From Ottowia thiooxydans DSM 14619 (lineage in GTDB: Bacteria > Pseudomonadota > Gammaproteobacteria > Burkholderiales > Burkholderiaceae_C), in contig NZ_KE383942.1 of NCBI RefSeq assembly GCF_000422885.1, positions 3,353-67,352 on the forward strand: a stretch of 64,000 bases of DNA. The letters are read 5' to 3'. A model generated the notes under the pieces. That model was not told where the DNA came from. It searched no databases and worked only from the letters and a program-made list of their open reading frames with translations. A program made the position numbers and the translations under genes. The first letter of the stretch is position 1. Every line of letters begins with the position of its first letter. Of this stretch, positions 1 through 64,000 are shown in pieces.

Positions 1-126
1 ACGAATAGCTCGGTGGCCAGCTTGAGCACAGGACTCGTCAACACGAATAGTTCGGTGGCTTCGCTGAGTACTGGGCTTGTGGGCACGAACAGTTCCGTGG
101 CCAGCCTCTCGACGTCGCTGGCGCCG
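1..126 (+). repeat. Three 42-bp tandem repeats in the adhesin stalk
   Basis: Three consecutive in-frame 42-bp units encode near-identical 14-residue segments; the third ends SLAP instead of GLVN/GLVG. The units diverge slightly at synonymous positions. The array begins at the window edge and probably continues upstream. In-frame units like these can change stalk length by recombination without breaking the gene. Confidence 0.85.
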
Positions 127-1014
127 TTGACACAGGCTCAGGACGTCGCTGCTAACCGTGGTGCCACCATCTCGGCCACGATTTCGGGTGGGGCGACTTC
201 TACGCTGGGTGTTGTTCAAACTCAGGGTCGCCGGTTCGATAACACCACCCTGTCTACGATCCAGGCGTCTGATTGCCTCGTGGCGAACGGGGTTGACACG
301 ACCGCGACTGGAGCTTGCGCCAGCGCAGGCACCATGATCGGGGTAAACGGAGCAACGAGTACTACTGTGGCTGCGGGGGCTACTGCTTATGGTGCGCAGT
401 CGCTGGCTCAAGATACCAATACCACTGCGATCGGCTTCCGGGCTACTGCAACCTATGAAGGTTCAGTGGCGATCGGCTACCAGGCGCAGGCCATAGCCGA
501 TCCGGCTACCGCAGTGGGTTGGAACTCCCTGGCTTCTGGCAACAACTCAGTCGCTTTGGGTGCAGCGGCGCAAGCTACGGCTAACAATGCCATGGCACTG
601 GGCGCAGGAGCGCAAGCTACAGGCGCGAATTCGGTTGCCCTGGGTGCCAACTCAGTGGCAGATCAGCCGAATACTGTCTCTGTTGGGTCGCCAGGATCCG
701 AGCGTCGTATCACCAACGTTGCACCCGGTGTGAACAGCACAGATGCCGTCAATGTGTCGCAGCTTAACCAGGTGGCGCGCATTGCGTACTCAGGTGTAGC
801 AATGAGCATGGCTATGGCGGGCACCTACATGCCTACGCTCTATGCTGGTGAAAAAGCTCTGGGGATCGGGCTTGGAAACTACAAGGGCTACGGCGCTGTT
901 GCGGTGAACTTCAAGTCTCTCAGTGAAACCGGCGCTATGTCATGGGGTGTGGGCGTTTCCACTACTGGCAAGGAGTGGGGTGTCAACGTGGGTATTGGCT
1001 GGAAGTGGAAGTAA
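1..1014 (+). CDS. Trimeric autotransporter adhesin (YadA-like), C-terminal part
   Basis: The reading frame is open from the first base, so the true start lies before the window; 337 residues are visible. The visible part opens with three 14-residue units of the type TNSSVASLSTGLVN, probably coiled-coil stalk. It continues with YadA-head-like repeats (SVAIGYQAQA, SVALGAAAQA, SVALGANS) at about residues 150-225, then a neck motif (STDAVNVSQLNQ) near residue 250. The last ~75 residues form the YadA membrane anchor and end in alternating aromatic residues and WKWK. Proteins of this class are outer-membrane homotrimers that mediate adhesion. A hairpin follows the stop codon. Family assignment is secure; the binding target cannot be read from this fragment. 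Confidence 0.93.
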   Translation, partial: TNSSVASLSTGLVNTNSSVASLSTGLVGTNSSVASLSTSLAPLTQAQDVAANRGATISATISGGATSTLGVVQTQGRRFDNTTLSTIQASDCLVANGVDTTATGACASAGTMIGVNGATSTTVAAGATAYGAQSLAQDTNTTAIGFRATATYEGSVAIGYQAQAIADPATAVGWNSLASGNNSVALGAAAQATANNAMALGAGAQATGANSVALGANSVADQPNTVSVGSPGSERRITNVAPGVNSTDAVNVSQLNQVARIAYSGVAMSMAMAGTYMPTLYAGEKALGIGLGNYKGYGAVAVNFKSLSETGAMSWGVGVSTTGKEWGVNVGIGWKWK

Positions 1015-1025
1015 CCCATGGGACG

Positions 1026-1066
1026 ACCGGTGAGCTATCTCCTCGCAAGGGGAGGTGGCTGCCGGT
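1026..1066 (+). terminator. Candidate terminator hairpin after adhesin gene
   Basis: A 12-bp stem (including three G-T pairs) closes a GCAA loop, and an outer accgg/ccggt arm extends it. It starts 12 bases after the adhesin stop codon. There is no clear T tract, so intrinsic termination is plausible but not certain. Confidence 0.45.
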
Positions 1067-1337
1067 TGTCGGGCAAGTTTGAACTGCTATGCAAGCGATT
1101 TAGCGGGTGCGCACGTAACCACCTTCATCTCGAATGTCGGAGCGGGGGCTGCGCAGGGGCCTGAAAACGTATGAACGAATTTTGCGCTATCGACCAGACG
1201 CGAACACTCGGAGCGTCAGGTATGGGCAAGCGGTCGTCTGCGTGTCCTATGAATTGACGAGTTGAGTGCATCGGTTGCGCCATTTCGGCCACGCGGCCGT
1301 TTGATCGCCACCAAGATCGTTGTCTTCCCGAACCATC

Positions 1338-1958
1338 ATGAACCCAACGCCTCTTACCGCCGTTCTCCGCCTGGCCTTCGCCCTCCTTGCACTCGCTGCC
1401 ATCGGCTGGCAACTGTCGCTGCATGTGGGGCTGAACTACAGCGTACTCAACTTCTTCAGTTACTTCACCAACTTGTCGAACCTGCTGGCCGTGGGTGTCT
1501 TGATCGCTGGCGCATGTCGTCAATGGATGCAAGCGCGACCCTCAGCAGCTTTCGAATCACTGCGCGCCGTGACCACAACCTGCATGCTGGTGGTGGGCGT
1601 CGTGTTCGCGCTGCTGCTGCGCGACGTGGACCTCGGCGCGCTGAGTCCTTGGGTAAATTCGGTCGTTCACCATGTGATGCCCGTCGTAGTGCTGCTTGAC
1701 TGGTTGCTGTGGCCGCCGCGCCCGGCTGTAGGCTTGCGGCCCCTGCGCTGGGTAGTCGCGTTTGCGGCGTTGTACCTCGCCTATTCGATGGTGCGCGGCG
1801 CTGTTGTTGAGTGGTATCCATACCCTTTCCTGAATCCGGCGAACGTGGGCGGGTACGGCGGCGTGGCTATGTATGCGGTGGGGATCGCGGCCATCGTCGT
1901 GGTCTCAGGGTGGGCGCTGCTGGCCTGGGCAAGCCGGCGTGTGCGGGTGGCAATGTAG
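1338..1958 (+). CDS. Pr6Pr family membrane protein
   Basis: Predicted 206-residue integral membrane protein with about six hydrophobic helices. The motif FFSYFTNLSNLL (about residues 36-47) and a later SVVHHVMPVVVLLDW stretch match the Pr6Pr / FAR-17a-like group of bacterial membrane proteins, whose function is not established. I chose the ATG at 1338, which opens directly into the first hydrophobic segment; a TTG six codons upstream is the alternative. It is isolated from its neighbours, with about 270 bases upstream and a divergently transcribed exporter gene downstream. I see no regulatory site. Confidence 0.75.
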   Translation: MNPTPLTAVLRLAFALLALAAIGWQLSLHVGLNYSVLNFFSYFTNLSNLLAVGVLIAGACRQWMQARPSAAFESLRAVTTTCMLVVGVVFALLLRDVDLGALSPWVNSVVHHVMPVVVLLDWLLWPPRPAVGLRPLRWVVAFAALYLAYSMVRGAVVEWYPYPFLNPANVGGYGGVAMYAVGIAAIVVVSGWALLAWASRRVRVAM

Positions 1959-2151
1959 CGTTGGAATTGCCGAACCGTGTGTAAAGTCCCATCGCTCTGA
2001 AAATCCATCAGACCTGCGCGCCATCTTTTTCTCGGATTCGTAGCTTGCCTGCATGACGGCAGCGAACGCGATGCCGAGTTGACAATCCGCGTTAGAGCGA
2101 CGTCTTGTCCGGCGCCGGTATCTGCGATAGGTATTGCTTAGCGATGGATGG

Positions 2152-3036
2152 TCAGGGCGCCGGCAACGCGCGGCGAAATGGATTGAACCCCGTGATCAGT
2201 GCCGTGGCAATCAGTACCAGCAGGCAGCCCGGCAGCATCCCCGCCGTGACCGGCTCCCCCAGAAACAGCCCACCCCAACTCACGCCGAACAAGGGAATCA
2301 TGAAGGCCGATGACGTTGCGGCGCTGGCCGAAATCTCGCGCATGAGTCGCATGCTGATCAAGTACATGAAGCCCGACGTCACGATCCCTAAGGTGGCCAG
2401 CGCCAGCACTGCGCCGCTCGTTGGGCGCATGGCAGGGATCGATGCGCCCATAGGCAGCATTAACACTGCAGCGGCGGCGACGTGGATGGCGGCTGATGCA
2501 GGCAAAGGCTTGTGGGCTATCGTCGCTCGCCTCATAAGGATGGCACCGAAGCCGAAACTGGCTGCCGCAACCGTGCAGGCCAAGGCCGCGAGTACTACGG
2601 GACCCGTCACCGCCACAGGCCCAAGCTGCACCAGCAGGGCGACGCCTGCAAAACCCAGGCCGCAGCCGAAGATACGCCGCAGCGTCATTCGCTCCTCGCC
2701 AACGATGGCGGCCGCAAAGACACCGAATAACGGTGCGGTTGCGTTTAGCACTGCTGAATAGCCGGATGGCAGCACGAGCCCCGCCCAGTTAAACAGCACG
2801 AAAGGTGTGACCACGGTCAACACCGCAGTTGCCGTCAGCATGGGCCAAGCTGCGCGCGGTGGCCAGCGGTGGCGCAATACGGCTATCACGAGGCATAACA
2901 CGATCGCGGCGAGCAGACAGCGCAGACCGGCCAAGCCGAAAGGCCCGAAAGCAGGTGCGGCAATACGGATTAGCGGGAAAGATGCACCCCACAGGGCCGA
3001 CAGGGCGACGAGCTGGGCGAAATGTAGTGCCTTCAT
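2152..3036 (-). CDS. EamA/DMT family transporter
   Basis: Predicted 294-residue inner-membrane protein with about ten hydrophobic helices arranged as two EamA repeats. Typical motifs are ALWGASFPLIRIA in helix 1 and an AAIVGEERM segment at the end of the first repeat. Members export or exchange small metabolites such as amino acids or purines; the substrate cannot be read here. The frame is open another 45 codons upstream, but that extension is polar and unlike the family, so I start at the ATG beginning MKALHF. It is transcribed away from the DUF2827 pair, sharing about 160 bp of intergenic DNA. Confidence 0.87.
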   Translation of the reverse strand: MKALHFAQLVALSALWGASFPLIRIAAPAFGPFGLAGLRCLLAAIVLCLVIAVLRHRWPPRAAWPMLTATAVLTVVTPFVLFNWAGLVLPSGYSAVLNATAPLFGVFAAAIVGEERMTLRRIFGCGLGFAGVALLVQLGPVAVTGPVVLAALACTVAAASFGFGAILMRRATIAHKPLPASAAIHVAAAAVLMLPMGASIPAMRPTSGAVLALATLGIVTSGFMYLISMRLMREISASAATSSAFMIPLFGVSWGGLFLGEPVTAGMLPGCLLVLIATALITGFNPFRRALPAP

Positions 3037-3195
3037 AGTACGCGCATTCTCGCTGGTGTGTGCGGGCCGAATTGGTCCTGCTGTTCGAAAGCATTCAGAT
3101 CGGTGGTTCCCATTCGCTTTATGAGCGTGTTCCAAACGTGCTGAAAAGTCACGGTATGCTCTCGCTACCACGAAAGTTTTTTATTAAGAGGCGTG

Positions 3196-4338
3196 ATGCG
3201 GATCGGGATTTCGGCCTTCAGCCATAAAAATCAGAATATCTGGTCGAATGGACTGGGCCAGAACGTCATGTTCCTGGTGCAGTCCCTGCGCAAGATTTCA
3301 TTTGTGCGTGACGTGGTGTTGATCGATGCAGGCAGCGAAGAGGCCTTAAGCGATCAAATCGATCTTGACAAGTTCGGCACCCGGATCATGCGTCAGAAAG
3401 ACGCTACTGATCGTGTGGATGTCGTGATTGAGCTTGCGGGTGCGCTAGGGGTGCCGTGGCTTGATTTGCAGCGCGCGCGCGGAAAAAAGGTGATTTATCA
3501 CTGCGTTGGCCAACCTCATTCGAGCATGGTCGACACCGCCATTTTTAACCGCAGCGGTTTCTTCTTGCGGCCGGATCGCTTCGACGAGGTTTGGCTGCTT
3601 CCTAAGGACGCTGTCTTCGCGCCCATGATGCGCACCCTCCATAGGTGCCCCGTTCAGGTGGCGCCGTATCTCTGGTCGCCGCACTTTCTGGAGAACCGCA
3701 TCCGGGAGCTGGAGGCCATCGGTCATGCCTACGGGTTCAAACCGGTTCAACCGGGGGAGGGCTCCATAGGCTGGCGTGTGACGATGTTCGAACCCAACCT
3801 GGCGCCCATCAAATCTTCGCTCATTCCCATGCTCGTCTGCGACGTAGCCGAGCGCCGTTGGCCGGGCACGCTTTCCATGATGTATGCGCTCAACACGGGG
3901 CATCTGGTCAACCATCCCACCTTGCTGCATCTCGCGAATTCCCTCGATCTGGTCAAGAGTAGTCGCGCCGTGTTCACCGGCCGACACGACATAGCTGGTT
4001 TCATGTCACAACACGGCTTGGATGCCGCAGTGGCCCACCAATGGCAAAACGATCAGAACTACAGCTACCTGGACGTGCTTCACGGAGATTACCCGCTCAT
4101 TCACAATTCGCCGTGGCTGAAGGAGGCCGGATACTACTATCCGGATTTCAATATAGAAGCCGGGGCTGCGCAGCTCGCGCTGGCCAAGGAGCACCATCAG
4201 GAATCACTTCCTGATTACCGCGAGCGCTCGCGCCGGGTGTTCAAGGCGGTTGACCCTGACAGCGAAGACAATGCGCGTGGCTACGCCGAGCTGTTGATGT
4301 CTCTGGCCAAAGACCGCCCGGAGTGGTTGACAGCATGA
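3196..4338 (+). CDS. DUF2827 family protein, copy 1 (possible glycosyltransferase-like)
   Basis: A 380-residue soluble protein of the uncharacterised DUF2827 family, so far as I recognise it. Conserved blocks shared with the next gene are WxNGxxQN near the N-terminus, EPNLxxxK...IPxLVC around residue 197, HQWxNxQNY around 281 and LHGxYPLIHNS around 295. The last block, with the alternating hydrophobic segments around it, resembles the nucleotide-sugar side of GT-B glycosyltransferases; this is inference, not an established activity. The start is ATG 3196 with AGAGG just upstream; a GTG immediately before is also possible. It overlaps the second copy by ATGA, so the two are probably co-translated. 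Confidence 0.8.
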   Translation: MRIGISAFSHKNQNIWSNGLGQNVMFLVQSLRKISFVRDVVLIDAGSEEALSDQIDLDKFGTRIMRQKDATDRVDVVIELAGALGVPWLDLQRARGKKVIYHCVGQPHSSMVDTAIFNRSGFFLRPDRFDEVWLLPKDAVFAPMMRTLHRCPVQVAPYLWSPHFLENRIRELEAIGHAYGFKPVQPGEGSIGWRVTMFEPNLAPIKSSLIPMLVCDVAERRWPGTLSMMYALNTGHLVNHPTLLHLANSLDLVKSSRAVFTGRHDIAGFMSQHGLDAAVAHQWQNDQNYSYLDVLHGDYPLIHNSPWLKEAGYYYPDFNIEAGAAQLALAKEHHQESLPDYRERSRRVFKAVDPDSEDNARGYAELLMSLAKDRPEWLTA

Positions 4339-5447
4339 ATTTGAAACCTCTACGCATTGGCGTCACGCTGCTGGTCCGCGACGGGCAATCCCTGTGGGAA
4401 AACGGCATTTTTCAGAACTGCATTTTCCTTGTGCAACTGCTTAGGCAGTGCCCGGGTGTTGTGCAGGCCTACATCGTCTTTGTTGGCGATGGCAGTGCGC
4501 AGGCTAAGCGCGAGTTGCTGCAAGACACCGATCTCGCAGCGATGGACTTGAGCGATGCCGCTGGTCAGCTCGATATGGTGATTGAGATGAGCGCTCAGCT
4601 TTCCGCCGAGTGGACCATTGCCTTTCGCGAGCGCGGCGGCAAACTGGTGAGCATGTGTGTGGGCAACGATTTCGCCATTGATGCCGAGCGACTGGGTTAC
4701 GACCTGCCCGCAGGCCGCTTGGTGCCCCACCATCCGAGAGACGCCGTATGGACGTTGCCGGAGTATGAAACAGTGGGTGCGCCCTACTATGCGGCTACTT
4801 TTCGCGCGCCGGTTTCCATTCTCCCGCACTTGTGGAGCGCGGAGTTGCTTGAAGCCTCCCTGCGTAGGCGGGGGGATGGTGTTCGGTTTGGGTATGAGCC
4901 CGGCCGGCGCCGTTGGCGCTTGGCCATCATGGAGCCCAACCTCAGTATCGTGAAGACTTGCGTTATACCGTTCCTGGTGTGCGAGGCTGCGCATCGGGCG
5001 GATGCGGACAAGATCGAATACCTGCACGTTTTCAACACTGAGCAACTCAAATCCAACGCCGTATTCAGCGGAGTGTTTTCAAGCATGAATCTCACACGGC
5101 ATGAACTGGCCGGCTTCAATGGTCGTCATACCATTGTTGAAGTACTGACCGAACATGCTGATGCGCTTGTCTGCCACCAATGGGAGAACGCCCAGAACTA
5201 CCTCTATTACGAGGCGCTTCACGGTGGCTATCCGTTGATTCACAATTCGCACCTGATCGCTGATTGCGGTTGGCGTTACCAGGGGTTTGACTGCGAGGAG
5301 GGGGGGCGTGTGCTGCTTGAAGCCATAGCCGGGCACGATCACAATCTGCAAGACTATCGCCGCAGAGCAGATATTTTTCTTCGCACTCTTCACCCGCTGC
5401 ATGAGGCCAACATTCATGCCTATAGCGAGGCGATCAGGCGGGTATAA
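4335..5447 (+). CDS. DUF2827 family protein, copy 2
   Basis: A 370-residue paralogue of the preceding gene with the same conserved blocks (SLWENGIFQN, EPNLSIVK, HQWENAQNY, LHGGYPLIHNS) but otherwise quite diverged, so this is an old duplication with probably different roles. I place the start at ATG 4335, whose codon overlaps the upstream TGA (ATGA); a GTG four codons earlier is an alternative. No signal peptide or membrane segment is seen, so both copies should be cytoplasmic. A secreted protein gene starts 58 bp downstream and may share the transcript. Function is unknown; a role in glycosylating a surface polymer or adhesin is a guess from fold resemblance and neighbourhood. Confidence 0.8.
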   Translation: MNLKPLRIGVTLLVRDGQSLWENGIFQNCIFLVQLLRQCPGVVQAYIVFVGDGSAQAKRELLQDTDLAAMDLSDAAGQLDMVIEMSAQLSAEWTIAFRERGGKLVSMCVGNDFAIDAERLGYDLPAGRLVPHHPRDAVWTLPEYETVGAPYYAATFRAPVSILPHLWSAELLEASLRRRGDGVRFGYEPGRRRWRLAIMEPNLSIVKTCVIPFLVCEAAHRADADKIEYLHVFNTEQLKSNAVFSGVFSSMNLTRHELAGFNGRHTIVEVLTEHADALVCHQWENAQNYLYYEALHGGYPLIHNSHLIADCGWRYQGFDCEEGGRVLLEAIAGHDHNLQDYRRRADIFLRTLHPLHEANIHAYSEAIRRV

Positions 5448-5505
5448 CGGTGGTTAAGAGGGTGGGTATGAGGGAGGTGTGGCCTTTTCTTCGGGAATCC
5501 TGTTC

Positions 5506-6066
5506 ATGATGAAGCGACTTATCCGGTTTTTTCAATACCTTGTGCTGGTGTTGAGCGTGCCTTTGGTGGCGCAGGCGCAAGCTGTGTTTGAGAATATTCC
5601 TCGGCCTGCTGCGGCGCCGCAAAATGCACTTTCGGTAGCTTCGCAAAACGTGGGTGTCAAAACCTGCCGGCCTGCGCTGGAAAGGCTTTCTGCACTGGCC
5701 GTGAACGGTACGCGCGGCAACGATGTGCTGCTCGATTGGGACCGCCAGCGCGTGGACGCCGGCCCTGTGTTTTCTCTGATTGGCCTGGAATACGCCAATG
5801 GGGGCGCTGCCATGTCAGTCACTGCAGTTCCTGGGCTCAATGGCGGTTGCTCGGTATCGGCTGAACGCATCTCGTCTGCGCCGTTTTCTTGTCAGGCTGT
5901 GGCTCAACAGGAACTGAAAGGCATGACCGCCACCCGCCTGCTGCCTACTTTCACCGTGTTCACTGACGCCAAGGACCCGACCGCCACGGTCTCACTTATC
6001 GACGCACCTCCTGGCTGCTTGGTGATTCGCCGCTATGTAGAGTTCAATTGGAAAGCTCCGCGCTAA
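5506..6066 (+). CDS. Unknown secreted protein
   Basis: A 186-residue protein that I do not recognise. It begins with a clear signal peptide (KRLIRFF, a hydrophobic core, then a VAQAQA cleavage region). The mature part has four cysteines (KTC, GGC, FSC, GCL), which could form two disulfides in the periplasm or outside. Two adjacent ATG codons (5506 and 5509) are both possible; a GTG at 5479 sits too close to an AGGGAGG. The gene lies between the DUF2827 pair and a monooxygenase on the same strand, and could be the last gene of the DUF2827 transcript. Confidence 0.65.
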   Translation: MMKRLIRFFQYLVLVLSVPLVAQAQAVFENIPRPAAAPQNALSVASQNVGVKTCRPALERLSALAVNGTRGNDVLLDWDRQRVDAGPVFSLIGLEYANGGAAMSVTAVPGLNGGCSVSAERISSAPFSCQAVAQQELKGMTATRLLPTFTVFTDAKDPTATVSLIDAPPGCLVIRRYVEFNWKAPR

Positions 6067-6110
6067 GAAGGTCCGAACGAATCCGTCATGCCCGCACTGA
6101 TCTTTGTCAA

Positions 6111-7310
6111 ATGGCGCCCAAGCAACTGCTGATCGCAGGCGGCGGCATTGGTGGCCTGGCCGCTGCTCTGGCCGCAACGCGGGCTGGCTGGGAAGTACGT
6201 GTTTTCGAGCGGACGCCGCAGTTCAGTGAAGTGGGGGCGGGCATCCAACTGGGGCCCAATGCCACGCGCATCTTGCAGAGTTGGGGGCTGGGCGATGCGC
6301 TAAGCGCTGTAGCGGCCTTTCCTGAACGCCTGCAGGTTCGCAATGCCTTAAGCGGAGAGTTGCTGGGGGGGATGCCTCTGGGTGAACGCATGCGAACACG
6401 GTATGGCGCATCCTACGCGACGATTCATCGCGCCGACATCCATGGCTTGCTCGCCACGGCGGTTCAGCAGCAGGCGGAGGTTCACCTCAATCTTGATCAA
6501 GGTTTGAGGGAGTTCGCTGACGATGGATGCTCGGTGACCATCACCACAGAGCAAGGCTTGCAAGTGGAGGGTGATGCATTGATCGGTGCCGATGGGGTTT
6601 GGAGTGGTACACGCCAGCAATTGCTGGGCGACTCTCCGCCTCGGGTGACCGGTCACCTTGCCTATCGAACCATGTTGAGGCAAACATCGCTGCCTGAGCG
6701 GCTTCGCAGTGTTCAGGTGACGGCGTGGCTCGGTCCGCGCCTGCACGTTGTTCAGTATCCAGTCCGGGGTGGTGAATGGATGAACGTGGTGGCCATTGTT
6801 CAAGGCGTGCCGCGGGCGGACGCGCCGGGCTGGGATCAAGAGGCCCATGTCTCTGATTTGCAGCGAGCCATGGGTGCCACCTGTGAACCGTTGCAATCTC
6901 TCATTGCTGCGGTTCCGGCCGCCTCTGTTAACGAGCATGCCTGGCGCTTGTGGCCCCTGTCTGACCGCGCGCCTGTGTCGGGGCCTGGGCAGATGGCTGG
7001 CGGCCTTGTGGGGCTGTTGGGCGATGCGGCCCACCCCATGCGCCCCTATATGGCCCAGGGGGCGGGCATGGCGATTGAAGATGCCGCCGCACTGGAGCGC
7101 GCGCTCGCTATGAACGCGGTCGACGTACCCACGCGACTCAGACGATATGCCTTGGAGCGCTGGCAACGCTGTGCTCGTGTGCAGGCGCGCTCCATCCGAA
7201 ATGGCCAGATTTTTCATTCCACGGGCCTTATTCGTCTGGGGCGTGATGTGTCGATGCGTTTACTGGGAGAACGCCTTCTCGACGTGCCGTGGCTGTATAA
7301 GTCCTCCTAG
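6111..7310 (+). CDS. FAD-dependent monooxygenase (aromatic hydroxylase type)
   Basis: A 399-residue flavoprotein of the group A monooxygenases, which use NAD(P)H and oxygen to hydroxylate aromatic or similar substrates. The GGGIGG dinucleotide motif is at residues 10-15, a DG motif (IGADGVWSG) at about 158-166, and the GD motif (GLLGDAAHPMRPYMAQGAG) at about 300-318. Overall it is nearest to salicylate or 3-hydroxybenzoate hydroxylase-like proteins, but the substrate cannot be fixed from sequence alone. The ATG at 6111 opens directly into the Rossmann fold; upstream codons in frame look non-coding. No aromatic catabolism genes are next to it. Confidence 0.88.
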   Translation: MAPKQLLIAGGGIGGLAAALAATRAGWEVRVFERTPQFSEVGAGIQLGPNATRILQSWGLGDALSAVAAFPERLQVRNALSGELLGGMPLGERMRTRYGASYATIHRADIHGLLATAVQQQAEVHLNLDQGLREFADDGCSVTITTEQGLQVEGDALIGADGVWSGTRQQLLGDSPPRVTGHLAYRTMLRQTSLPERLRSVQVTAWLGPRLHVVQYPVRGGEWMNVVAIVQGVPRADAPGWDQEAHVSDLQRAMGATCEPLQSLIAAVPAASVNEHAWRLWPLSDRAPVSGPGQMAGGLVGLLGDAAHPMRPYMAQGAGMAIEDAAALERALAMNAVDVPTRLRRYALERWQRCARVQARSIRNGQIFHSTGLIRLGRDVSMRLLGERLLDVPWLYKSS

Positions 7311-7423
7311 AGCACGCTTTTAGGGTGCTTACGAGCCCTTACCAGCCATTTCCCATATCGTGAACTCGTTCTCAGGGGAGAACTCCGTATCGCGGTAGAC
7401 TGCTAGGTTTTCTACCGGGCGAC

Positions 7424-8089
7424 ATGGCCAAGCAAAAATCAGTGCAGACCAGCCTTACGGGCGCGGCGCTGGTGCGTCTGCTCGAAGCGCTTGCCGACTC
7501 GCGTGTACGCGTGCGGGACGCGCGCACGGGGTTTGCCGATGGATTAGTGCAGTGGGTCGGTTGGGCGGATGCCATTGAGTTGTCTGCCGCTCTCGAACGA
7601 CCGCTTGCAGACCAGGCCTTGAATGAGGCTGACTCTGATGAACGAGCCGAATTCGGGCGCCTTCGTACAAGCTTGGAGCAAGGATTGGCCCGTGCCATGG
7701 CGCCTACGGGGCATTCGGTCATGGAAGCTGAGGTGGGCTACGGATCATTGCGCAAACGCTATGTGATGCAGCAACAGACCATGGAAGTGGCCATTGGCAC
7801 TCTGCGTGAGCGGGTTCGCGCTGTGGTGGCAGAGCGCTCGCCCGAGATGGCTCGGCTGGCGGCGTTGGACGCGGTGATGGACCAGGTGCTGAGTGTTCAG
7901 GAGCGGCGGTTGTTAGCCACCGTTCCGGGGCTGTTGGAAAGGCATTACCGGCGCTTGCGGGACGAATATGAGGGCAGTGGCGACTGGGTGAAATTGTTTC
8001 ACCAGGACATGCACACGGTGTTGCTGGCCGAACTGGATCTTCGATTGCAACCAGTAGAAGGGCTCCTTGATGCCCTGGATGAAGACTGA
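7424..8089 (+). CDS. DUF3348 family protein
   Basis: A 221-residue, mainly helical, charged cytoplasmic protein without signal or membrane segments. It matches the DUF3348 family as I know it: the N-terminal SLTGAALVRLLEALADS, a WxGWxDAIELSAAL block near residue 46 and a GDWVKLFHQDMHTVLLAELDLRLQP C-terminal part (residues 186-210). No biochemical role is established. It is the first gene of a four-gene set in which every junction overlaps: its TGA overlaps the ATG of the membrane channel gene by one base. Its constant association with that gene suggests that it binds the long cytoplasmic tail or helps assemble the complex; this is inference. Confidence 0.85.
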   Translation: MAKQKSVQTSLTGAALVRLLEALADSRVRVRDARTGFADGLVQWVGWADAIELSAALERPLADQALNEADSDERAEFGRLRTSLEQGLARAMAPTGHSVMEAEVGYGSLRKRYVMQQQTMEVAIGTLRERVRAVVAERSPEMARLAALDAVMDQVLSVQERRLLATVPGLLERHYRRLRDEYEGSGDWVKLFHQDMHTVLLAELDLRLQPVEGLLDALDED

Positions 8090-11000
8090 TGACGAAACTG
8101 ATATTTAGCGCTGCTTTCGTGGCGGGCCTGGCTACCTTGTTCTGGGTGGGCGCTGGCTATGTGGGCGGATACTTGCTGGCGCTCGGCGTCACCTTGTTGA
8201 TAGCGGCGTTTTTTCTGGCTGGCTCCTGGGAGCTGGTTCATTACCTGCGTGCCACCAAGGCCCTGGCTGAATCGCTGCATGCGCTGAGTGCTTCTCCGGC
8301 CAGCCTGGACAGCTGGATGACATCACTGCCCGCCTCGCTACGGGTCGCAGTACGCCAGAGAGTGGAGGGTGTGCGAGCGAGCTTGCCTGCTCCCGTGCTG
8401 GCCCCGTATCTCACTGGGCTGTTGGTGCTCCTGGGCATGCTGGGTACTTTTCTTGGCATGGTGGTGACGCTTCACGGTACCGGCGCGGCTCTGCTAGGTG
8501 CAGAGGGGTTGCAGGCCATCCGTGACGCGCTGGCTGCTCCTGTGCGCGGTCTGGGGCTGGCCTTTGGCACATCGGTGGCAGGCGTGGGCGCTTCGGCAGC
8601 CCTAGGGCTCATGGCGGCAATGGCGCGCCGTGACAGGTTGGAAGTGGGGCAGCAGCTGGATGTGGCCATTGGCAGCATGTTGCGGCCTTTCACGCAGCAG
8701 CACCAGCGTGAGGCTTCGCTGCGCCTGATGGAGCAGCAGGCCGGGTTGATGCCAGAGTTGGTAGAGCGCATTAGCGCATGCATGACCGCATTGGAGCGCC
8801 AGCAAGCGGCGCTGAGTGAGCGGCTTGGCGCTGAACAATCCAGGTTCCACGCGGAAACTGAATCGGCTTACACGGCCTTGGCCGCCTCGGTCGAACGCAC
8901 ACTCACTGCCACTGCCGCTGAAACCGCTCGTCATGCGGGTGAAGCTATTCAACCTGCTGTGCAAGCTGCGCTGGCCGGGCTGGCCCGTGAAGGCACACAA
9001 CTACAAGCCGCACAGGCCGAACAGGTTCGCCTCCACCTTGATGGCATGACAGCCCGATTTGGCGATGCCACGACCGCCGTCACCAGCCAGTGGACCAGTG
9101 CGCTCGAGACTCATCAGCAAACCAGCGCGGCGATGGGGCGCGCCATGAGTGAAACGCTGGAAGGATTCAGTCAGACTTTCGACGACCGCAGCACCAAGCT
9201 GGTCGACGGTCTCGCACAGCGGATGGACCACCAGGCACAGGCCCTTGCTGCACACTGGGGCGAAGCCTTGGCTTTGCAATCGCAGAGCGGTGCGGAGCAA
9301 GCGGCCCAGCAGCGGCAAGCGCTGCATTCTGTGGCAAAAGATATGGAGCAAGCCCATTCGGCATTGCAAAGCCACTTCGCGGAGCAGGAGCAATCCCGGC
9401 AAACCGCCTGGACGGCCTCGTTGCAAACTCTGGCGAGCACGTTGCGAGACGAATGGCAGCAAGCGGGCGAGCGCAGTGCCGAGCAATGGCAGGGATTGGG
9501 CGAAACCCTGGCTCAGACGGGTGCCGGCATCACGCAGCAACTCGAAACCCAGGCGCGCAATACTTTGAGCGAAATTGGTACGCTGATGCAGGCTGCTTCA
9601 GATGCACCTCGTGCAGCAGCCGAAGTGATCGGTGAACTGCGTCAGCAATTGGCTGATAGCGTGAAGCGTGACAACGCCATGCTGGAGGAGCGCAGTCGCA
9701 GCTTCGCAGAGCAGGAAGAGTCCCGGCAAGCTGCATGGACTGCATCTTTACAAACTCTGGCTACCGCACTGCGAGACGAATGGCAGCAGGCGGGCGAACG
9801 CAGTGCTGAGCAGTGGCAAGGCCTGGGCGAAACTCTGGCCCAGACGGGTGCCGGCATCACGCAGCAGCTCGAAACCCAGGCACGCAATACTCTGGGCGAA
9901 ATCGGCGCGTTGATGCAGGCCGCCTCTGAAGCTCCCCGCGCGGCCGCTGAAGTGATTGGCGAGCTGCGTCAGCAATTGGCTGAGAGCGTAGTACGTGACA
10001 ACGCGATACTCGAAGAGCGTAATCGGAGTTTTGCTGCGCAAGAACAATCCCGGCAGCTCGCTTGGACCGAATCCTTGCAAACGCTGGCAACCGCGCTGCG
10101 AGACGAGTGGCAGCAGGCGGGTGAACGCAGTGCCGAGCAATGGCAAGGGCTGGGTGAAACACTGGCCCAGACGGGCGCCGGCATCACGCAGCAGCTTGAG
10201 GCGCAGGCGCGCAATACCTTGGGCGAAATCGGTGCGCTGATGCAGGCGGCCTCGGAGGCCCCTAGAGCAGCCGCCGAGGTGATTGGCGAGATGCGCCAGC
10301 ATCTGGCAGAAAGTGTGTTGCGTGACAACGCCATGCTGGAAGAGCGCAATCGCAGCTTGGCAGAGCAGGAAGAATCTCGGCAGGTCGCCTGGACTGCATC
10401 GTTGCAAGCCCTCGCTACCACGTTGAAAAATGAGTGGCAGCAGGCAGGCGAGCGCAGTACTGAGCAATGGCAAGGGCTGGGGGACATGCTGACAAAAACG
10501 GGCGCCGGCATCACGCAGCAGCTCGAAACGCAGGCGCGCCATACCCTGGGCGAAATCAGCGCGCTGATGCAGAGCGCTTCAGAGGCGCCTCGAGCGGCCG
10601 CTGAGGTGATTGGCGAGATGCGTCAGCAGTTGAGCGACAGCATGGTGCGCGACAACGCCCTGCTTGAAGAGCGCAGCCAAATTTTGAAAACCCTGTCTAC
10701 TTTGCTGGAAGCTGTGAACCACGCCGGGGAAGAGCAGCGTGGCGCTATCCAGTCATTGGTGGAAACGACGTCCGGATTGATGGAACGTGCCAACAGTCGT
10801 TTTGCTGACACGCTAGACACCCAGCTGCAACGCATAGACACCGCGTCGGCGCAACTCACTGGCAGCGCTGCGGAGGTGGCCAGTTTGGGGGAGGCATTCG
10901 GTACAGGCGTGCAACGTTTCGGCGAGACCAACGAACAGCTCATGGTGCAGCTGCAATTGATAGAGACATCACTGTCGAAATCGCTGGCGCGCAGCGATGA

Positions 11001-11112
11001 ACAGCTCGACTACTACGTTGCCCAGGCGCGTGAAGTGATTGAACTCAGCACCGGCGCGCAAAAGCAGATCATCGACGAGCTGCGGCAACTGGCCGTTGCC
11101 CGCGAGGTCTAA
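8089..11112 (+). CDS. DUF802 protein: MotA/TolQ/ExbB-like channel with long coiled-coil tail
   Basis: A 1007-residue membrane protein. Hydrophobic helices lie at about 4-23, 27-48, 103-128 and 153-178. The last two carry the MotA/TolQ/ExbB-type signatures LLGMLGTFLGMVVTL and GLGLAFGTSVAGVGASAALGL, found in proton-driven stator channels. From about residue 190 to the end the protein is one long Gln/Glu/Ala-rich helical region, predicted cytoplasmic, with four 109-residue repeats at about 431-866. The DUF802 label rests on gene context and repeat character. With its MotB-like partner downstream it should form an inner-membrane motor-like complex. The long tail on a MotA-like core recalls ZorA of the Zorya defence system, but no Zorya effector genes are present. 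Confidence 0.85.
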   Translation: MTKLIFSAAFVAGLATLFWVGAGYVGGYLLALGVTLLIAAFFLAGSWELVHYLRATKALAESLHALSASPASLDSWMTSLPASLRVAVRQRVEGVRASLPAPVLAPYLTGLLVLLGMLGTFLGMVVTLHGTGAALLGAEGLQAIRDALAAPVRGLGLAFGTSVAGVGASAALGLMAAMARRDRLEVGQQLDVAIGSMLRPFTQQHQREASLRLMEQQAGLMPELVERISACMTALERQQAALSERLGAEQSRFHAETESAYTALAASVERTLTATAAETARHAGEAIQPAVQAALAGLAREGTQLQAAQAEQVRLHLDGMTARFGDATTAVTSQWTSALETHQQTSAAMGRAMSETLEGFSQTFDDRSTKLVDGLAQRMDHQAQALAAHWGEALALQSQSGAEQAAQQRQALHSVAKDMEQAHSALQSHFAEQEQSRQTAWTASLQTLASTLRDEWQQAGERSAEQWQGLGETLAQTGAGITQQLETQARNTLSEIGTLMQAASDAPRAAAEVIGELRQQLADSVKRDNAMLEERSRSFAEQEESRQAAWTASLQTLATALRDEWQQAGERSAEQWQGLGETLAQTGAGITQQLETQARNTLGEIGALMQAASEAPRAAAEVIGELRQQLAESVVRDNAILEERNRSFAAQEQSRQLAWTESLQTLATALRDEWQQAGERSAEQWQGLGETLAQTGAGITQQLEAQARNTLGEIGALMQAASEAPRAAAEVIGEMRQHLAESVLRDNAMLEERNRSLAEQEESRQVAWTASLQALATTLKNEWQQAGERSTEQWQGLGDMLTKTGAGITQQLETQARHTLGEISALMQSASEAPRAAAEVIGEMRQQLSDSMVRDNALLEERSQILKTLSTLLEAVNHAGEEQRGAIQSLVETTSGLMERANSRFADTLDTQLQRIDTASAQLTGSAAEVASLGEAFGTGVQRFGETNEQLMVQLQLIETSLSKSLARSDEQLDYYVAQAREVIELSTGAQKQIIDELRQLAVAREV
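9379..10686 (+). repeat. Four 327-bp in-frame repeats in the channel tail
   Basis: Units start at 9379, 9706, 10033 and 10360, exactly 327 bp (109 codons) apart. Each begins with an (A/F)xQExSRQ segment and contains WQQAGERS, QWQGLG, TGAGITQQLE, APRAAAEVIGE and DNAxLEER. DNA identity between units is high to the eye, with mostly third-position differences, pointing to recent or ongoing duplication or gene conversion. Confidence 0.95.
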
Positions 11113-11113
11113 C

Positions 11114-11791
11114 GTGCATCACTCTGACCAACTTATGCCGAGTGACGATTTGTCGCTCGACTCTGGCGAGGGGTCTGTACCCGTATGGGCGGTGTTCGGC
11201 GATCTCATGGCGGGAGCACTGGGCGCCTTTGTGCTCATACTGGTGGCCGCGCTGGGTATGCAGATGGAGCTCACCGAGCGATTGAAGACCGAGCAGCACG
11301 CGCGCCAGGAACAAACCCAACGACTTCAAACTTTGGAACAAGCGCTGGCCGCACCACTGGCGGCGGGACGGGTTACCTTGACAGATGGTCGAATCGGAAT
11401 CAGCGGCAGCGTGCTCTTTGCCTTCAATTCCGACGAGCTGCAGCCGGAGGGCCAGCAATTGCTTCAAAGCTTGGCCACACCGCTGACCAACTATTTGCGT
11501 GAACGTGGGGAAATCCTCATGGTGAGCGGCTTCACAGACGACCGGCGTATGCGGCAGTCACGCGATGCCAGCGCTGGGAAGTTTGCCGACAACTGGGAGC
11601 TTTCGGCGCAACGCGCGCTCACTGTGACCCGTGCGCTGATTGAAGCAGGCGTGCCGGCGGGCCATGTTTTTGCGGCTGCATTCGGTTCTGAGCAGGCGGT
11701 GGCTTCCAATGCGGATGCCGCGGGCCGTGCTCGCAATCGCCGCGTGGAGATGGCTCCCATGGCGCGTCCCAAGCGCGGCCCGGGCTCATGA
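11114..11791 (+). CDS. OmpA/MotB-like partner of the DUF802 channel
   Basis: A 225-residue protein with a short cytoplasmic N-terminus, one membrane helix (about residues 24-45), a coiled-coil linker and a C-terminal OmpA-like peptidoglycan-binding domain (about 90-215, with SGSVLFAFNSDEL and NWELSAQRALTVTRAL). The helix begins VPVWAVFGDLMAGALGAF. The Asp (residue 30) sits where MotB carries its proton-binding Asp in AYADFMTAMMAFF, so this looks like a working ion-driven stator partner, not merely a wall anchor. I chose GTG 11114 because GAGG lies six bases upstream; ATG 11135 has no such site. Its stop overlaps the next ATG (ATGA). Confidence 0.86.
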   Translation: MHHSDQLMPSDDLSLDSGEGSVPVWAVFGDLMAGALGAFVLILVAALGMQMELTERLKTEQHARQEQTQRLQTLEQALAAPLAAGRVTLTDGRIGISGSVLFAFNSDELQPEGQQLLQSLATPLTNYLRERGEILMVSGFTDDRRMRQSRDASAGKFADNWELSAQRALTVTRALIEAGVPAGHVFAAAFGSEQAVASNADAAGRARNRRVEMAPMARPKRGPGS

Positions 11792-12336
11792 CCTTGTCCG
11801 TGCGTGAGGCGTTCATTGCCGCGCTGGCTCGCCGTGTCGATGACCATCAAGGCGCTGCGCGTGCCTTGCTGGAAGCGCGGTTGGCAGCCTTAAGGGCTGA
11901 GAGCGTTTCGCAACCTGCTATGTCATCCAGACCGGGTGGCCAGGCGGGCACACGCGGACCTTTGGGGCAGCTGGCAGACGGGATCGCTGCCCGCCACGCC
12001 GCGAACGAGCCGCCGGTCACACAGGCTGCCGGGCTTACCTCCGCATCTCCCGCACAACGCGAGCTTGGCACGCTACGCCAGTTTCGCGGTGCGTGGTCTC
12101 GTTTGTTTGCCGAGCAGCGCCTGCGTCAAACTCTGGCTCAAGTGCCTCCGCAGGCCGGCCCACTCAATTCGCATCACTTGGTGCATCGCGCGCTGGCCGT
12201 GATGCAAGATATCTCGCCCGCCTACCTACAGCGCTTCGTTACCCAAGTTGAGGCGCTGTTGTGGCTGGAGCAGCAGCAGACATCTGTTGGAGGCGTTCCC
12301 CAGCGGCTGGATAAGAAGCGAAAGAGCGGGCGATAA
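11788..12336 (+). CDS. DUF2894 family protein
   Basis: A 182-residue, probably cytoplasmic protein assigned to DUF2894 from its position and sequence style; its function is unknown. The N-terminus is helical, followed by a low-complexity Ala/Gly/Pro linker (about 45-90) and a more conserved helical C-terminal block with LRQFRGAWSRLFAEQRLRQT and HHLVHRALAVMQDISPAYLQ. It ends in a basic tail. It overlaps the OmpA-like gene by ATGA and is the last gene of the four-gene set. The oppositely transcribed DUF1501 gene ends only nine bases downstream. A role as a cytoplasmic accessory of the motor-like complex is inferred from gene order only. Confidence 0.78.
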   Translation: MTLSVREAFIAALARRVDDHQGAARALLEARLAALRAESVSQPAMSSRPGGQAGTRGPLGQLADGIAARHAANEPPVTQAAGLTSASPAQRELGTLRQFRGAWSRLFAEQRLRQTLAQVPPQAGPLNSHHLVHRALAVMQDISPAYLQRFVTQVEALLWLEQQQTSVGGVPQRLDKKRKSGR

Positions 12337-12345
12337 GAGGTTTCT

Positions 12346-13575
12346 TCAGGCGCGCCGCATCAACCCGTTGAGTTGGCTATCCCAGTTGGCCCCCGGCAGC
12401 ACGCGGGCCAATTGGCTGTCCGGGAGGGCAAAACAAGAGCGTAGAGCTTGCGCCATGACAGCCCGAAAATCGTGGTGCACTGGTAAGTCGCGGTTTTCGT
12501 GCAGATTGGAGGGAGACAGGCCTGCCCATTGGCCGTGCCACCGTCCGCCGTTGACTCGGTTACCGAGCAGCCAGATCGCATTGCCGTGGCCGTGGTCTGT
12601 ACCACGGCTGCCATTTTCAGCCGTGGTACGCCCAAACTCACTGGCTACGATGATGACGTCATTGTCCTGATTGAAATCCCGGCGGAGCTGAACCAGGGCG
12701 GCGGAGAGTCTGCGCAGGTTGTTAGCCAGTTGTCCGGTGACGGCGCCCTGATTGGCGTGGGTGTCCCAGCCACCCGCGGACAGGAAACCTATGCGGAGTG
12801 AGCGCTCTCGCCGCATCAGTGTTCCAAGATTGAGCGCATCGCCTTCCAGCGCAGCTGCGGGAGCGGCGCCGTTGTCAGCGGCCTGCATTTCACGGCTTAA
12901 GTCTTGCGCCGTTTGCAGCCGACTCTCGGCACCTTGGCGGAAAGCAGCTGAGAGCTTGTCCGGGCCGTCGTATAGCGCCATAAACGCTTCACGCGTGCGC
13001 TGGTTTTCGAGCACACCAGCACGTTGCGCAGATTTGCCGCGCGCCACCAGTTTGACCGCTTGCGCGCCAGCCAATACGCGCGGGTTGGCTTCCCCGACCC
13101 CCAAGGCATGGGCTGAGTTGTTTGATTCGCCAAAGCCGGCTAGCGTATTGAGCCAGCCAGGGGCCTCGCCAGTGCGGCCGGGGCGCGCGGTTTCCCATTG
13201 GTATTGGGCTTCGAAATGCGAGCGCGTGGGATCCGGTGAGCCCGCGGCTGGCACGACGGCAAGCACCCCCTCTTGCCATAGAGGAAGGAGTCCAGCCATC
13301 GCGGGATGCAACCCAAAGCGGCTGTCCAGGTGGATGGCGGTTTGGTCTGTGCCATCGGGTTGGGCGATGGCGATGTTGGGCCGGACGCGAGCGTACTCGG
13401 GATCTGACCAAGGTACGAAAGCGGAGAGACCGTCATAGGCGCCCCTTAGAAAGACGATGACCAGGCGACCATCGCTCTTGGCCGCCGGCATGGTTTGTGC
13501 CCATGCGCTGGGAAAGGCAGCTGCGGCCGCGCTTGCGAGCATGGCTCGGCGAAGAGGTGAGTGGTGTGCAGTCAT
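12346..13575 (-). CDS. DUF1501 family secreted protein
   Basis: A 409-residue exported protein. The N-terminus (HHSPLRRAMLASAAAAAFPSAWA) has a twin arginine followed by a hydrophobic stretch, consistent with Tat export, though the Tat consensus is incomplete. The mature part matches DUF1501, an alkaline-phosphatase-superfamily-like group: FLRGAYDGLS, PAAGSPDPTRSHFEAQ, GGWDTHANQG and EFGRTTAENGSRGTDHGHGN. The last block holds His and Asp residues likely to bind metal. Activity is not established. It lies 32 bp downstream of a DUF1800 gene on the same strand; these two families are commonly found as a pair and probably act together outside the cytoplasm. Confidence 0.9.
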   Translation of the reverse strand: MTAHHSPLRRAMLASAAAAAFPSAWAQTMPAAKSDGRLVIVFLRGAYDGLSAFVPWSDPEYARVRPNIAIAQPDGTDQTAIHLDSRFGLHPAMAGLLPLWQEGVLAVVPAAGSPDPTRSHFEAQYQWETARPGRTGEAPGWLNTLAGFGESNNSAHALGVGEANPRVLAGAQAVKLVARGKSAQRAGVLENQRTREAFMALYDGPDKLSAAFRQGAESRLQTAQDLSREMQAADNGAAPAAALEGDALNLGTLMRRERSLRIGFLSAGGWDTHANQGAVTGQLANNLRRLSAALVQLRRDFNQDNDVIIVASEFGRTTAENGSRGTDHGHGNAIWLLGNRVNGGRWHGQWAGLSPSNLHENRDLPVHHDFRAVMAQALRSCFALPDSQLARVLPGANWDSQLNGLMRRA

Positions 13576-13607
13576 GGCTGGCCTTTGTCAGGAGTTGGAG
13601 TGCTGCC

Positions 13608-15128
13608 TTACTTGGCCATGAAGTCAGGGCTCGCCAGCATCAAGCCTGCGCGGAGTTTTGGGGGCTGCGCGTTGATCCGCTGCATAGTGGCGGGCTGTAC
13701 GAAGGCTGCCAGGTAGTCCACCGGCGGCTCTTTTCGGGCGATCGCCATGGCGTAGTCAGCGCGGCGGGTGAGTGCTTCTGGAGCTAACCAGGTGGCTGTA
13801 TCGGATTTGTAGCCATCGGGCGTGGGCCAGCGATGAATGCCTTGGCCGGCACCGTTGAGCGCCCCAAGCGCCAAGCTGATGTCGCGATCATTGTGCGCGC
13901 CGCCGGTGGCCGCAAGCACCGAGCAAACATAGTCGTAAGGCGTTTTGAAAAGCTTGTTCGCTGGATCCCAGAATGCGCGCGATGCGACCAGAGTGCGCAT
14001 TACCGTGCGTAAATCGCCCTGGCTGGTTTGGAAGCTGCGCGCGAGCTGGTCGACCAGGGCCTGCGGTGGTTGATCTGCGACAAACCACTGCGCCAATCGG
14101 AGCGCAATACGTTGAGCGGTGGCCGTTTGCTCAGACAGCAGGCGGATGGCAGCGAGGCCTTCCGTTTCGCCCGCAGAAGACGGCGCTGCGGCGAACGTGC
14201 GGCCCAGTAAGGTCTTGGCTTGCGTATCGTGCAGGCGAGGCACAAAGCGGAACCCCTCAGGCTGCTGGGGCGCCACCGCCCAACCAGTGAGTATTCGCGC
14301 CAGTTCCCGGACATCGCGCTGTGTATAGCCGCCATTCACGCCCAGCGTATGCAGCTCCATCAGTTCGCGCGCGTAGTTCTCGTTCAGACCGCGGCGCTGT
14401 TGGCCTAGCGTGGTGCCATCTGCCACGCTTTGAGTTTGATCCAGGTAGTAGAGCATGGCAGGGTGCCGACCGCTGGCGAGCAGCAGTTCGTCGAACCGGC
14501 CCAGCACATTGCGGCGTATGGCATGCAGCACATAGTGGCCCACGAAAGGCTTGACGATGCCTTTGTCCGAAGAGACGTTGAGGTGGTTGAACCAGAATTC
14601 GGTCAACCGCGCGAGCAAGGGGTTTTCAGTGTCCGGTTGGCTGCAGGAGGCTAAGCGCCAGGAGGCCGCTTGGCGGGCGACCCGGTTGCTGTAGTTTCGA
14701 GCAGGGTTGGCGACCGCTGTGACCTCTGGTGCGGGTGAGACCGCGCTGGATGAGGCTTGTTCTTGGGCTCGGATCTCGCGGCGCAGCGCAAGTTCGCTTC
14801 TATAGTTGGAGAAGATCTCAGGCAATGGGGCGTTGAATTCAGCATTCGCCACGTCAATCTGCGCCGGGCTATGGCTGGCAGTGGAAGCTCGGTCGATTTC
14901 TCCCAGCGCCCACGATCGCGCACCACCGGCCCGTTGCACCTGCTCCACCAAGGCTGGGGTAGGCCCGTAGCCAAGGCGTGAAAGTGCGCGCCAGGCATCT
15001 GCATCTGCGCTTTGGGTTTCCGCCGCCGCGCTGCCAAAGATGAGCAGGTACGACGCCATGGCGAAAGCACAAGATCTCAGAGACTTGTGCTGGGCTTTTG
15101 TGCCGAAGGAATGATGAGGTGCTGACAT
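13608..15128 (-). CDS. DUF1800 family secreted protein
   Basis: About 506 residues from ATG 15128 (MSAPHHSF); ATG 15134 or a TTG at 15161 are alternatives, and none has a good ribosome site. A hydrophobic segment ending GSAAAET looks like a signal peptide. The rest fits DUF1800: WRALSRLGYGPTP near the N-terminus, LTEFWFNHLNVSSDKG, NENYARELMELHTLGVNGGYTQRDVRELARILTGW and an FKTPYDYV block near the C-terminus. Its biochemical role is not known. It is directly upstream of the DUF1501 gene (32 bp) and the pair is likely one transcript. Confidence 0.88.
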   Translation of the reverse strand: MSAPHHSFGTKAQHKSLRSCAFAMASYLLIFGSAAAETQSADADAWRALSRLGYGPTPALVEQVQRAGGARSWALGEIDRASTASHSPAQIDVANAEFNAPLPEIFSNYRSELALRREIRAQEQASSSAVSPAPEVTAVANPARNYSNRVARQAASWRLASCSQPDTENPLLARLTEFWFNHLNVSSDKGIVKPFVGHYVLHAIRRNVLGRFDELLLASGRHPAMLYYLDQTQSVADGTTLGQQRRGLNENYARELMELHTLGVNGGYTQRDVRELARILTGWAVAPQQPEGFRFVPRLHDTQAKTLLGRTFAAAPSSAGETEGLAAIRLLSEQTATAQRIALRLAQWFVADQPPQALVDQLARSFQTSQGDLRTVMRTLVASRAFWDPANKLFKTPYDYVCSVLAATGGAHNDRDISLALGALNGAGQGIHRWPTPDGYKSDTATWLAPEALTRRADYAMAIARKEPPVDYLAAFVQPATMQRINAQPPKLRAGLMLASPDFMAK

Positions 15129-15199
15129 AAGCATCGCAGCGGAAACTGATTTCCAATACAACGCGCTGCGGATAGGCGCAGTCGACCGCCTTACAAACT

Positions 15200-15646
15200 T
15201 TACTGAGTGGACACTCGGCTGATGGCGCCTGCCTGGGTGGGTGATTCTTTTTTGCGATTTGCTTCACGCTCCACACGACGTTTTTTTGCCAGGGCGCGAA
15301 TCTCGTCTTGCGTCACGTAGCCATCACGATTGGCATCTGCCGCATTGAACTGTTCCGCTACGGAGGGCTTGAAACGTGTGATCCAAGCGGTTTCGTCGCG
15401 TGACAGGCGGCCATCCCCATTGCTGTCGAGCATGCGAAACCATTTGAGGGCCTGCTCGTCCCCTTTGTCGGTATTGGCACTGGCGGTTGTATCGGCCTTG
15501 GCGACTGGCTTCGATGGGCTGGGGGTGGGCTTGCTGACGGTGGGGGCTGATGCAGCCGTTTTTGGCTGGGCAAGCGCCGAACCAGCAGAGGCGACCCATG
15601 CGGCCCCTGCGAGGGCAACGGTGAGAGAGACTTTGTTAAAACTCAT
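15200..15646 (-). CDS. Secreted EF-hand protein
   Basis: A 148-residue protein with a signal peptide (cleavage near ASAGSALAQ, residue 27), a Pro/Ala/Ser-rich linker (30-60) and two canonical EF-hand loops: DSNGDGRLSRDE at 74-85 and DANRDGYVTQDE at 104-115. Both have the acidic ligands at positions 1, 3, 5 and 12, so calcium binding is likely, in the periplasm or outside. The C-terminus is basic (KKRRVEREANRKK). Its ATG overlaps the TGA of the upstream 5'-nucleotidase gene (ATGA), so the two are probably translationally coupled even though one product is exported and the other cytoplasmic. Confidence 0.87.
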   Translation of the reverse strand: MSFNKVSLTVALAGAAWVASAGSALAQPKTAASAPTVSKPTPSPSKPVAKADTTASANTDKGDEQALKWFRMLDSNGDGRLSRDETAWITRFKPSVAEQFNAADANRDGYVTQDEIRALAKKRRVEREANRKKESPTQAGAISRVSTQ

Positions 15647-16584
15647 GCAGGTTTGGTGAGCGCGGGCGCCGGGAGTTCCCGTGCTGCCGTTGGATTTGTA
15701 ACGCCACTGGTGACATGGCCTGCCGGCACATGGCGTGCCGCATGCTCGATGTGGCCAGCCTGATCGTCGAAGAAGAAGTCTGGCTCGAACTCCCTCAGGA
15801 ATTCGCCTTTGGGCAGGCCTCCCAGGAACATGGCTTCATCCACCCCTACGCCCCAGGACATGAGTGTGCGGATGGCGCGCTCATGGGCGGGCGCGCTGCG
15901 GGCGGTGACCAGGGCGGTGCGAAGACGCATGGCGCCTGAGCTTGATTGTTGTAGACGGTGCAGTGCGGCCAGCAGTGGCTTGAAGGGCCCATCTGGCAAT
16001 GGCAGCGCAGCTTTGCGCTTTTCGTGCGCCTGAAACGCAGCCAACCCCTTTTTCTGAAACACCTGCTCCGCTTCATCGGCGAACAGCACGGCATCGCCAT
16101 CGAATGCGATGCGCACTTCATGGGCGTGGTTGGCCATCGCCTGGGCTGAATCCGTCACGACGCGTGCAGCCGGAAATCCAATGTCCAGCGCTTGGCGCAC
16201 ATCGGCTTCGTTGGCTGAGAGGAATAGATGTGCACCCAGTGGGCGCAAATAGCCGAAGGGATCGCGCCCCTGCGTGAATACCCCGCGCTCCAGATGAATA
16301 CCGGCAGCCCCCGCGCTGCGAAACACGCGCATTCCGCTCACCGGATCATTGCGGGAAAGTATGACTACTTCGACCCGGCGCTGATCTGGCTCGTTGAAAG
16401 CCAGGAGCTTGCGTACCAAGGAGAAAGCCACCCCAGGCGTGGCCGGTGCATCAAGTCGTTCGAGTTGCAGGCGCATATACGCCTGCGGATCTCCCGCCTC
16501 GAAAAGGCGGTTTTCTTCTTCGAAATCAAATAGCGCCCGTGATGAAATGGCAACGACGAGCTGGTCTTGGAGCGATGCGGCCAT
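15643..16584 (-). CDS. Cytosolic 5'-nucleotidase family protein
   Basis: A 313-residue protein matching the bacterial and animal cytosolic 5'-nucleotidase family (dephosphorylation of nucleoside monophosphates). Recognisable parts are AISSRALFDFEEENRLF near the N-terminus, VVILSRNDPVSGMRVF, the FLSANEADVRQALDIGFPAA block and DGDAVLFADEAE, which supplies acidic residues of the HAD-like active site. No signal peptide is seen. The gene sits 11 bp downstream of the GspF-like gene and overlaps the EF-hand gene by ATGA, so the three may form one transcript. Family assignment is good; nucleotide preference is unknown. Confidence 0.85.
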   Translation of the reverse strand: MAASLQDQLVVAISSRALFDFEEENRLFEAGDPQAYMRLQLERLDAPATPGVAFSLVRKLLAFNEPDQRRVEVVILSRNDPVSGMRVFRSAGAAGIHLERGVFTQGRDPFGYLRPLGAHLFLSANEADVRQALDIGFPAARVVTDSAQAMANHAHEVRIAFDGDAVLFADEAEQVFQKKGLAAFQAHEKRKAALPLPDGPFKPLLAALHRLQQSSSGAMRLRTALVTARSAPAHERAIRTLMSWGVGVDEAMFLGGLPKGEFLREFEPDFFFDDQAGHIEHAARHVPAGHVTSGVTNPTAARELPAPALTKPA

Positions 16585-16595
16585 GATGTTTGGAT

Positions 16596-17819
16596 TTATT
16601 TAACCCACTGGTTGAGCTGCATGATCGGAAGCATGACTGCCAGCACGATCAACATCACCATGATGCCCATCGCCACGATCAAAAGCGGCTCCAGCACGGT
16701 GGCCAATTGCATCGCGCGTCGTTGAACCTCAGCTGAGAGTTGATTGGCTGCTCGCTGCAGCATGACAGGTAATTGACCCGTTTGCTCTCCTAGTCGAGCA
16801 AACATGGCCAGTAAACCGGGGAAACGCTTTTTCTGAGCCATGGCTGAAGCGAGCGGTGCGCCTTCTCGCACCAGGATCAGAGCGTCTTCTGCATCTGCGC
16901 GCATGGCGGTATTGTTCAAGGTTTCGGCGGCCGCCTGCAGTGCTCGCAAAATGGGTACGCCTGCTCCGGCCAGCATGGCCAGCGTGCTGGCAAAGCGTGC
17001 GGAGTTGTAGCCGCGCGCCAATCTGCCCACAAGAGGAAGATTGAGCCAGGCTGCATCGAACTTCTGGCGCAGCGCAGGCCTGCCCAGTGCCCACTTGGTG
17101 CCGAAGGCGCCCACCACGATGGCCCCCAGCATCCACCAGCCCCAGCCGCGTACGAAATCGCTGATGGCCAGCATCGCCACGGTAAGCCAGGGCAGCGCAT
17201 GCTTCGTGCCGGCAAACACCGTGGCCACCTGGGGCACGACATAGCTCACAAGAAAGATCACGATCACGATGGCCACGACGGTCACGATAGCGGGGTACAG
17301 CGCCGCGCCGATGAGCTTGGCCTTCAGGGCCTGCCGCTCTTCCAGATCGTCGGCCAGGCGCTCCAGCACAGTACCCAGATGGCCGCCTTGTTCGCCAGCC
17401 GCGATGACAGCCACATAGACCTGTGAAAACTCGCGCGGGTGTTGCATCATGGCCTTGGCCAGCGGCGAGCCCGCATTGACTTCCGAGCGCAGAGAGGCGA
17501 TCAGATTGCGTTGTTTTTCATCTTCAGCTTCATCCGCTAGAGCGGTGAGGGAGCGCTCCAGCGGCAAACTGGAGGAGACCAGCCCGGCGAGCTGGCGGGT
17601 CCAGATGGCCAGTTCGGTGGAGTTGAATGCCCCGCCGCCGAAGATAGATTTTGAGAGGAGCCCAGGCCCATCAACGCCTCCGGCTACGGGGTCTACGCTG
17701 AGCGGCACCAGCGCCTGCCCGCGCAGGAGCGAGCGTGCGGATTTCGCGGTATCGGCCTCAATGACGCCCTTGCGGGTTTTGCCATCGGCTTGAACGGCTT
17801 CGAAGGAGTAGGCGGGCAT
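16596..17819 (-). CDS. Type II secretion / type IV pilus inner-membrane protein, GspF family
   Basis: A 407-residue polytopic inner-membrane protein with the duplicated GspF/PilC layout: an N-terminal YSFEAVQADGKTRKGVIEAD domain, a first cytoplasmic helical domain with FTRQLA-like WTRQLAGLVSSSLPLERSLTAL (about 70-95), a membrane region, then a second copy (RFASTLAMLAGAGVPILRALQAA) and a final hydrophobic helix. In known systems it forms the platform that works with the GspE ATPase. No other gsp or pil genes are nearby, so it either belongs to a dispersed system or stands alone. The start ATG gives the conserved PAYSFEA beginning. Confidence 0.92.
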   Translation of the reverse strand: MPAYSFEAVQADGKTRKGVIEADTAKSARSLLRGQALVPLSVDPVAGGVDGPGLLSKSIFGGGAFNSTELAIWTRQLAGLVSSSLPLERSLTALADEAEDEKQRNLIASLRSEVNAGSPLAKAMMQHPREFSQVYVAVIAAGEQGGHLGTVLERLADDLEERQALKAKLIGAALYPAIVTVVAIVIVIFLVSYVVPQVATVFAGTKHALPWLTVAMLAISDFVRGWGWWMLGAIVVGAFGTKWALGRPALRQKFDAAWLNLPLVGRLARGYNSARFASTLAMLAGAGVPILRALQAAAETLNNTAMRADAEDALILVREGAPLASAMAQKKRFPGLLAMFARLGEQTGQLPVMLQRAANQLSAEVQRRAMQLATVLEPLLIVAMGIMVMLIVLAVMLPIMQLNQWVK

Positions 17820-17862
17820 GTAGGGATGTTAGCGGTCTAACAGCCATTGTCTCCCGAGTCGA

Positions 17863-19902
17863 TCAAAGTTCTATGGCAGCCCGCAGCCAGACCGTGCGGC
17901 CTGGCTCGTTGATGCGTGTTCCACCAGGGAACCCGAAGCCTGCGTTACCAGCCAGATTGAGGTGTTCTGCGTAGGCTTTGTTAAAAAGGTTGTCTACGCC
18001 CAGGAGCAGTTTCAATTTCTGGTTGAGGCGGTATCCGGCGTGGAGGGAAACCACACCGAATCCCCGGCTCGCACTGAAATCTTTGCCCACTTTATTGCCC
18101 TGGCCGGCAGCAACCCGATGCTGGGCAGAGACCAGGCGCCACAACGCTCCGGCGCTCCATGGGCCCTCTGCGTAGTTCAAGCCCAGGCGCAACTCGGCTG
18201 GCGGAGTCTGGGGCAGGGGGCGACCATCGGTGCGGTTGTTTGCCCAGGTGCCCGCGAGCGTCGCCTGCGCATTCCAAGATGCGCCCATCCGATATTGACC
18301 GCCGAGCTCAAATCCAGTGGTGGCCGCATTCACGTTACGAACGGCGGAGCTTTTGGCCGTGTAGTCAAAGAGGATGTAGTCTTGCACCACTCCCAGATAG
18401 CCAGACACCCAGAGCTGCCAATCGTCGCCTTTCCAGCGCGCACCCACATCGAGTTGCGTGGTTTTTTCGGGCTGGAGTGCCATGAACGCGTTGCCTTTCT
18501 CCAGGGCGCTATTTCCCGGTGCAATCAGCTCCCAGTAGTCTGGGAACCGCTGCACATGTCCCAATCCTGCGTAAACCACGTTGTCACTCGCAAGCTGGTG
18601 CTCCCAGCGCAGAAATCCGCTGAGCAATGGGCTGCGGCTTCTGTGGCCATTTGAAGGTGTGTCATATCGCCAGGCCTGTGAATGGTCCAGGCGCACCCCG
18701 CTAACCCAACGGGTGCGCGGTGCAGCCTGCCAGTTCACCTCACTGAACCATCCCAGGTTAGAGAGCTTGGCATCAGGTGTCCAAGCCCGTTCCTGGTAAG
18801 GCGATGTAGGGGTGCCTCCACGCCATTCGAGAGGGCTGCGTTGGATGTCCACGCCGGTGACTAACTGCCAGTTCTCGGTCGGATCCATCGTGGCGGCCAT
18901 TCGTGCGCCTGACGTGGTGCGGCGCACGTTTCCGGCCATGGGCATTTTCATACCACCGTTTGCAGGAAAGGGGCGCAAGCTGTAGTTGTCCATCACGTGA
19001 TTCACCTGGTTGGCGTAAAGCGTCGCTTCCAGCTTGGACAGCCATGGGCGGATCTGCTGCTTCTCGAACCGCAGACCGAAGCTGTTACGACGAAACTGCG
19101 AACCGTCCATACCGCGGCCAGCGTACCTGGCTTGACCATCGCCTGCACCCGCACTCAATTCGATCAGCGTGTGGGTGTCGGGCGTGAAGCCCAGGGCGAT
19201 ATCAGCATTCCACTTGTTCCAAGCAGAAGGGATGCGCTGGCCGTTGCCATCGTAGTAATCGCCCGATTGAGAGTGATTGGCCGTACCACGCAGGTACACC
19301 ATCGTATTGCCAGCCTCCAACGTCGCAGTTTGGTCATTTCGACCGTGAGTGGCGCTGAGCATGCTGCCAGAGAAACGGGCCTCAGGCCTGGTGAATGAGG
19401 GAGGAAGGCGGTCGAAACGCACCACGCCGGCTGATGCTCCAGGTCCCCAGATGACGCTTTGAGGGCCCTTGATCACAGTGAGTTGATCAAATGTCTGGGG
19501 GGAAATGTAGGAACTTGGCGCATCCATTCGACCGCCGCAGGCTCCCAACAGATAGGTGCCGTTGGTGAGCAGCGGCAGACGCGAGCCGAACTGCCCGCGA
19601 AAGACTGGGTCGCTGTTGGAGCCGCCGCTGCGAATGGCTGAAAACCCTGGAATGGTCTTCAAGTAGTCTGCTGCGTCGCTGGCAGGGATTGGCTGACGCG
19701 GCTGCCTGAGGTCTGCCACCACCTGTGTTGGCGACTGATCGTGCACCGCCGTAACCACTACTTCCGTCAATGAGGTGGTTGCGCCTTGCGGATCCAGACC
19801 TGCCGCTGCGGGCAGTGCAATGAACAGCGCAAAAGAAGTCGTGGTGAGAGAGGTGCAGGAGAGTTTGAGGAATGGGGCTGGGCAGAAGTAGGAAGCAGGC
19901 AT
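17863..19902 (-). CDS. oprC: TonB-dependent copper receptor
   Basis: A 679-residue outer-membrane receptor with signal peptide, a TonB box-like EVVVTAV (about 47-53), plug domain and 22-strand-type barrel ending in an aromatic-flanked hydrophobic strand. The plug carries GACGGRMDAPSSYISPQTFD and VIKGPQSVIWGPGASAGVVRF, as in the OprC/NosA copper receptor family. The methionine-rich MKMPMAGNVRRTTSG segment around 310 fits copper ligation. I keep the ATG at 19902; the frame remains open upstream, through a pentanucleotide repeat, to a stop at 20023-20025, but has no usable start codon there. No ribosome site is obvious. Neighbours are not copper genes. Confidence 0.88.
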   Translation of the reverse strand: MPASYFCPAPFLKLSCTSLTTTSFALFIALPAAAGLDPQGATTSLTEVVVTAVHDQSPTQVVADLRQPRQPIPASDAADYLKTIPGFSAIRSGGSNSDPVFRGQFGSRLPLLTNGTYLLGACGGRMDAPSSYISPQTFDQLTVIKGPQSVIWGPGASAGVVRFDRLPPSFTRPEARFSGSMLSATHGRNDQTATLEAGNTMVYLRGTANHSQSGDYYDGNGQRIPSAWNKWNADIALGFTPDTHTLIELSAGAGDGQARYAGRGMDGSQFRRNSFGLRFEKQQIRPWLSKLEATLYANQVNHVMDNYSLRPFPANGGMKMPMAGNVRRTTSGARMAATMDPTENWQLVTGVDIQRSPLEWRGGTPTSPYQERAWTPDAKLSNLGWFSEVNWQAAPRTRWVSGVRLDHSQAWRYDTPSNGHRSRSPLLSGFLRWEHQLASDNVVYAGLGHVQRFPDYWELIAPGNSALEKGNAFMALQPEKTTQLDVGARWKGDDWQLWVSGYLGVVQDYILFDYTAKSSAVRNVNAATTGFELGGQYRMGASWNAQATLAGTWANNRTDGRPLPQTPPAELRLGLNYAEGPWSAGALWRLVSAQHRVAAGQGNKVGKDFSASRGFGVVSLHAGYRLNQKLKLLLGVDNLFNKAYAEHLNLAGNAGFGFPGGTRINEPGRTVWLRAAIEL

Positions 19903-19960
19903 GCGAACTTGGGTGCCGCCTTGGCTTACGAAGAACTGGTAAACAGGTTTCGGCCGAGGC

Positions 19961-20000
19961 GAGGTGAGGTGAGGTGAGGTGAGGTGAGGTGAGGTGAGGA
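19961..20000. repeat. Pentanucleotide repeat (GAGGT)7 upstream of oprC
   Basis: Seven perfect GAGGT units (19961-19995) followed by GAGGA. The array lies 59-98 bp upstream of the oprC ATG and reads ACCTC on the oprC strand. Five is not a multiple of three, and the spacing would change any promoter or leader spanning it, so unit gain or loss could alter expression. Confidence 0.95.
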
Positions 20001-20439
20001 TGAACGGGAAATCGAATAGAGGTCAGGGAGTGCAGGGCATGTCACCTGAAAGGGCAGCCTTAACCGTGCTTGCGCCAGTAGAGAAAATCTTCCGAGCTCG
20101 ACGACATGGGCGTAGGTCTGACCGACAAGCGTCGATGATTATATTAGTAATTTAGTATTAAAAAATACTTATGCGGCGGCTACTTTGATTTGGTGATGGA
20201 CTCAAATGCTTATGCGCTCATTTCTGCATGGCGCGGGAGATGCGGGGCGCCTTAGATGTTCGTGGCGCCGAAATAAAGATTTCCAGAGTGATGCATTTTT
20301 ATCAAAAAGGACTACATTTCTTGTTGCAAATAATTACGTAAATAGCGTAGTGATGCGTTTCTTCTGAATTCGGGTCGACCGGCTTCCATGAAATCGCCAT
20401 CTTTAAATCCCTGAGCCCAACTGAAGAAAACGATTTCCT
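19996..20439. other. AT-rich intergenic region between oprC and the collagen-like gene
   Basis: About 440 bp without a gene, between two divergent genes for surface proteins. It becomes clearly AT-rich from about 20135 (TTATATTAGTAATTTAGTAT), with a short AGTATT/AATACT inverted repeat around 20154-20169 and two GGCGCC palindromes about 11 bp apart near 20247-20269. Promoters for both genes should lie here, and low-GC matches such as TTGCAA and TAAATA occur at about 20330-20355, but no convincing -35/-10 pair could be fixed. Confidence 0.6.
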
Positions 20440-22029
20440 ATGAATAAGCAAAGCACTTTCGTCGGCACAGCTCGGCCATTGGCCATAGCCTGCGCCTTGC
20501 TGATCAGTGGGGTCGCATCTCAGGCCCAAGTCTCACTGTCCGGCGCCAATGGAGTAGCTGTCAAATCGCCCTCCGGTTCGGTCATCACTGGTTTTTCAAA
20601 TGACGGTTCGGTGACTATTCCATCCCTGGGAACGACAGGAGGCTACGTCTTCACCGATTCAACCGGCAAGCTGTCGGTAGGCGCTGGTCCGACGGGCCCA
20701 GTTGGCGCGACGGGGGCTGTGGGGGCGACTGGGGTCACAGGAGCGTCGGGCGCTGAGGGACCCACAGGTGCGACGGGTGCCACAGGCGTCCTGGGCCCTA
20801 CAGGCGCGACCGGCGCGACCGGCCAAGTCGGCCCTACAGGTGCGACCGGAGCCACAGGTCTGATCGGGCCGACAGGGCTTACAGGGGCGACTGGCGCCGT
20901 AGGCGCCACGGGGCAAACGGGCGCAACAGGCGCAACAGGCGCAACAGGCGCAACAGGCGTAGTGGGTGCCGCCGGACCTACGGGTCCTTCTGGCAGCGTA
21001 GGCGCTACAGGGGCCACTGGGACCCCAGGAACACCAGGCACGCCAGGCGCGGCCGGCTCCCTTGGGCCTACAGGCAGCGTGGGCACTCAGGGCCCAACAG
21101 GGCCGGCTGGGGCAGTCGGGCCGACGGGTCCAGCCGGAGTGTCTGCGGAAGTCTACGGAAATGGCTCTAGTGGGGCCTTGACGGTTTCATCCAGTGCAAA
21201 TTGGGATACCAACCCTATAAACAGTACGCTTCAATACACCAGCTTCTCAGTGTCTGCGGGCGTGACGCTTACGGTGCCGAGCGGCCTGATCATTCGAGTC
21301 AACGGAGGTGTGAGCATTGCAGGCACGATTGTGGTGGCCGCAAGTCCTTCGGACGACAAAGGAATTGCAGGAACCGAGGCAGGGCTCGATAACGGCAATA
21401 CTTCAGCGGTTCAAAGCGGCGGCAGGGCAAGGCTGAACACCATGCTCGCGCGCACACTTGTAAACCCAGGCGCTGCGGGCGGCGGCATAGGTCCTTACAG
21501 GCTTGCCAACGGAGCACTTGCGAATGCTGCCGGTGGCGGCACGCTTGTCATTGCAGCAAGCGGAGCCATCTCGGTTGGAGCTAGTGGGGTAATCAGGGCG
21601 AATGGCGCCAGTTCTGCGCCGATCGTGCCCAATGTCAGCGTGGGCGGCGGCGGCGGCGGCGGCGGGGTGATCGTACTGGCGTCGAGAACTTCCGTCACCA
21701 ACAATGGAACCCTTCAGGCCACGGGCGGCAAGGGGGCAGACGCTCTCGCTGGCGCAGCGGGAGGATCTGCCTCCGGTGGCGGCGGCGGCGGGTTTGTCAA
21801 TCTGCTCGCACCTGCCGTTGTGCAAGGCACCACGAGCGTGGGTGGGGGCCCGGCGGGGACGGGGTTGAATACAGCCCACGGATACGGAGCAGGCGGCGGA
21901 GGCTCTGCAGGTAACGGAGGAAATTCAGGGGGTGCTTCAAATGCTGCTACAGCCGGTACTGCGGGCGTTGTTCTGACCACTACCGTGGATCCGTCGAACT
22001 TGTTCATAGGCTCAGCAGGGTTGCGTTGA
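20440..22029 (+). CDS. Collagen-like surface protein with Thr-rich Gly-X-Y repeats
   Basis: A 529-residue exported protein. A signal peptide (cleavage near ASQA-QVSL, residue 29) and a short globular part (30-82) precede 51 uninterrupted Gly-X-Y triplets at residues 83-235. About half have Thr at Y (GAT, GPT), as in glycosylated bacterial collagens such as BclA. The C-terminal ~290 residues form a Gly- and Val-rich domain with runs of six or more Gly (e.g. [14 protein letters not shown]), probably beta-rich; I do not recognise it. No LPXTG, anchor helix or autotransporter barrel is seen, so the attachment is unclear. Start ATG 20440 follows a weak GAAGAAA. Confidence 0.88.
20686..21144 (+). 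repeat. Collagen Gly-X-Y coding repeat region
   Basis: Fifty-one consecutive in-frame 9-bp triplet units of Gly-X-Y. A perfect four-fold tandem of GGCGCAACA (Gly-Ala-Thr) at 20920-20955 is the most slippage-prone part; unit gain or loss would keep the frame and change the triple-helix length. Confidence 0.93.
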
Positions 22030-22093
22030 AGTGCAGATTTAAGGGAATCGAATGGGCGGCGCAGCAAAGTTTGAAGAGCTGCGTCTCGTGCCT

Positions 22094-22102
22094 TGGTACA
22101 CT
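22094..22102 (+). promoter_or_regulatory. Candidate extended -10 promoter of tRNA-Arg
   Basis: TGGTACACT gives a TGn-TACACT extended -10 element ending nine bases before the tRNA 5' end, followed by a GC-rich discriminator (ACGCCCCG) as is usual for growth-rate-controlled stable RNA promoters. No clear -35 hexamer is seen at 17 bp. Confidence 0.45.
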
Positions 22103-22111
22103 ACGCCCCGT

Positions 22112-22415
22112 GCCTCCGTAGCTCAGTGGATAGAGCGATCCCCTCCTAGATTTTTTGGGCACCAGATTAGCGAAAGCTGCTGTGTGAATTGAGTCAAATT
22201 CGGTGAACCCTCTGGGCTTACAAGCCCGTGGCAACGCCGAGCCAAGCCCCTCACGGGGAAGGTGTAGAGACTAAACGGCTCAGGCCTGCATGAACCCCTA
22301 AGGGGTTCAATGGCCAAGACATAGTCCAGCCCACGAACACACGCATGGTGTGGCGGTGAAAACCGAAGTGGGATGAAGGGATAGGTCGCAGGTCCGATTC
22401 CTGCCGGGGGCACCA
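22112..22415 (+). tRNA. tRNA-Arg(CCU), interrupted by a group I intron
   Basis: Exons 22112-22147 and 22376-22415 join into a 76-nt tRNA. Acceptor GCCTCCG (22112-22118) pairs with CGGGGGC (22405-22411), followed by A and an encoded CCA. The D stem is GCTC/GAGC. Anticodon stem ATCCC (22138-22142) pairs with GGGAT (22378-22382), with loop CTCCTAA and anticodon CCT at 22145-22147. The T stem is GCAGG/CCTGC. The gene is split directly after the third anticodon base. The T loop reads TCCGATT, with C where nearly all elongator tRNAs have U55. The tRNA reads AGG arginine codons. Confidence 0.95.
22148..22375 (+). ncRNA. Group I self-splicing intron in tRNA-Arg anticodon loop
   Basis: A 228-nt intron without an open reading frame. 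The 5' exon ends in U (CCU) and the intron ends in G, as the group I mechanism requires. A GGG internal guide (22157-22159) can pair with CCU to form a three-base P1. Core elements closely match the Azoarcus tRNA-Ile intron: GAGTCAAATTCGGTGAA (22191), GGCAACGCCGAGCCAAGC (about 22230) and AAGGTGTAGAGACTA (22259-22273). P7 is GACTA (22269-22273) with TAGTC (22322-22326). P8 is AACCCC/GGGGTT. Distal helices are CCCAC/GTGGG, CACAC/GTGTG, and CGGT-GAAA-ACCG at 22354-22365. The subtype is probably IC3. Confidence 0.94.
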
Positions 22416-22438
22416 TTTTCGAGAACCGCTGTCGATCT

Positions 22439-22819
22439 TCAAGAAAGGTCTGCGCCGTTCACGAACTTGATCGGTATGTCGGCCAGTTCAACGCCTTCCA
22501 GGCAGCGAGCATTGATAGCCCATCCCTCAAACGGGAGCTTACCTTCCGAAGTCTCCTGTGCAGTCGGTGCGCTCGGAATCCGAAACGGCATTATTCCGCA
22601 ATGGGGGCAGAAGTAATCCTTGGCTGTCCTTGAGTGCCATTCATAGACTGTCAGGTTTTCAAGCGGCGTGAGCATCCGAAGCGCTGACTTGGGAACCCTG
22701 TGAATCAGCGCACCCCGGCGTCTACATACTGAACAATTGCAGCTCCTGACATGGTCAAGGTCAGTGTCGACTTCGAAGCGGCACGCACCGCAGTGGCATG
22801 AACCCTGAAGAGTATCCAT
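22439..22819 (-). CDS. GFA family zinc protein
   Basis: A 126-residue protein of the GFA (glutathione-dependent formaldehyde-activating / CENP-V-like) family. The zinc-binding cysteines are visible as CHCGAC (about residue 9), CNCSVC (about 31) and CPHCG (about 73), with the typical LQGSCHCGACRFEV start. The biochemical role of most members is not proven despite the family name. I use ATG 22819 (MDTLQG); a TTG three codons earlier is possible. It runs convergent to the tRNA, ending 23 bases from the CCA. Confidence 0.88.
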   Translation of the reverse strand: MDTLQGSCHCGACRFEVDTDLDHVRSCNCSVCRRRGALIHRVPKSALRMLTPLENLTVYEWHSRTAKDYFCPHCGIMPFRIPSAPTAQETSEGKLPFEGWAINARCLEGVELADIPIKFVNGADLS

Positions 22820-22889
22820 AGGCTGCAAATTCTCGCTTACTTCTCCTCGTTCACGGCTTTAAAGTTAAACGAGCCTTGGTGGGTCTTGG

Positions 22890-23423
22890 TTACTCGCTCC
22901 CCAGCGCGATCGACTGCAAGCTTTTCCGTAGCTCTTTTTCCACCGCTGGAAATTCGCTTTTGGTGGAGTTGAAGTTGAAGACCAGCATCTTGCCCTGGTG
23001 GGGCGTGATCAACATGATGTTGTAGATGTCGGAGTCAACGGCGCGCGAGGTCATCTCGAAGAAGATCCACTGCTGGCCCTTCATGTCGATGAGCTTCTTT
23101 TCTTTCCAATCTATGCCGGGGACAACGCGCTCGAACACGCTTTCAAATGAAGCCTGTACCTGGGGTAGCTTGTCCTTGGGCAGTTCATTAGGCTTGAGGT
23201 CGGCTGCGATGGTAGTGGTGCGCCGGGCATTGCCCACCACGAAGGAGGGAGCGCGGTTGGATGGGTATTTTTGGCTGATCTCATCGGCTGTGAGTGGGGT
23301 GAAGCCCGAGGGAGCGTTAAAGGAGACGTTCGTACCGGGAACTGTGAAGGTGGCAGCGTTGACAGCGGTGCCGGCAAGGGCTGATGCCATGGCTAGGCAC
23401 AGGGTAGCGATCCAGGATTTCAT
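22890..23423 (-). CDS. Unknown exported protein
   Basis: A 177-residue protein with a clear signal peptide (KSWIATLCLAMASALAGTAVNA). I do not recognise the family. The mature domain, starting TFTVPGTNVSFNAPSGF, has alternating strands and ends in a helix (VEKELRKSLQSIAL). This order is reminiscent of the small periplasmic DcrB/PsbP-like fold, but that is only an impression. There are no cysteines in the mature part and no lipobox. It is monocistronic, with more than 200 bases separating it from the tamB stop downstream in coordinates. Confidence 0.6.
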   Translation of the reverse strand: MKSWIATLCLAMASALAGTAVNAATFTVPGTNVSFNAPSGFTPLTADEISQKYPSNRAPSFVVGNARRTTTIAADLKPNELPKDKLPQVQASFESVFERVVPGIDWKEKKLIDMKGQQWIFFEMTSRAVDSDIYNIMLITPHQGKMLVFNFNSTKSEFPAVEKELRKSLQSIALGSE

Positions 23424-23642
23424 GTTTGGTTGAGCGCATCACGACACGATGGGGACCGAACACCACAGGCCTCTCCCGTCGCTGAGCTAGTTTTTGGATA
23501 AAACACCAGTATCTGTACACGTGGCTGCTTTGGAGCGTGGTTGCAGATTTTTACCGCTCAGCGCGTGCGCAGTAGTTCACATAATGGGGCGGCAGCCGCG
23601 CCCTGTTGAGTCGACTCCCGCATTCATTTCGAACGATGGTTC

Positions 23643-26600
23643 TTAGTCGAACGAGAGGGTGTAGATCAGGTCCAGAGCACTGCGCTCGCCTGCTTGGCCG
23701 CGGAGTAGCCAGCGTTTGGAAAGCTCAAAGTAGACGAACAGCGTCCCCATTGCGCCAGCCAGGCTATGTTCGTAAGTGGCATAGAGCTTTTCAGAGATAC
23801 GCTTGCCCAGGGTGACGGAGGCGCCCGCCGTGCCGGTATCTGTATCACCACCGCCGCTGAAGCTGAGCTCGTCCAGCCCGAAGCGGGAGGCGACGCTGCG
23901 GCCTTCTCGCCCTCCCATGATGGCAATGGCCGCTTGTTGGAGCAGGGCGGACTCAGCGCCCCCGGAGGGAGCCGAGCGACCCAGAATTAACCAGGCGAGC
24001 TTCTCACTATCAGGAAGCTCTGGCTGGGCGTATAGGCGTACGCGTGGGAGCAGAGCTGAGCCAGTGACCTGAACGCCTACGCGTTGATCGGATTGATAGT
24101 TAGGGCGCAGGGCCAGGATGTTGAAAACAGGGTCGTTGGCGGGACCAACGAAGCGGATCACGCCGGTATCTATATTCAACTGCTGGCTGTAAGCTCGGAA
24201 AGTACCCCCGATGGTGTTTACCGTTCCTGTGACTCTTGGCAATGTGCCCATGGCACCGCTTGCGGTGATCGCGAGTTGGCCGGCAAGGCGGGTATTGAGG
24301 CCCAGGCCGCTGACGCGGAAGTCTTCGCCTAGATCGATCTGCACTTCGCCCTTCAGCGTGGCCGTATTTGCTGGCGATGCACCTTGATTTGGAGATTTGG
24401 CGGCCACGGGTGTTGCGGTCCACCCGCCGATTCCACGGCCATTGGGGCCTCGGACAATGACGTCCTTCCCAAGTGTGGGCGCCGTTTCCTCGGGCAGCGA
24501 AATGCGCGCTTGATCTACTCTTAGTTTGCCGTTGACGGTGCTCTCGCGTCCAGCCACGCTGGCCTGCAATTGACCGGAAACAATGACTTTTCGGTCGGCA
24601 CGCAAACTCGCGTGAAGCCGGTCGAGCGTGGCGTTCATGTTGGCCTGAACCTGGCCGTTCTGCAGCTTGGCTTCCCCATTGGCGCGCAAGCTTCCTCCGG
24701 CCTGATCGGTGCCGCCGCCCCTGAGGCTGAATTCATCGAGGATCAGGCGCTGCCCGTCTAGTCGAGCCCGCAGTCGTCCGCCGCTGAATTCAATGCCATC
24801 GACGACCGAGCGCAGGGCCAGATCATCAGCGCCCAGCGTGCCCGAAAGGAGCGGCGTTCCTCGGGTGCCCGCGATGCGTACATTGGCTGCCAGCGAACCC
24901 CTTACCCGCCAGCCAGGAGGTGCCAGTTGTGACCAGGCGCCGATGCGTGGCAGTGCGGCTCGCACTTCACCCGACAAAGGAGCGCTCTCAGGCCAGCTCC
25001 AGGCCACATCGCCCTCCTGGCTCTTGCTGGAGACGAGTTGAGAGCGCACTTCGCCTGTCGCGACACCCAAGTGCTCGGTGTCCCAGTTCAATTTCAGCGT
25101 GATCGCTTGCCCTTCGCTGCGCAGCTGCAGGCGCGCATCTTTCAGACCGGCTGCAATGCGTGTTTGCACTCCGGTATCGGCATCGCGAGTGGTTACGACG
25201 AGATCGCCGCGAGTACGTGCCAGTTCAGCTTCGATGCGCATGGTCTCGCCCAACTGGGCATTCCATTGGCCGTCGAAAATCACTTCGCCTGTGACGCCGG
25301 ATTCAGCCATTTGTGGGCCGGCGAACAGCTCCGCCCACGCCAGCGGCAAGCCAGTAATGCGTCCGCTACTGCTGAGGGTGCCCGCACGCCACTGCAAAGG
25401 TTGCCAGGCGACGGTGGTTGGGGACGCCGCTGAAGTTTTGAGCGGGGCCGTCAGCACCAGCTCTCCCGCACCCGCCTTGAATTCTCCACTGCCTTGTGCG
25501 CCGGGCGCAGGTGCCCAACTGAAACTCACTGGAACACGGCTCTTGACTTGCCACGGTGCATCAGAGCGACCTTGGCTCAGAGCGGGATCCTGGGCAGAGA
25601 GTTCGAGTTGCCGCAATGTCCCTTGCCAACTCGATGCTGCCAGTGTGGCGCCAGCTCGGCTGCGGCCACCTTCAGCGCTGGCGCGCAATTTGAATGTCCG
25701 TTTATCTTGCGTCAAGGTGCCGCGCAATTCCAGCTCAGCCTGAGACAGCCGGCCATTCAGATTGAGCAGGGTTTCCTGCAGCCTGGTGGGTGCTGGCGCG
25801 GTATTGACGTTCGCGTTGGCATCTGCCCGCCATTGCGCCGCGGGAATTTCAAGCTTTAGCTTCACAGAGGGATCTGTCCATCCGCCTTGCCAACTGCCAT
25901 TCAATGCCAGTTGCCCGCTCGCTTGTGCCGAGCTCAATTCTGATGGCACGCCGGGGAGTTTTTGAATCCAGCTGAGGGTTTTGGAAAGATCGGATATCTG
26001 GGCGTTTACGGCGCCACCGCCGACCCGTTCCGCTACATCGGCGTCGAGTTTGATGAGCGCTCCAGGGGCGCTCAGCTGGATCTGGCCTTTGCCAGAGGGT
26101 GCGTTAGGGCGCGCTTCGATCTTGGTGCCAGTCAGTTCGGCATCTGAAGTGCGTACGCGCAGGTTGGCTATACGCAAGAGGCCCTCTTGCCATCGTCCTT
26201 GCGCAGCAGCGCTTTGCACGCGCAACGCATAAATATCGCGCGCCAAAGCCTTTGCGGCCGTATCGCCTGAGCGTGTAGCCGGTGTGGCCTGACGATTGGC
26301 GCGTGCTTGCAGCGCGACATCGAAATCGATGGCGGTGCCTGCACCCGAAGCCGTGGCGCGGCCATCAATGGGAAAGGGGGCCAGTTTCGTGTGCAACCTG
26401 GCAGGGTCGATGCCATTCAGCGAGGTCACGATTTGCCAGTTGCCTGAATCGCTGGAGGCTGTGGATGCGGGCCTTGACCAGGAGCCCGCGCTTTCCAGCG
26501 TGCCACCCGCAAGCTCAGCCTTTAGAGCCTCGACAGTCGCCACGCCGTCTTGCCATATCGCTCGCGTATGAAGGCGATCCAATGGCAGGCGCTTGCTATC

Positions 26601-27641
26601 CCACGGGCCGGGCAGCGCATTCGTGATCTGCGCTGTGACCTGCCATCCAACAGCCTTGCTTTCGGCGGGCTTTTTGGCGGGCGTGGGGGCGATGTCCAAC
26701 TGGCCCGTCAAGCGGGTTTGCGGGCCAGGGGGCCAGAAGGGGGCGATGTCGAGATCAGAGAATTTAGCTTGTGCTTCGGGCAAGGGGTGTTCGCCCCAGG
26801 GCGTGATGCGTGCGGTGGCGTCAGCGCTGGCGGCGGGCGTGCCGGCTTCGGCCGCTTGACCGCGCACGGTCGCTTCGGCGCGCATTTCTGTCAGTGGACC
26901 GTGAACGCGCGCATTCACCGAAAGCGGCACACTTTGGCCGCCTTCGGGGGAGGGGCTCAGGAAGGTGCCAGACAAGCGCGCGTCTATATCCGGCGAACCA
27001 ACCGTTCCCAAACGAACTTCTGCCTGGTAGGTGCCTTGGGCAATGGCAGCGCTGTCTAGGTGAAGCCTATGGTTGGAACCATCAAAGCCATAGCGTCCGG
27101 TGACTGCTTCAGCGCTGAAAACCTGCGGATTCACCACTTCCAGCTTACCGGCATTGAAACCGTCTATCTGTACCTTCAGGGGCAGTCCCAGTGCTTGCGG
27201 CGGGCCTGAGGAGGGCGCGCCATCGGGCGGGCGTTGATCATCTACACGGATGTGGCGAGCGCTGAGACTGGTGAAACGTATTTGGCCACCAAGCAAAGCC
27301 AGCGGATCCCAGGTGTAGCGTGCGTCGTAAACATCGATCTTCAAGCCACCTTGGTGCCAGCGCAGATGACTCACTTCCCCGCCGCGCCGCAACGCGCCCT
27401 GCAAACCTTCGATGCCCAGCGCGTCTGGTGGAAGGTAGCGTTGCCCCCAACTCAGCACGCGAGCTAAAGAGCCCTCGCTGCCAGCCCAGTACCAGAAGGC
27501 GGCCAAGCTTGACGCCAGTACGAGGAGCAAGGAGGCGAAGGCGTAGCAAAACCGGCGCATCCAACGGCTAGGGCGGGAAGGTGGTGCAGGGGCCGCAGGT
27601 GAGGGCGACGCTGCGGGAGAGTTGGCGGTGGGTTCGGTCAT
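23643..27641 (-). CDS. tamB: Translocation and assembly module protein TamB
   Basis: A 1332-residue protein. A proline-rich cytoplasmic N-terminus (to about 25) and one membrane helix (about 30-50) precede a very long, repetitive beta-rich region of AsmA-like type, ending in the conserved C-terminal TamB (DUF490) domain (about 1000-1332, with PRVTGTVNTIGGTFRAYSQ and LDELSFSGGGDTDTGTA). TamB spans the periplasm as a hydrophobic groove and works with the TamA barrel in outer-membrane protein or lipid delivery. Its ATG overlaps the tamA TGA by one base (TGATG), so the two are co-translated. The start choice follows from that overlap. Confidence 0.93.
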   Translation of the reverse strand: MTEPTANSPAASPSPAAPAPPSRPSRWMRRFCYAFASLLLVLASSLAAFWYWAGSEGSLARVLSWGQRYLPPDALGIEGLQGALRRGGEVSHLRWHQGGLKIDVYDARYTWDPLALLGGQIRFTSLSARHIRVDDQRPPDGAPSSGPPQALGLPLKVQIDGFNAGKLEVVNPQVFSAEAVTGRYGFDGSNHRLHLDSAAIAQGTYQAEVRLGTVGSPDIDARLSGTFLSPSPEGGQSVPLSVNARVHGPLTEMRAEATVRGQAAEAGTPAASADATARITPWGEHPLPEAQAKFSDLDIAPFWPPGPQTRLTGQLDIAPTPAKKPAESKAVGWQVTAQITNALPGPWDSKRLPLDRLHTRAIWQDGVATVEALKAELAGGTLESAGSWSRPASTASSDSGNWQIVTSLNGIDPARLHTKLAPFPIDGRATASGAGTAIDFDVALQARANRQATPATRSGDTAAKALARDIYALRVQSAAAQGRWQEGLLRIANLRVRTSDAELTGTKIEARPNAPSGKGQIQLSAPGALIKLDADVAERVGGGAVNAQISDLSKTLSWIQKLPGVPSELSSAQASGQLALNGSWQGGWTDPSVKLKLEIPAAQWRADANANVNTAPAPTRLQETLLNLNGRLSQAELELRGTLTQDKRTFKLRASAEGGRSRAGATLAASSWQGTLRQLELSAQDPALSQGRSDAPWQVKSRVPVSFSWAPAPGAQGSGEFKAGAGELVLTAPLKTSAASPTTVAWQPLQWRAGTLSSSGRITGLPLAWAELFAGPQMAESGVTGEVIFDGQWNAQLGETMRIEAELARTRGDLVVTTRDADTGVQTRIAAGLKDARLQLRSEGQAITLKLNWDTEHLGVATGEVRSQLVSSKSQEGDVAWSWPESAPLSGEVRAALPRIGAWSQLAPPGWRVRGSLAANVRIAGTRGTPLLSGTLGADDLALRSVVDGIEFSGGRLRARLDGQRLILDEFSLRGGGTDQAGGSLRANGEAKLQNGQVQANMNATLDRLHASLRADRKVIVSGQLQASVAGRESTVNGKLRVDQARISLPEETAPTLGKDVIVRGPNGRGIGGWTATPVAAKSPNQGASPANTATLKGEVQIDLGEDFRVSGLGLNTRLAGQLAITASGAMGTLPRVTGTVNTIGGTFRAYSQQLNIDTGVIRFVGPANDPVFNILALRPNYQSDQRVGVQVTGSALLPRVRLYAQPELPDSEKLAWLILGRSAPSGGAESALLQQAAIAIMGGREGRSVASRFGLDELSFSGGGDTDTGTAGASVTLGKRISEKLYATYEHSLAGAMGTLFVYFELSKRWLLRGQAGERSALDLIYTLSFD

Positions 27642-29617
27642 CAGAATACGAATCCAACCGAAAGATGCAGGCGCACTTTGCGGGTCTTAAGGCCGTAGGC
27701 AAGGTCGAGCTGCATGGGGCCTACCGGCGTTTTCAAACGAACACCTGTGCCAATACCAAAACGAGGGTGCAAGTCTTTCGGCTTTTCTGCGACATCCCCG
27801 AAATCGAGAAAAATGGTGTGCTCCAACCCGCTGGGAAGGCCCTCTCGCAGGATTGGGCGTTGCCATTCGATGCTGCCTACGGCCATGTAGCGGCCCGGGC
27901 CTATGACATCGTCCGGATAGTCGATGCCGATCGCCCGGTAAGCGTAGCCACGCACGGTGGTGTCTCCGCCGGTACGAAAGAGCAGGGCACTTGGCACACG
28001 GGCACCGCTGTTGGCGACGACAGCGCCCCCTTCGGCACGCAGGGAAAGTCGGCTGGCGTTGGCTCCCTCGCCCAGGGGCAGGATTCCCAGCCAGCGAGCC
28101 ACTCCACGCAAAAAGGGCTTTCTAACCCCTTCGAGTGTGTAGCCACCACCCAACTCAGCCCCTAAGCCATAGCCACGGGAGGGAGATGGCAGGCTGTCAA
28201 AATAACGTGCAGTCCATATGTAATTCACCGAAAGCGCTGAGCCGTCGCCGGCGCGTGCGTCAGTCAGTTGCGCCCCATCACGCGCATTGACCTGCGCGCG
28301 GTCAAGCTGCACATACAGATTGCGGTCAAACCGATCATCCGAGCGCGAGCGACCAAATCGCAGTTGCTGAGACACGGTGGTCAATTCATTGTCATCCAGC
28401 CGGTCAATCTTCGCGATGGCTCCCCAGCGCCAGCCGTTCTCGGCCGGGATGCCTTGCCAATCTGTTTGCAGGTAGGAGTGTGTCTTCTCAATCTGCATCT
28501 TGGTGATGGCCCGCCAGCCGATTCCAGGGACTCGGTTGTGACGGTATTCGAGCCCGAGGCGGGGCCCACCATTGGTAGAAAATCCTCCACCCAGCACCAC
28601 CTTCTGCAACTTGGCTTCGGTGACCTGCACCTGTACCGGTACGGCTTCCGGGTTGTCTTCTGGGTCGATGAAGACGGTAGCTGAGTCGTAGTAACCGCTG
28701 GAGGTGAGCCGATACTGCGCGTCATTGAGTTTGCGCTGATCGTAGATGTCGCCAGGTTGCAGACGTGCCAATCTTTGCACGAGTACGGGGTCATAGCGCT
28801 GCGTGCCTGTCACCCTCATCGCACCGAGGCGATATAGCGGGCCCGAGTCGAGCTGCACCTGAAGGTGCGCCAAGTCGGCCGCAGGGTCCACATCTGCCAG
28901 GCTGTAGCCGATTTTCCCAGCCGGATACCGGCGAGCCACCAGTAGCCGCAGGGCGTCGGTTTTAGCGCTACTCCAGCTATCTTGGGTGAAACGGCGGCCG
29001 GAAGGCAGCTTCCAGTCCGAGCGAATCTCATCGCGCTGCTCCACGGTACCTGCATCACTCGATTGCGCAATATCGCCCTGGAAATCGATCACCACCTTTC
29101 CGATCACGGTGGGCTCGCCGGGCTCGATATCCATCACGATCGTGGGACGTTCGCCGGGCGCACCCTTGCGCGTGATACGGATGCGTGGGCTGAAATACCC
29201 TTGCGTTCCGAGCAGCTCGCGCAGGTTGCGTTCGGAAAGGATCAGCAGGCGTTCGAGTTCTACGCCTTCGAGATCGGAGATGGCCTGGTAGCGCTGCAGT
29301 TCGTTGTGGCGCTCTATGAGCTCGCGGACAGAATCGGGCGCAACTACCTCAATCTCGAACGCTTTGACAGCTGGCGCACCGGTGGCACTAGCAGCCTCGC
29401 CTTGCTGCGTGGCTCCTCCTGTTGCTGGCGCATTTGCAGACGCGGCAGCAAGCGGAGCTTCAGGCGTTTGTGAGGGCGATGAAACCTGTGGCGTTTGCGC
29501 TATGGCGTGACTGCTTGCCAGCCACGCGCCAACGCACAGCGCGCTGACTCCAATCAAGTGCGCCCACCCACGCGTTGGTGGAACGCGATCGCTAAGAGTT
29601 AAAAAAAACCGCATCAA
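27641..29617 (-). CDS. tamA: Translocation and assembly module outer-membrane protein TamA
   Basis: A 658-residue BamA/Omp85-family protein. A signal peptide (ends near SSHAIAQT) and an unusual Ala/Ser/Thr/Pro-rich linker (about 42-85) precede the POTRA region (about 90-350, with VVIDFQG and TGTQRYDPVLVQRLARLQPGDIYD). The C-terminal 16-strand-type barrel carries FRTGGDTTVRGYAYRAIG, with the conserved RGY of Omp85 loop 6 near 565. Partner TamB is immediately downstream. The complex supports assembly of some outer-membrane proteins, including autotransporters. MMRFF gives two possible starts one codon apart. Confidence 0.93.
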   Translation of the reverse strand: MMRFFLTLSDRVPPTRGWAHLIGVSALCVGAWLASSHAIAQTPQVSSPSQTPEAPLAAASANAPATGGATQQGEAASATGAPAVKAFEIEVVAPDSVRELIERHNELQRYQAISDLEGVELERLLILSERNLRELLGTQGYFSPRIRITRKGAPGERPTIVMDIEPGEPTVIGKVVIDFQGDIAQSSDAGTVEQRDEIRSDWKLPSGRRFTQDSWSSAKTDALRLLVARRYPAGKIGYSLADVDPAADLAHLQVQLDSGPLYRLGAMRVTGTQRYDPVLVQRLARLQPGDIYDQRKLNDAQYRLTSSGYYDSATVFIDPEDNPEAVPVQVQVTEAKLQKVVLGGGFSTNGGPRLGLEYRHNRVPGIGWRAITKMQIEKTHSYLQTDWQGIPAENGWRWGAIAKIDRLDDNELTTVSQQLRFGRSRSDDRFDRNLYVQLDRAQVNARDGAQLTDARAGDGSALSVNYIWTARYFDSLPSPSRGYGLGAELGGGYTLEGVRKPFLRGVARWLGILPLGEGANASRLSLRAEGGAVVANSGARVPSALLFRTGGDTTVRGYAYRAIGIDYPDDVIGPGRYMAVGSIEWQRPILREGLPSGLEHTIFLDFGDVAEKPKDLHPRFGIGTGVRLKTPVGPMQLDLAYGLKTRKVRLHLSVGFVF

Positions 29618-29708
29618 ACGACAGTGAATGGCGTCCCCACATCCTGAATGGCCCGAAAAGTCACATATTATCGAACGTCAACGCTGCAAAGCTTGTAGGA
29701 AATAATGC

Positions 29709-30260
29709 ATGCCTGCTACAACTGGTGTGGTGCCCGGGTTCAATGCACCGGGCGTCGATTTTGATCAACCCTTCGAGATGCTCGAGGCGTGCCACGAACG
29801 GGTACAAAGAAGTCTTGGGTTGCTAGGCCGGCTCGTTGAGCACGTCAAAACAAGCGGCCACGATGCCTCTTCGCGTTCTGCGGCCGCCGATGTTCTACGT
29901 TATTTCGACATCGCGGCGCCACTTCATCACGAAGATGAAGAGCAGCACCTGTTTCCTGCGCTCTCAGAAAACAATGATGCCGACATGCGCGACATCGTGG
30001 CCAGGCTGCGCGCTGATCACGTGCGGTTGAGTGCGCTCTGGGCAAGGCTGCGCATGATTCTTCTCACATGGAGGGATTCTGAGTCTGCGCCAGTGGTCTC
30101 AGGTGCTGATCAGGCCTTGATAGATGAGTTCACGCAGATCTATGCAAGCCATATCCCGCTGGAAGAGTCTCTGGCGTACCCTCGCGCCCGTTCGTTGTTC
30201 AATGAGGACCGCCTCGCCGAGATAGGGCGTGAAATGGCATTTCGGCGGCGAGGGCGTTGA
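29709..30260 (+). CDS. Hemerythrin-like (HHE domain) protein
   Basis: A 183-residue cytoplasmic protein with the hemerythrin HHE four-helix pattern. His residues are in EACHERV (about 29), the HHEDEEQHLFP core (about 77-87), an ADHVRL helix (about 110) and ASHIPLEES (about 150). These supply ligands for a non-haem di-iron site that may bind oxygen or sense redox or nitrosative stress. Start ATG 29709 follows TAGGAAATAATGC; an in-frame upstream start is not evident. It is transcribed divergently from tamA. A long palindromic repeat begins 9 bp after its stop. Confidence 0.86.
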   Translation: MPATTGVVPGFNAPGVDFDQPFEMLEACHERVQRSLGLLGRLVEHVKTSGHDASSRSAAADVLRYFDIAAPLHHEDEEQHLFPALSENNDADMRDIVARLRADHVRLSALWARLRMILLTWRDSESAPVVSGADQALIDEFTQIYASHIPLEESLAYPRARSLFNEDRLAEIGREMAFRRRGR

Positions 30261-30269
30261 CGAATCGCC

Positions 30270-30435
30270 TTAGAGCCTGTTCAAGGTCTCCTCGCGGTCC
30301 TATTGCGCTCGAAAAACAGCGTCTGCGGCGTTAAAAATACTCGCGATACCACGAGGTATCCCTGCGTTTTTCGCCTTGCATCCACAGTCTTTCGAACACA
30401 ATAGCCCTCGCGCAGAGACTTTGAACAGGCTCTTA
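30270..30435. repeat. Intergenic long imperfect palindrome 1
   Basis: A 166-bp element whose ends are inverted copies of TTAGAGCCTGTTCAA (left, 30270-30284) and TTGAACAGGCTCTTA (right, 30421-30435). The inversion continues through most of the element with mismatches, so the RNA or single strand would fold into one long hairpin. It separates the hemerythrin gene from the convergent VWA gene. No reading frame is present. This size and form fit a dispersed non-autonomous repeat (REP/MITE-like) or a double terminator. Confidence 0.88.
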
Positions 30436-30453
30436 GGGAAACACGCCCTGGCG

Positions 30454-31641
30454 TTACTTCGACAACATCCGCATCGACTCCTCCAACCCTTTGAGGGTGA
30501 GCGGAAACATGCGGTTGCTCATCAATTGCTGGATCACGGCAATGCTCTGGCGATACTGCCAGACGCCCATGGGCTCGGGGTTGATCCAGGCGAACTTGGG
30601 GAACGCGTGCGTCAGGCGCTGTAGCCACTCGGCACCCGCCTCTTCATTGTTGTATTCCACGCTGCCGCCGGGCTGCAGGATTTCGTAGGGGCTCATCGTG
30701 GCATCGCCTACAAAGATCAGTTTGTAGTCTTTGTTGTACTTTCGGATGATGTCCCAGGTGGGGAATTTTTCCGCGAAGCGCCGTCGATTGTTCTTCCACA
30801 TGAAGTCATAGACGCAGTTGTGGAAATAATAGAACTCCAGGTGCTTGAACTCTGCCTTCACGGCTGAAAACAGCTCTTCCACGCGCTGGATGTGCTCATC
30901 CATGGTGCCGCCCACGTCCATCAGGATCAGCACTTTCACGTTGTTATGCCGCTCTGGCACCATCTTGATGTCGAGCCAGCCGGCATTGGCTGCTGTTGAA
31001 CGGATGGTGTCGGGCAGGTCCAGCTCCAGCTCGTTGCCTTGGCGTGCAAATTTGCGCAGCCGTCGCAATGCGACCTTGATGTTGCGCGTACCTAGCTCCT
31101 GGCTGTCGTCGTAATCCTTGTAAGCGCGTTGGTCCCACACCTTGACCGCACTTTTGTTCCCGCCCTTGCCGCCAATGCGTACCCCTCGTGGGTTGTAGCC
31201 CCCATGGCCGAAAGGGCTGGTGCCGCCTGTGCCTATCCACTTGCTGCCGCCCTCATGGCGCTCCTTCTGCTCTTCCAGGCGCTTCTTGAGCGTTTCCATC
31301 AGCTCGTCCCAGCCCATTTTTTCGATGGCGGCTTTTTCTTCGGGGGTGAGTTCCTTTTCGAGTATCTGGCGCAGCCAGTCAGCAGGGATTTCCTTGGTGA
31401 AATCGGTCAGTTGCTCTACGCCTTTGAAATACGCGGCAAAAGCGCGGTCGAATTTGTCAAAGTGCTTCTCATCCTTGACCAGGGCCGTGCGAGCCAGGTA
31501 GTAGAAATCATCGATTGAGCAGGCATCAGGTTGCCTGGGGCCCACGACATCGGCCTGCAGGGCTTCCAAAAGTACCAGAAACTCCTTGACCGAGACCGGT
31601 AGCTTGGCGGAGCGCAGGGCGTAGAAAAAATCGATCAGCAT
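30454..31641 (-). CDS. VWA domain protein, CoxE-like
   Basis: A 395-residue cytoplasmic protein. The N-terminus (FFYALRSAKLPVSVKEFLVLLEAL) and the C-terminal von Willebrand A domain match the CoxE/YehP-like VWA family. The metal-ion site motif DxGxS appears as DVGGTM, so Thr replaces Ser, which is tolerated. A Gly-rich stretch (about 140-165) links the two parts. Related proteins act with MoxR AAA+ ATPases as metal or cofactor insertion chaperones; no such ATPase is next to this gene here. The palindromic element lies just past its 3' end and the kynA gene is upstream on the same strand, 104 bp away. Confidence 0.88.
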   Translation of the reverse strand: MLIDFFYALRSAKLPVSVKEFLVLLEALQADVVGPRQPDACSIDDFYYLARTALVKDEKHFDKFDRAFAAYFKGVEQLTDFTKEIPADWLRQILEKELTPEEKAAIEKMGWDELMETLKKRLEEQKERHEGGSKWIGTGGTSPFGHGGYNPRGVRIGGKGGNKSAVKVWDQRAYKDYDDSQELGTRNIKVALRRLRKFARQGNELELDLPDTIRSTAANAGWLDIKMVPERHNNVKVLILMDVGGTMDEHIQRVEELFSAVKAEFKHLEFYYFHNCVYDFMWKNNRRRFAEKFPTWDIIRKYNKDYKLIFVGDATMSPYEILQPGGSVEYNNEEAGAEWLQRLTHAFPKFAWINPEPMGVWQYRQSIAVIQQLMSNRMFPLTLKGLEESMRMLSK

Positions 31642-31745
31642 GGGAGGGAAACCTAAATGGAGCTTGCGCGAAAGAGCTTCAAAGCCGAATTTTGCTGATT
31701 ATGAACGCGAACGCTTTTCCCTACCTGCACGTCCGTGACAGGCTC

Positions 31746-32585
31746 CTAGAGAGCTGTCCGCAGACTCCAAAGCTCCGGAAACAGCACGACATCGAGCATT
31801 TTTCGCAGGTAGCTCACTCCGCCTGTTCCCCCGGTGCCTCGCTTGAAACCGATGATCCGCTCCACGGTAGTGACGTGGCGGAAGCGCCAAAGCCGGAAAG
31901 CATCTTCGAGGTCGGTGAGCTTTTCGGCGAGCTGATAGAGGTCCCAATGCGCCTCGGGTGCGCGATAAATGGCTAACCAGGCCGCCTCAACCTCTTCGCT
32001 GGCCTCATAGGGCTGAGTCCAATCACGCTGCAAGTAGTTGGCCGGTACAGCCAGGCCTTGGCGGGCCAGCAGGCGCAAGGACTCGTCGTAGAGTGAAGGG
32101 GCTTCAAAGAATGATTGCACCATCGCCTTGCGTTCCGGATGGTGGGCATGAGGGGCCAGCATGGCAGCGTTCTTGTTGCCCAATGCGAACTCGATGCACC
32201 GGTATTGAAAACTCTGGAACCCGCTGGAAGGGCCCAGGAACGGCCTGATTGCGCTGTACTCTGGCGGCGTCATGGTGGCCAGAACATCCCAGGCGCGTAC
32301 CAGTTGCTCCATGATGCGGCTGGCGCGGGCGAGTTTCTTGAATGCGGGAGGCAGGCGGCTTTCACGCAGGTCGCCCATCGCAGAGCCCAGCTCGGTGAGC
32401 AGGAGTTTCATCCAGAGCTCGCTGGTCTGATGCTGAACGATGAAAAGCATTTCATCGTGCGCAGGTGAAAGCGGGCGCTGGGCGCTCAGGATCTGATCAA
32501 GGTTCAGGTAGTCGCCATAGCTCATGCTGCGGCTGAAATCGAGTTGCGCCTTCTCGCTATGAACAATGGATTCGGGTGTGGTCAT
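31746..32585 (-). CDS. kynA: Tryptophan 2,3-dioxygenase
   Basis: A 279-residue haem enzyme that opens the indole ring of L-tryptophan to give N-formylkynurenine, the first step of tryptophan breakdown. Diagnostic blocks are [13 protein letters not shown] near residue 21, [16 protein letters not shown] (about 48-63, with the substrate-side His) and [15 protein letters not shown] near the C-terminus, with [15 protein letters not shown] supplying the proximal haem His. Length is normal for the bacterial enzyme. It is the last gene of a kynB-kynU-kynA set, 31 bp after kynU. Confidence 0.96.
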
Positions 32586-32616
32586 GGGGTGTTTTTCCTT
32601 GTCTGCTCAGAACTTC

Positions 32617-33945
32617 TCAGGTGACAGCCTGCTTTCGGGTGAACTGAGGCAGTGCGTACTCCTTGTTCACGAGCACTTGCTGCAAGCCCTGCACTGCCAT
32701 GCCCACGTTCTCGTAGGAAAGATAAAGGGGCGTGAAGCCAAATCGCAAGATATCGGGTTGCTGGGCGTCCCCCGCGCGGAAATCTCCGACGATGCCTCGT
32801 GCGATCAATGCCTGCACGGTGGCGTACGCGCTATCCGAGGGGAGCGTTCCTTTTGGGCTGAGGCTTACCTGAGAACCGCGCTTGGCGTGTTCGTGAGGCG
32901 TGATTAGCTCGAACTGCCCAGGGCATTGGGCTTCAACGAGTTCAATGAAAAGATCCGTCAATGCGAGTGATTTGGAGCGCAGAGCTGCCATGCCGCCGAG
33001 CTTGTCAGCCTCTGTGAATACATCCAGCGCGCAATCGAGTGCCGAAAGGCTGATGATGGGCTGCGTGCCGCATTGATAGCGCGTGATGTCCATCGCAGGC
33101 TCGTACCCAGGCTTAAACGCAAAGGGCTGAGCATGGCTCCACCATCCGGCGAGAGGTTGCCAGCAGCGCGCTACGTGGCGGGGGTGGACCCAGGCGAAGG
33201 CGGGCGCACCCGGGCCGCCGTTCAAATACTTGTAGCCGCAACCCACGGAAAAATCAGCGTCAGCGGCGGTCAGGTCAACCGGTACTGCACCAGCGCTATG
33301 GCATAGATCCCAGATCACCAGCACGCCGGCGGCGTGTGCAGCGGCGGTGACGGCCGGCATATCGTGCATGGCGCCAGAGCGATAGTTCACATGCGTGAGC
33401 ATGAGCACGCCCACATCGGGCTCCAGACAGGTCTGCACTTCGTGCGGCTCGATCAGGCGAAGATTCCATCCACGCTCGCGGCAGAGCGCTTCAGCGATGT
33501 AAAGGTCGGTCGGAAAATTACTGCGCTCACTGACGACGGTTCTTCGAGGGGTGCAGGTACTGCCCGCAATGCCCTGCTTCGACTGGCCTTGCCCGGCCTC
33601 GTCCTGCTCTACGAGTGTGAGCGCGGCCGAAAGTACTTTGTAGAGATTCACTGAAGTGGTGTCGGTGGCTACTACCTCGCCCGGTCCGGCGCCAATCAGC
33701 GGCGCGATGCGATCTCCCACGCGGCGCGGCAGGTCAAACCAGCCGGCGCTGTTCCAGCTGCCGATGAGGTCACGCCCCCATTGCTCGGCCACGACCTGCG
33801 CTACCCGAGCAGGCACAGCGCGGGGCAACGCACCCAGCGAATTGCCATCCAGGTAGATCATGCCCTGGGGCAAGTCGAATAGGTTCTTGAGCGGCGCCAG
33901 GGGATCGGCGGCGTCGCGGTCTCGGCAGTCGTTTAGAGAAGTCAT
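32617..33945 (-). CDS. kynU: Kynureninase
   Basis: A 442-residue PLP enzyme that cleaves kynurenine to anthranilate and alanine. The visible signatures are YLDGNSLGALP near the N-terminus, WDLCHSAGAVPVDL with the PLP-ring Asp, and CGYKYLNGGPGAPAF with the PLP-binding Lys. A Gln/Gly/Ser-rich stretch of about 20 residues (coded at about 33541-33615) sits before the SERSNFPTDLY motif and makes the protein longer than usual. The ATG at 33945 overlaps the kynB TGA (ATGA); the open frame upstream of it lies inside kynB and is not part of the gene. Confidence 0.95.
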   Translation of the reverse strand: MTSLNDCRDRDAADPLAPLKNLFDLPQGMIYLDGNSLGALPRAVPARVAQVVAEQWGRDLIGSWNSAGWFDLPRRVGDRIAPLIGAGPGEVVATDTTSVNLYKVLSAALTLVEQDEAGQGQSKQGIAGSTCTPRRTVVSERSNFPTDLYIAEALCRERGWNLRLIEPHEVQTCLEPDVGVLMLTHVNYRSGAMHDMPAVTAAAHAAGVLVIWDLCHSAGAVPVDLTAADADFSVGCGYKYLNGGPGAPAFAWVHPRHVARCWQPLAGWWSHAQPFAFKPGYEPAMDITRYQCGTQPIISLSALDCALDVFTEADKLGGMAALRSKSLALTDLFIELVEAQCPGQFELITPHEHAKRGSQVSLSPKGTLPSDSAYATVQALIARGIVGDFRAGDAQQPDILRFGFTPLYLSYENVGMAVQGLQQVLVNKEYALPQFTRKQAVT

Positions 33946-34601
33946 GTTAATCCTGCTGCGTAAGCGCTTGTAGGGGGGAGTGCACGCAGCACGGCACGCA
34001 CGGGAGAGGCGTCGGCGCTCATGAGTTTCAGGGGCAAGGCGATCAACTCGTAGTCGCCCTCCGGTACGTCGTCGAGGACCAGGTTTTCCAGTACCCGCAA
34101 GCCGCGCCGGCGGATGACCTGGTGGCTCTCCAGCTCTTTGCTGCTGGCTGGATCTATGCTTGCGCTGTCGATGCCGATGAGCAGGACTCCAGCATCCGCC
34201 AGGCGCTCCACCGTTTCTGGTGCGAAGGCGGGAAGTTCGCCATCCCACTGGTCGCTCGGCATGCGTTCATAGGCGCGCACGAGAACTCTGGGCGGCAGCT
34301 TATGTGCTGCGTGCGCGAGATGTTGCCAAAAGATGAGTGGACGCACGCCTATGGCGTGGATGACGCGGCAGGGGCCCAGGAACGGAGAAAGGTCGAGCGA
34401 GCCCACGGCCGCGCCTTGGGGGTCGTAATGAAGTGGCGCATCCGCGTGGGCGCCAATGTGCGGAGAAAGTGTGAGGCTACTGACGTTGACCGGGCAGCCG
34501 GGGCCGATTTCGGCACTCCACTGTTGCTCATAGACCGTGTCGCCAGGGAACACGGGCGATGCCGCGTGTACCGGTGGGGAAATATCCCAGAGTGTTTTCA
34601 T
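33942..34601 (-). CDS. kynB: Kynurenine formamidase
   Basis: A 219-residue enzyme that hydrolyses N-formylkynurenine to kynurenine and formate. It belongs to the cyclase-like metal hydrolase family and shows the metal-binding HxGxHxDAP motif (SPHIGAHADAPLHY) near residue 52. I start at the ATG giving MKTLWDISPP, the normal family N-terminus; an ATG six codons upstream is possible. With kynU and kynA it completes the conversion of tryptophan to anthranilate. It is the first gene of the set and faces feoA divergently across about 160 bp. Confidence 0.94.
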   Translation of the reverse strand: MKTLWDISPPVHAASPVFPGDTVYEQQWSAEIGPGCPVNVSSLTLSPHIGAHADAPLHYDPQGAAVGSLDLSPFLGPCRVIHAIGVRPLIFWQHLAHAAHKLPPRVLVRAYERMPSDQWDGELPAFAPETVERLADAGVLLIGIDSASIDPASSKELESHQVIRRRGLRVLENLVLDDVPEGDYELIALPLKLMSADASPVRAVLRALPPTSAYAAGLT

Positions 34602-34724
34602 CTTTTCAGGGCATGCCATTCGTTCGTGCTCATAAGGTAGCGGTTTGCGCGCGCAGTGGTGTCGGTTTTTTCCAACGAGACACCATTGAGCTGGATCTAA
34701 GACGGCAGGCCTGCGCGGTGCCTA

Positions 34725-34757
34725 AAATGAGAATGAATAACTAATTGAGTCTCATTT
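34725..34757 (+). promoter_or_regulatory. Fur-like inverted repeat upstream of feoA
   Basis: AAATGAGA (34725-34732) and TCTCATTT (34750-34757) form an 8-bp inverted repeat around an AT-rich core (ATGAATAACTAATTGAG). The GAGAATGA and TCTCATT halves resemble Fur half-sites. It ends one base before the annotated feoA ATG, so if it is an operator, transcription or translation must begin further downstream. Iron control is usual for feo genes; here it is inference. Confidence 0.45.
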
Positions 34758-34758
34758 A

Positions 34759-35076
34759 ATGGATTCCGCGTTTTTTGCCTCCAGTGCCTCGCAAGCCGTC
34801 GGTGATCTATTGCCTCTGCACGCTCTGTCACGGGGCGAACGCGGTGTGATTGAGCAAATGCGCAAACCCACACAAGACGGTGATCACGAGGTATTGCTGA
34901 GGTTGCTGGAAATTGGTTTTTTGCCCGGTGAAATCGTGCGCGTGATTGCACCGAGCCGGCGCGCCTCCGATCCAGTGGCGGTGCGTATCGGTCAGGCGAC
35001 CTTCGCACTGCGCGTATATGAGGCGGCCTTCATTGAGGTCCGCCTGGTAACCGAAACCGTGGGGAGTCGGGTATGA
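34759..35076 (+). CDS. feoA: Ferrous iron transport protein A
   Basis: A 105-residue SH3-like protein of the FeoA family, which associates with the FeoB GTPase in ferrous iron uptake. Core motifs are LSRGERGVIEQM (about 24-35) and LLEIGFLPGEIVRVI (about 50-64). From ATG 34759 it is about 20 residues longer than typical FeoA proteins, and there is no ribosome site. A TTG at 34810 would give a more usual 88 residues and would move the start away from the adjacent inverted repeat. The stop overlaps the feoB ATG (ATGA). Confidence 0.9.
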   Translation: MDSAFFASSASQAVGDLLPLHALSRGERGVIEQMRKPTQDGDHEVLLRLLEIGFLPGEIVRVIAPSRRASDPVAVRIGQATFALRVYEAAFIEVRLVTETVGSRV

Positions 35077-37007
35077 GCCGCCCATCGCCTGCTGAGCCGA
35101 AGCCTGCCCAATCCGTTCCGGAATCGGTAGCGCCGGCCGCGCCGAAATCTCTGCGTATCGCCTTGCTCGGTAATCCCAATTGCGGGAAAACTGCGCTGTT
35201 CAATCTGCTGACTGGGAGTCACCAGAAGGTGGCCAACTACGCCGGCGTGACGGTGGAACGTAAGGAAGGTCGTTTGACTACCCGCTCCGGCAGGCAGGTC
35301 ACGGTGCTGGATTTGCCTGGGGCCTACAGCCTGCACGCGATGAGCGTGGATGAGGAAATTACGCGCGACGTGGTGACTGGCCAACGCGTTGGCGAAGCCC
35401 GGCCGGATTTACTCGTCTGCGTGACCGATGCCACCAAGCTGCGCCTTAATCTCCGCCTGGTGCTTGAAGCCAAGCGGATGGGCCTGCCCATGCTGCTGGT
35501 GCTCAATATGGCGGACATGGCGGAGCGAAATGGCGTGGTGATTGATACGGCACGGCTGTCGAAGGAGCTGGGGATGCCGGTCGTTCGTACAGTAGGTATC
35601 CGCGCCGAAGGAGCCAGTGAATTGCTGGCTCAGCTGGATGTTTTCAAGTTGCCGTTGATCGGTCGTAGTCCGTCGGCACAGAGCGCTTTGCCAGACGCTG
35701 ATGGAGTCGTACTGACGCAGCGGGAAGTGCAGCGAATACTAGGTGCAGCGGTCAGCATGCCTGTGCATTCGCTGGAGCGTGATGACCGGATTGACGCTGT
35801 GGCCCTGCACCCGGTATGGGGCATGCTGCTGTTAGTCGCGCTGCTTTTCCTGATGTTTCAAGCGGTGTTTAGCTGGGCACAGCCGCCTATGGAGTGGATC
35901 AAGTCAGGCGTAGAAGGCTTGGCAACTCTTGTACGAAATCAGATGGCTGATGGGCCACTGCGTAGCTTGCTGGTCGACGGCGTATTGGCTGGTGTTGGCA
36001 GCGTACTGGTGTTTCTGCCGCAGATTCTGATCTTGTTTCTTTTCATACTGGCTTTGGAAGATTCAGGGTATCTGCCCCGTGCGGCGTTTCTGCTGGATGG
36101 GGTGATGGGCAAGGTGGGGCTCTCAGGGCGTTCCTTTATTCCGCTTTTATCGAGTTTCGCGTGCGCCGTCCCCGGCGTGATGGCTACACGAACCATTACG
36201 CACTGGCGTGACCGGCTGGTTACCATCATGATCGCGCCGTTGATGACCTGCTCTGCGAGGCTGCCGGTTTACGCGTTGCTGATCGCCGCCTTTATTCCTG
36301 CGCGCAAAGTGGCCGGGGTTTTCAATCTGCAGGGGCTGGTGCTGTTCGCACTCTATATCGCGGGCATCCTGGCGGCGCTGGGGTTGGCAGGGGCATATCG
36401 CCTGGCAGGTGGTCGGGCAAAGCCTACGCCCTTGATCATGGAATTACCTTCCTATCGCTGGCCCAGCGTTCGCCAATTGGGATTCGGGTTGTGGGAGCGG
36501 GCGCGCATTTTCCTGCAGCGGGTGGGTGGCATCATTTTGGCGGTCATGGTGCTGCTGTGGTTTCTCTCCAGCTACCCGGCACCGCCTGCGGGCGCTACTG
36601 GTCCAGCCATTGAATACAGCCTGGCTGGCCGCATTGGCCAGGCCCTGCAGTATGTGCTGGCGCCCATAGGCTTTAATTGGCAGATATCCATTGCATTGGT
36701 GCCCGGCATGGCGGCGCGCGAGGTGGCTGTGGGGGCCTTGGGTACGGTTTACGCCCTTTCAGCTTCCGGGGATGATGTGGCGCAGCAATTGGAACCGCTG
36801 ATCGCTCAGGGCTGGAGCATGGCAACAGCGTTTTCGCTGCTGGCCTGGTTCGTCTTTGCACCTCAATGCATCTCGACGCTGGTGGCTGTCAAGCGAGAGA
36901 CGAACGGCTGGCGCTATCCGCTCATCATGGTGGTTCAATTGTTTGGGCTGGCTTATGCTGCAGCCTTCATTACCTATCGCGTGGCGCTTGCGCTGGGCGC
37001 GGGTTAA
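35073..37007 (+). CDS. feoB: Ferrous iron transporter B (GTPase permease)
   Basis: A 644-residue inner-membrane ferrous iron permease. The N-terminal G domain has the P-loop GNPNCGKTALFNLLTG (about 33-48), the DLPGAYS switch II region (about 79-85) and the nucleotide-specificity motif NMAD (about 149). The C-terminal half has about eight or nine membrane helices with two Gate motifs (FSWAQPPMEWI-type start, and SFACAVPGVMATRTI, whose Cys is a conserved ligand candidate). It is shorter than the ~770-residue enterobacterial protein but normal for this group. It follows feoA by ATGA overlap. Confidence 0.95.
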   Translation: MSRPSPAEPKPAQSVPESVAPAAPKSLRIALLGNPNCGKTALFNLLTGSHQKVANYAGVTVERKEGRLTTRSGRQVTVLDLPGAYSLHAMSVDEEITRDVVTGQRVGEARPDLLVCVTDATKLRLNLRLVLEAKRMGLPMLLVLNMADMAERNGVVIDTARLSKELGMPVVRTVGIRAEGASELLAQLDVFKLPLIGRSPSAQSALPDADGVVLTQREVQRILGAAVSMPVHSLERDDRIDAVALHPVWGMLLLVALLFLMFQAVFSWAQPPMEWIKSGVEGLATLVRNQMADGPLRSLLVDGVLAGVGSVLVFLPQILILFLFILALEDSGYLPRAAFLLDGVMGKVGLSGRSFIPLLSSFACAVPGVMATRTITHWRDRLVTIMIAPLMTCSARLPVYALLIAAFIPARKVAGVFNLQGLVLFALYIAGILAALGLAGAYRLAGGRAKPTPLIMELPSYRWPSVRQLGFGLWERARIFLQRVGGIILAVMVLLWFLSSYPAPPAGATGPAIEYSLAGRIGQALQYVLAPIGFNWQISIALVPGMAAREVAVGALGTVYALSASGDDVAQQLEPLIAQGWSMATAFSLLAWFVFAPQCISTLVAVKRETNGWRYPLIMVVQLFGLAYAAAFITYRVALALGAG

Positions 37008-37027
37008 ACCTGAAACGGCAGGAAACG

Positions 37028-37234
37028 ATGCAGCAATGGATTGTGGGCATAGCAGTGGTGCTGGCGGCCGTCTACGCAGTGTGGTCCTTCACGCCTGAGC
37101 GTTGGCGCCAGCGTCTGGCCAACCGACTGGGTTGGCAACGGGCTGCGAGTACCGGAGGTTGCCATTCATGCGATGAGTGCGGCAGCTGTCAGGCGCCTGC
37201 CGGCCAATCAGACCCACCTCCCAAGCGCGGATAA
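37028..37234 (+). CDS. Small Cys-rich membrane protein downstream of feoB
   Basis: A 68-residue protein: one N-terminal membrane helix (about 5-20), a basic stretch, then CHSCDECGSC, four Cys spaced CxxCxxCxxC, and a Pro/Lys tail. Size, helix and Cys cluster resemble the FeoB-associated Cys-rich small proteins, which occupy the place of FeoC in many genomes. The start ATG 37028 has AGGA five bases upstream and lies 20 bp after the feoB stop, so it is almost certainly part of the feo transcript. A metal or iron-sulfur role is inferred from the Cys cluster. Confidence 0.78.
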   Translation: MQQWIVGIAVVLAAVYAVWSFTPERWRQRLANRLGWQRAASTGGCHSCDECGSCQAPAGQSDPPPKRG

Positions 37235-37261
37235 GCCAGCCTGCCGCATTGAGCCGCTTCC

Positions 37262-37951
37262 TTAATACTCATCATGGAGCCGCTGCCAACTGTAAGCCGG
37301 TTCCTGAGGCCAGCCAGCAGGGGAGTCTTCCCAGTTTTCCTGACGCCCCCAGGGAGTGAGGTCGAGCATCGTGAACGTATTGGTGGGTGTTTCCGCGCCT
37401 CGTCCGGCGGTGAACCAGGTCTGGAAAACATCTCCACCCCGTTGGATGAAAACCAGAAAGCCAAAGGGCGTGTTCTGCGCCTTTACCAGATCTTCGTGAA
37501 AACTATTGCCCTCGCACGAGACCCAGGGGAACGTCCAACCCATACGTGCCTTGATCGCTTCGATGCGTTCCAGGCTGGTATGCGCTGTCATCACGAATGA
37601 CGTACGCCGAGCGTGCAGATGCTCCCAGTGATTCATCAAATGGTCACTCACTTGTGAGCATCCAGGACAAATGTGGTTGGCCGTGAGCATGTTGTGATAA
37701 ATGATGAGCTGGTCGCGTCCTTCGAATAGGTCGATCAGCTTCAATGGCCCGCTAGGGGTATTGAATACATATTCAGTCTCTATGCGCACCATGGGGAGCC
37801 GGCGGCGGCGGGCGTTCAACGCATCGCGTGCGCGGGTAAGTTCCTTCTCGGCTTGAAGCAAAACGTCGCGCTCGTGCTGCCATTCAGTGCGCGTCACAAC
37901 CTGGGGGTAGGCTGGGGCCTGCGCTGTGCCGCTGTCGGATGAGGTGGACAT
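37262..37951 (-). CDS. DUF899 family thioredoxin-like protein
   Basis: A 229-residue cytoplasmic protein of the DUF899 group, which has a thioredoxin-like fold but no proven function. Diagnostic segments are a WxxERDxLLxxEKELTRARDALNARRRRLPM block (about 25-55), DLFEGRDQLIIYHNM, and CPGCSQVSDHL with a CxxC pair (about 95-98). I chose ATG 37951 because AGGAG lies six bases upstream; the in-frame ATG two codons earlier abuts that site. A 17-bp perfect palindrome sits about 20 bp upstream of the start, suggesting a dedicated repressor or activator. Confidence 0.87.
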   Translation of the reverse strand: MSTSSDSGTAQAPAYPQVVTRTEWQHERDVLLQAEKELTRARDALNARRRRLPMVRIETEYVFNTPSGPLKLIDLFEGRDQLIIYHNMLTANHICPGCSQVSDHLMNHWEHLHARRTSFVMTAHTSLERIEAIKARMGWTFPWVSCEGNSFHEDLVKAQNTPFGFLVFIQRGGDVFQTWFTAGRGAETPTNTFTMLDLTPWGRQENWEDSPAGWPQEPAYSWQRLHDEY

Positions 37952-37969
37952 GGACATCTCCTGGAGTAA

Positions 37970-37986
37970 TGTGTACAGCGTACACA
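37970..37986 (-). promoter_or_regulatory. Perfect palindromic operator upstream of DUF899 gene
   Basis: TGTGTAC-AGC-GTACACA, two 7-bp inverted arms with a 3-bp spacer, lies between the DUF899 start and an AT-rich stretch. The form is that of a TetR- or MarR-type operator. No regulator gene is adjacent. Confidence 0.6.
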
Positions 37987-38076
37987 ATTTGATGATATTA
38001 CTCAACTCAAGAGATTTTTAGTCACAAATCAGGTGCGCGCCGTCACAGTTGACGAGCCCAATATCTTCTTTTGGTG

Positions 38077-38385
38077 TTAATCGGCCAGGGCGGTCAGACC
38101 GTGGCGTAGGCGAGCCCGGTGGCAGGCCTCGCTGCCTTCCTCGAATTCCTGGCAAGGTGAGGAGCGCCATTCATAGATGCCGCATGCCACCTTCTCGCCA
38201 ATACGTCCGGTTAGCGCGGAGCAGCGAGCGGGCATATGGTCAGTACCACGCATGCGGCAGGTGCTGTCATTGACGACCACCGCCAGCGCGTCAGGAACGC
38301 TTCCACCCTCTGATTGAAGTTCAAAGGCCGAGAAGTCCACACGAAAGTGGGCGCAGCAAGCACCGCAGGATTGGCATGCGCTCAT
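38077..38385 (-). CDS. YkgJ family cysteine-cluster protein
   Basis: A 102-residue protein with the YkgJ/UPF0153-type Cys pattern: CQSCGACC at residues 4-11, a Cys before RMRG (about 43), a Cys in PARCSALTG (about 55), a Cys in VACGIYEWR (about 68), and SPCQEF (about 77). Such clusters probably bind zinc or an iron-sulfur centre; the function is not established. It stands alone, with argF upstream on the same strand separated by a hairpin. Confidence 0.88.
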   Translation of the reverse strand: MSACQSCGACCAHFRVDFSAFELQSEGGSVPDALAVVVNDSTCRMRGTDHMPARCSALTGRIGEKVACGIYEWRSSPCQEFEEGSEACHRARLRHGLTALAD

Positions 38386-38429
38386 TGTTTGAAGCAGGGC
38401 TGCTGCAGGGCTGGGGCGTATGACGCCAA

Positions 38430-38468
38430 CCCGGATGATTCAGCTTCTTACCGAAGGGCTCATCCGGG
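38430..38468 (-). terminator. Hairpin downstream of argF
   Basis: CCCGGATGA (38430-38438) pairs perfectly with TCATCCGGG (38460-38468), with an inner CTTC/GAAG pairing. It begins 12 bases past the argF stop on the minus strand. There is no T tract, so it may act as a Rho-linked or RNA-stabilising structure. Confidence 0.45.
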
Positions 38469-38479
38469 CGGGGTAAGTA

Positions 38480-39421
38480 TCAGCCTTGAGCCTCGCTTTG
38501 ACGGCCTAGCAGCAAATACTCCATTAATGCCTTCTGGACGTGCATGCGGTTTTCTGCCTCGTCCCACACTACGGACTGAGGCCCGTCTATGACTTCAGCG
38601 GTCACTTCCTCGCCGCGGTGAGCGGGCAGACAGTGCATGAACAGCGCATCCGGTTTGGCGACCCGCATCATCTCGGCGTCTACGCACCAATCAGCAAAGG
38701 CTTTCATGCGCTCTGCGTTTTCGGCCTCGTAGCCCATGGACGTCCATACGTCCGTGGTGACCAGGTCGGCCCCGCGACAAGCTTCCAGGGGGTCGCTGAA
38801 GAAGCGGTAATTACCTGCTCCTTTACGCGTACCGGCCACTAGCTTTTCATCGACTTCATAGCCGCGCGGGGTACTCACATGAACCTGAAAGCCAAGGATG
38901 TCAGCCGCTTGAAGCCAGGTGTTGGCCATGTTGTTGCCATCGCCCACCCAGGCTACCGTTTTGCCAGCGATCGAGCCGCGATGCTCGATGAAGGTGAAAA
39001 GATCCGCCATGATCTGGCACGGGTGGTATTCGTTGGTCAGGCCGTTGATGACGGGTACACGTGAATACTCGGCAAAACGCTCTATACGCGCTTGCTCGAA
39101 AGTGCGAATCATCACGATGTCGACCATGCGACTGATCACGCGTGCCGTGTCTTCTATGGGCTCTGAGCGCCCCAGTTGGCTGTCGCCGCTGGTCAGGTTG
39201 ACCACTGATCCACCCAATTGATACATGCCAGCTTCAAAGCTCACGCGGGTGCGCGTGGAGGCTTTTTCAAAAATCATGGCCAGCGTGCGGTCAGCCAGGG
39301 TGTGGTGCTTCGCGTACGTCTTGAACTTACCCTTGATTTGCGCCGCGCGCTGAAATACGTATGCGTACTCGTCGGCGTTGAAATCACTGAACTGAAGATA
39401 GTGCCTGATGGGTGTGGTCAT
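38480..39421 (-). CDS. argF: Ornithine carbamoyltransferase
   Basis: A 313-residue enzyme that makes citrulline from ornithine and carbamoyl phosphate in arginine synthesis. All signature blocks are present: STRTR (about 55-59) for carbamoyl phosphate, HPCQ (about 133-136), the ornithine-side DxWxSMG (about 225-231), and HCLPAHRGEEV (about 267-277) with the catalytic Cys. Length is normal. It begins 5 bp after the argD stop, so the two arginine genes form one transcript. Confidence 0.97.
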   Translation of the reverse strand: MTTPIRHYLQFSDFNADEYAYVFQRAAQIKGKFKTYAKHHTLADRTLAMIFEKASTRTRVSFEAGMYQLGGSVVNLTSGDSQLGRSEPIEDTARVISRMVDIVMIRTFEQARIERFAEYSRVPVINGLTNEYHPCQIMADLFTFIEHRGSIAGKTVAWVGDGNNMANTWLQAADILGFQVHVSTPRGYEVDEKLVAGTRKGAGNYRFFSDPLEACRGADLVTTDVWTSMGYEAENAERMKAFADWCVDAEMMRVAKPDALFMHCLPAHRGEEVTAEVIDGPQSVVWDEAENRMHVQKALMEYLLLGRQSEAQG

Positions 39422-39426
39422 CGTGT

Positions 39427-40629
39427 TCAGCCCTGCTCTTGCAAAAAAGCTTCTATCAAAGGCACCAGAATGGCAACGATTTCGTCAGCCTCAGCTTCGG
39501 TCAGTATCAGTGGGGGTACCAGGCGGATCACTGAATCTGCAGTGACACTGAGAAGCAAGCCCGCTTCCGCAGCGCGCTCGGTCAGCACACCACAGGGCTT
39601 GGTGAGCTCGATGCCCAGCATCAACCCTTGGCCACGAATGTCCTTGATGCCGGCGTTGCCTGCCAGGGCTTTGTCCAACGCTGCCTTCAAGTGGGCTCCC
39701 ACCTTGGCTGCGTTTTCCATCAGGCCATCTTCTTCCATGATGCGAATGGTCTCTACCCCTGCGCGCATGGCCAAGGGGTTGCCGCCAAAGGTCGTGCCAT
39801 GGTTGCCGGGCTGGAAGATGTTGGCGGCCTTAGGCCCCGCCACCACGGCGCCTATAGGCATGCCTGATCCCAGCCCCTTGGCCAGCGGCATGACGTCAGG
39901 CACGATGCCAGCCCACTGATGTGCGAACCACTTGCCGGTACGGCCCATGCCGCACTGCACTTCGTCGATCATCATCAACCAATCGCGGTCGTCGCAGAGC
40001 TGGCGCACCTGTTTGAGGTAATCGACGCGCATGGGGTTGATGCCGCCTTCACCCTGGATGGTCTCGAAAAACACAGCCACTACATTGGGATTGCCCTCAG
40101 TGGCTTGCTTCAATGCTTCGATATCGTTGAGGGGAACACGAATGAATCCTTCCACCAATGGCTCGAACCCTTTTTGCACTTTCGGGTTGCCGGTGGCGCT
40201 AAGAGTGGCAATGCTGCGGCCGTGAAAGGCTTTTTCGTAGACCACGATCTGTGGATTCGTGATGCCTTTGTCGTGGCCGAACTTGCGGGCGAGCTTGAGA
40301 GCCGCTTCGTTGGCTTCCAGGCCGGTGCAGCAAAAGAAGGCATTGGTCATGCCTGACAGCTCGGTCAGTTTCTTGGCCAGCACTTCAGCATTGGGCACAT
40401 GGTAGTAGTTGCTGCAGTGGATGAGCTTACTGATCTGGTCCTGCAAAGCGGGTACCAGCTTGGGATGGTTGTGCCCGAGCGTATTGACCGCGATACCACC
40501 CAGGCCATCGAGGTAGCTCTTGCCGTTGATATCCCAGACGCGACAGCCTTGGCCACGATCCATGGCGATCGGCAGGCGGGCGTAGGTGTTCATGGTGTGC
40601 GGCGAGGCGGCTTCGATGTGCTTGGTCAC
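39427..40629 (-). CDS. argD: Acetylornithine aminotransferase
   Basis: A 400-residue class-III PLP aminotransferase. Features seen are GxxYLDGLGGIAVNTLGHNHP near the N-terminus, FFCCTGLEANEAALKLAR, the DEVQCGMGRTGKWFAHQ motif with the PLP Asp, and PLAKGLGSGMPIGA with the PLP-binding Lys. Together with the following argF gene this assigns it to acetylornithine transamination in arginine synthesis; such enzymes may also act on succinyldiaminopimelate. ATG 40629 gives a normal family N-terminus. Its upstream region holds a long palindromic repeat about 210 bp away. Confidence 0.93.
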   Translation of the reverse strand: MTKHIEAASPHTMNTYARLPIAMDRGQGCRVWDINGKSYLDGLGGIAVNTLGHNHPKLVPALQDQISKLIHCSNYYHVPNAEVLAKKLTELSGMTNAFFCCTGLEANEAALKLARKFGHDKGITNPQIVVYEKAFHGRSIATLSATGNPKVQKGFEPLVEGFIRVPLNDIEALKQATEGNPNVVAVFFETIQGEGGINPMRVDYLKQVRQLCDDRDWLMMIDEVQCGMGRTGKWFAHQWAGIVPDVMPLAKGLGSGMPIGAVVAGPKAANIFQPGNHGTTFGGNPLAMRAGVETIRIMEEDGLMENAAKVGAHLKAALDKALAGNAGIKDIRGQGLMLGIELTKPCGVLTERAAEAGLLLSVTADSVIRLVPPLILTEAEADEIVAILVPLIEAFLQEQG

Positions 40630-41147
40630 GACTAAAGGCTCCTGGAAATAAAAATCGGGCCAACGAGGCCCGCTGAAGCTGCATTCTAGGGGCTTGGAAA
40701 GACAGCTTTATTGCATTGATCGCATCACAGTGCGTCGTTTCCTACAAGCAAGGGCCTCACTGCGCCCCGCTCAAGTGGACTCAAGTGCGGCCAAGCATGA
40801 GATCCTTTGCAAGTCTCCGCCAAAACCATCAGCTTATCTAGGAGGCTGTCGGACTTGGAGCGCCGATAGCGAAAATGGGCCCCAGCGAGGACAGTTTTCA
40901 CGGGATTTGCAGGCCCATAGCCTAGCTATGGGTCAAAAAGACCGTGAAAAATGGACCGCTGCGGCCCATTTGCAGCCGGCGATTTCCAAGTCCGACAGCC
41001 TCCTAGTGAGGTAAAACCGTCGGAATGCGAGCCTGTTTTCAGGCTATCCGAAGTTCCTTCGTAGGCGTAGTCTTATATAAGATAGAATTTTGTGCGGTGC
41101 AGCAGCCACAAGCGAGTTGCACTTCTTTTTTTCCGCCAGAACCCACG
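40630..41147. other. Intergenic region between argD and the DUF3579 gene
   Basis: About 518 bp between divergent genes. It holds palindromic repeat 2 (40839-41005). At the right end is a low-GC stretch with a CTTATATAAG palindrome and GATAGAAT (41073-41089), a likely -10 area for the DUF3579 gene. I see no gene in it and no clear argD promoter. Confidence 0.6.
40839..41005. repeat. Intergenic long imperfect palindrome 2
   Basis: A 167-bp element bounded by TAGGAGGCTGTCGGACTTGG (40839-40858) and its exact reverse complement at 40986-41005. Pairing continues inward with mismatches to a near-central CCCATAGCCTAGCTATGGG palindrome. Size and overall form match the other palindrome at 30270, but the end sequences differ. 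No coding frame. Probably a dispersed non-coding repeat family. Confidence 0.9.
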
Positions 41148-41465
41148 ATGGCTATCAATCCTTCCAGCAGCGAAGTCTTTATTCAGGGCGTGACCCGTTC
41201 CGGCCGCACGTTTCGCCCCAGCGATTGGGCGGAACGGCTTGCGGGCGTCATGAGCCCTTTTCGTCCCGGGGGCGCTCACCCGGGGAGCCATCTTAGCTAC
41301 TCGCCCTGGTGTGTCCCCACCGCGCTCAATGGGGTGAAGTGCGTGGTGGTGAATGTTGCTTTGCGCGAGCACGACCCCATGGCCTGGGATTTCGTCATGA
41401 ACTTTGCGCGAGACAACGAGTTGCAAGTGGCCGAGGCATGCCTTTTGCCGGACAACAATCCCTAG
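41148..41465 (+). CDS. DUF3579 family protein
   Basis: A 105-residue cytoplasmic protein matching DUF3579, a small family common in betaproteobacteria and of unknown function. Conserved parts visible are FIQGVTRSGRTFRPSDWAERLAGVMSPFRP (about 10-40), YSPWCVPTALNGVKCVVVN (about 50-68) and the C-terminal DNELQVAEACLLPD. I chose ATG 41148; the upstream codons in frame look like untranslated leader. It sits between the arginine genes and rpsT as in related genomes. A strong bidirectional terminator follows. Confidence 0.88.
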   Translation: MAINPSSSEVFIQGVTRSGRTFRPSDWAERLAGVMSPFRPGGAHPGSHLSYSPWCVPTALNGVKCVVVNVALREHDPMAWDFVMNFARDNELQVAEACLLPDNNP

Positions 41466-41566
41466 GAGTCTGCGCAACCGACCGTGGATGCCGAGCGCTG
41501 ATGATGGCGGCTAGGGTCGTCGGAGGCCAAAAAAACTCAAATCCAAATGGTTGAAAGCAAAAAAAA

Positions 41567-41591
41567 GAGCCGCTAAGCGGCTCTTTTTTTT
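41567..41591. terminator. Strong bidirectional terminator (DUF3579 / rpsT)
   Basis: GAGCCGC-TAA-GCGGCTC hairpin, preceded by eight A and followed by eight T. It is a textbook intrinsic terminator in both directions and lies between two convergent genes. Confidence 0.93.
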
Positions 41592-41674
41592 CTGCTGACA
41601 GCGCACCCGTTACAAACGGCGGTAGGCTTGACTGATGTGAATCAGGAAGCCCAACCGGGCTGTTTGCCTGAAAT

Positions 41675-41977
41675 TCAGGCGGTGGCTTGTGCCAGGGTTT
41701 TAACCTTGGCGGACAGGCGGCTCTTATCGCGAGACGCCTTGTTTTTGTGGAAGATACCTTTGTCAGCGACGCTGTCGACAACGGATTGCATCAGTGCAAA
41801 GGCGCTCTTCGCTTTATCTGTATCACCGGCGAGAACGGCTTTCTCAACGTTCTTGACGGCAGTGCGGTATTTAGAACGCAGCGAAGTGTTCGCAGCGTTC
41901 AGACGTACGTCTTGACGGACGCGTTTACGGCCTGATGCCAGGCGGGGGTTCTTTTTCTTGGGCTTTGCAGCGGCCAT
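41675..41977 (-). CDS. rpsT: 30S ribosomal protein S20
   Basis: A 100-residue basic protein of the small ribosomal subunit, binding 16S r[31 protein letters not shown] (about 17-44) and the [18 protein letters not shown]-terminal helix region are characteristic. It is somewhat longer at both ends than the ~88-residue enterobacterial protein. It is a single-gene unit with its own terminator (41567) and a probable extended -10 promoter upstream. Confidence 0.97.
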
Positions 41978-42024
41978 GAGAGTATTCCTTTAAGTGTCTG
42001 TGGATGTTGACAGCAGAACCGAGC

Positions 42025-42033
42025 ATTCTAGCA
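42025..42033 (-). promoter_or_regulatory. Candidate extended -10 promoter of rpsT
   Basis: On the minus strand TGC-TAGAAT gives an extended -10 element about 50 bases upstream of the rpsT ATG, which leaves a leader of normal length. No good -35 hexamer was found at 17 bp. Confidence 0.4.
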
Positions 42034-42270
42034 GGTTTGAATCCTTTGGAGCCACCCGGCGTCACTCGGGCGCCCCTGCCGACGACTAACTGCTGCAAAA
42101 CCACAGGTTCAAAGACTAAACTCAATGTCTTTCAGACTGAGACGCTGTGAGTGAATCCCTCCTTCCCGCCGGATTGCCTCATACCTTCTCAGCTTACTCC
42201 GCGCAATGACCTGAATATTCGTTGTGGGGCCACAAGCGGTCTTCCGGATAGCCGGGGTGAAGCATCTTCC

Positions 42271-43824
42271 ATGAGCCTTTTCAAATCCGCCTCCACCGTT
42301 TCCTTGCTAACCCTCGCCTCGCGCGTGACAGGGTTGGCTCGGGATGTCCTGATGGCGTCCGTTTTTGGCGTCAGTGCCATGACAGATGCTTTCTGGGTTG
42401 CGTTCCGCTTGCCCAATCTGTTTCGCCGAGTGCTGGGTGAGGGCGCTTTTAGCCAGGCTTTTGTGCCGGTGTTGGCCGCTACGCGCGCCACTGAAGGCGA
42501 TGTCGGAGCGAAGCTGCTGATCGATCGAGTGGCTTCATTGCTGGCGTTGGTGCTGCTTTTGCTTAGCGTACTGGGAGTGATGGCCGCGCCTGTTCTGGTG
42601 TGGGGCATGGCCAGCGGGCTACCTGCGGAGGGCGCGGCGGCTGCGGTGCACATGACGCGCTGGATGTTTCCCTATATTGCCTTCATGTCCTTGGTGGCGT
42701 TGGCGGGTGGCGTGCTCAACACCTGGGGGCGCTTCGTCGTGCCAGCTGCTTCGCCGGTTTTGCTCAATCTGGCATGGATTGCTGCGCTGATTGGGTTGGT
42801 ACCGGTATTTTCACGTTTCGGAATCGAGCCGATTTATGCACTGAGCGCGGGCGTGTTGCTGGGTGGGGTGCTGCAATTGGCGCTGCAGATTCCGTCGCTT
42901 CGTAGGCTGGGTTTGCTTCCACGTGTCCGCTGGACCGGCCAGGCACTGCGTGAAGCGTGGCGCGATCCGCAAACGCGCAAGGTTGCGCGACTCATGCTGC
43001 CTGCACTCCTAGGCGTGAGCGTGGCTCAGATCTCGCTTCTCATCAACACACAGATCGCATCTCATCTGGCGCCCGGCAGTGTCAGTTGGATTTCCAGCGC
43101 TGATCGTTTGATGGAGTTTCCCACCGCACTGCTGGGCGTCGCGCTGGGTGTGGTGTTGATGCCCCAATTGTCCGCAGCACGCGCACGAGATGATGCGTCT
43201 CATTATTCGGCCTTGCTGGATTGGGGGTTGAGGCTGGTGGTGCTGTTTGCGGTACCGTGCGCGGCCGCTTTGCTGGTGTTCTCCGAACCTCTGGTAGCGG
43301 TGCTGTTTCATTACGGTGCGTTCGGGGCACGAGACGTTCAAATGGTCACCGCAGCCCTGTTGTTCTACGGTGTTGGCCTGCTGGGTATCGTGGCGGTAAA
43401 GGTGCTGGCACCGGGGTTTTATGCGCGGCATGACATGCGTACGCCGGCCATGATCGCCGTCGTGGTGCTGGTTTTCACACAGGTGCTGAACGTCATACTG
43501 GTGCCGTGGTTGCAGCACGCCGCGCTAACCCTGACGATCAGCCTGGGGGCGTTGTTAAACGCCTTGTGGCTGCTCATCGGCCTGATTCGCCGAGGCAGCT
43601 ACAAACCCCTGGCGGGTTGGGCTGTTTTTGCTGCACAGGTGCTGGGGTCCACGGCGCTCATGGCGGCTTTTCTACTTTTGGGCGCCGAACGGGTGAATTG
43701 GGTCACCACAAATGGCTTGGTCCGCGCTGGATTGCTGACTGCATTCGTTATGGGGGCTGGCTTGATCTACTTCGGAGCCCTGAGGGTTTCAGGATTGAAG
43801 CTAAGGCAACTTCTGAGGCGTTAG
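42271..43824 (+). CDS. murJ: Lipid II flippase MurJ
   Basis: A 517-residue polytopic inner-membrane protein of the MOP/MviN group with about 14 membrane helices, which moves lipid II across the inner membrane for peptidoglycan synthesis. The N-terminal SLLTLASRVTGLARDVLMAS, FGVSAMTDAFWVAFRLPNLFRR and GEGAFSQAFVPVLAATR are diagnostic, including Arg residues of the central cavity. The frame is open 40 codons upstream, but ATG 42271 gives the standard MSLFKSAST start. The gene is transcribed divergently from rpsT. Confidence 0.95.
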   Translation: MSLFKSASTVSLLTLASRVTGLARDVLMASVFGVSAMTDAFWVAFRLPNLFRRVLGEGAFSQAFVPVLAATRATEGDVGAKLLIDRVASLLALVLLLLSVLGVMAAPVLVWGMASGLPAEGAAAAVHMTRWMFPYIAFMSLVALAGGVLNTWGRFVVPAASPVLLNLAWIAALIGLVPVFSRFGIEPIYALSAGVLLGGVLQLALQIPSLRRLGLLPRVRWTGQALREAWRDPQTRKVARLMLPALLGVSVAQISLLINTQIASHLAPGSVSWISSADRLMEFPTALLGVALGVVLMPQLSAARARDDASHYSALLDWGLRLVVLFAVPCAAALLVFSEPLVAVLFHYGAFGARDVQMVTAALLFYGVGLLGIVAVKVLAPGFYARHDMRTPAMIAVVVLVFTQVLNVILVPWLQHAALTLTISLGALLNALWLLIGLIRRGSYKPLAGWAVFAAQVLGSTALMAAFLLLGAERVNWVTTNGLVRAGLLTAFVMGAGLIYFGALRVSGLKLRQLLRR

Positions 43825-43984
43825 GTGCTGCCTGCATAGCGCGCCAGCGGGTCTCCTGCCAGCTCTGTTGGGGAGCACCGCGCAAGCTGTCCTGAATCAA
43901 ATTTGCGCCGTGCCGTGTTATTTTCCAGTACCACTTCCAAGAACACCCGAGGGGACAAGCTGATCATCGCTTCGGTGTGATCCC

Positions 43985-44011
43985 TTGACGAGCCTCTTCG
44001 CTGACTATAAA
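43985..44011 (+). promoter_or_regulatory. Candidate promoter of SirB1 gene
   Basis: TTGACG (43985-43990) and TATAAA (44006-44011) with a 15-bp spacer, shorter than ideal. The -10 ends 8 bases before the ATG, so transcription from it would give a nearly leaderless message. Confidence 0.35.
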
Positions 44012-44019
44012 AAGCGCCC

Positions 44020-44871
44020 ATGGCCTTGAATTTTTCTCTTCCTACACCGCTTGGCTACTTCGCTGCTTTGGTGGAAAGTGATGAGCATTTCCCATTGCTG
44101 GAGGCCGTAGCCAGCCTGGCGCAAGACGAATACCCTGAGCTCGACGTTCAGCAAGTGCTCGGTGATGTAGATCAGATGGCTGCGCGGCTGGCGCGGCGTG
44201 TGGCGGTCGACGCTCCGCTTCTGGAGCGGGTGCGCGCGCTGAATCAGTTCTTTTTTGGCGACCTGGGATTTTCGGGCAATGTCAACGACTACTACAACCC
44301 TGACAACAGTTTCCTGAACGTCGTTTTACATACACGGCGCGGCATCCCGATCTCGCTAGCTGTCCTGTGGATTGAGCTGGCCCAGAGCTTGAAGCTTAAG
44401 GCCGAAGGAGTGGGCTTTCCAGGGCATTTCCTGACACAGGTGAGCCTGCCAGTAGGCAAGGTGGTGGTCGATCCGTTCACCGGCCAATCGCTCAATCGCT
44501 CCGATTTGCGAGAGCGCATTGCGGAAATTCATCCGAATCTTTCTTTTGAAGAGGGCAGCGAATTGCCGCTTGCGCTGTATCTGCAGGTCAGCCGCCCGCG
44601 TCAAATGGTCGCCCGTATGCTGCGCAACCTGCAGGATATTCATCGCACTCAACAAGACTGGCCGCGCTTGCTCACTGTGCAGGAGCGTCTGGTCACGCTG
44701 CTTCCAGATGCTTGGGAAGAGGTGCGCGACCGGGGCATGGTGCTCGCTGAGCTGGGAGAGCGGCAGCGCGCCCGGCAGGATTTGTCGGTGTACTTGCGTG
44801 AGGCTCCCGATGCGGTTGACCGCGAGACTATCGTGGATAGGCTTGCCGAGCTGGGTGGGCTACTTCCCTGA
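44020..44871 (+). CDS. SirB1 family (transglutaminase-like/TPR) protein
   Basis: A 283-residue cytoplasmic protein matching the SirB1 family, which combines a transglutaminase-like domain with a C-terminal tetratricopeptide-like helical part. Visible are LNQFFFGDLGFSGNVNDYYNPDNSFLNVVL (about 70-99), RRGIPISLAVLWIELA (about 106-121), the GVGFPGHFLTQV block with the active-site-like His (about 130), and DPFTGQSLNRSDL. The classical catalytic Cys is not apparent, so enzymatic activity is doubtful. Function in most bacteria is unknown. Confidence 0.88.
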   Translation: MALNFSLPTPLGYFAALVESDEHFPLLEAVASLAQDEYPELDVQQVLGDVDQMAARLARRVAVDAPLLERVRALNQFFFGDLGFSGNVNDYYNPDNSFLNVVLHTRRGIPISLAVLWIELAQSLKLKAEGVGFPGHFLTQVSLPVGKVVVDPFTGQSLNRSDLRERIAEIHPNLSFEEGSELPLALYLQVSRPRQMVARMLRNLQDIHRTQQDWPRLLTVQERLVTLLPDAWEEVRDRGMVLAELGERQRARQDLSVYLREAPDAVDRETIVDRLAELGGLLP

Positions 44872-44888
44872 GTGGCTTTCCAGCAAGA

Positions 44889-44916
44889 AGAGGGCACCCA
44901 GCGAGTGATGCCCTCT
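44889..44916. terminator. Hairpin between SirB1 and surface protein genes
   Basis: AGAGGGCA (44889-44896) pairs with TGCCCTCT (44909-44916) around a 12-base loop, 17 bases after the SirB1 stop and between convergent genes. No T tract is present on either side. Confidence 0.4.
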
Positions 44917-44946
44917 CAGGCAGATGCATAGCGTAGGTTCAGATTT

Positions 44947-47307
44947 TCAGGCGATCCTTCGCCGGCGGCGAAGGAATCCCAAGCCAGTGGCCAACAGGAG
45001 TAAACCTGCCCAAGCGCCGCCTACAGGAACGGTAAATATCGGGTAAGAGCCTTCTCCGTTCTCACCGCCACCGGATGATGGCGTATTTTTAACAGTCTCA
45101 GCCTGGCCGGTTCCCGAATTTCCAGCCGAATCAGTCTGCGTGGCCGTGACTGTTACGGGACCCTGCGGCAGGGCTTTGACGTCCGTAGGCGGGGCCGTCC
45201 AGGTTCCGTTGGGGAGGCAGGCAGCGTTCGCAGCTGTCGCTCCCGAAAGGCCAGCGCCCATCACCACTGTCACGTAGCTGCTGCCCGCTTCACACGTGCC
45301 ACTGGGTTGGTAGATGCCCTCGTTGTCGACATCAATCACCGGTGCCGTCACCGTCACCACAGGTGGCGTGGTATCGATTTCAGCTGCAGACACTTTCGTA
45401 GCTGTGCGAGAGGCATTGCCGACGTTGCCAGCTGCATCGGTCTGGCGGGCAGATATCTGCACTGGTCCGGACGCCAGGCCTCGCGCGTTGATGGCCGAAG
45501 CAGTCCACACGCCTGCCGAACCATCGCCGCTCGTGCCAGTGCAAAGCCCGGTTTGGGGCATGCTGCCGATGGTTATGCTCACGCTGCTGTCGCCGAGAGT
45601 GCAGGCGCCTGAAATGCTGTAGTTGCCCTGGTTATCGTCATTGATCTGGGCGGGCAGGTTGATAGACACCACGGGCGGGGTCAGGTCTTTTAGAACCAAG
45701 CGCATGGCCACTGGATTGGTGGTGTTTCCTGCGTCATCTGTCTGGCTGGCCGTGAGCGTCAAGTTGCCCTCGTTAAAGCTGAACATGTTGCGCGATACAG
45801 ACCATCGGTTTGCGAGGCACGTAGGCGCAGCGTTGGCCGCATGAGCTGGATTTCCATCGGCGATCGTGGTGTTGACGGCCGTGCCGTTTTCGGAACAGCT
45901 ACCCGCAAAAGCGTAGCTGTCTGCGTTGGCGGGGGTAATGGGTGGCGCTGTGGTAATGACTACCGCGGGTGCTACCGTGTCCTTGGTAGCTACGGCCGAA
46001 CCACTGCCGCTGCCCTGAATGGAGTTGATGACGACGAAACCGTCCGGCAGCCCACTCACATTCACGCCCGCGCCCAGTTGCCATGTGCCCCCGCTGTTGC
46101 ACCCCGGCGTGCCTGCAGGCAATCCACCCATGCTCACCGCGACGTTTCCGGCACCCACGGTGCATCGACCGGAGACCAGGGGTGTATTGCCGTAGCTGCT
46201 CGCATTGGCTGCGTTGATGGTAGGCGGAGGATTGACGGAGACCACAGGTGTGCTTGAGGCAGTGTTCTTGGTCACTGTGGTGCTCGCACTCTGGGCATCC
46301 TGGCTGGCAAAGAATGTGACGGAGCCGTCCGGGAGATTTGAGCCGGAGGAGGAGGTGTTGATACTTGCGCTATAGGTACCGGCTCCACCGCATGTTTGAA
46401 GCACATTCGTGGCCGGGCTGCCGGTGGGATTGCTGCTTACTGACACGTTGCCTCCGCCTACAGTGCACTGGCCTGTCACTGGTACGGCGCTTTGGTTGGC
46501 GGTATTGATACTCGGCGCGGCGATAGTCACCGAGCCTGGTGCTGCCGCGCAGTTGGGCATGGTCGCTTCAGCATGGGCTATGGAAACATCTGCATTGATG
46601 GCGCCCAACACGTTCAGCCCCAGGCGGAGCCCGTTGACAGTCAGCGTGTTTCCAGAAATCGACTGCTCATTGAGAATGAGCGTAAGACTGGCTATGAGAG
46701 GGATGTTGACGCTTAAATTGGTGTTCGGGCTGACGTTGAGCAACTGGCTCACGGCTGGCAGTAGTGGCGTTAGCAGCAAGCCCAAAGTGCCCCCTGCGCT
46801 CAAGCCGACGATACTGGTTTTGCCCGCTGCTTGAGGAGAGCCACCCACGCAAGTGAAGTGAGCTTCTGCTGTGATCGAGTCGGCGTGCAAGCTAAGTAAG
46901 TTGGCCCGAGGCAAGAGAGGAAGAGCAAGGCCCAGAGCGCTGACGTTCAAACCGAGCACCTGGCCTTCGGAATCAACTTTGTTTCTAGCTAGCGTGCTAT
47001 CGGCTTTGCCATGAATGTTGCCGGTCTGGACTCTCAGGACATCGAGAGGGCCGGCGTTGACGCCTACATCGGCGCTTAGCAAGCTAGCGAATTGATGGAA
47101 ATCCGGGGGCGCCGATCGGGCTCCGGTGTCGCCCAGTGGGGCCGACAACCCAACTACTGTCCCCACTGTTGCTGATAGGTTCAAGCCATATCCGCGCCCT
47201 TGCGCGTTCGTAGCCGCTGAGGCCTCCCCGGACACCCCAAGTGCCATGACGGCGGTCATTGCGCAGATGAATCTGCTAACCGGGATTCTCATCACTATGG
47301 ATCGCAT
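44947..47307 (-). CDS. Large surface protein with five Ig-like repeats and C-terminal sorting-type signal
   Basis: A 786-residue exported protein. After a signal peptide (ends VSGEASA) comes a ~220-residue N-terminal domain of the choice-of-anchor P kind (RGYGLNLSATVGTVVGLSA...). Five Ig-like repeats of about 90 residues follow, each starting with a VxVxxPxxIxxxN segment and a SGxC, with a second Cys before the GxW region, so each probably carries one disulfide. The C-terminus is a Gly/Pro linker, one hydrophobic helix (GGAWAGLLLLATGLGFL) and RRRRRIA, the layout of CTERM-type sorting signals, though not a clear IPTL match. ATG 47307 has GGAG seven bases upstream. Confidence 0.78.
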   Translation of the reverse strand: MRSIVMRIPVSRFICAMTAVMALGVSGEASAATNAQGRGYGLNLSATVGTVVGLSAPLGDTGARSAPPDFHQFASLLSADVGVNAGPLDVLRVQTGNIHGKADSTLARNKVDSEGQVLGLNVSALGLALPLLPRANLLSLHADSITAEAHFTCVGGSPQAAGKTSIVGLSAGGTLGLLLTPLLPAVSQLLNVSPNTNLSVNIPLIASLTLILNEQSISGNTLTVNGLRLGLNVLGAINADVSIAHAEATMPNCAAAPGSVTIAAPSINTANQSAVPVTGQCTVGGGNVSVSSNPTGSPATNVLQTCGGAGTYSASINTSSSGSNLPDGSVTFFASQDAQSASTTVTKNTASSTPVVSVNPPPTINAANASSYGNTPLVSGRCTVGAGNVAVSMGGLPAGTPGCNSGGTWQLGAGVNVSGLPDGFVVINSIQGSGSGSAVATKDTVAPAVVITTAPPITPANADSYAFAGSCSENGTAVNTTIADGNPAHAANAAPTCLANRWSVSRNMFSFNEGNLTLTASQTDDAGNTTNPVAMRLVLKDLTPPVVSINLPAQINDDNQGNYSISGACTLGDSSVSITIGSMPQTGLCTGTSGDGSAGVWTASAINARGLASGPVQISARQTDAAGNVGNASRTATKVSAAEIDTTPPVVTVTAPVIDVDNEGIYQPSGTCEAGSSYVTVVMGAGLSGATAANAACLPNGTWTAPPTDVKALPQGPVTVTATQTDSAGNSGTGQAETVKNTPSSGGGENGEGSYPIFTVPVGGAWAGLLLLATGLGFLRRRRRIA

Positions 47308-47987
47308 CTCATGACTCCGTTCTCTTGTACCGAAAAAAAAAAGAGATTGCGTTCGAGACTTATGAGGATTGACAACTCACACAATTTATTACACGCGATG
47401 TGATGCTATACCTTTATTACTATTTTTATATGGAAATTTGTACAGTAATTGGTAGTGGATTACACCCATTGATGTATTTCATGATGGAGGCGCTAAATTC
47501 TTGGTTTGCCTGAATGCTGCAGGGCTCTGGATTTCAACAAAAAAGGTGCGGGCAAAAGTGGCGTGGCTAGGCAGAGGCTGGGGTAATGCCGTCAGAATCC
47601 ATCTGCCTTCCGAAGGCGACGCTGAGGTGCATTTGGTCAAATTTTTAGCAGGGTGCCTGACTGAGCAGCCATCGGGCGCGGGTCAACGCTCCAGCAGGGA
47701 GGGGTGTTCGTGCAAAGGCGTATCTACTACCCGCCTTGGCAAGGAATCGGGCAGTTCGGAGCCCGCCGGGTGTGCGGCGTCCTCCATGGGCGTTGCCGTT
47801 ATGAGGGCTTGGAACGTGGAGACGAGAGTCGACTGCTTGCCAGCGCTACAAAAACCTCGAGAGCACCGGCTTTCTAGGCTTCGACCCTGCGCCTTTTTCA
47901 GGGGCGTGCACTACGCACCTGGTGTCTGCACTCGAGCGGGTGGGCGGCCTCGCCACCCTTGCCCTTGTTTCAGACGGGTCGGATTTC
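47308..47987. other. Intergenic region with A10 tract and no convincing gene
   Basis: About 680 bp. Next to the surface gene is a run of ten A (47333-47342) and then a very AT-rich stretch (47390-47480), likely promoter DNA for that gene. From 47500 to 47987 GC content rises and a frame of 173 codons exists, but its composition is atypical. One short segment (KVAWLGRGWGNAVRIHLPSE) resembles MazE/VapB antitoxins, so decayed genes are possible. I do not call a CDS. Confidence 0.5.
47333..47342. repeat. Homopolymer A10 upstream of surface protein gene
   Basis: Ten A in a row, about 26-35 bp upstream of the surface protein ATG, probably inside its 5' leader. Runs this long can slip during replication. 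Confidence 0.9.
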
Positions 47988-49016
47988 TCAGACCCAACCG
48001 GACGCTTCCAGTTCTCGCTTGAAATACGCGTAGAACAGCGGTGCCGCCACCAGGCCTGTGGGGCCGAACACAGCCTCCATCACGAACATCACCGCCAACA
48101 GCTCCCACACGCCCATATGTGTACGGTGACCGATGACTTTGGCGTTGATGAAGTATTCAGCCTTGTGGATGAGTACCAGGAAAACCAGGCAAGCCATCGC
48201 AACCCAGGGTGACACCGAAAGACCCACCAGCGTCAGCACGGCATTACAAATCAGATTCCCAACGATGGGGATCAGTCCGGCTGCGAAGGTCAGCAAAATC
48301 AGGGCCATGCTATAGGGCAGGCGGCTGTCCCACAACGGCAGTATGACCAGAAGGAAAATGGCCGTGAGCGAGGCGTTGAACAACGCAATCCAGAACTGGG
48401 CCACCACGATCTGACGAAACGTTTCACCGAAACGAGTCAACCGGGCATGCAATTGAGCGGACAACGGGCGCAGAACAATGACGGAAGGCCGTGCCGCCGC
48501 CAGCGCTCCAATCAACAACCCGACGAACGCGAACAGCAGCCCGGTGAGCCAGGTTCGTCCTGTCGTGGCGAGTGTGCCCGCCTTACTCGCCAGGTAGGTC
48601 GCGATGGCGCGCTGCACGTCGGTGGCTCCGGTGGGTAGTTGCGTGGCGATGTCAACGGGCAAGCGGTCACGAAACTCCAAAACCGTACGCGCCATGAAAG
48701 CCAGCAAGTCCCTGTACGTCGTAGGCGCGTCAAGGATGACGCCCCGTGCGCGCGGCAACAGAAGGGCAATGACTATGATGGGAATCAGTGCGACCACTGC
48801 GGCCGCCAGTTTGGGTGCGAGGTGATCTGGCGTGCGCAGCAACACACCCAGGCGCGGACTGAACCAGCGAGAAGCAAGAAAGCCCAGACATGCACACAGC
48901 AAGCCGGGTAACAAGCCCTGCCACATGATGAGCAGCAGTCCAAACACCATCGCCAAATGGCTGGCCACAATGGCGATCTGTTCGCGGCGCTCGGATTGAG
49001 GCGTCAAAGTTTGCAA
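47988..49016 (-). CDS. AI-2E family transporter (PerM-like)
   Basis: A 342-residue inner-membrane protein with about seven to eight helices of the AI-2E/PerM family. Typical features are the N-terminal helix pair, the soluble region (about 90-150) and the conserved C-terminal block FAAGLIPIVGNLICNAV followed by KAEYFINAKVIGHRTHM and FGPTGLVAAPLFYAYFKREL. Members have been linked to autoinducer-2 export, sodium/proton exchange or unknown cargo, so the substrate is open. The start is uncertain: TTG 49016 gives the best length. It is followed in the upstream direction by purM on the same strand, 18 bp away. Confidence 0.9.
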   Translation of the reverse strand: MQTLTPQSERREQIAIVASHLAMVFGLLLIMWQGLLPGLLCACLGFLASRWFSPRLGVLLRTPDHLAPKLAAAVVALIPIIVIALLLPRARGVILDAPTTYRDLLAFMARTVLEFRDRLPVDIATQLPTGATDVQRAIATYLASKAGTLATTGRTWLTGLLFAFVGLLIGALAAARPSVIVLRPLSAQLHARLTRFGETFRQIVVAQFWIALFNASLTAIFLLVILPLWDSRLPYSMALILLTFAAGLIPIVGNLICNAVLTLVGLSVSPWVAMACLVFLVLIHKAEYFINAKVIGHRTHMGVWELLAVMFVMEAVFGPTGLVAAPLFYAYFKRELEASGWV

Positions 49017-49034
49017 CCTGAAATGAAATGCCTC

Positions 49035-50075
49035 TCAGGCGACCACCACGGCGGCATCTGCCCCCCGTGGAGCGATCCGGCCAATCTCGAACACCTGTTC
49101 GCCGGCCGCGCGCAGGGTCTCGGCGCAGGCGGCGGCTTCATTGGCGGCAATGACGACAACCATGCCAATGCCGTTATTGAAAGTGCGGTTCATCTCGAAA
49201 TCATCAATACCAGCGGTCTTTTGGAGCCAGGTGAACAACTCGCTGCGGGGCCAGCTGCCATTAACAAGGTGTGCAGCCAAGCCATCTGGCAACACACGCG
49301 GAATATTTTCCAGCAGGCCGCCGCCAGTGATATGGGCAAGGGCCTTGATAGGGTGATTGGCAAGCGCAGCCAGCACGTTTTTGACGTAAATCCGGGTGGG
49401 CGCCATCACGGCTTGACGGAAGGGCTGACCATCGAGCGTGGCGGGTAGTTGGTCAGCAGCGCGTTCAATGCACTTTCGCACGAGGCTGAAGCCGTTGCTA
49501 TGCACACCACTTGAAGCCAGTCCCAGCACTACATCGCCTTCTGCGACTTCGCGACCGGTGAGGATCTTCGATTTCTCCACCGCACCGACGCAAAAACCAG
49601 CGAGGTCATACTCGCCTGGCGGATACATGCCGGGCATCTCCGCGGTTTCTCCACCGATCAAAGCACAGCCGGCCAATTCGCAGCCCTGGGCAATACCGCC
49701 AACCACGGCAGCCGCTGTGTCTACATCCAGCTTGCCGCAAGCGAAATAGTCGAGGAAAAACAGCGGCTCCGCGCCCTGAACCAGCACGTCGTTGACGCTC
49801 ATGCCCACCAGATCGATGCCTACCGTATCGTGCATGGCCCATTCGAAGGCCAGGCGCAGCTTGGTACCAACGCCATCTGTGCCGCTGACCAATACGGGTT
49901 CTTTATAACGTTTGGGCACCTCGAACAGCGCGCCAAAGCCTCCCAGGCCGGAGAGCACGCCCTCGCGAAGAGTGCGTTTGGCCATGGGCTTAATGCGTTC
50001 AACCAGAGCGTCGCCAGCGTCAATATCGACGCCAGCATCCTTATACGACAGGGGAGTAGAAGCTGAAAGAGTCAT
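49035..50075 (-). CDS. purM: Phosphoribosylformylglycinamidine cyclo-ligase
   Basis: A 346-residue enzyme (AIR synthetase), step five of purine synthesis: ATP-driven ring closure of FGAM. Seen are [19 protein letters not shown] at the N-terminus, [14 protein letters not shown] (about 62-75), [21 protein letters not shown] and [17 protein letters not shown] use ATG 50075, giving [17 protein letters not shown], the normal start; 20 more codons are open upstream. The gene is divergent from hda, a layout common in this order. Confidence 0.97.
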
Positions 50076-50180
50076 GGGGCAGGTGCGGCATACCGGGCAG
50101 CCGCATAAAATTTGGGGAATTTTGAATGATGACACACCCGGAAGACTATATCGCCGCGTTTTTTAGGCGGCACCCCTCAC

Positions 50181-50867
50181 ATGAAGCAGATTGCGCTTGA
50201 TATCGGCTTGCCTCACGAGGCTACGCTAAGCGGTTTCCTGGCCGGTCAGAACCAGGCTGCCTTGCAGTATCTGCAAGCCTGGAGCGGTGGAGTCACGCGC
50301 TCGCCTGTGCCCGTTTACCTATGGGGGCCGTCTGGCGTTGGCAAGACCCACTTGTTGCGGGCGATTCGCCACGAGTTGCTTGCGCAGGGGGCCGCGGTAG
50401 GGTGGCTGGAGCCCGAAGGGGAGCCGAACGCTCCTTTTAACGAGCAGTGGGATGTCGTTCTCATGGACGATGTGCATCTCTATGGCGCGGAGCAGCAGCA
50501 CACGGCGTTCAACTGGTTCGTCAACGCCGTCAGCCCGGCGTCTGGCAAGCCGCTCGGCATATTGGCCGCTGGCTTGTTGCCGCCTTCCGATCTTCCGCTG
50601 CGAGAGGACTTGCGCACTCGACTGGGTTGGGGGCATGTTTTCGAGCTTCACTTGCTGCAAGAGCAGGAGCGTCGCGCCGTATTGCGGCAGGCCGCGGATG
50701 CACGGGGCGTGTTTCTCTCGGATGACGTGATGACCTTCGTTTTGGCGCGCTTCTCGCGGGACCTGGGCAGCCTGATGCAGCTTCTTGATCACCTGGATCG
50801 TTATGCGCTGCAGACGAAACGCGCCATCACCATTCCGCTAGTTAAATCGATGCTGGAGAATGATTAG
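50181..50867 (+). CDS. hda: DnaA regulatory inactivator Hda
   Basis: A 228-residue AAA+ protein related to DnaA domain III. The N-terminal KQIALDIGLP carries a clamp-binding-like QxxLxxxLP motif, as in Hda, which with the sliding clamp stimulates DnaA-ATP hydrolysis after initiation. Walker A is GPSGVGKTH (about 50-58), Walker B is VVLMDDVHL (about 92-100), and LREDLRTRLGWG corresponds to the sensor/arginine-finger region. It lacks the DnaA DNA-binding domain. The alternative is a generic DnaA-like loader, but length and clamp motif favour Hda. Confidence 0.92.
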   Translation: MKQIALDIGLPHEATLSGFLAGQNQAALQYLQAWSGGVTRSPVPVYLWGPSGVGKTHLLRAIRHELLAQGAAVGWLEPEGEPNAPFNEQWDVVLMDDVHLYGAEQQHTAFNWFVNAVSPASGKPLGILAAGLLPPSDLPLREDLRTRLGWGHVFELHLLQEQERRAVLRQAADARGVFLSDDVMTFVLARFSRDLGSLMQLLDHLDRYALQTKRAITIPLVKSMLEND

Positions 50868-51056
50868 ATCGTCAACACGTTCCAAGAAGGCTCGCCGCTG
50901 AGCGTTTGAAGTGCAGAATACGGTTTTCCATAGCTTTGCTCTGGGCTGTTAACACGCCCGAAAGTCAGGGGGATCACATTGCCCTCGGGGCGCGACCTTT
51001 CCTCGTTCCACGACACTCGCTTTTCGCAAGCACGGCCCCAAAGCGTTCCTTGATTC

Positions 51057-51725
51057 ATGAAACTTGCTCTTTTCGATCTAGATCACACCTTGTTACCCCT
51101 GGATTCTGACCATGCCTGGGGAGAATTCACTACCCGTATCGGCTGGACCGATGCGGCCGAATTCAAACACCGCAATGATGAGTTTTACGCTCATTACCAG
51201 GCCGGCACGCTCGATGTGCACGACTACGTGCGTTTTGCCACAGACGCCGTTCGCCAGCGTGGATCTGAAGCGGCGGCCCTGGCGCATGCCCGGTTCATGA
51301 GCGAAGTCATTGAACCTGTCATCACGCCGCAGGCGCTTGCGCTCGTTCGCCAGCATCAGCAAGACAGCGATGCAGTGGTCATCGTGACCGCCACCAATGA
51401 ATTCATTACACGCCCCATTGCGCACGCGTTTGGCGTGGACGAGCTGATCGCGGTCAACCTGGCTCGCGGCGATGATGGCTGGATTACCGGGGAAATTGTC
51501 GGCGTTCCGTCGTTTCGCGAAGGAAAGGTGGCGCGGGTGGAGCAGTGGCTGGCCGAGCGCGGCCTGGGGTGGGCAGATGCTGAAGTCAGTTTCTACTCTG
51601 ATTCCACTAACGATCTGCCCTTGCTCGAAAAATCCCAGCATCCCGTGGCCACCAATCCCGCGCCTGCGTTGGCGAAAATCGCCCAGGAGCGCGGGTGGCG
51701 CATACTAAACCTATTCCCTGAATAG
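51057..51725 (+). CDS. HAD-IB family hydrolase (SerB-like)
   Basis: A 222-residue HAD phosphatase. Motif I is FDLDHTLLPLDSD (residues 5-17), motif II is the Thr in VVIVTATNEF (about 108), with a Lys in FREGKVARV (about 160), and motif III/IV is YSDSTNDLPLL (about 184-194). This matches subfamily IB, which includes phosphoserine phosphatase-like enzymes and histidinol-phosphate phosphatases; the substrate is not determined. It ends 2 bp before pcnB, so the two are co-transcribed. About 190 bp separates it from hda, without any feature I can name. Confidence 0.9.
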   Translation: MKLALFDLDHTLLPLDSDHAWGEFTTRIGWTDAAEFKHRNDEFYAHYQAGTLDVHDYVRFATDAVRQRGSEAAALAHARFMSEVIEPVITPQALALVRQHQQDSDAVVIVTATNEFITRPIAHAFGVDELIAVNLARGDDGWITGEIVGVPSFREGKVARVEQWLAERGLGWADAEVSFYSDSTNDLPLLEKSQHPVATNPAPALAKIAQERGWRILNLFPE

Positions 51726-51727
51726 CA

Positions 51728-53314
51728 ATGATCAAGAAATTCCTAGACAAGCTTATTGGCAAGGCCACTGGCAAGAGCGGCTCCACGGCACGAAAACGCT
51801 TGGGTAAACGAGTGGAGGTGGGGCCTCAGGTGCACGCCATCAACCCTGCATTGGTGGATGAGCGAGCCTCCAATGTGGTGCGTACGCTCAAGGAGGCCGG
51901 TTACGAAGCCTATATCGTCGGGGGAGCAGTGCGTGATCTGCTGCTGGGCCTCAAGCCCAAGGACTTTGATGTGGCCACCAATGCCACGCCAGAGCAGGTG
52001 AAGAGCCTGTTCCGGCGAGCTTTCATCATTGGCAGGCGGTTCCGCATAGTTCATGTGGTGTACGGACGTGGACGCGATCACGAAGTCATCGAGGTCTCTA
52101 CCTTCCGTGCCAACGTAGACAATGCCGCCGCTGAGGCTGTGAGCGGCAATGAGCGCACGGCTAAAGGGCAGTTAGCCGGTATGACCCACGCAGTGGATGC
52201 CAGCGGACGCGTACTGCGAGACAACGTGTGGGGTCCTCAGGATGAAGACGCCGCACGGCGTGATTTCACCGTCAACGCGATGTACTACGACCCGGAAACG
52301 CGCGTAGTGGTCGATTACCACAATGGCATTCAAGATGCCCAGAAAAAGCTCCTGCGCATGATTGGCGATGCCGCCACGCGCTACCGCGAAGATCCGGTGC
52401 GGATTATTCGTGCGGTGCGCTTTGGCGCCAAGCTCGCCGGGCTGGGCTTCAAGCTGGAGCCCAAAACGGCCAAACCGCTGCTCGAAGCCAAGGCGCTGCT
52501 GGCCGATGTACCGCAAAGCCGGCTGTTCGACGAGATGATCAAGCTGATGCAGACTGGCCATTCACTGGCCAGCGTAGATCAATTGCGCAAACTTGGCCTC
52601 GCTCGCGGGATCTATCCCCTGCTTGATGTCATTGTGGAGCGGGCTGATCATCCTTTCGTGAAGGCTGCACTGCAAGACACAGATCGCAGGGTGGCTGAGG
52701 GCAAGCCCGTGGCACCTTCTTTCCTGCTCGCTTGCGTGCTCTGGGAAGATGTGCTGAGCGGTTGGAACGCGCGTATTGCGCGAAAAGAACTTCCGTTCCC
52801 TTCCCTGCAAGCGGCCATCGACGAGGTTTTCGATGACCGCGTAGGCGACGTTTCTGGTCGAGGCAAGCTTGGCGCCGATATGCGCGAGATCTGGATGATG
52901 CAGCCGCGGTTTGAAAAACGCAGCGGTCATTCGGCGTTCAGCCTGTCTGAGCAGCCAAGATTTCGCGCCGGCTTTGATTTTCTGCGCTTGCGTGCAGATA
53001 TAGGCGAAATTGGCGAAGACCTGGCTGACTGGTGGCAGGAATTCAGTTTGGCCAGTGATGGGGCGAGAGAGAGCATGGTGGAAGAGCTGCGCGCCGAGCA
53101 GCAACGCTCTAAACGCCAACAACCGCGCGTTCATCGAGTTCCCAAGGGATCAATTCAAAACACTGCGGAATCCTCCCAGGCGCCGGCCAGTGCAGGCGAT
53201 ACAGAGAGCGATGACGGTGGAGCCGGGCCAGCCAAGAAGCGCCGCCGCCGCCGTCGTAAGCCTTCAGCTGGCGAGGCGGGTGCCGACAGTGCTGGCGGTA
53301 ATGACCCTTCCTGA
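51728..53314 (+). CDS. pcnB: Poly(A) polymerase I
   Basis: A 528-residue nucleotidyltransferase that adds 3' poly(A) tails and so promotes RNA decay. The family head LVDERASNVVRTLKEAGYEAYIVGGAVRDLLLG (35-67) contains GGAVRD; it is followed by the catalytic DFDVATNATPEQV acidic pair (about 80) and RRDFTVNAMYYDP (about 177). The helical RNA-binding domain continues to about 430. The C-terminus (about 460-528) is a disordered, Lys/Arg- and Ser/Gly-rich tail with KKRRRRRRKP, typical of this family. The N-terminal basic region favours PcnB over CCA-adding enzymes. Confidence 0.95.
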   Translation: MIKKFLDKLIGKATGKSGSTARKRLGKRVEVGPQVHAINPALVDERASNVVRTLKEAGYEAYIVGGAVRDLLLGLKPKDFDVATNATPEQVKSLFRRAFIIGRRFRIVHVVYGRGRDHEVIEVSTFRANVDNAAAEAVSGNERTAKGQLAGMTHAVDASGRVLRDNVWGPQDEDAARRDFTVNAMYYDPETRVVVDYHNGIQDAQKKLLRMIGDAATRYREDPVRIIRAVRFGAKLAGLGFKLEPKTAKPLLEAKALLADVPQSRLFDEMIKLMQTGHSLASVDQLRKLGLARGIYPLLDVIVERADHPFVKAALQDTDRRVAEGKPVAPSFLLACVLWEDVLSGWNARIARKELPFPSLQAAIDEVFDDRVGDVSGRGKLGADMREIWMMQPRFEKRSGHSAFSLSEQPRFRAGFDFLRLRADIGEIGEDLADWWQEFSLASDGARESMVEELRAEQQRSKRQQPRVHRVPKGSIQNTAESSQAPASAGDTESDDGGAGPAKKRRRRRRKPSAGEAGADSAGGNDPS

Positions 53315-53436
53315 GAAGGCAAGTTGTTGAAATTAAATAGAATTTTCCCGAATTGATCCAGAGGCGTGTCTCCCAGGCTTATCCCCGCCGAGCCGATGTG
53401 ATCGAGTCGGCGCGACTCGGAAGCGAAGGCACGCCA

Positions 53437-53934
53437 ATGCCCTTCGAGGCAGGGGCAAAGCCGCATCAAAGAATCCCCATTACCGCCTACGTGGCGCTTG
53501 GTGCCAACCTGGGCGATGCGAAGAACGCTGTCTTGATGGCAATGAACAGCCTGGGCAGCCTGCCATACACCCAGGAGACTGCACGTTCCAGCCTTTACCG
53601 CACGGCTCCTATCGATTCTTCGGGCCCTGAATACATCAATGCGGTTGCTGAAATCTCCACTTGCCTGACCGCGCCTGATTTGCTGCGTGAACTGCAGATG
53701 TTGGAGCTGGCGGCCGGCCGTGAGCGCCCGTATCGCAATGCTCCGCGCACTCTTGATCTTGATCTGCTTGTCTATGGCGAGGCGTGCATCCAGAGCCCGC
53801 TGCTCACGTTGCCCCACCCGCGGATGAACGAGCGTGAGTTTGTCCTCGTTCCGTTGGCCGAAATCGCGCCGACACGCGTGGGCGCGCAGTTGCTCGCGGC
53901 TGTGGCAGGGCAGGGCATTGAGCGTATTGACTAA
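53437..53934 (+). CDS. folK: HPPK (6-hydroxymethyl-dihydropterin pyrophosphokinase)
   Basis: A 165-residue folate-synthesis enzyme that transfers pyrophosphate from ATP to hydroxymethyl-dihydropterin. Diagnostic parts are YVALGANLGD near residue 20, SSLYRTAPIDSSGPEYINAVAEI, GRERPYRNAPRTLDLDLLVYG with the metal-binding DxD (about 105-125) and LPHPRMNEREFVLVPLAEIAP. ATG 53437 has GAAGGC seven bases upstream and gives normal length; the longer frame upstream is unlikely. It follows pcnB by about 120 bp. Confidence 0.95.
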   Translation: MPFEAGAKPHQRIPITAYVALGANLGDAKNAVLMAMNSLGSLPYTQETARSSLYRTAPIDSSGPEYINAVAEISTCLTAPDLLRELQMLELAAGRERPYRNAPRTLDLDLLVYGEACIQSPLLTLPHPRMNEREFVLVPLAEIAPTRVGAQLLAAVAGQGIERID

Positions 53935-54239
53935 ATAGGCCTTGGTTCCATAAAAGCTATTCAGGTCTGCACATGCAATTCGCCCATAAGCTTCCGATAT
54001 CCCTGCCGACTGTGTTGATTTACCTGGATCAACTGCTTAAGCTTGATTTCCGGTGAGCAGGGCTGAGCGCGGTGGGGTGGTGTCCTTCTTCTTTCGCGGT
54101 TCCTTGAACCTGAACACGTTCCTGGATCATGAACATTAGGGTTTGTTCGGAATTCGCGGTTGGCGTGCTTTAAACTCAGTAGTCGCTAAAGTTTCACTTT
54201 AGTGACATCCCAATGTCATGAAATGCCGGAGTCTTCGCC
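53935..54239. other. Intergenic region upstream of the phosphate genes
   Basis: About 305 bp without a gene between folK and the DUF47 gene. Apart from the two adjoining inverted repeats near its right end (54182-54218), I see no promoter or repeat that stands out. Confidence 0.6.
54182..54218 (+). promoter_or_regulatory. Two overlapping inverted repeats upstream of DUF47-pit
   Basis: GTCGCTAAAG-TTTCA-CTTTAGTGAC (54182-54206) is a 10-bp stem with one G-T pair, and TGACAT-CCCA-ATGTCA (54203-54218) overlaps its right arm. They lie 22-58 bases upstream of the DUF47 ATG. They could be mutually exclusive RNA hairpins or adjoining operator sites; TGTCA resembles a Pho-box half, but the arrangement is inverted, not direct. 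Confidence 0.5.
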
Positions 54240-54887
54240 ATGCTGTTCAGCAAGCTATTGCCCAAGGAGGGCAATTTTTTTGAGCTTTTTAACCAGCATG
54301 CGGATCGCATCGTCGAAGCGGCGAAGGCGTTTTCGCTGCTGGTTACGCACTACGGCGACGATCGCCTGCGAGAGCAATATCTACAAGAGGTAGACAGTGC
54401 AGAGCGCGCTGCCGATCGTGTGACCCATGAGGTCAACCGCCTGATCCACACCACCTTCATCACGCCTATCGATCGTGAGCAGATTCATATTCTGATCAAC
54501 CTGATGGACGACGTGGCTGACTTGCTGCAGGACTCGGCTGAGACCATGACCCTGTACGACATCCGCCACATGACCGAGGCGATCAAACGTCTGACCGATC
54601 TGTCGGTCAAATGTTGCGAACGTCTGCGTTATGCCGTGAGCCTGCTCCCCAAGATCGCGGAGCCTGCCACGGCCGAAGCCGCGCTCAAGACGTGCGAGGA
54701 GATCGATCAGCTCGAATCAGACGCCGATCGCGTGATGCGCAGTGCCATGAGTGCGCTGTTTCGCAACGAACCGGACGTTCGGGAGGTCATTAAGCTGAAA
54801 GCGATTTATGAGCTTCTGGAGACCGTGACCGACAAATGCGAAGACGTTGCCAACCAGATCGAAGGCATCGTCCTTGAGAATTCTTGA
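54240..54887 (+). CDS. DUF47 family phosphate-transport regulator (PhoU-like)
   Basis: A 215-residue, all-helical protein of the DUF47/PhoU-like family, often coded beside Pit transporters and thought to regulate them. The N-terminal LPKEGNFFELFNQHADRIVEAAKAF (about 6-30), VTHEVNRLIHTTFITPIDREQI with acidic metal-binding residues (about 60-81) and KLKAIYELLETVTDKCEDVANQIE are typical. Start ATG 54240 has GGAG eight bases upstream. It ends 57 bp before the Pit gene and is probably co-transcribed with it. Confidence 0.92.
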   Translation: MLFSKLLPKEGNFFELFNQHADRIVEAAKAFSLLVTHYGDDRLREQYLQEVDSAERAADRVTHEVNRLIHTTFITPIDREQIHILINLMDDVADLLQDSAETMTLYDIRHMTEAIKRLTDLSVKCCERLRYAVSLLPKIAEPATAEAALKTCEEIDQLESDADRVMRSAMSALFRNEPDVREVIKLKAIYELLETVTDKCEDVANQIEGIVLENS

Positions 54888-54944
54888 CATGCTGAACTTC
54901 AGCCTTCACCGCGAATTTCACCTCATCCGAAAGTTCTGAGAATC

Positions 54945-55955
54945 ATGCAAACCGCACAAGCTGCGCTTTGGGTTGTCATTTTGCTTGTCGCGCTGGCAAT
55001 CGTATTTGACTTCATGAACGGCTTCCACGACGCCGCCAATTCCATCGCCACCGTGGTGTCCACTGGTGTATTGCGTCCTGCGCAAGCGGTGGTGTTCGCC
55101 GCTTTTTTCAATGTCATTGCCATCTTCGTATTTCACCTTTCGGTGGCAGCTACGGTCGGTAAAGGCATTGTTCTGCCCGATGTGGTGGACGTGAACGTAG
55201 TGTTTGGCGCGCTGGTGGGTGCCATTGCATGGAATTTGATTACCTGGTACTACGGTATCCCCAGCAGTTCCTCGCATGCCTTGATCGGCGGGATTGTGGG
55301 CGCGGCGCTCGCCAAGGCAGGCCCCAGTGTTTTGGTCGCAGCGGGCATTTTGAAGACCGTGGCGTTCATCTTCATCTCGCCGCTACTCGGATTTTTGCTC
55401 GGATCCCTCATGATGGTGTTGGTGGCCTGGGTGTGTCGCCGCTCCCGTCCCAACAAGGTAGACCGATGGTTCCGCCGCATGCAATTGGTTTCGGCCGGGG
55501 CCTACAGTCTTGGCCATGGAGGCAATGATGCTCAAAAAACCATCGGCCTGATATGGATGTTGCTGATCGCTAGCGGTTACACGGCCGCCAGCGACGCAGC
55601 GCCGCCTACCTGGACCATTGTGGTCTGCTACGTGGCTATTGGTCTGGGAACCATGTTTGGGGGATGGCGCATCGTCAAAACCATGGGGCAAAAGATCACC
55701 AAATTGAAGCCCGTGGGCGGCTTTTGCGCGGAGACTGGCGGAGCGTTGACACTGTTTTTCGCTACCGCACTGGGCATTCCAGTCTCGACCACGCACACCA
55801 TTACAGGTGCCATCGTCGGCGTAGGCTCCACTCAGCGTGCCAGCGCGGTGCGCTGGGGCGTCGCTGGGAACATCGTATGGGCGTGGGTACTGACCATTCC
55901 TGCCAGCGCTTTGGTGGCCGCTGTGGCCTACTGGTTCAGCACATTGATATTTTGA
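54945..55955 (+). CDS. Low-affinity inorganic phosphate transporter (Pit family)
   Basis: A 336-residue inner-membrane permease with about ten helices in two inverted PHO4 repeats. The signatures are DFMNGFHDAANSIATVVSTGVL (about 22-43) and its second copy GGNDAQKTIGLIWMLL (about 188-203), together with GIPSSSSHALIGGIVGAA and GIPVSTTHTITGAIVGVG. It moves phosphate, usually as a neutral metal phosphate with protons. With the upstream DUF47 gene it forms a standard pair. A strong hairpin follows the stop. Confidence 0.94.
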   Translation: MQTAQAALWVVILLVALAIVFDFMNGFHDAANSIATVVSTGVLRPAQAVVFAAFFNVIAIFVFHLSVAATVGKGIVLPDVVDVNVVFGALVGAIAWNLITWYYGIPSSSSHALIGGIVGAALAKAGPSVLVAAGILKTVAFIFISPLLGFLLGSLMMVLVAWVCRRSRPNKVDRWFRRMQLVSAGAYSLGHGGNDAQKTIGLIWMLLIASGYTAASDAAPPTWTIVVCYVAIGLGTMFGGWRIVKTMGQKITKLKPVGGFCAETGGALTLFFATALGIPVSTTHTITGAIVGVGSTQRASAVRWGVAGNIVWAWVLTIPASALVAAVAYWFSTLIF

Positions 55956-55958
55956 TTC

Positions 55959-55986
55959 GTCGAGGTCGCTTTGCCGCGACCTCGAC
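55959..55986. terminator. Hairpin terminator between pit and the TM2 gene
   Basis: GTCGAGGTCGC (55959-55969) pairs perfectly over 11 bp with GCGACCTCGAC (55976-55986) around a six-base loop. It lies four bases after the pit stop and between convergent genes. No long T tract, but the stem is strong. Confidence 0.6.
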
Positions 55987-55997
55987 AACCAAAAGAA

Positions 55998-56447
55998 TCA
56001 CTGCGAGATCTTGCGGGCTTCCTCTATTTGATATTCAAAGTAGCGCTGGAAGCTAAACGCTATCGATGCCATCAGCACGGATGTGCCAATCATTAGCGAC
56101 AGGGCGATAGCAATGATCGTGAACCAGTTCGTGCGACCAGGCTCAGCGTCGAGCGGTAATTGTGGATTGAACCGGGCGTTCCACTTTTCGGGCGTCATGA
56201 GGCCGTAGACGATCGCTGTCAGGGCGCACGCTGCGAAGGTGAAGCCAAACACCGGCAGAAGTAACCAAGTCCATTGATCATCCTGGCCGAACTGTCTTAA
56301 GCGGGAAATTCCGTAAATCCCGATGGCTGTGGGAATTGGCAGCAACCAGCCCAGCCAATCACCAAAGCCGCGCAGATAAAAGCGATGTAGCCCAAGCGGG
56401 CCCCCGAGAAAAGTCAGCCAGGTAGCAAAAGTCTTATTTTTTTTCAT
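55998..56447 (-). CDS. TM2 domain membrane protein
   Basis: A 149-residue membrane protein with about four helices. The first part, TFATWLTFLGGPLGLHRFYLRG (about 6-27), is the TM2-domain signature GGxxGxHRFYxG. A second pair of helices follows (about 62-85 and 105-130), then a charged C-terminus. TM2 proteins are widespread and without a settled function in bacteria. Start ATG 56447 is preceded by a short AT-rich stretch; the gene is divergent from rpsP. Confidence 0.83.
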   Translation of the reverse strand: MKKNKTFATWLTFLGGPLGLHRFYLRGFGDWLGWLLPIPTAIGIYGISRLRQFGQDDQWTWLLLPVFGFTFAACALTAIVYGLMTPEKWNARFNPQLPLDAEPGRTNWFTIIAIALSLMIGTSVLMASIAFSFQRYFEYQIEEARKISQ

Positions 56448-56573
56448 TCAATTGGATTCGACAGGGGTGTGAAAAGCCGGGTGGGAGAGGTTTTTGTTGC
56501 GAAAAGGCACCGTCTTGGCGGTGCGCGGCGACGAGGCAAGGCTTGAGAAAGCCGCCGCAGCTTTTTGAAGCTC

Positions 56574-56579
56574 TATAAT
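56574..56579 (+). promoter_or_regulatory. Candidate -10 element upstream of rpsP
   Basis: A perfect TATAAT, about 137 bases upstream of rpsP, within a 270-bp gap. No well-spaced -35 was found. A promoter here would leave a long leader, which could allow leader-based control of the ribosomal protein gene. Confidence 0.35.
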
Positions 56580-56715
56580 AATCGGCTTTCTCAGTGTGTC
56601 GCTGGCCGGGTGGCTATGTCGCGTGTCTCAGCACTGGAAATCAACTGGGTTTACCTGCTATTTCATCCCGGAATAGTAAGGAGGCCCGGGTTCACCACCC
56701 ACAGGACATTCAATC

Positions 56716-56979
56716 ATGGTCGTTATTCGTCTCGCACGCGGCGGTTCTAAAGCTCGCCCTTTCTTCAGCATCGTTGTTGCCGACAAGCGCGTTCGTCGCG
56801 ATGGTCGCTTCATTGAGCGCATTGGTTTCTACAACCCCACAGCCGTCGGTGGTGCTGAGGGCCTGCGTATTGCGCAGGACCGTCTCACTTACTGGAAGAG
56901 CGTTGGCGCACAAGCTTCGCCTACCGTGGAGCGCCTGATCAATCAGGGCGCTAAAGCAGCCGCTCCTGTCGCTGCCTGA
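56716..56979 (+). CDS. rpsP: 30S ribosomal protein S16
   Basis: An 87-residue small-subunit ribosomal protein. The start [33 protein letters not shown] (2-34) and IGFYNPTA are unmistakable. Length is normal. It is 13 bp upstream of rimM, so the two are co-transcribed. In most bacteria trmD and rplS follow, but here the plus-strand run ends after rimM. Confidence 0.97.
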
Positions 56980-56992
56980 GCGTATTGCTCTC

Positions 56993-57562
56993 ATGATTCT
57001 TCCTGGGCTTGAACCGGCTGAGTTGCCGGCAGACGCGGTCGAAATAGGCCGTATTCTGGATGCCTGGGGGGTCAAGGGCTGGTTCAAAATCCAGCCCTAT
57101 AGCGCCTCTCCTGAGGCGCTTTTTTCTTCCAAGCGCTGGTTTCTTCAGCCTTCCGAAAGAGCTGGTCGTGCATCCTTCACAGGGACTGTGCGCCTGTCGA
57201 TCAAGGAAGCCAAGGATCATGCAGATTCCGTAGTTGCATGCGCGCATGAAATTGAAGATCGCAGCGCTGCCGAGCAGCTCAAAGGCGCCCGGATATTCGT
57301 TTCTCGTTCGTCTTTTCCCACGCCCGAAGAAGGCGAATACTATTGGGTCGATCTTATCGGCCTGGCGGTAGTCAATCGTGAAGGCCTTGCTCTGGGCGAG
57401 GTGAAGGAGTTGCTGGCCACTGGCCCGCAAACAACCCTGGTACTGAGCTTTGTAGACGCAGGCAAGCCACAAGAGCGCATGATCCCGTTCGTGGATGCCT
57501 ACGTGGATTCGGTAGACCTTCCTGGCCGTCTAATCACTGTAGATTGGCAACTCGACTACTGA
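56993..57562 (+). CDS. rimM: 16S rRNA processing protein RimM
   Basis: A 189-residue ribosome-maturation factor that binds S19 and helps assemble the 30S head. The N-terminal VEIGRILDAWGVKGWFKIQPYS (about 16-37) is the RimM barrel signature, and the PRC-barrel C-terminal domain has YYWVDLIGLAVVNREGLALGEVKELL and the ending MIPFVDAYVDSVDLPGRLITVDW. Start ATG 56993 is the first in frame after rpsP. The gene after it runs in the opposite direction. Confidence 0.95.
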   Translation: MILPGLEPAELPADAVEIGRILDAWGVKGWFKIQPYSASPEALFSSKRWFLQPSERAGRASFTGTVRLSIKEAKDHADSVVACAHEIEDRSAAEQLKGARIFVSRSSFPTPEEGEYYWVDLIGLAVVNREGLALGEVKELLATGPQTTLVLSFVDAGKPQERMIPFVDAYVDSVDLPGRLITVDWQLDY

Positions 57563-57613
57563 GCCTTTCCGTTACGGGGTGATCAATACCCCCGTGTGCG
57601 CTGCGCTCAATAT

Positions 57614-57633
57614 CTTCCCGCATCTACGGGAAG
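57614..57633. terminator. Short hairpin between rimM and ftsB
   Basis: CTTCCCG (57614-57620) pairs with CGGGAAG (57627-57633) around a six-base loop, between convergent genes. No T tract, so only a weak candidate. Confidence 0.35.
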
Positions 57634-57639
57634 CGGACT

Positions 57640-57915
57640 CTAGCGAGTCACTTGTACGAAGATCTCGTTGGGTTTGACCATACCCAGTTCAAGCCGCGCT
57701 TTTTCTTCCACCATACCCAGCCCCGCCTTCAGATCATCCACCTCGGAGGCAAGTTGCTCGTTTTCGAGCTTCGCCCGCGAGTTGGACGCTTTCTGCAGAT
57801 CCAGCTTTTTCTGCAACGCCGCCACATTGGGAATACTGCCGCGACCGACCCACATCTGTGCGTGCAAGATCACCAGGACGGCGACCAGCACAAATGGAAC
57901 GACGCGGTTACCCAT
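57640..57915 (-). CDS. ftsB: Cell division protein FtsB
   Basis: A 91-residue bitopic protein: one N-terminal membrane helix (about 5-21), a short Gly-rich segment (WVGRGSIPNV), a periplasmic coiled coil (about 34-70) and the conserved EEKARLELGMVKPNEIFVQV tail. This matches FtsB of the FtsQLB divisome complex. It lies directly downstream of eno (48 bp), the usual position for ftsB in proteobacteria, which supports the call over other small septum initiators. Confidence 0.94.
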   Translation of the reverse strand: MGNRVVPFVLVAVLVILHAQMWVGRGSIPNVAALQKKLDLQKASNSRAKLENEQLASEVDDLKAGLGMVEEKARLELGMVKPNEIFVQVTR

Positions 57916-57963
57916 GCTCAGTTCATTGCTGTAGTTGGTTGGAATGCTACGATTTTAATAGGA

Positions 57964-60190
<2,227 letters not shown>

Positions 60191-60214
60191 GCCGATGAGG
60201 ATACGGTTGCCTGC

Positions 60215-60505
60215 TCAGACGCCTTCAACGGCGACCATGTTCATGATCGCAGCGCCGACCCGAGCCTCCCGAGCTTTCAGATACTCGGGAGAATCGAAAA
60301 AGGCTTTTGCCTTTTGGAAATTTTCGAACTTCAGAACGACCATGCGGCCTGGCGCCCAATGGCCTTCGAGCGGCTGCACCGGACCGCCGCGCACGCACAC
60401 TTCAGCGCCGTGTGTTTGAATGGCAAGGGTCGACCACCGCTTGTATTCCTCATACTGAGCGGGATTGGTAACTTCGACCTGGGCGATGATGTAGCCGCTA
60501 CTCAT
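60215..60505 (-). CDS. DUF1330 family protein
   Basis: A 96-residue alpha/beta-barrel-type small protein of DUF1330. YIIAQVEVTNPAQYEEYKR (about 5-23), VRGGPVQPLEGHW (about 39-51) and FENFQKAKAFFDSPEYLKAR (about 60-79) are the family blocks. Function is not established; the fold is a ferredoxin-like dimeric barrel. ATG 60505 gives the normal start; a longer frame overlaps kdsA. It lies 25 bp after kdsA and 24 bp before the FkbM gene, so all are probably one transcript. Confidence 0.9.
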   Translation of the reverse strand: MSSGYIIAQVEVTNPAQYEEYKRWSTLAIQTHGAEVCVRGGPVQPLEGHWAPGRMVVLKFENFQKAKAFFDSPEYLKAREARVGAAIMNMVAVEGV

Positions 60506-60530
60506 GGGCGGGAGCTCCAGCAGTTGAAGT

Positions 60531-64000
<3,470 letters not shown>

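Follow-up and report, generated by a model that had tools for sequence, protein, structure and literature searches.

The group I introns of tRNA genes are generally assigned to subgroup IC3. The closest described counterparts of the locus analyzed here are the alphaproteobacterial introns in tRNA-Arg(CCU), known from Agrobacterium and, as BbgpI, from Bartonella, which reside in the same tRNA with the same anticodon. According to the Bartonella report, BbgpI splices in vivo as well as in vitro, and its split host gene is found by tRNAscan-SE only with the intron removed (PMC7717549). The title of a 1999 paper cited there announces a sporadic occurrence of tRNA-Arg(CCU) introns among alpha-purple bacteria, along with horizontal transmission and transposition (cited in PMC7717549). 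Further tRNA introns have been reported as well, such as tRNA-Ile(CAU) introns in Acidovorax and Burkholderia, reported by tRNAscan-SE 2.0 (PMC8450103), and, in cyanobacteria, tRNA-Arg introns that are much shorter and of another type (PMC5733544). For tRNA-Leu(UAA), recombination of the whole split locus is named in the title of Rudi et al. (2002), a paper cited in the review PMC3984707; this is the same whole-locus mode that we consider below, in another tRNA. Group I introns in tRNA-Arg(CCU) are therefore an already known kind, and the gene presented here is a further member with a displacement pattern, whose host, unlike that of the alphaproteobacterial introns, is betaproteobacterial. Searches of open-licence papers listed no published report of this gene.

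Structure of the Split tRNA-Arg(CCU) Gene

The window, i.e., the whole stretch of 64,000 nucleotides that was analyzed, carries on its forward strand a tRNA-Arg(CCU) gene that is interrupted by a 228-nt group I intron between U36 and A37. Direct reading and a splice scan, which demanded a U preceding the intron and a G as last intron base, placed the 5' exon at 22112..22147 (nt 1–36, with the 3' end CCT representing C34 C35 U36) and the 3' exon at 22376..22415 (nt 37 to CCA). The intron between them (22148..22375) is recognized by its match to RF00028, whereas its exact ends derive from the splice scan. After joining of 22112–22147 and 22376–22415, a complete tRNA-Arg(CCU) of 76 nt is obtained with fully paired acceptor stem (7/7), D-arm (4/4), anticodon stem (5/5), and T-arm (5/5), as well as the anticodon loop CTCCTAA. 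Thus, the original prediction that a tRNA is restored by removal of 228 nt directly after the third anticodon base was confirmed with exact coordinates. The same prediction had called this tRNA perfect, which holds true for all stems but not for the T loop TCCGATT (22393–22399), where by eye a C instead of a U is read at position 55. U55 is nearly universal in tRNA T loops. Also read by eye, C55 is common to six aligned near split genes and absent from the split gene L111. The exon 1 sequence is the same as in the split genes L108 (G136), L109 (G047), L110 (G257), L144, and L158.

In order to describe the intron, its sequence was read against the RF00028 alignment and a predicted fold. The 5' splice site U is located at 22147 and the terminal intron G at 22375, whereas the guide GGG (22157..22159) pairs with C34 C35 U36 in P1 with a U36.G wobble. 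P2 is a GCGAAAGC hairpin with a GAAA loop (22170..22177; sequence and fold), which is invariant in 7/7 aligned genes. There follow the 5' strand of P3 (22190..22195) with its partner at 22277–22282, the P4-P5-P6 domain (22199..22262), for which the pairs were assigned by reading, and P7, formed by GACTA (22269..22273) and TAGTC (22322–22326). P8 with an inner hairpin spans 22283..22315 according to sequence, alignment, and fold. The long 3' domain (22328..22375), delimited by tail measures and fold, includes the terminal G and P9 (CCCAC/GTGGG, 22330–22334/22368–22372), within which two further hairpins lie at 22338–22352 and, GAAA-capped, at 22354–22365. The U before the intron, the terminal G, the GGG guide, and the P7 strands had all been named beforehand and are present in the sequence. 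The longest open stretch within the 228 nt comprises 75 codons, approximately one whole frame, which is probably too short for the usual homing endonucleases.

Comparison with the Rfam group I covariance model, suggested as a check on the prediction, gave a match at 22142–22348 that covers the full model (1–253) with 51.4 bits and an E-value of 3.9e-10 in the 64-kb window, barely above the gathering cut-off of 50 bits. It is the sole RF00028 match in the 7.05-Mb genome. Six related split genes (L108–L111, L158, and L144) only reach 27–34 bits, so that a pipeline bound to the cut-off would overlook these copies. Folding of the entire precursor predicts a structure 3.5 sd stabler than those of 100 shuffles, and 0/100 shuffles fold as well. 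According to PMC7717549, BbgpI is flanked by CCT repeats, whereas the window intron ends with ...GTGGGATG before AAGG, without a 3' CCT.

Upstream of the tRNA, the element CTTGGTACACT (22092..22102, forward strand) is identical in 6/6 near-clade split genes compared and may represent a candidate -10 region; a scan with the sigma-70 consensus detected no promoter.

Gene Content and Annotation

ARAGORN called no tRNA in the 64-kb window, just as had been anticipated for automatic tRNA callers. Because of this miss, annotation could falsely imply a genome without tRNA-Arg(CCU). A tRNA search of the own genome resulted in 44 matches, 43 of which were typed by ARAGORN, including tRNA-Arg with the anticodons CCG, ACG, and UCU. 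An intact second tRNA-Arg(CCU), named in advance as part of what would refute the prediction, was not found among the 43/44 typed matches and the 150/182 first-look candidates that were scored, which makes such a gene improbable, though still conceivable. With an intact Arg(CCU) query from the genus member G007, the own genome yielded only 28 nt, which lie in exon 2.

Relationship to Other tRNA Introns

A pattern scan of named genomes led to the identification of at least 117 loci, and 109 of the 117 listed resolve to a split tRNA-Arg(CCU). The hosts among the listed loci include many cyanobacteria and gammaproteobacteria and also betaproteobacteria, with Variovorax, Polaromonas, Ramlibacter, Xylophilus, Curvibacter, Limnohabitans, Cupriavidus, and Burkholderia among the matches listed. 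Herbaspirillum alone accounts for 16/117 listed loci. Thus, an Arg(CCU) intron in a betaproteobacterium is nothing rare. Within the own family, the intron query matched in 31/399 genomes, and the 30 matches with a locus fall into Arg(CCU) (9), Leu(UAA) (8), Ile(CAU) (7), and Thr(UGU) (2), with 4 unresolved. At E ≤ 0.001, RF00028 matched in 36/299 family, 28/250 order, and 34/398 phylum genomes. Across the 29 genus genomes, RF00028 gave three matches beyond the own one, i.e., in tRNA-Ile(CAU), in tRNA-Leu(UAA), and one unresolved, so that a second split Arg(CCU) gene did not come to light with this model.

Several further loci were noticed in the course of these searches. In the same family, tRNA-Thr(UGU) genes are split after U34 by related introns (L032/L397 in G138 and L401 in G184). 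Five tRNA-Ile(CAU) introns (L285, L288, L289, L291, and L293) fit an insertion after U33 instead of U36; they form one clade (100/98) and have a long P9 domain. Candidate group I introns in tRNA-Arg(UCU), tRNA-Asn(GUU), and tRNA-Ser(UGA) (L243, L249, L276, L271, and L295) have long branches, and their intron ends are not all certain. An enterobacterial IncI plasmid shows a weak group I intron match of 32.4 bits (L241:2906-3098), and a segment from the core of the window intron has matches in 1256 plasmid records, most of them with 60–80% identity.

Behind the 3' strand of P7, the window intron has a tail of 46 nt, which forms a larger P9 domain (48 nt by the first-match rule, 46 nt by the measure used for the classes). 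The tail is ≤28 nt in 28/28 same-order Ile(CAU) rows with insertion after U36 and in 46/46 cyanobacterial Arg(CCU) rows, whereas it is longer in 70/70 other, non-cyanobacterial Arg(CCU) rows (37–67 nt) and in 27/27 Leu(UAA) rows. Outliers were read as pattern artefacts; by the class measure these are one Ile row (17 nt) and four Leu rows (32, 137, 168, and 168 nt), by the first-match rule five Ile rows (45–92 nt) and one cyanobacterial row (111 nt). The tail lengths took the place of a P9 pattern that was too loose. A simple pattern returned the guide triplet GGG in 114/116 Arg(CCU) rows, GTG in 28/28 Ile(CAU) rows with insertion after U36, and GAG in 24/27 Leu(UAA) rows, but its triplets were inconsistent where Ile(CAU) rows are cut after U33. 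The guide thus tracks the insertion site, and the main targets are one base apart.

Taken by kind, the proteobacterial Leu(UAA) introns (e.g., L275, L281, and L284) have a long P9 like the window intron and represent its nearest outgroup in the 131-row tree, but they are inserted after U34 and mostly carry the guide GAG. The tRNA-Ile(CAU) introns of the Azoarcus kind, as judged from introns of the same order, share with the window intron the insertion after U36 and a similar core, but differ in their short P9 tail and the guide GTG. In pairwise comparisons, the window intron is 47–62% identical to four Ile(CAU) rows and 61–74% identical to seven Leu(UAA) rows, and it resembles certain gammaproteobacterial Arg(CCU) introns just as closely as the Leu(UAA) ones (L119, 68%).

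For phylogenetic analysis, 131 of the 182 rows were retained after seven long-branch rows and most of the near-duplicate cyanobacterial and Herbaspirillum rows had been dropped; a 91-row set with long P9 additionally left out the cyanobacterial rows and the Ile(CAU) rows with insertion after U36. In the 131-row tree the window intron belongs to a clade of 26 Arg(CCU) rows (96/98), of which 24 are betaproteobacterial or of the same family and 2 gammaproteobacterial. This clade groups with three Leu(UAA) introns of the same order (97/85) and lies far away from the Ile(CAU) introns. In a quick tree of all 182 rows, the smallest starred set with the window intron consists of 8 Arg(CCU) and 11 Leu(UAA) rows, and in the 91-row tree the sole starred set listed with it has 3 rows. 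AU tests on the 131-row tree rejected neither a single Leu(UAA) clade (p 0.335) nor a single all-Arg(CCU) clade (p 0.223), nor, on trimmed columns, a joint clade with Ile(CAU) (p 0.136). The same applies to the 91 long-P9 rows with one Leu(UAA) clade (p 0.093) or one all-Arg(CCU) clade (p 0.365). Holding the betaproteobacterial Arg(CCU) group together with Leu(UAA) (p 0.0839) or holding together the 25 named betaproteobacterial Arg(CCU) rows of the 91-row set (p 0.125) was not decisive. The placement on the Leu(UAA) side is therefore suggestive only. By its long P9, a trait common to proteobacterial Arg(CCU) and Leu(UAA) introns, the window intron falls outside the tRNA-Ile(CAU) kind of this order. 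Hence, the kinship with the Azoarcus intron that was originally proposed was not borne out, given the tail of 46 nt versus ≤28 nt in same-order Ile(CAU) introns and the position in the tree beside Leu(UAA).

Comparison of tRNA Bodies and Gene Neighborhoods

The mature tRNA of the window is 76/76 identical to that of the Variovorax ginsengisoli split gene (L158), and 97% identical to those of L108, L109, and L110 (Ramlibacter and two Xylophilus) and of L144 (Polaromonas). Identity decreases to 93% for L142 and to 91% for three Herbaspirillum genes and L183. The 11 intact genes of the own genus that were compared are merely 75–84% identical to it, and 6 intact genes from other genera of the family 82–85%; since the latter values are near the best ones of the own genus, a low body identity is seen outside this genus as well. 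A native-type query matched in 24/28 genus relatives (63–75 nt, 81–100% identity), whereas in 4/28 there was either no match (three) or a weak one (one), some of these assemblies being incomplete. Five family genomes (G293, G967, G207, G102, and G142) carry the intron within a native-type body of 75 nt, which means that native-split and foreign-body states both exist.

In V. ginsengisoli (L158), Polaromonas (L144), Ramlibacter (L155), and Xylophilus (L182 and L225), the split tRNA-Arg(CCU) tract is 84–88% identical to that of the window, the tRNA 97–100% identical, and the upstream CTTGGTACACT is held in common. The homology to the five distinct near records sets in 20–29 nt ahead of the tRNA, coinciding with or slightly preceding CTTGGTACACT, and ends ≤4 nt past CCA, except for a tamB stretch in L158 and a downstream stretch in L144. 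For the Ramlibacter and Xylophilus records no common flank with the window was detected, the Polaromonas record contains part of the gene that occupies window positions 30454–31641, and in V. ginsengisoli the split gene is located beside tamB, as in the window.

In the window, tamB (23643..27641, reverse strand; Pfam PF04357) has its stop 1.2 kb away from the split gene, which follows beyond it on the other strand. Two ORFs intervene, among these a gene for a GFA-family protein (22439..22828, reverse strand; Pfam PF04828). With this GFA neighbor as query, 10/29 genus genomes gave a match. The V. ginsengisoli split gene is approximately 0.1 kb away from tamB, likewise on the opposite strand. 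An intact Arg(CCU) gene lies ≤1.5 kb from tamB at 12/25 genus loci, whereby the own locus was counted as one without, and at 18/28 further family loci drawn from 92 family genomes with a tamB match. Such native genes often follow just after tamB and on its strand, with the exception of G004. On the other side of the split gene, a collagen-repeat, glycine-rich ORF (20440–22029) ends 82 nt upstream of the tRNA. A mobile element in the form of an integrase beside the gene was looked for by Pfam among seven window ORFs, none of which qualified; the ten ORFs at five relative loci included one rve integrase-core protein, near the Xylophilus gene L109. As separate observations, fragments corresponding to the 5' half of further Arg(CCU)-like tRNAs occur near split genes (L108:600-660 and L111:3620-3660) and may be integration scars, and a tRNA 3' half, by eye of tRNA-Pro, approximately 2 kb from a tRNA-Arg(UCU) in L107 (G000:C3:29800-29900), is a possible integration remnant.

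Discussion

By analogy with BbgpI, standard group I splicing is to be expected for the window intron. The precursor would fold such that the guide GGG pairs with CCU in P1 and the U36.G wobble marks the 5' splice site. Cleavage behind U36 by a P7-bound guanosine would release U36, which would in turn attack the junction that follows the terminal G of the intron. The joined tRNA would then mature and read AGG; we infer both the splicing and the use of this tRNA-Arg(CCU). As to the history of the gene, the 76/76 identity to V. ginsengisoli, compared with 75–84% to the own genus, and the native-type gene in 24/28 relatives suggest a whole-gene DISPLACEMENT, in which the entire split gene displaced the native one. 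The unit of short upstream element, tRNA body, and intron would most likely have come from a different lineage within this family and would have replaced the intact gene that relatives kept, often beside tamB. We regard this acquisition and replacement as rather probable. Overall, the explanation as a split tRNA-Arg(CCU) gene with standard group I splicing appears very likely to us, the acquisition step less so. The recombination of an entire split tRNA-Leu(UAA) locus mentioned at the outset reportedly belongs to a cyanobacterial setting.

The main rival to displacement assumes that the family has long had two paralogous types of tRNA-Arg(CCU), of 75 nt and 76 nt, which were lost differentially. 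Only the split 76-nt gene would then have survived in the own lineage and only the 75-nt type in most relatives, without any transfer. Intact 76-nt bodies do exist in the family, in G167 and G166 (L064 and L069), which makes two old gene types with differential loss possible; moreover, the split gene of V. ginsengisoli sits at the same place and strand beside tamB as that of the window, so that this arrangement could be an older shared state rather than the outcome of a recent transfer. However, the 75-nt type prevails in the genus (24/28 relatives), and RF00028 revealed no second split Arg(CCU) gene in the 29 genus genomes, so that we judge this history possible but rather unlikely. Alternatively, the split gene might be dead, with tRNA-Arg(UCU) reading AGG in its stead. 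The latter tRNA is present in the genome, AGG is rare (23/321 Arg codons in ten window ORFs), and the C55 in the T loop is odd. Yet neither the stems nor the ribozyme core show any damage, and five other distinct records contain the tract with conserved exons at 84–88% identity, which renders a dead copy very improbable.

A further question concerns the source of the intron itself. Reverse splicing may have carried a tRNA-Leu(UAA) intron into tRNA-Arg(CCU), whereby a single guide base changed (GAG to GGG). The junction of the 26-row Arg(CCU) clade with three same-order Leu(UAA) introns (97/85), the mixed starred set of the 182-row tree, and the long P9 domain of both kinds point in this direction, whereas the AU tests allow one Leu(UAA) clade (0.335 and 0.093) just as one all-Arg(CCU) clade (0.223 and 0.365), the 91-row tree lists just one 3-row starred set with the window intron, and some gammaproteobacterial Arg(CCU) introns are equally similar (L119). 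We therefore give the Leu(UAA) origin somewhat less than an even chance. A descent from an Azoarcus-type tRNA-Ile(CAU) intron would account for the identical insertion point after U36 and the similar P3-P8 core, and the AU test keeps the joint clade on trimmed columns; but the short tail in 28/28 Ile(CAU) rows, compared with 46 nt in the window, and the lower identity (47–62% versus 61–74% to Leu(UAA)) leave it hardly any credit.

Returning to the acquisition of the split unit as the preferred reading, a wider picture can be drawn only tentatively, and we doubt that it will hold in all its parts: the split unit travels and displaces native genes, the same intron lineage also sits in native-type genes, and it arose by a jump from Leu(UAA) with GAG turned into GGG. 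If this were true, one ribozyme lineage would spread in two ways within one family, by retargeting and by whole-gene replacement. The family offers a compact test bed in this respect, as one and the same tRNA gene occurs intact, split in its native form, and split with a foreign body, in part within the same tamB neighborhood, and with introns whose guides differ by one base between tRNA sites. On this basis, the movement of tRNA introns without an evident endonuclease would be testable by comparison and by in vitro retargeting.
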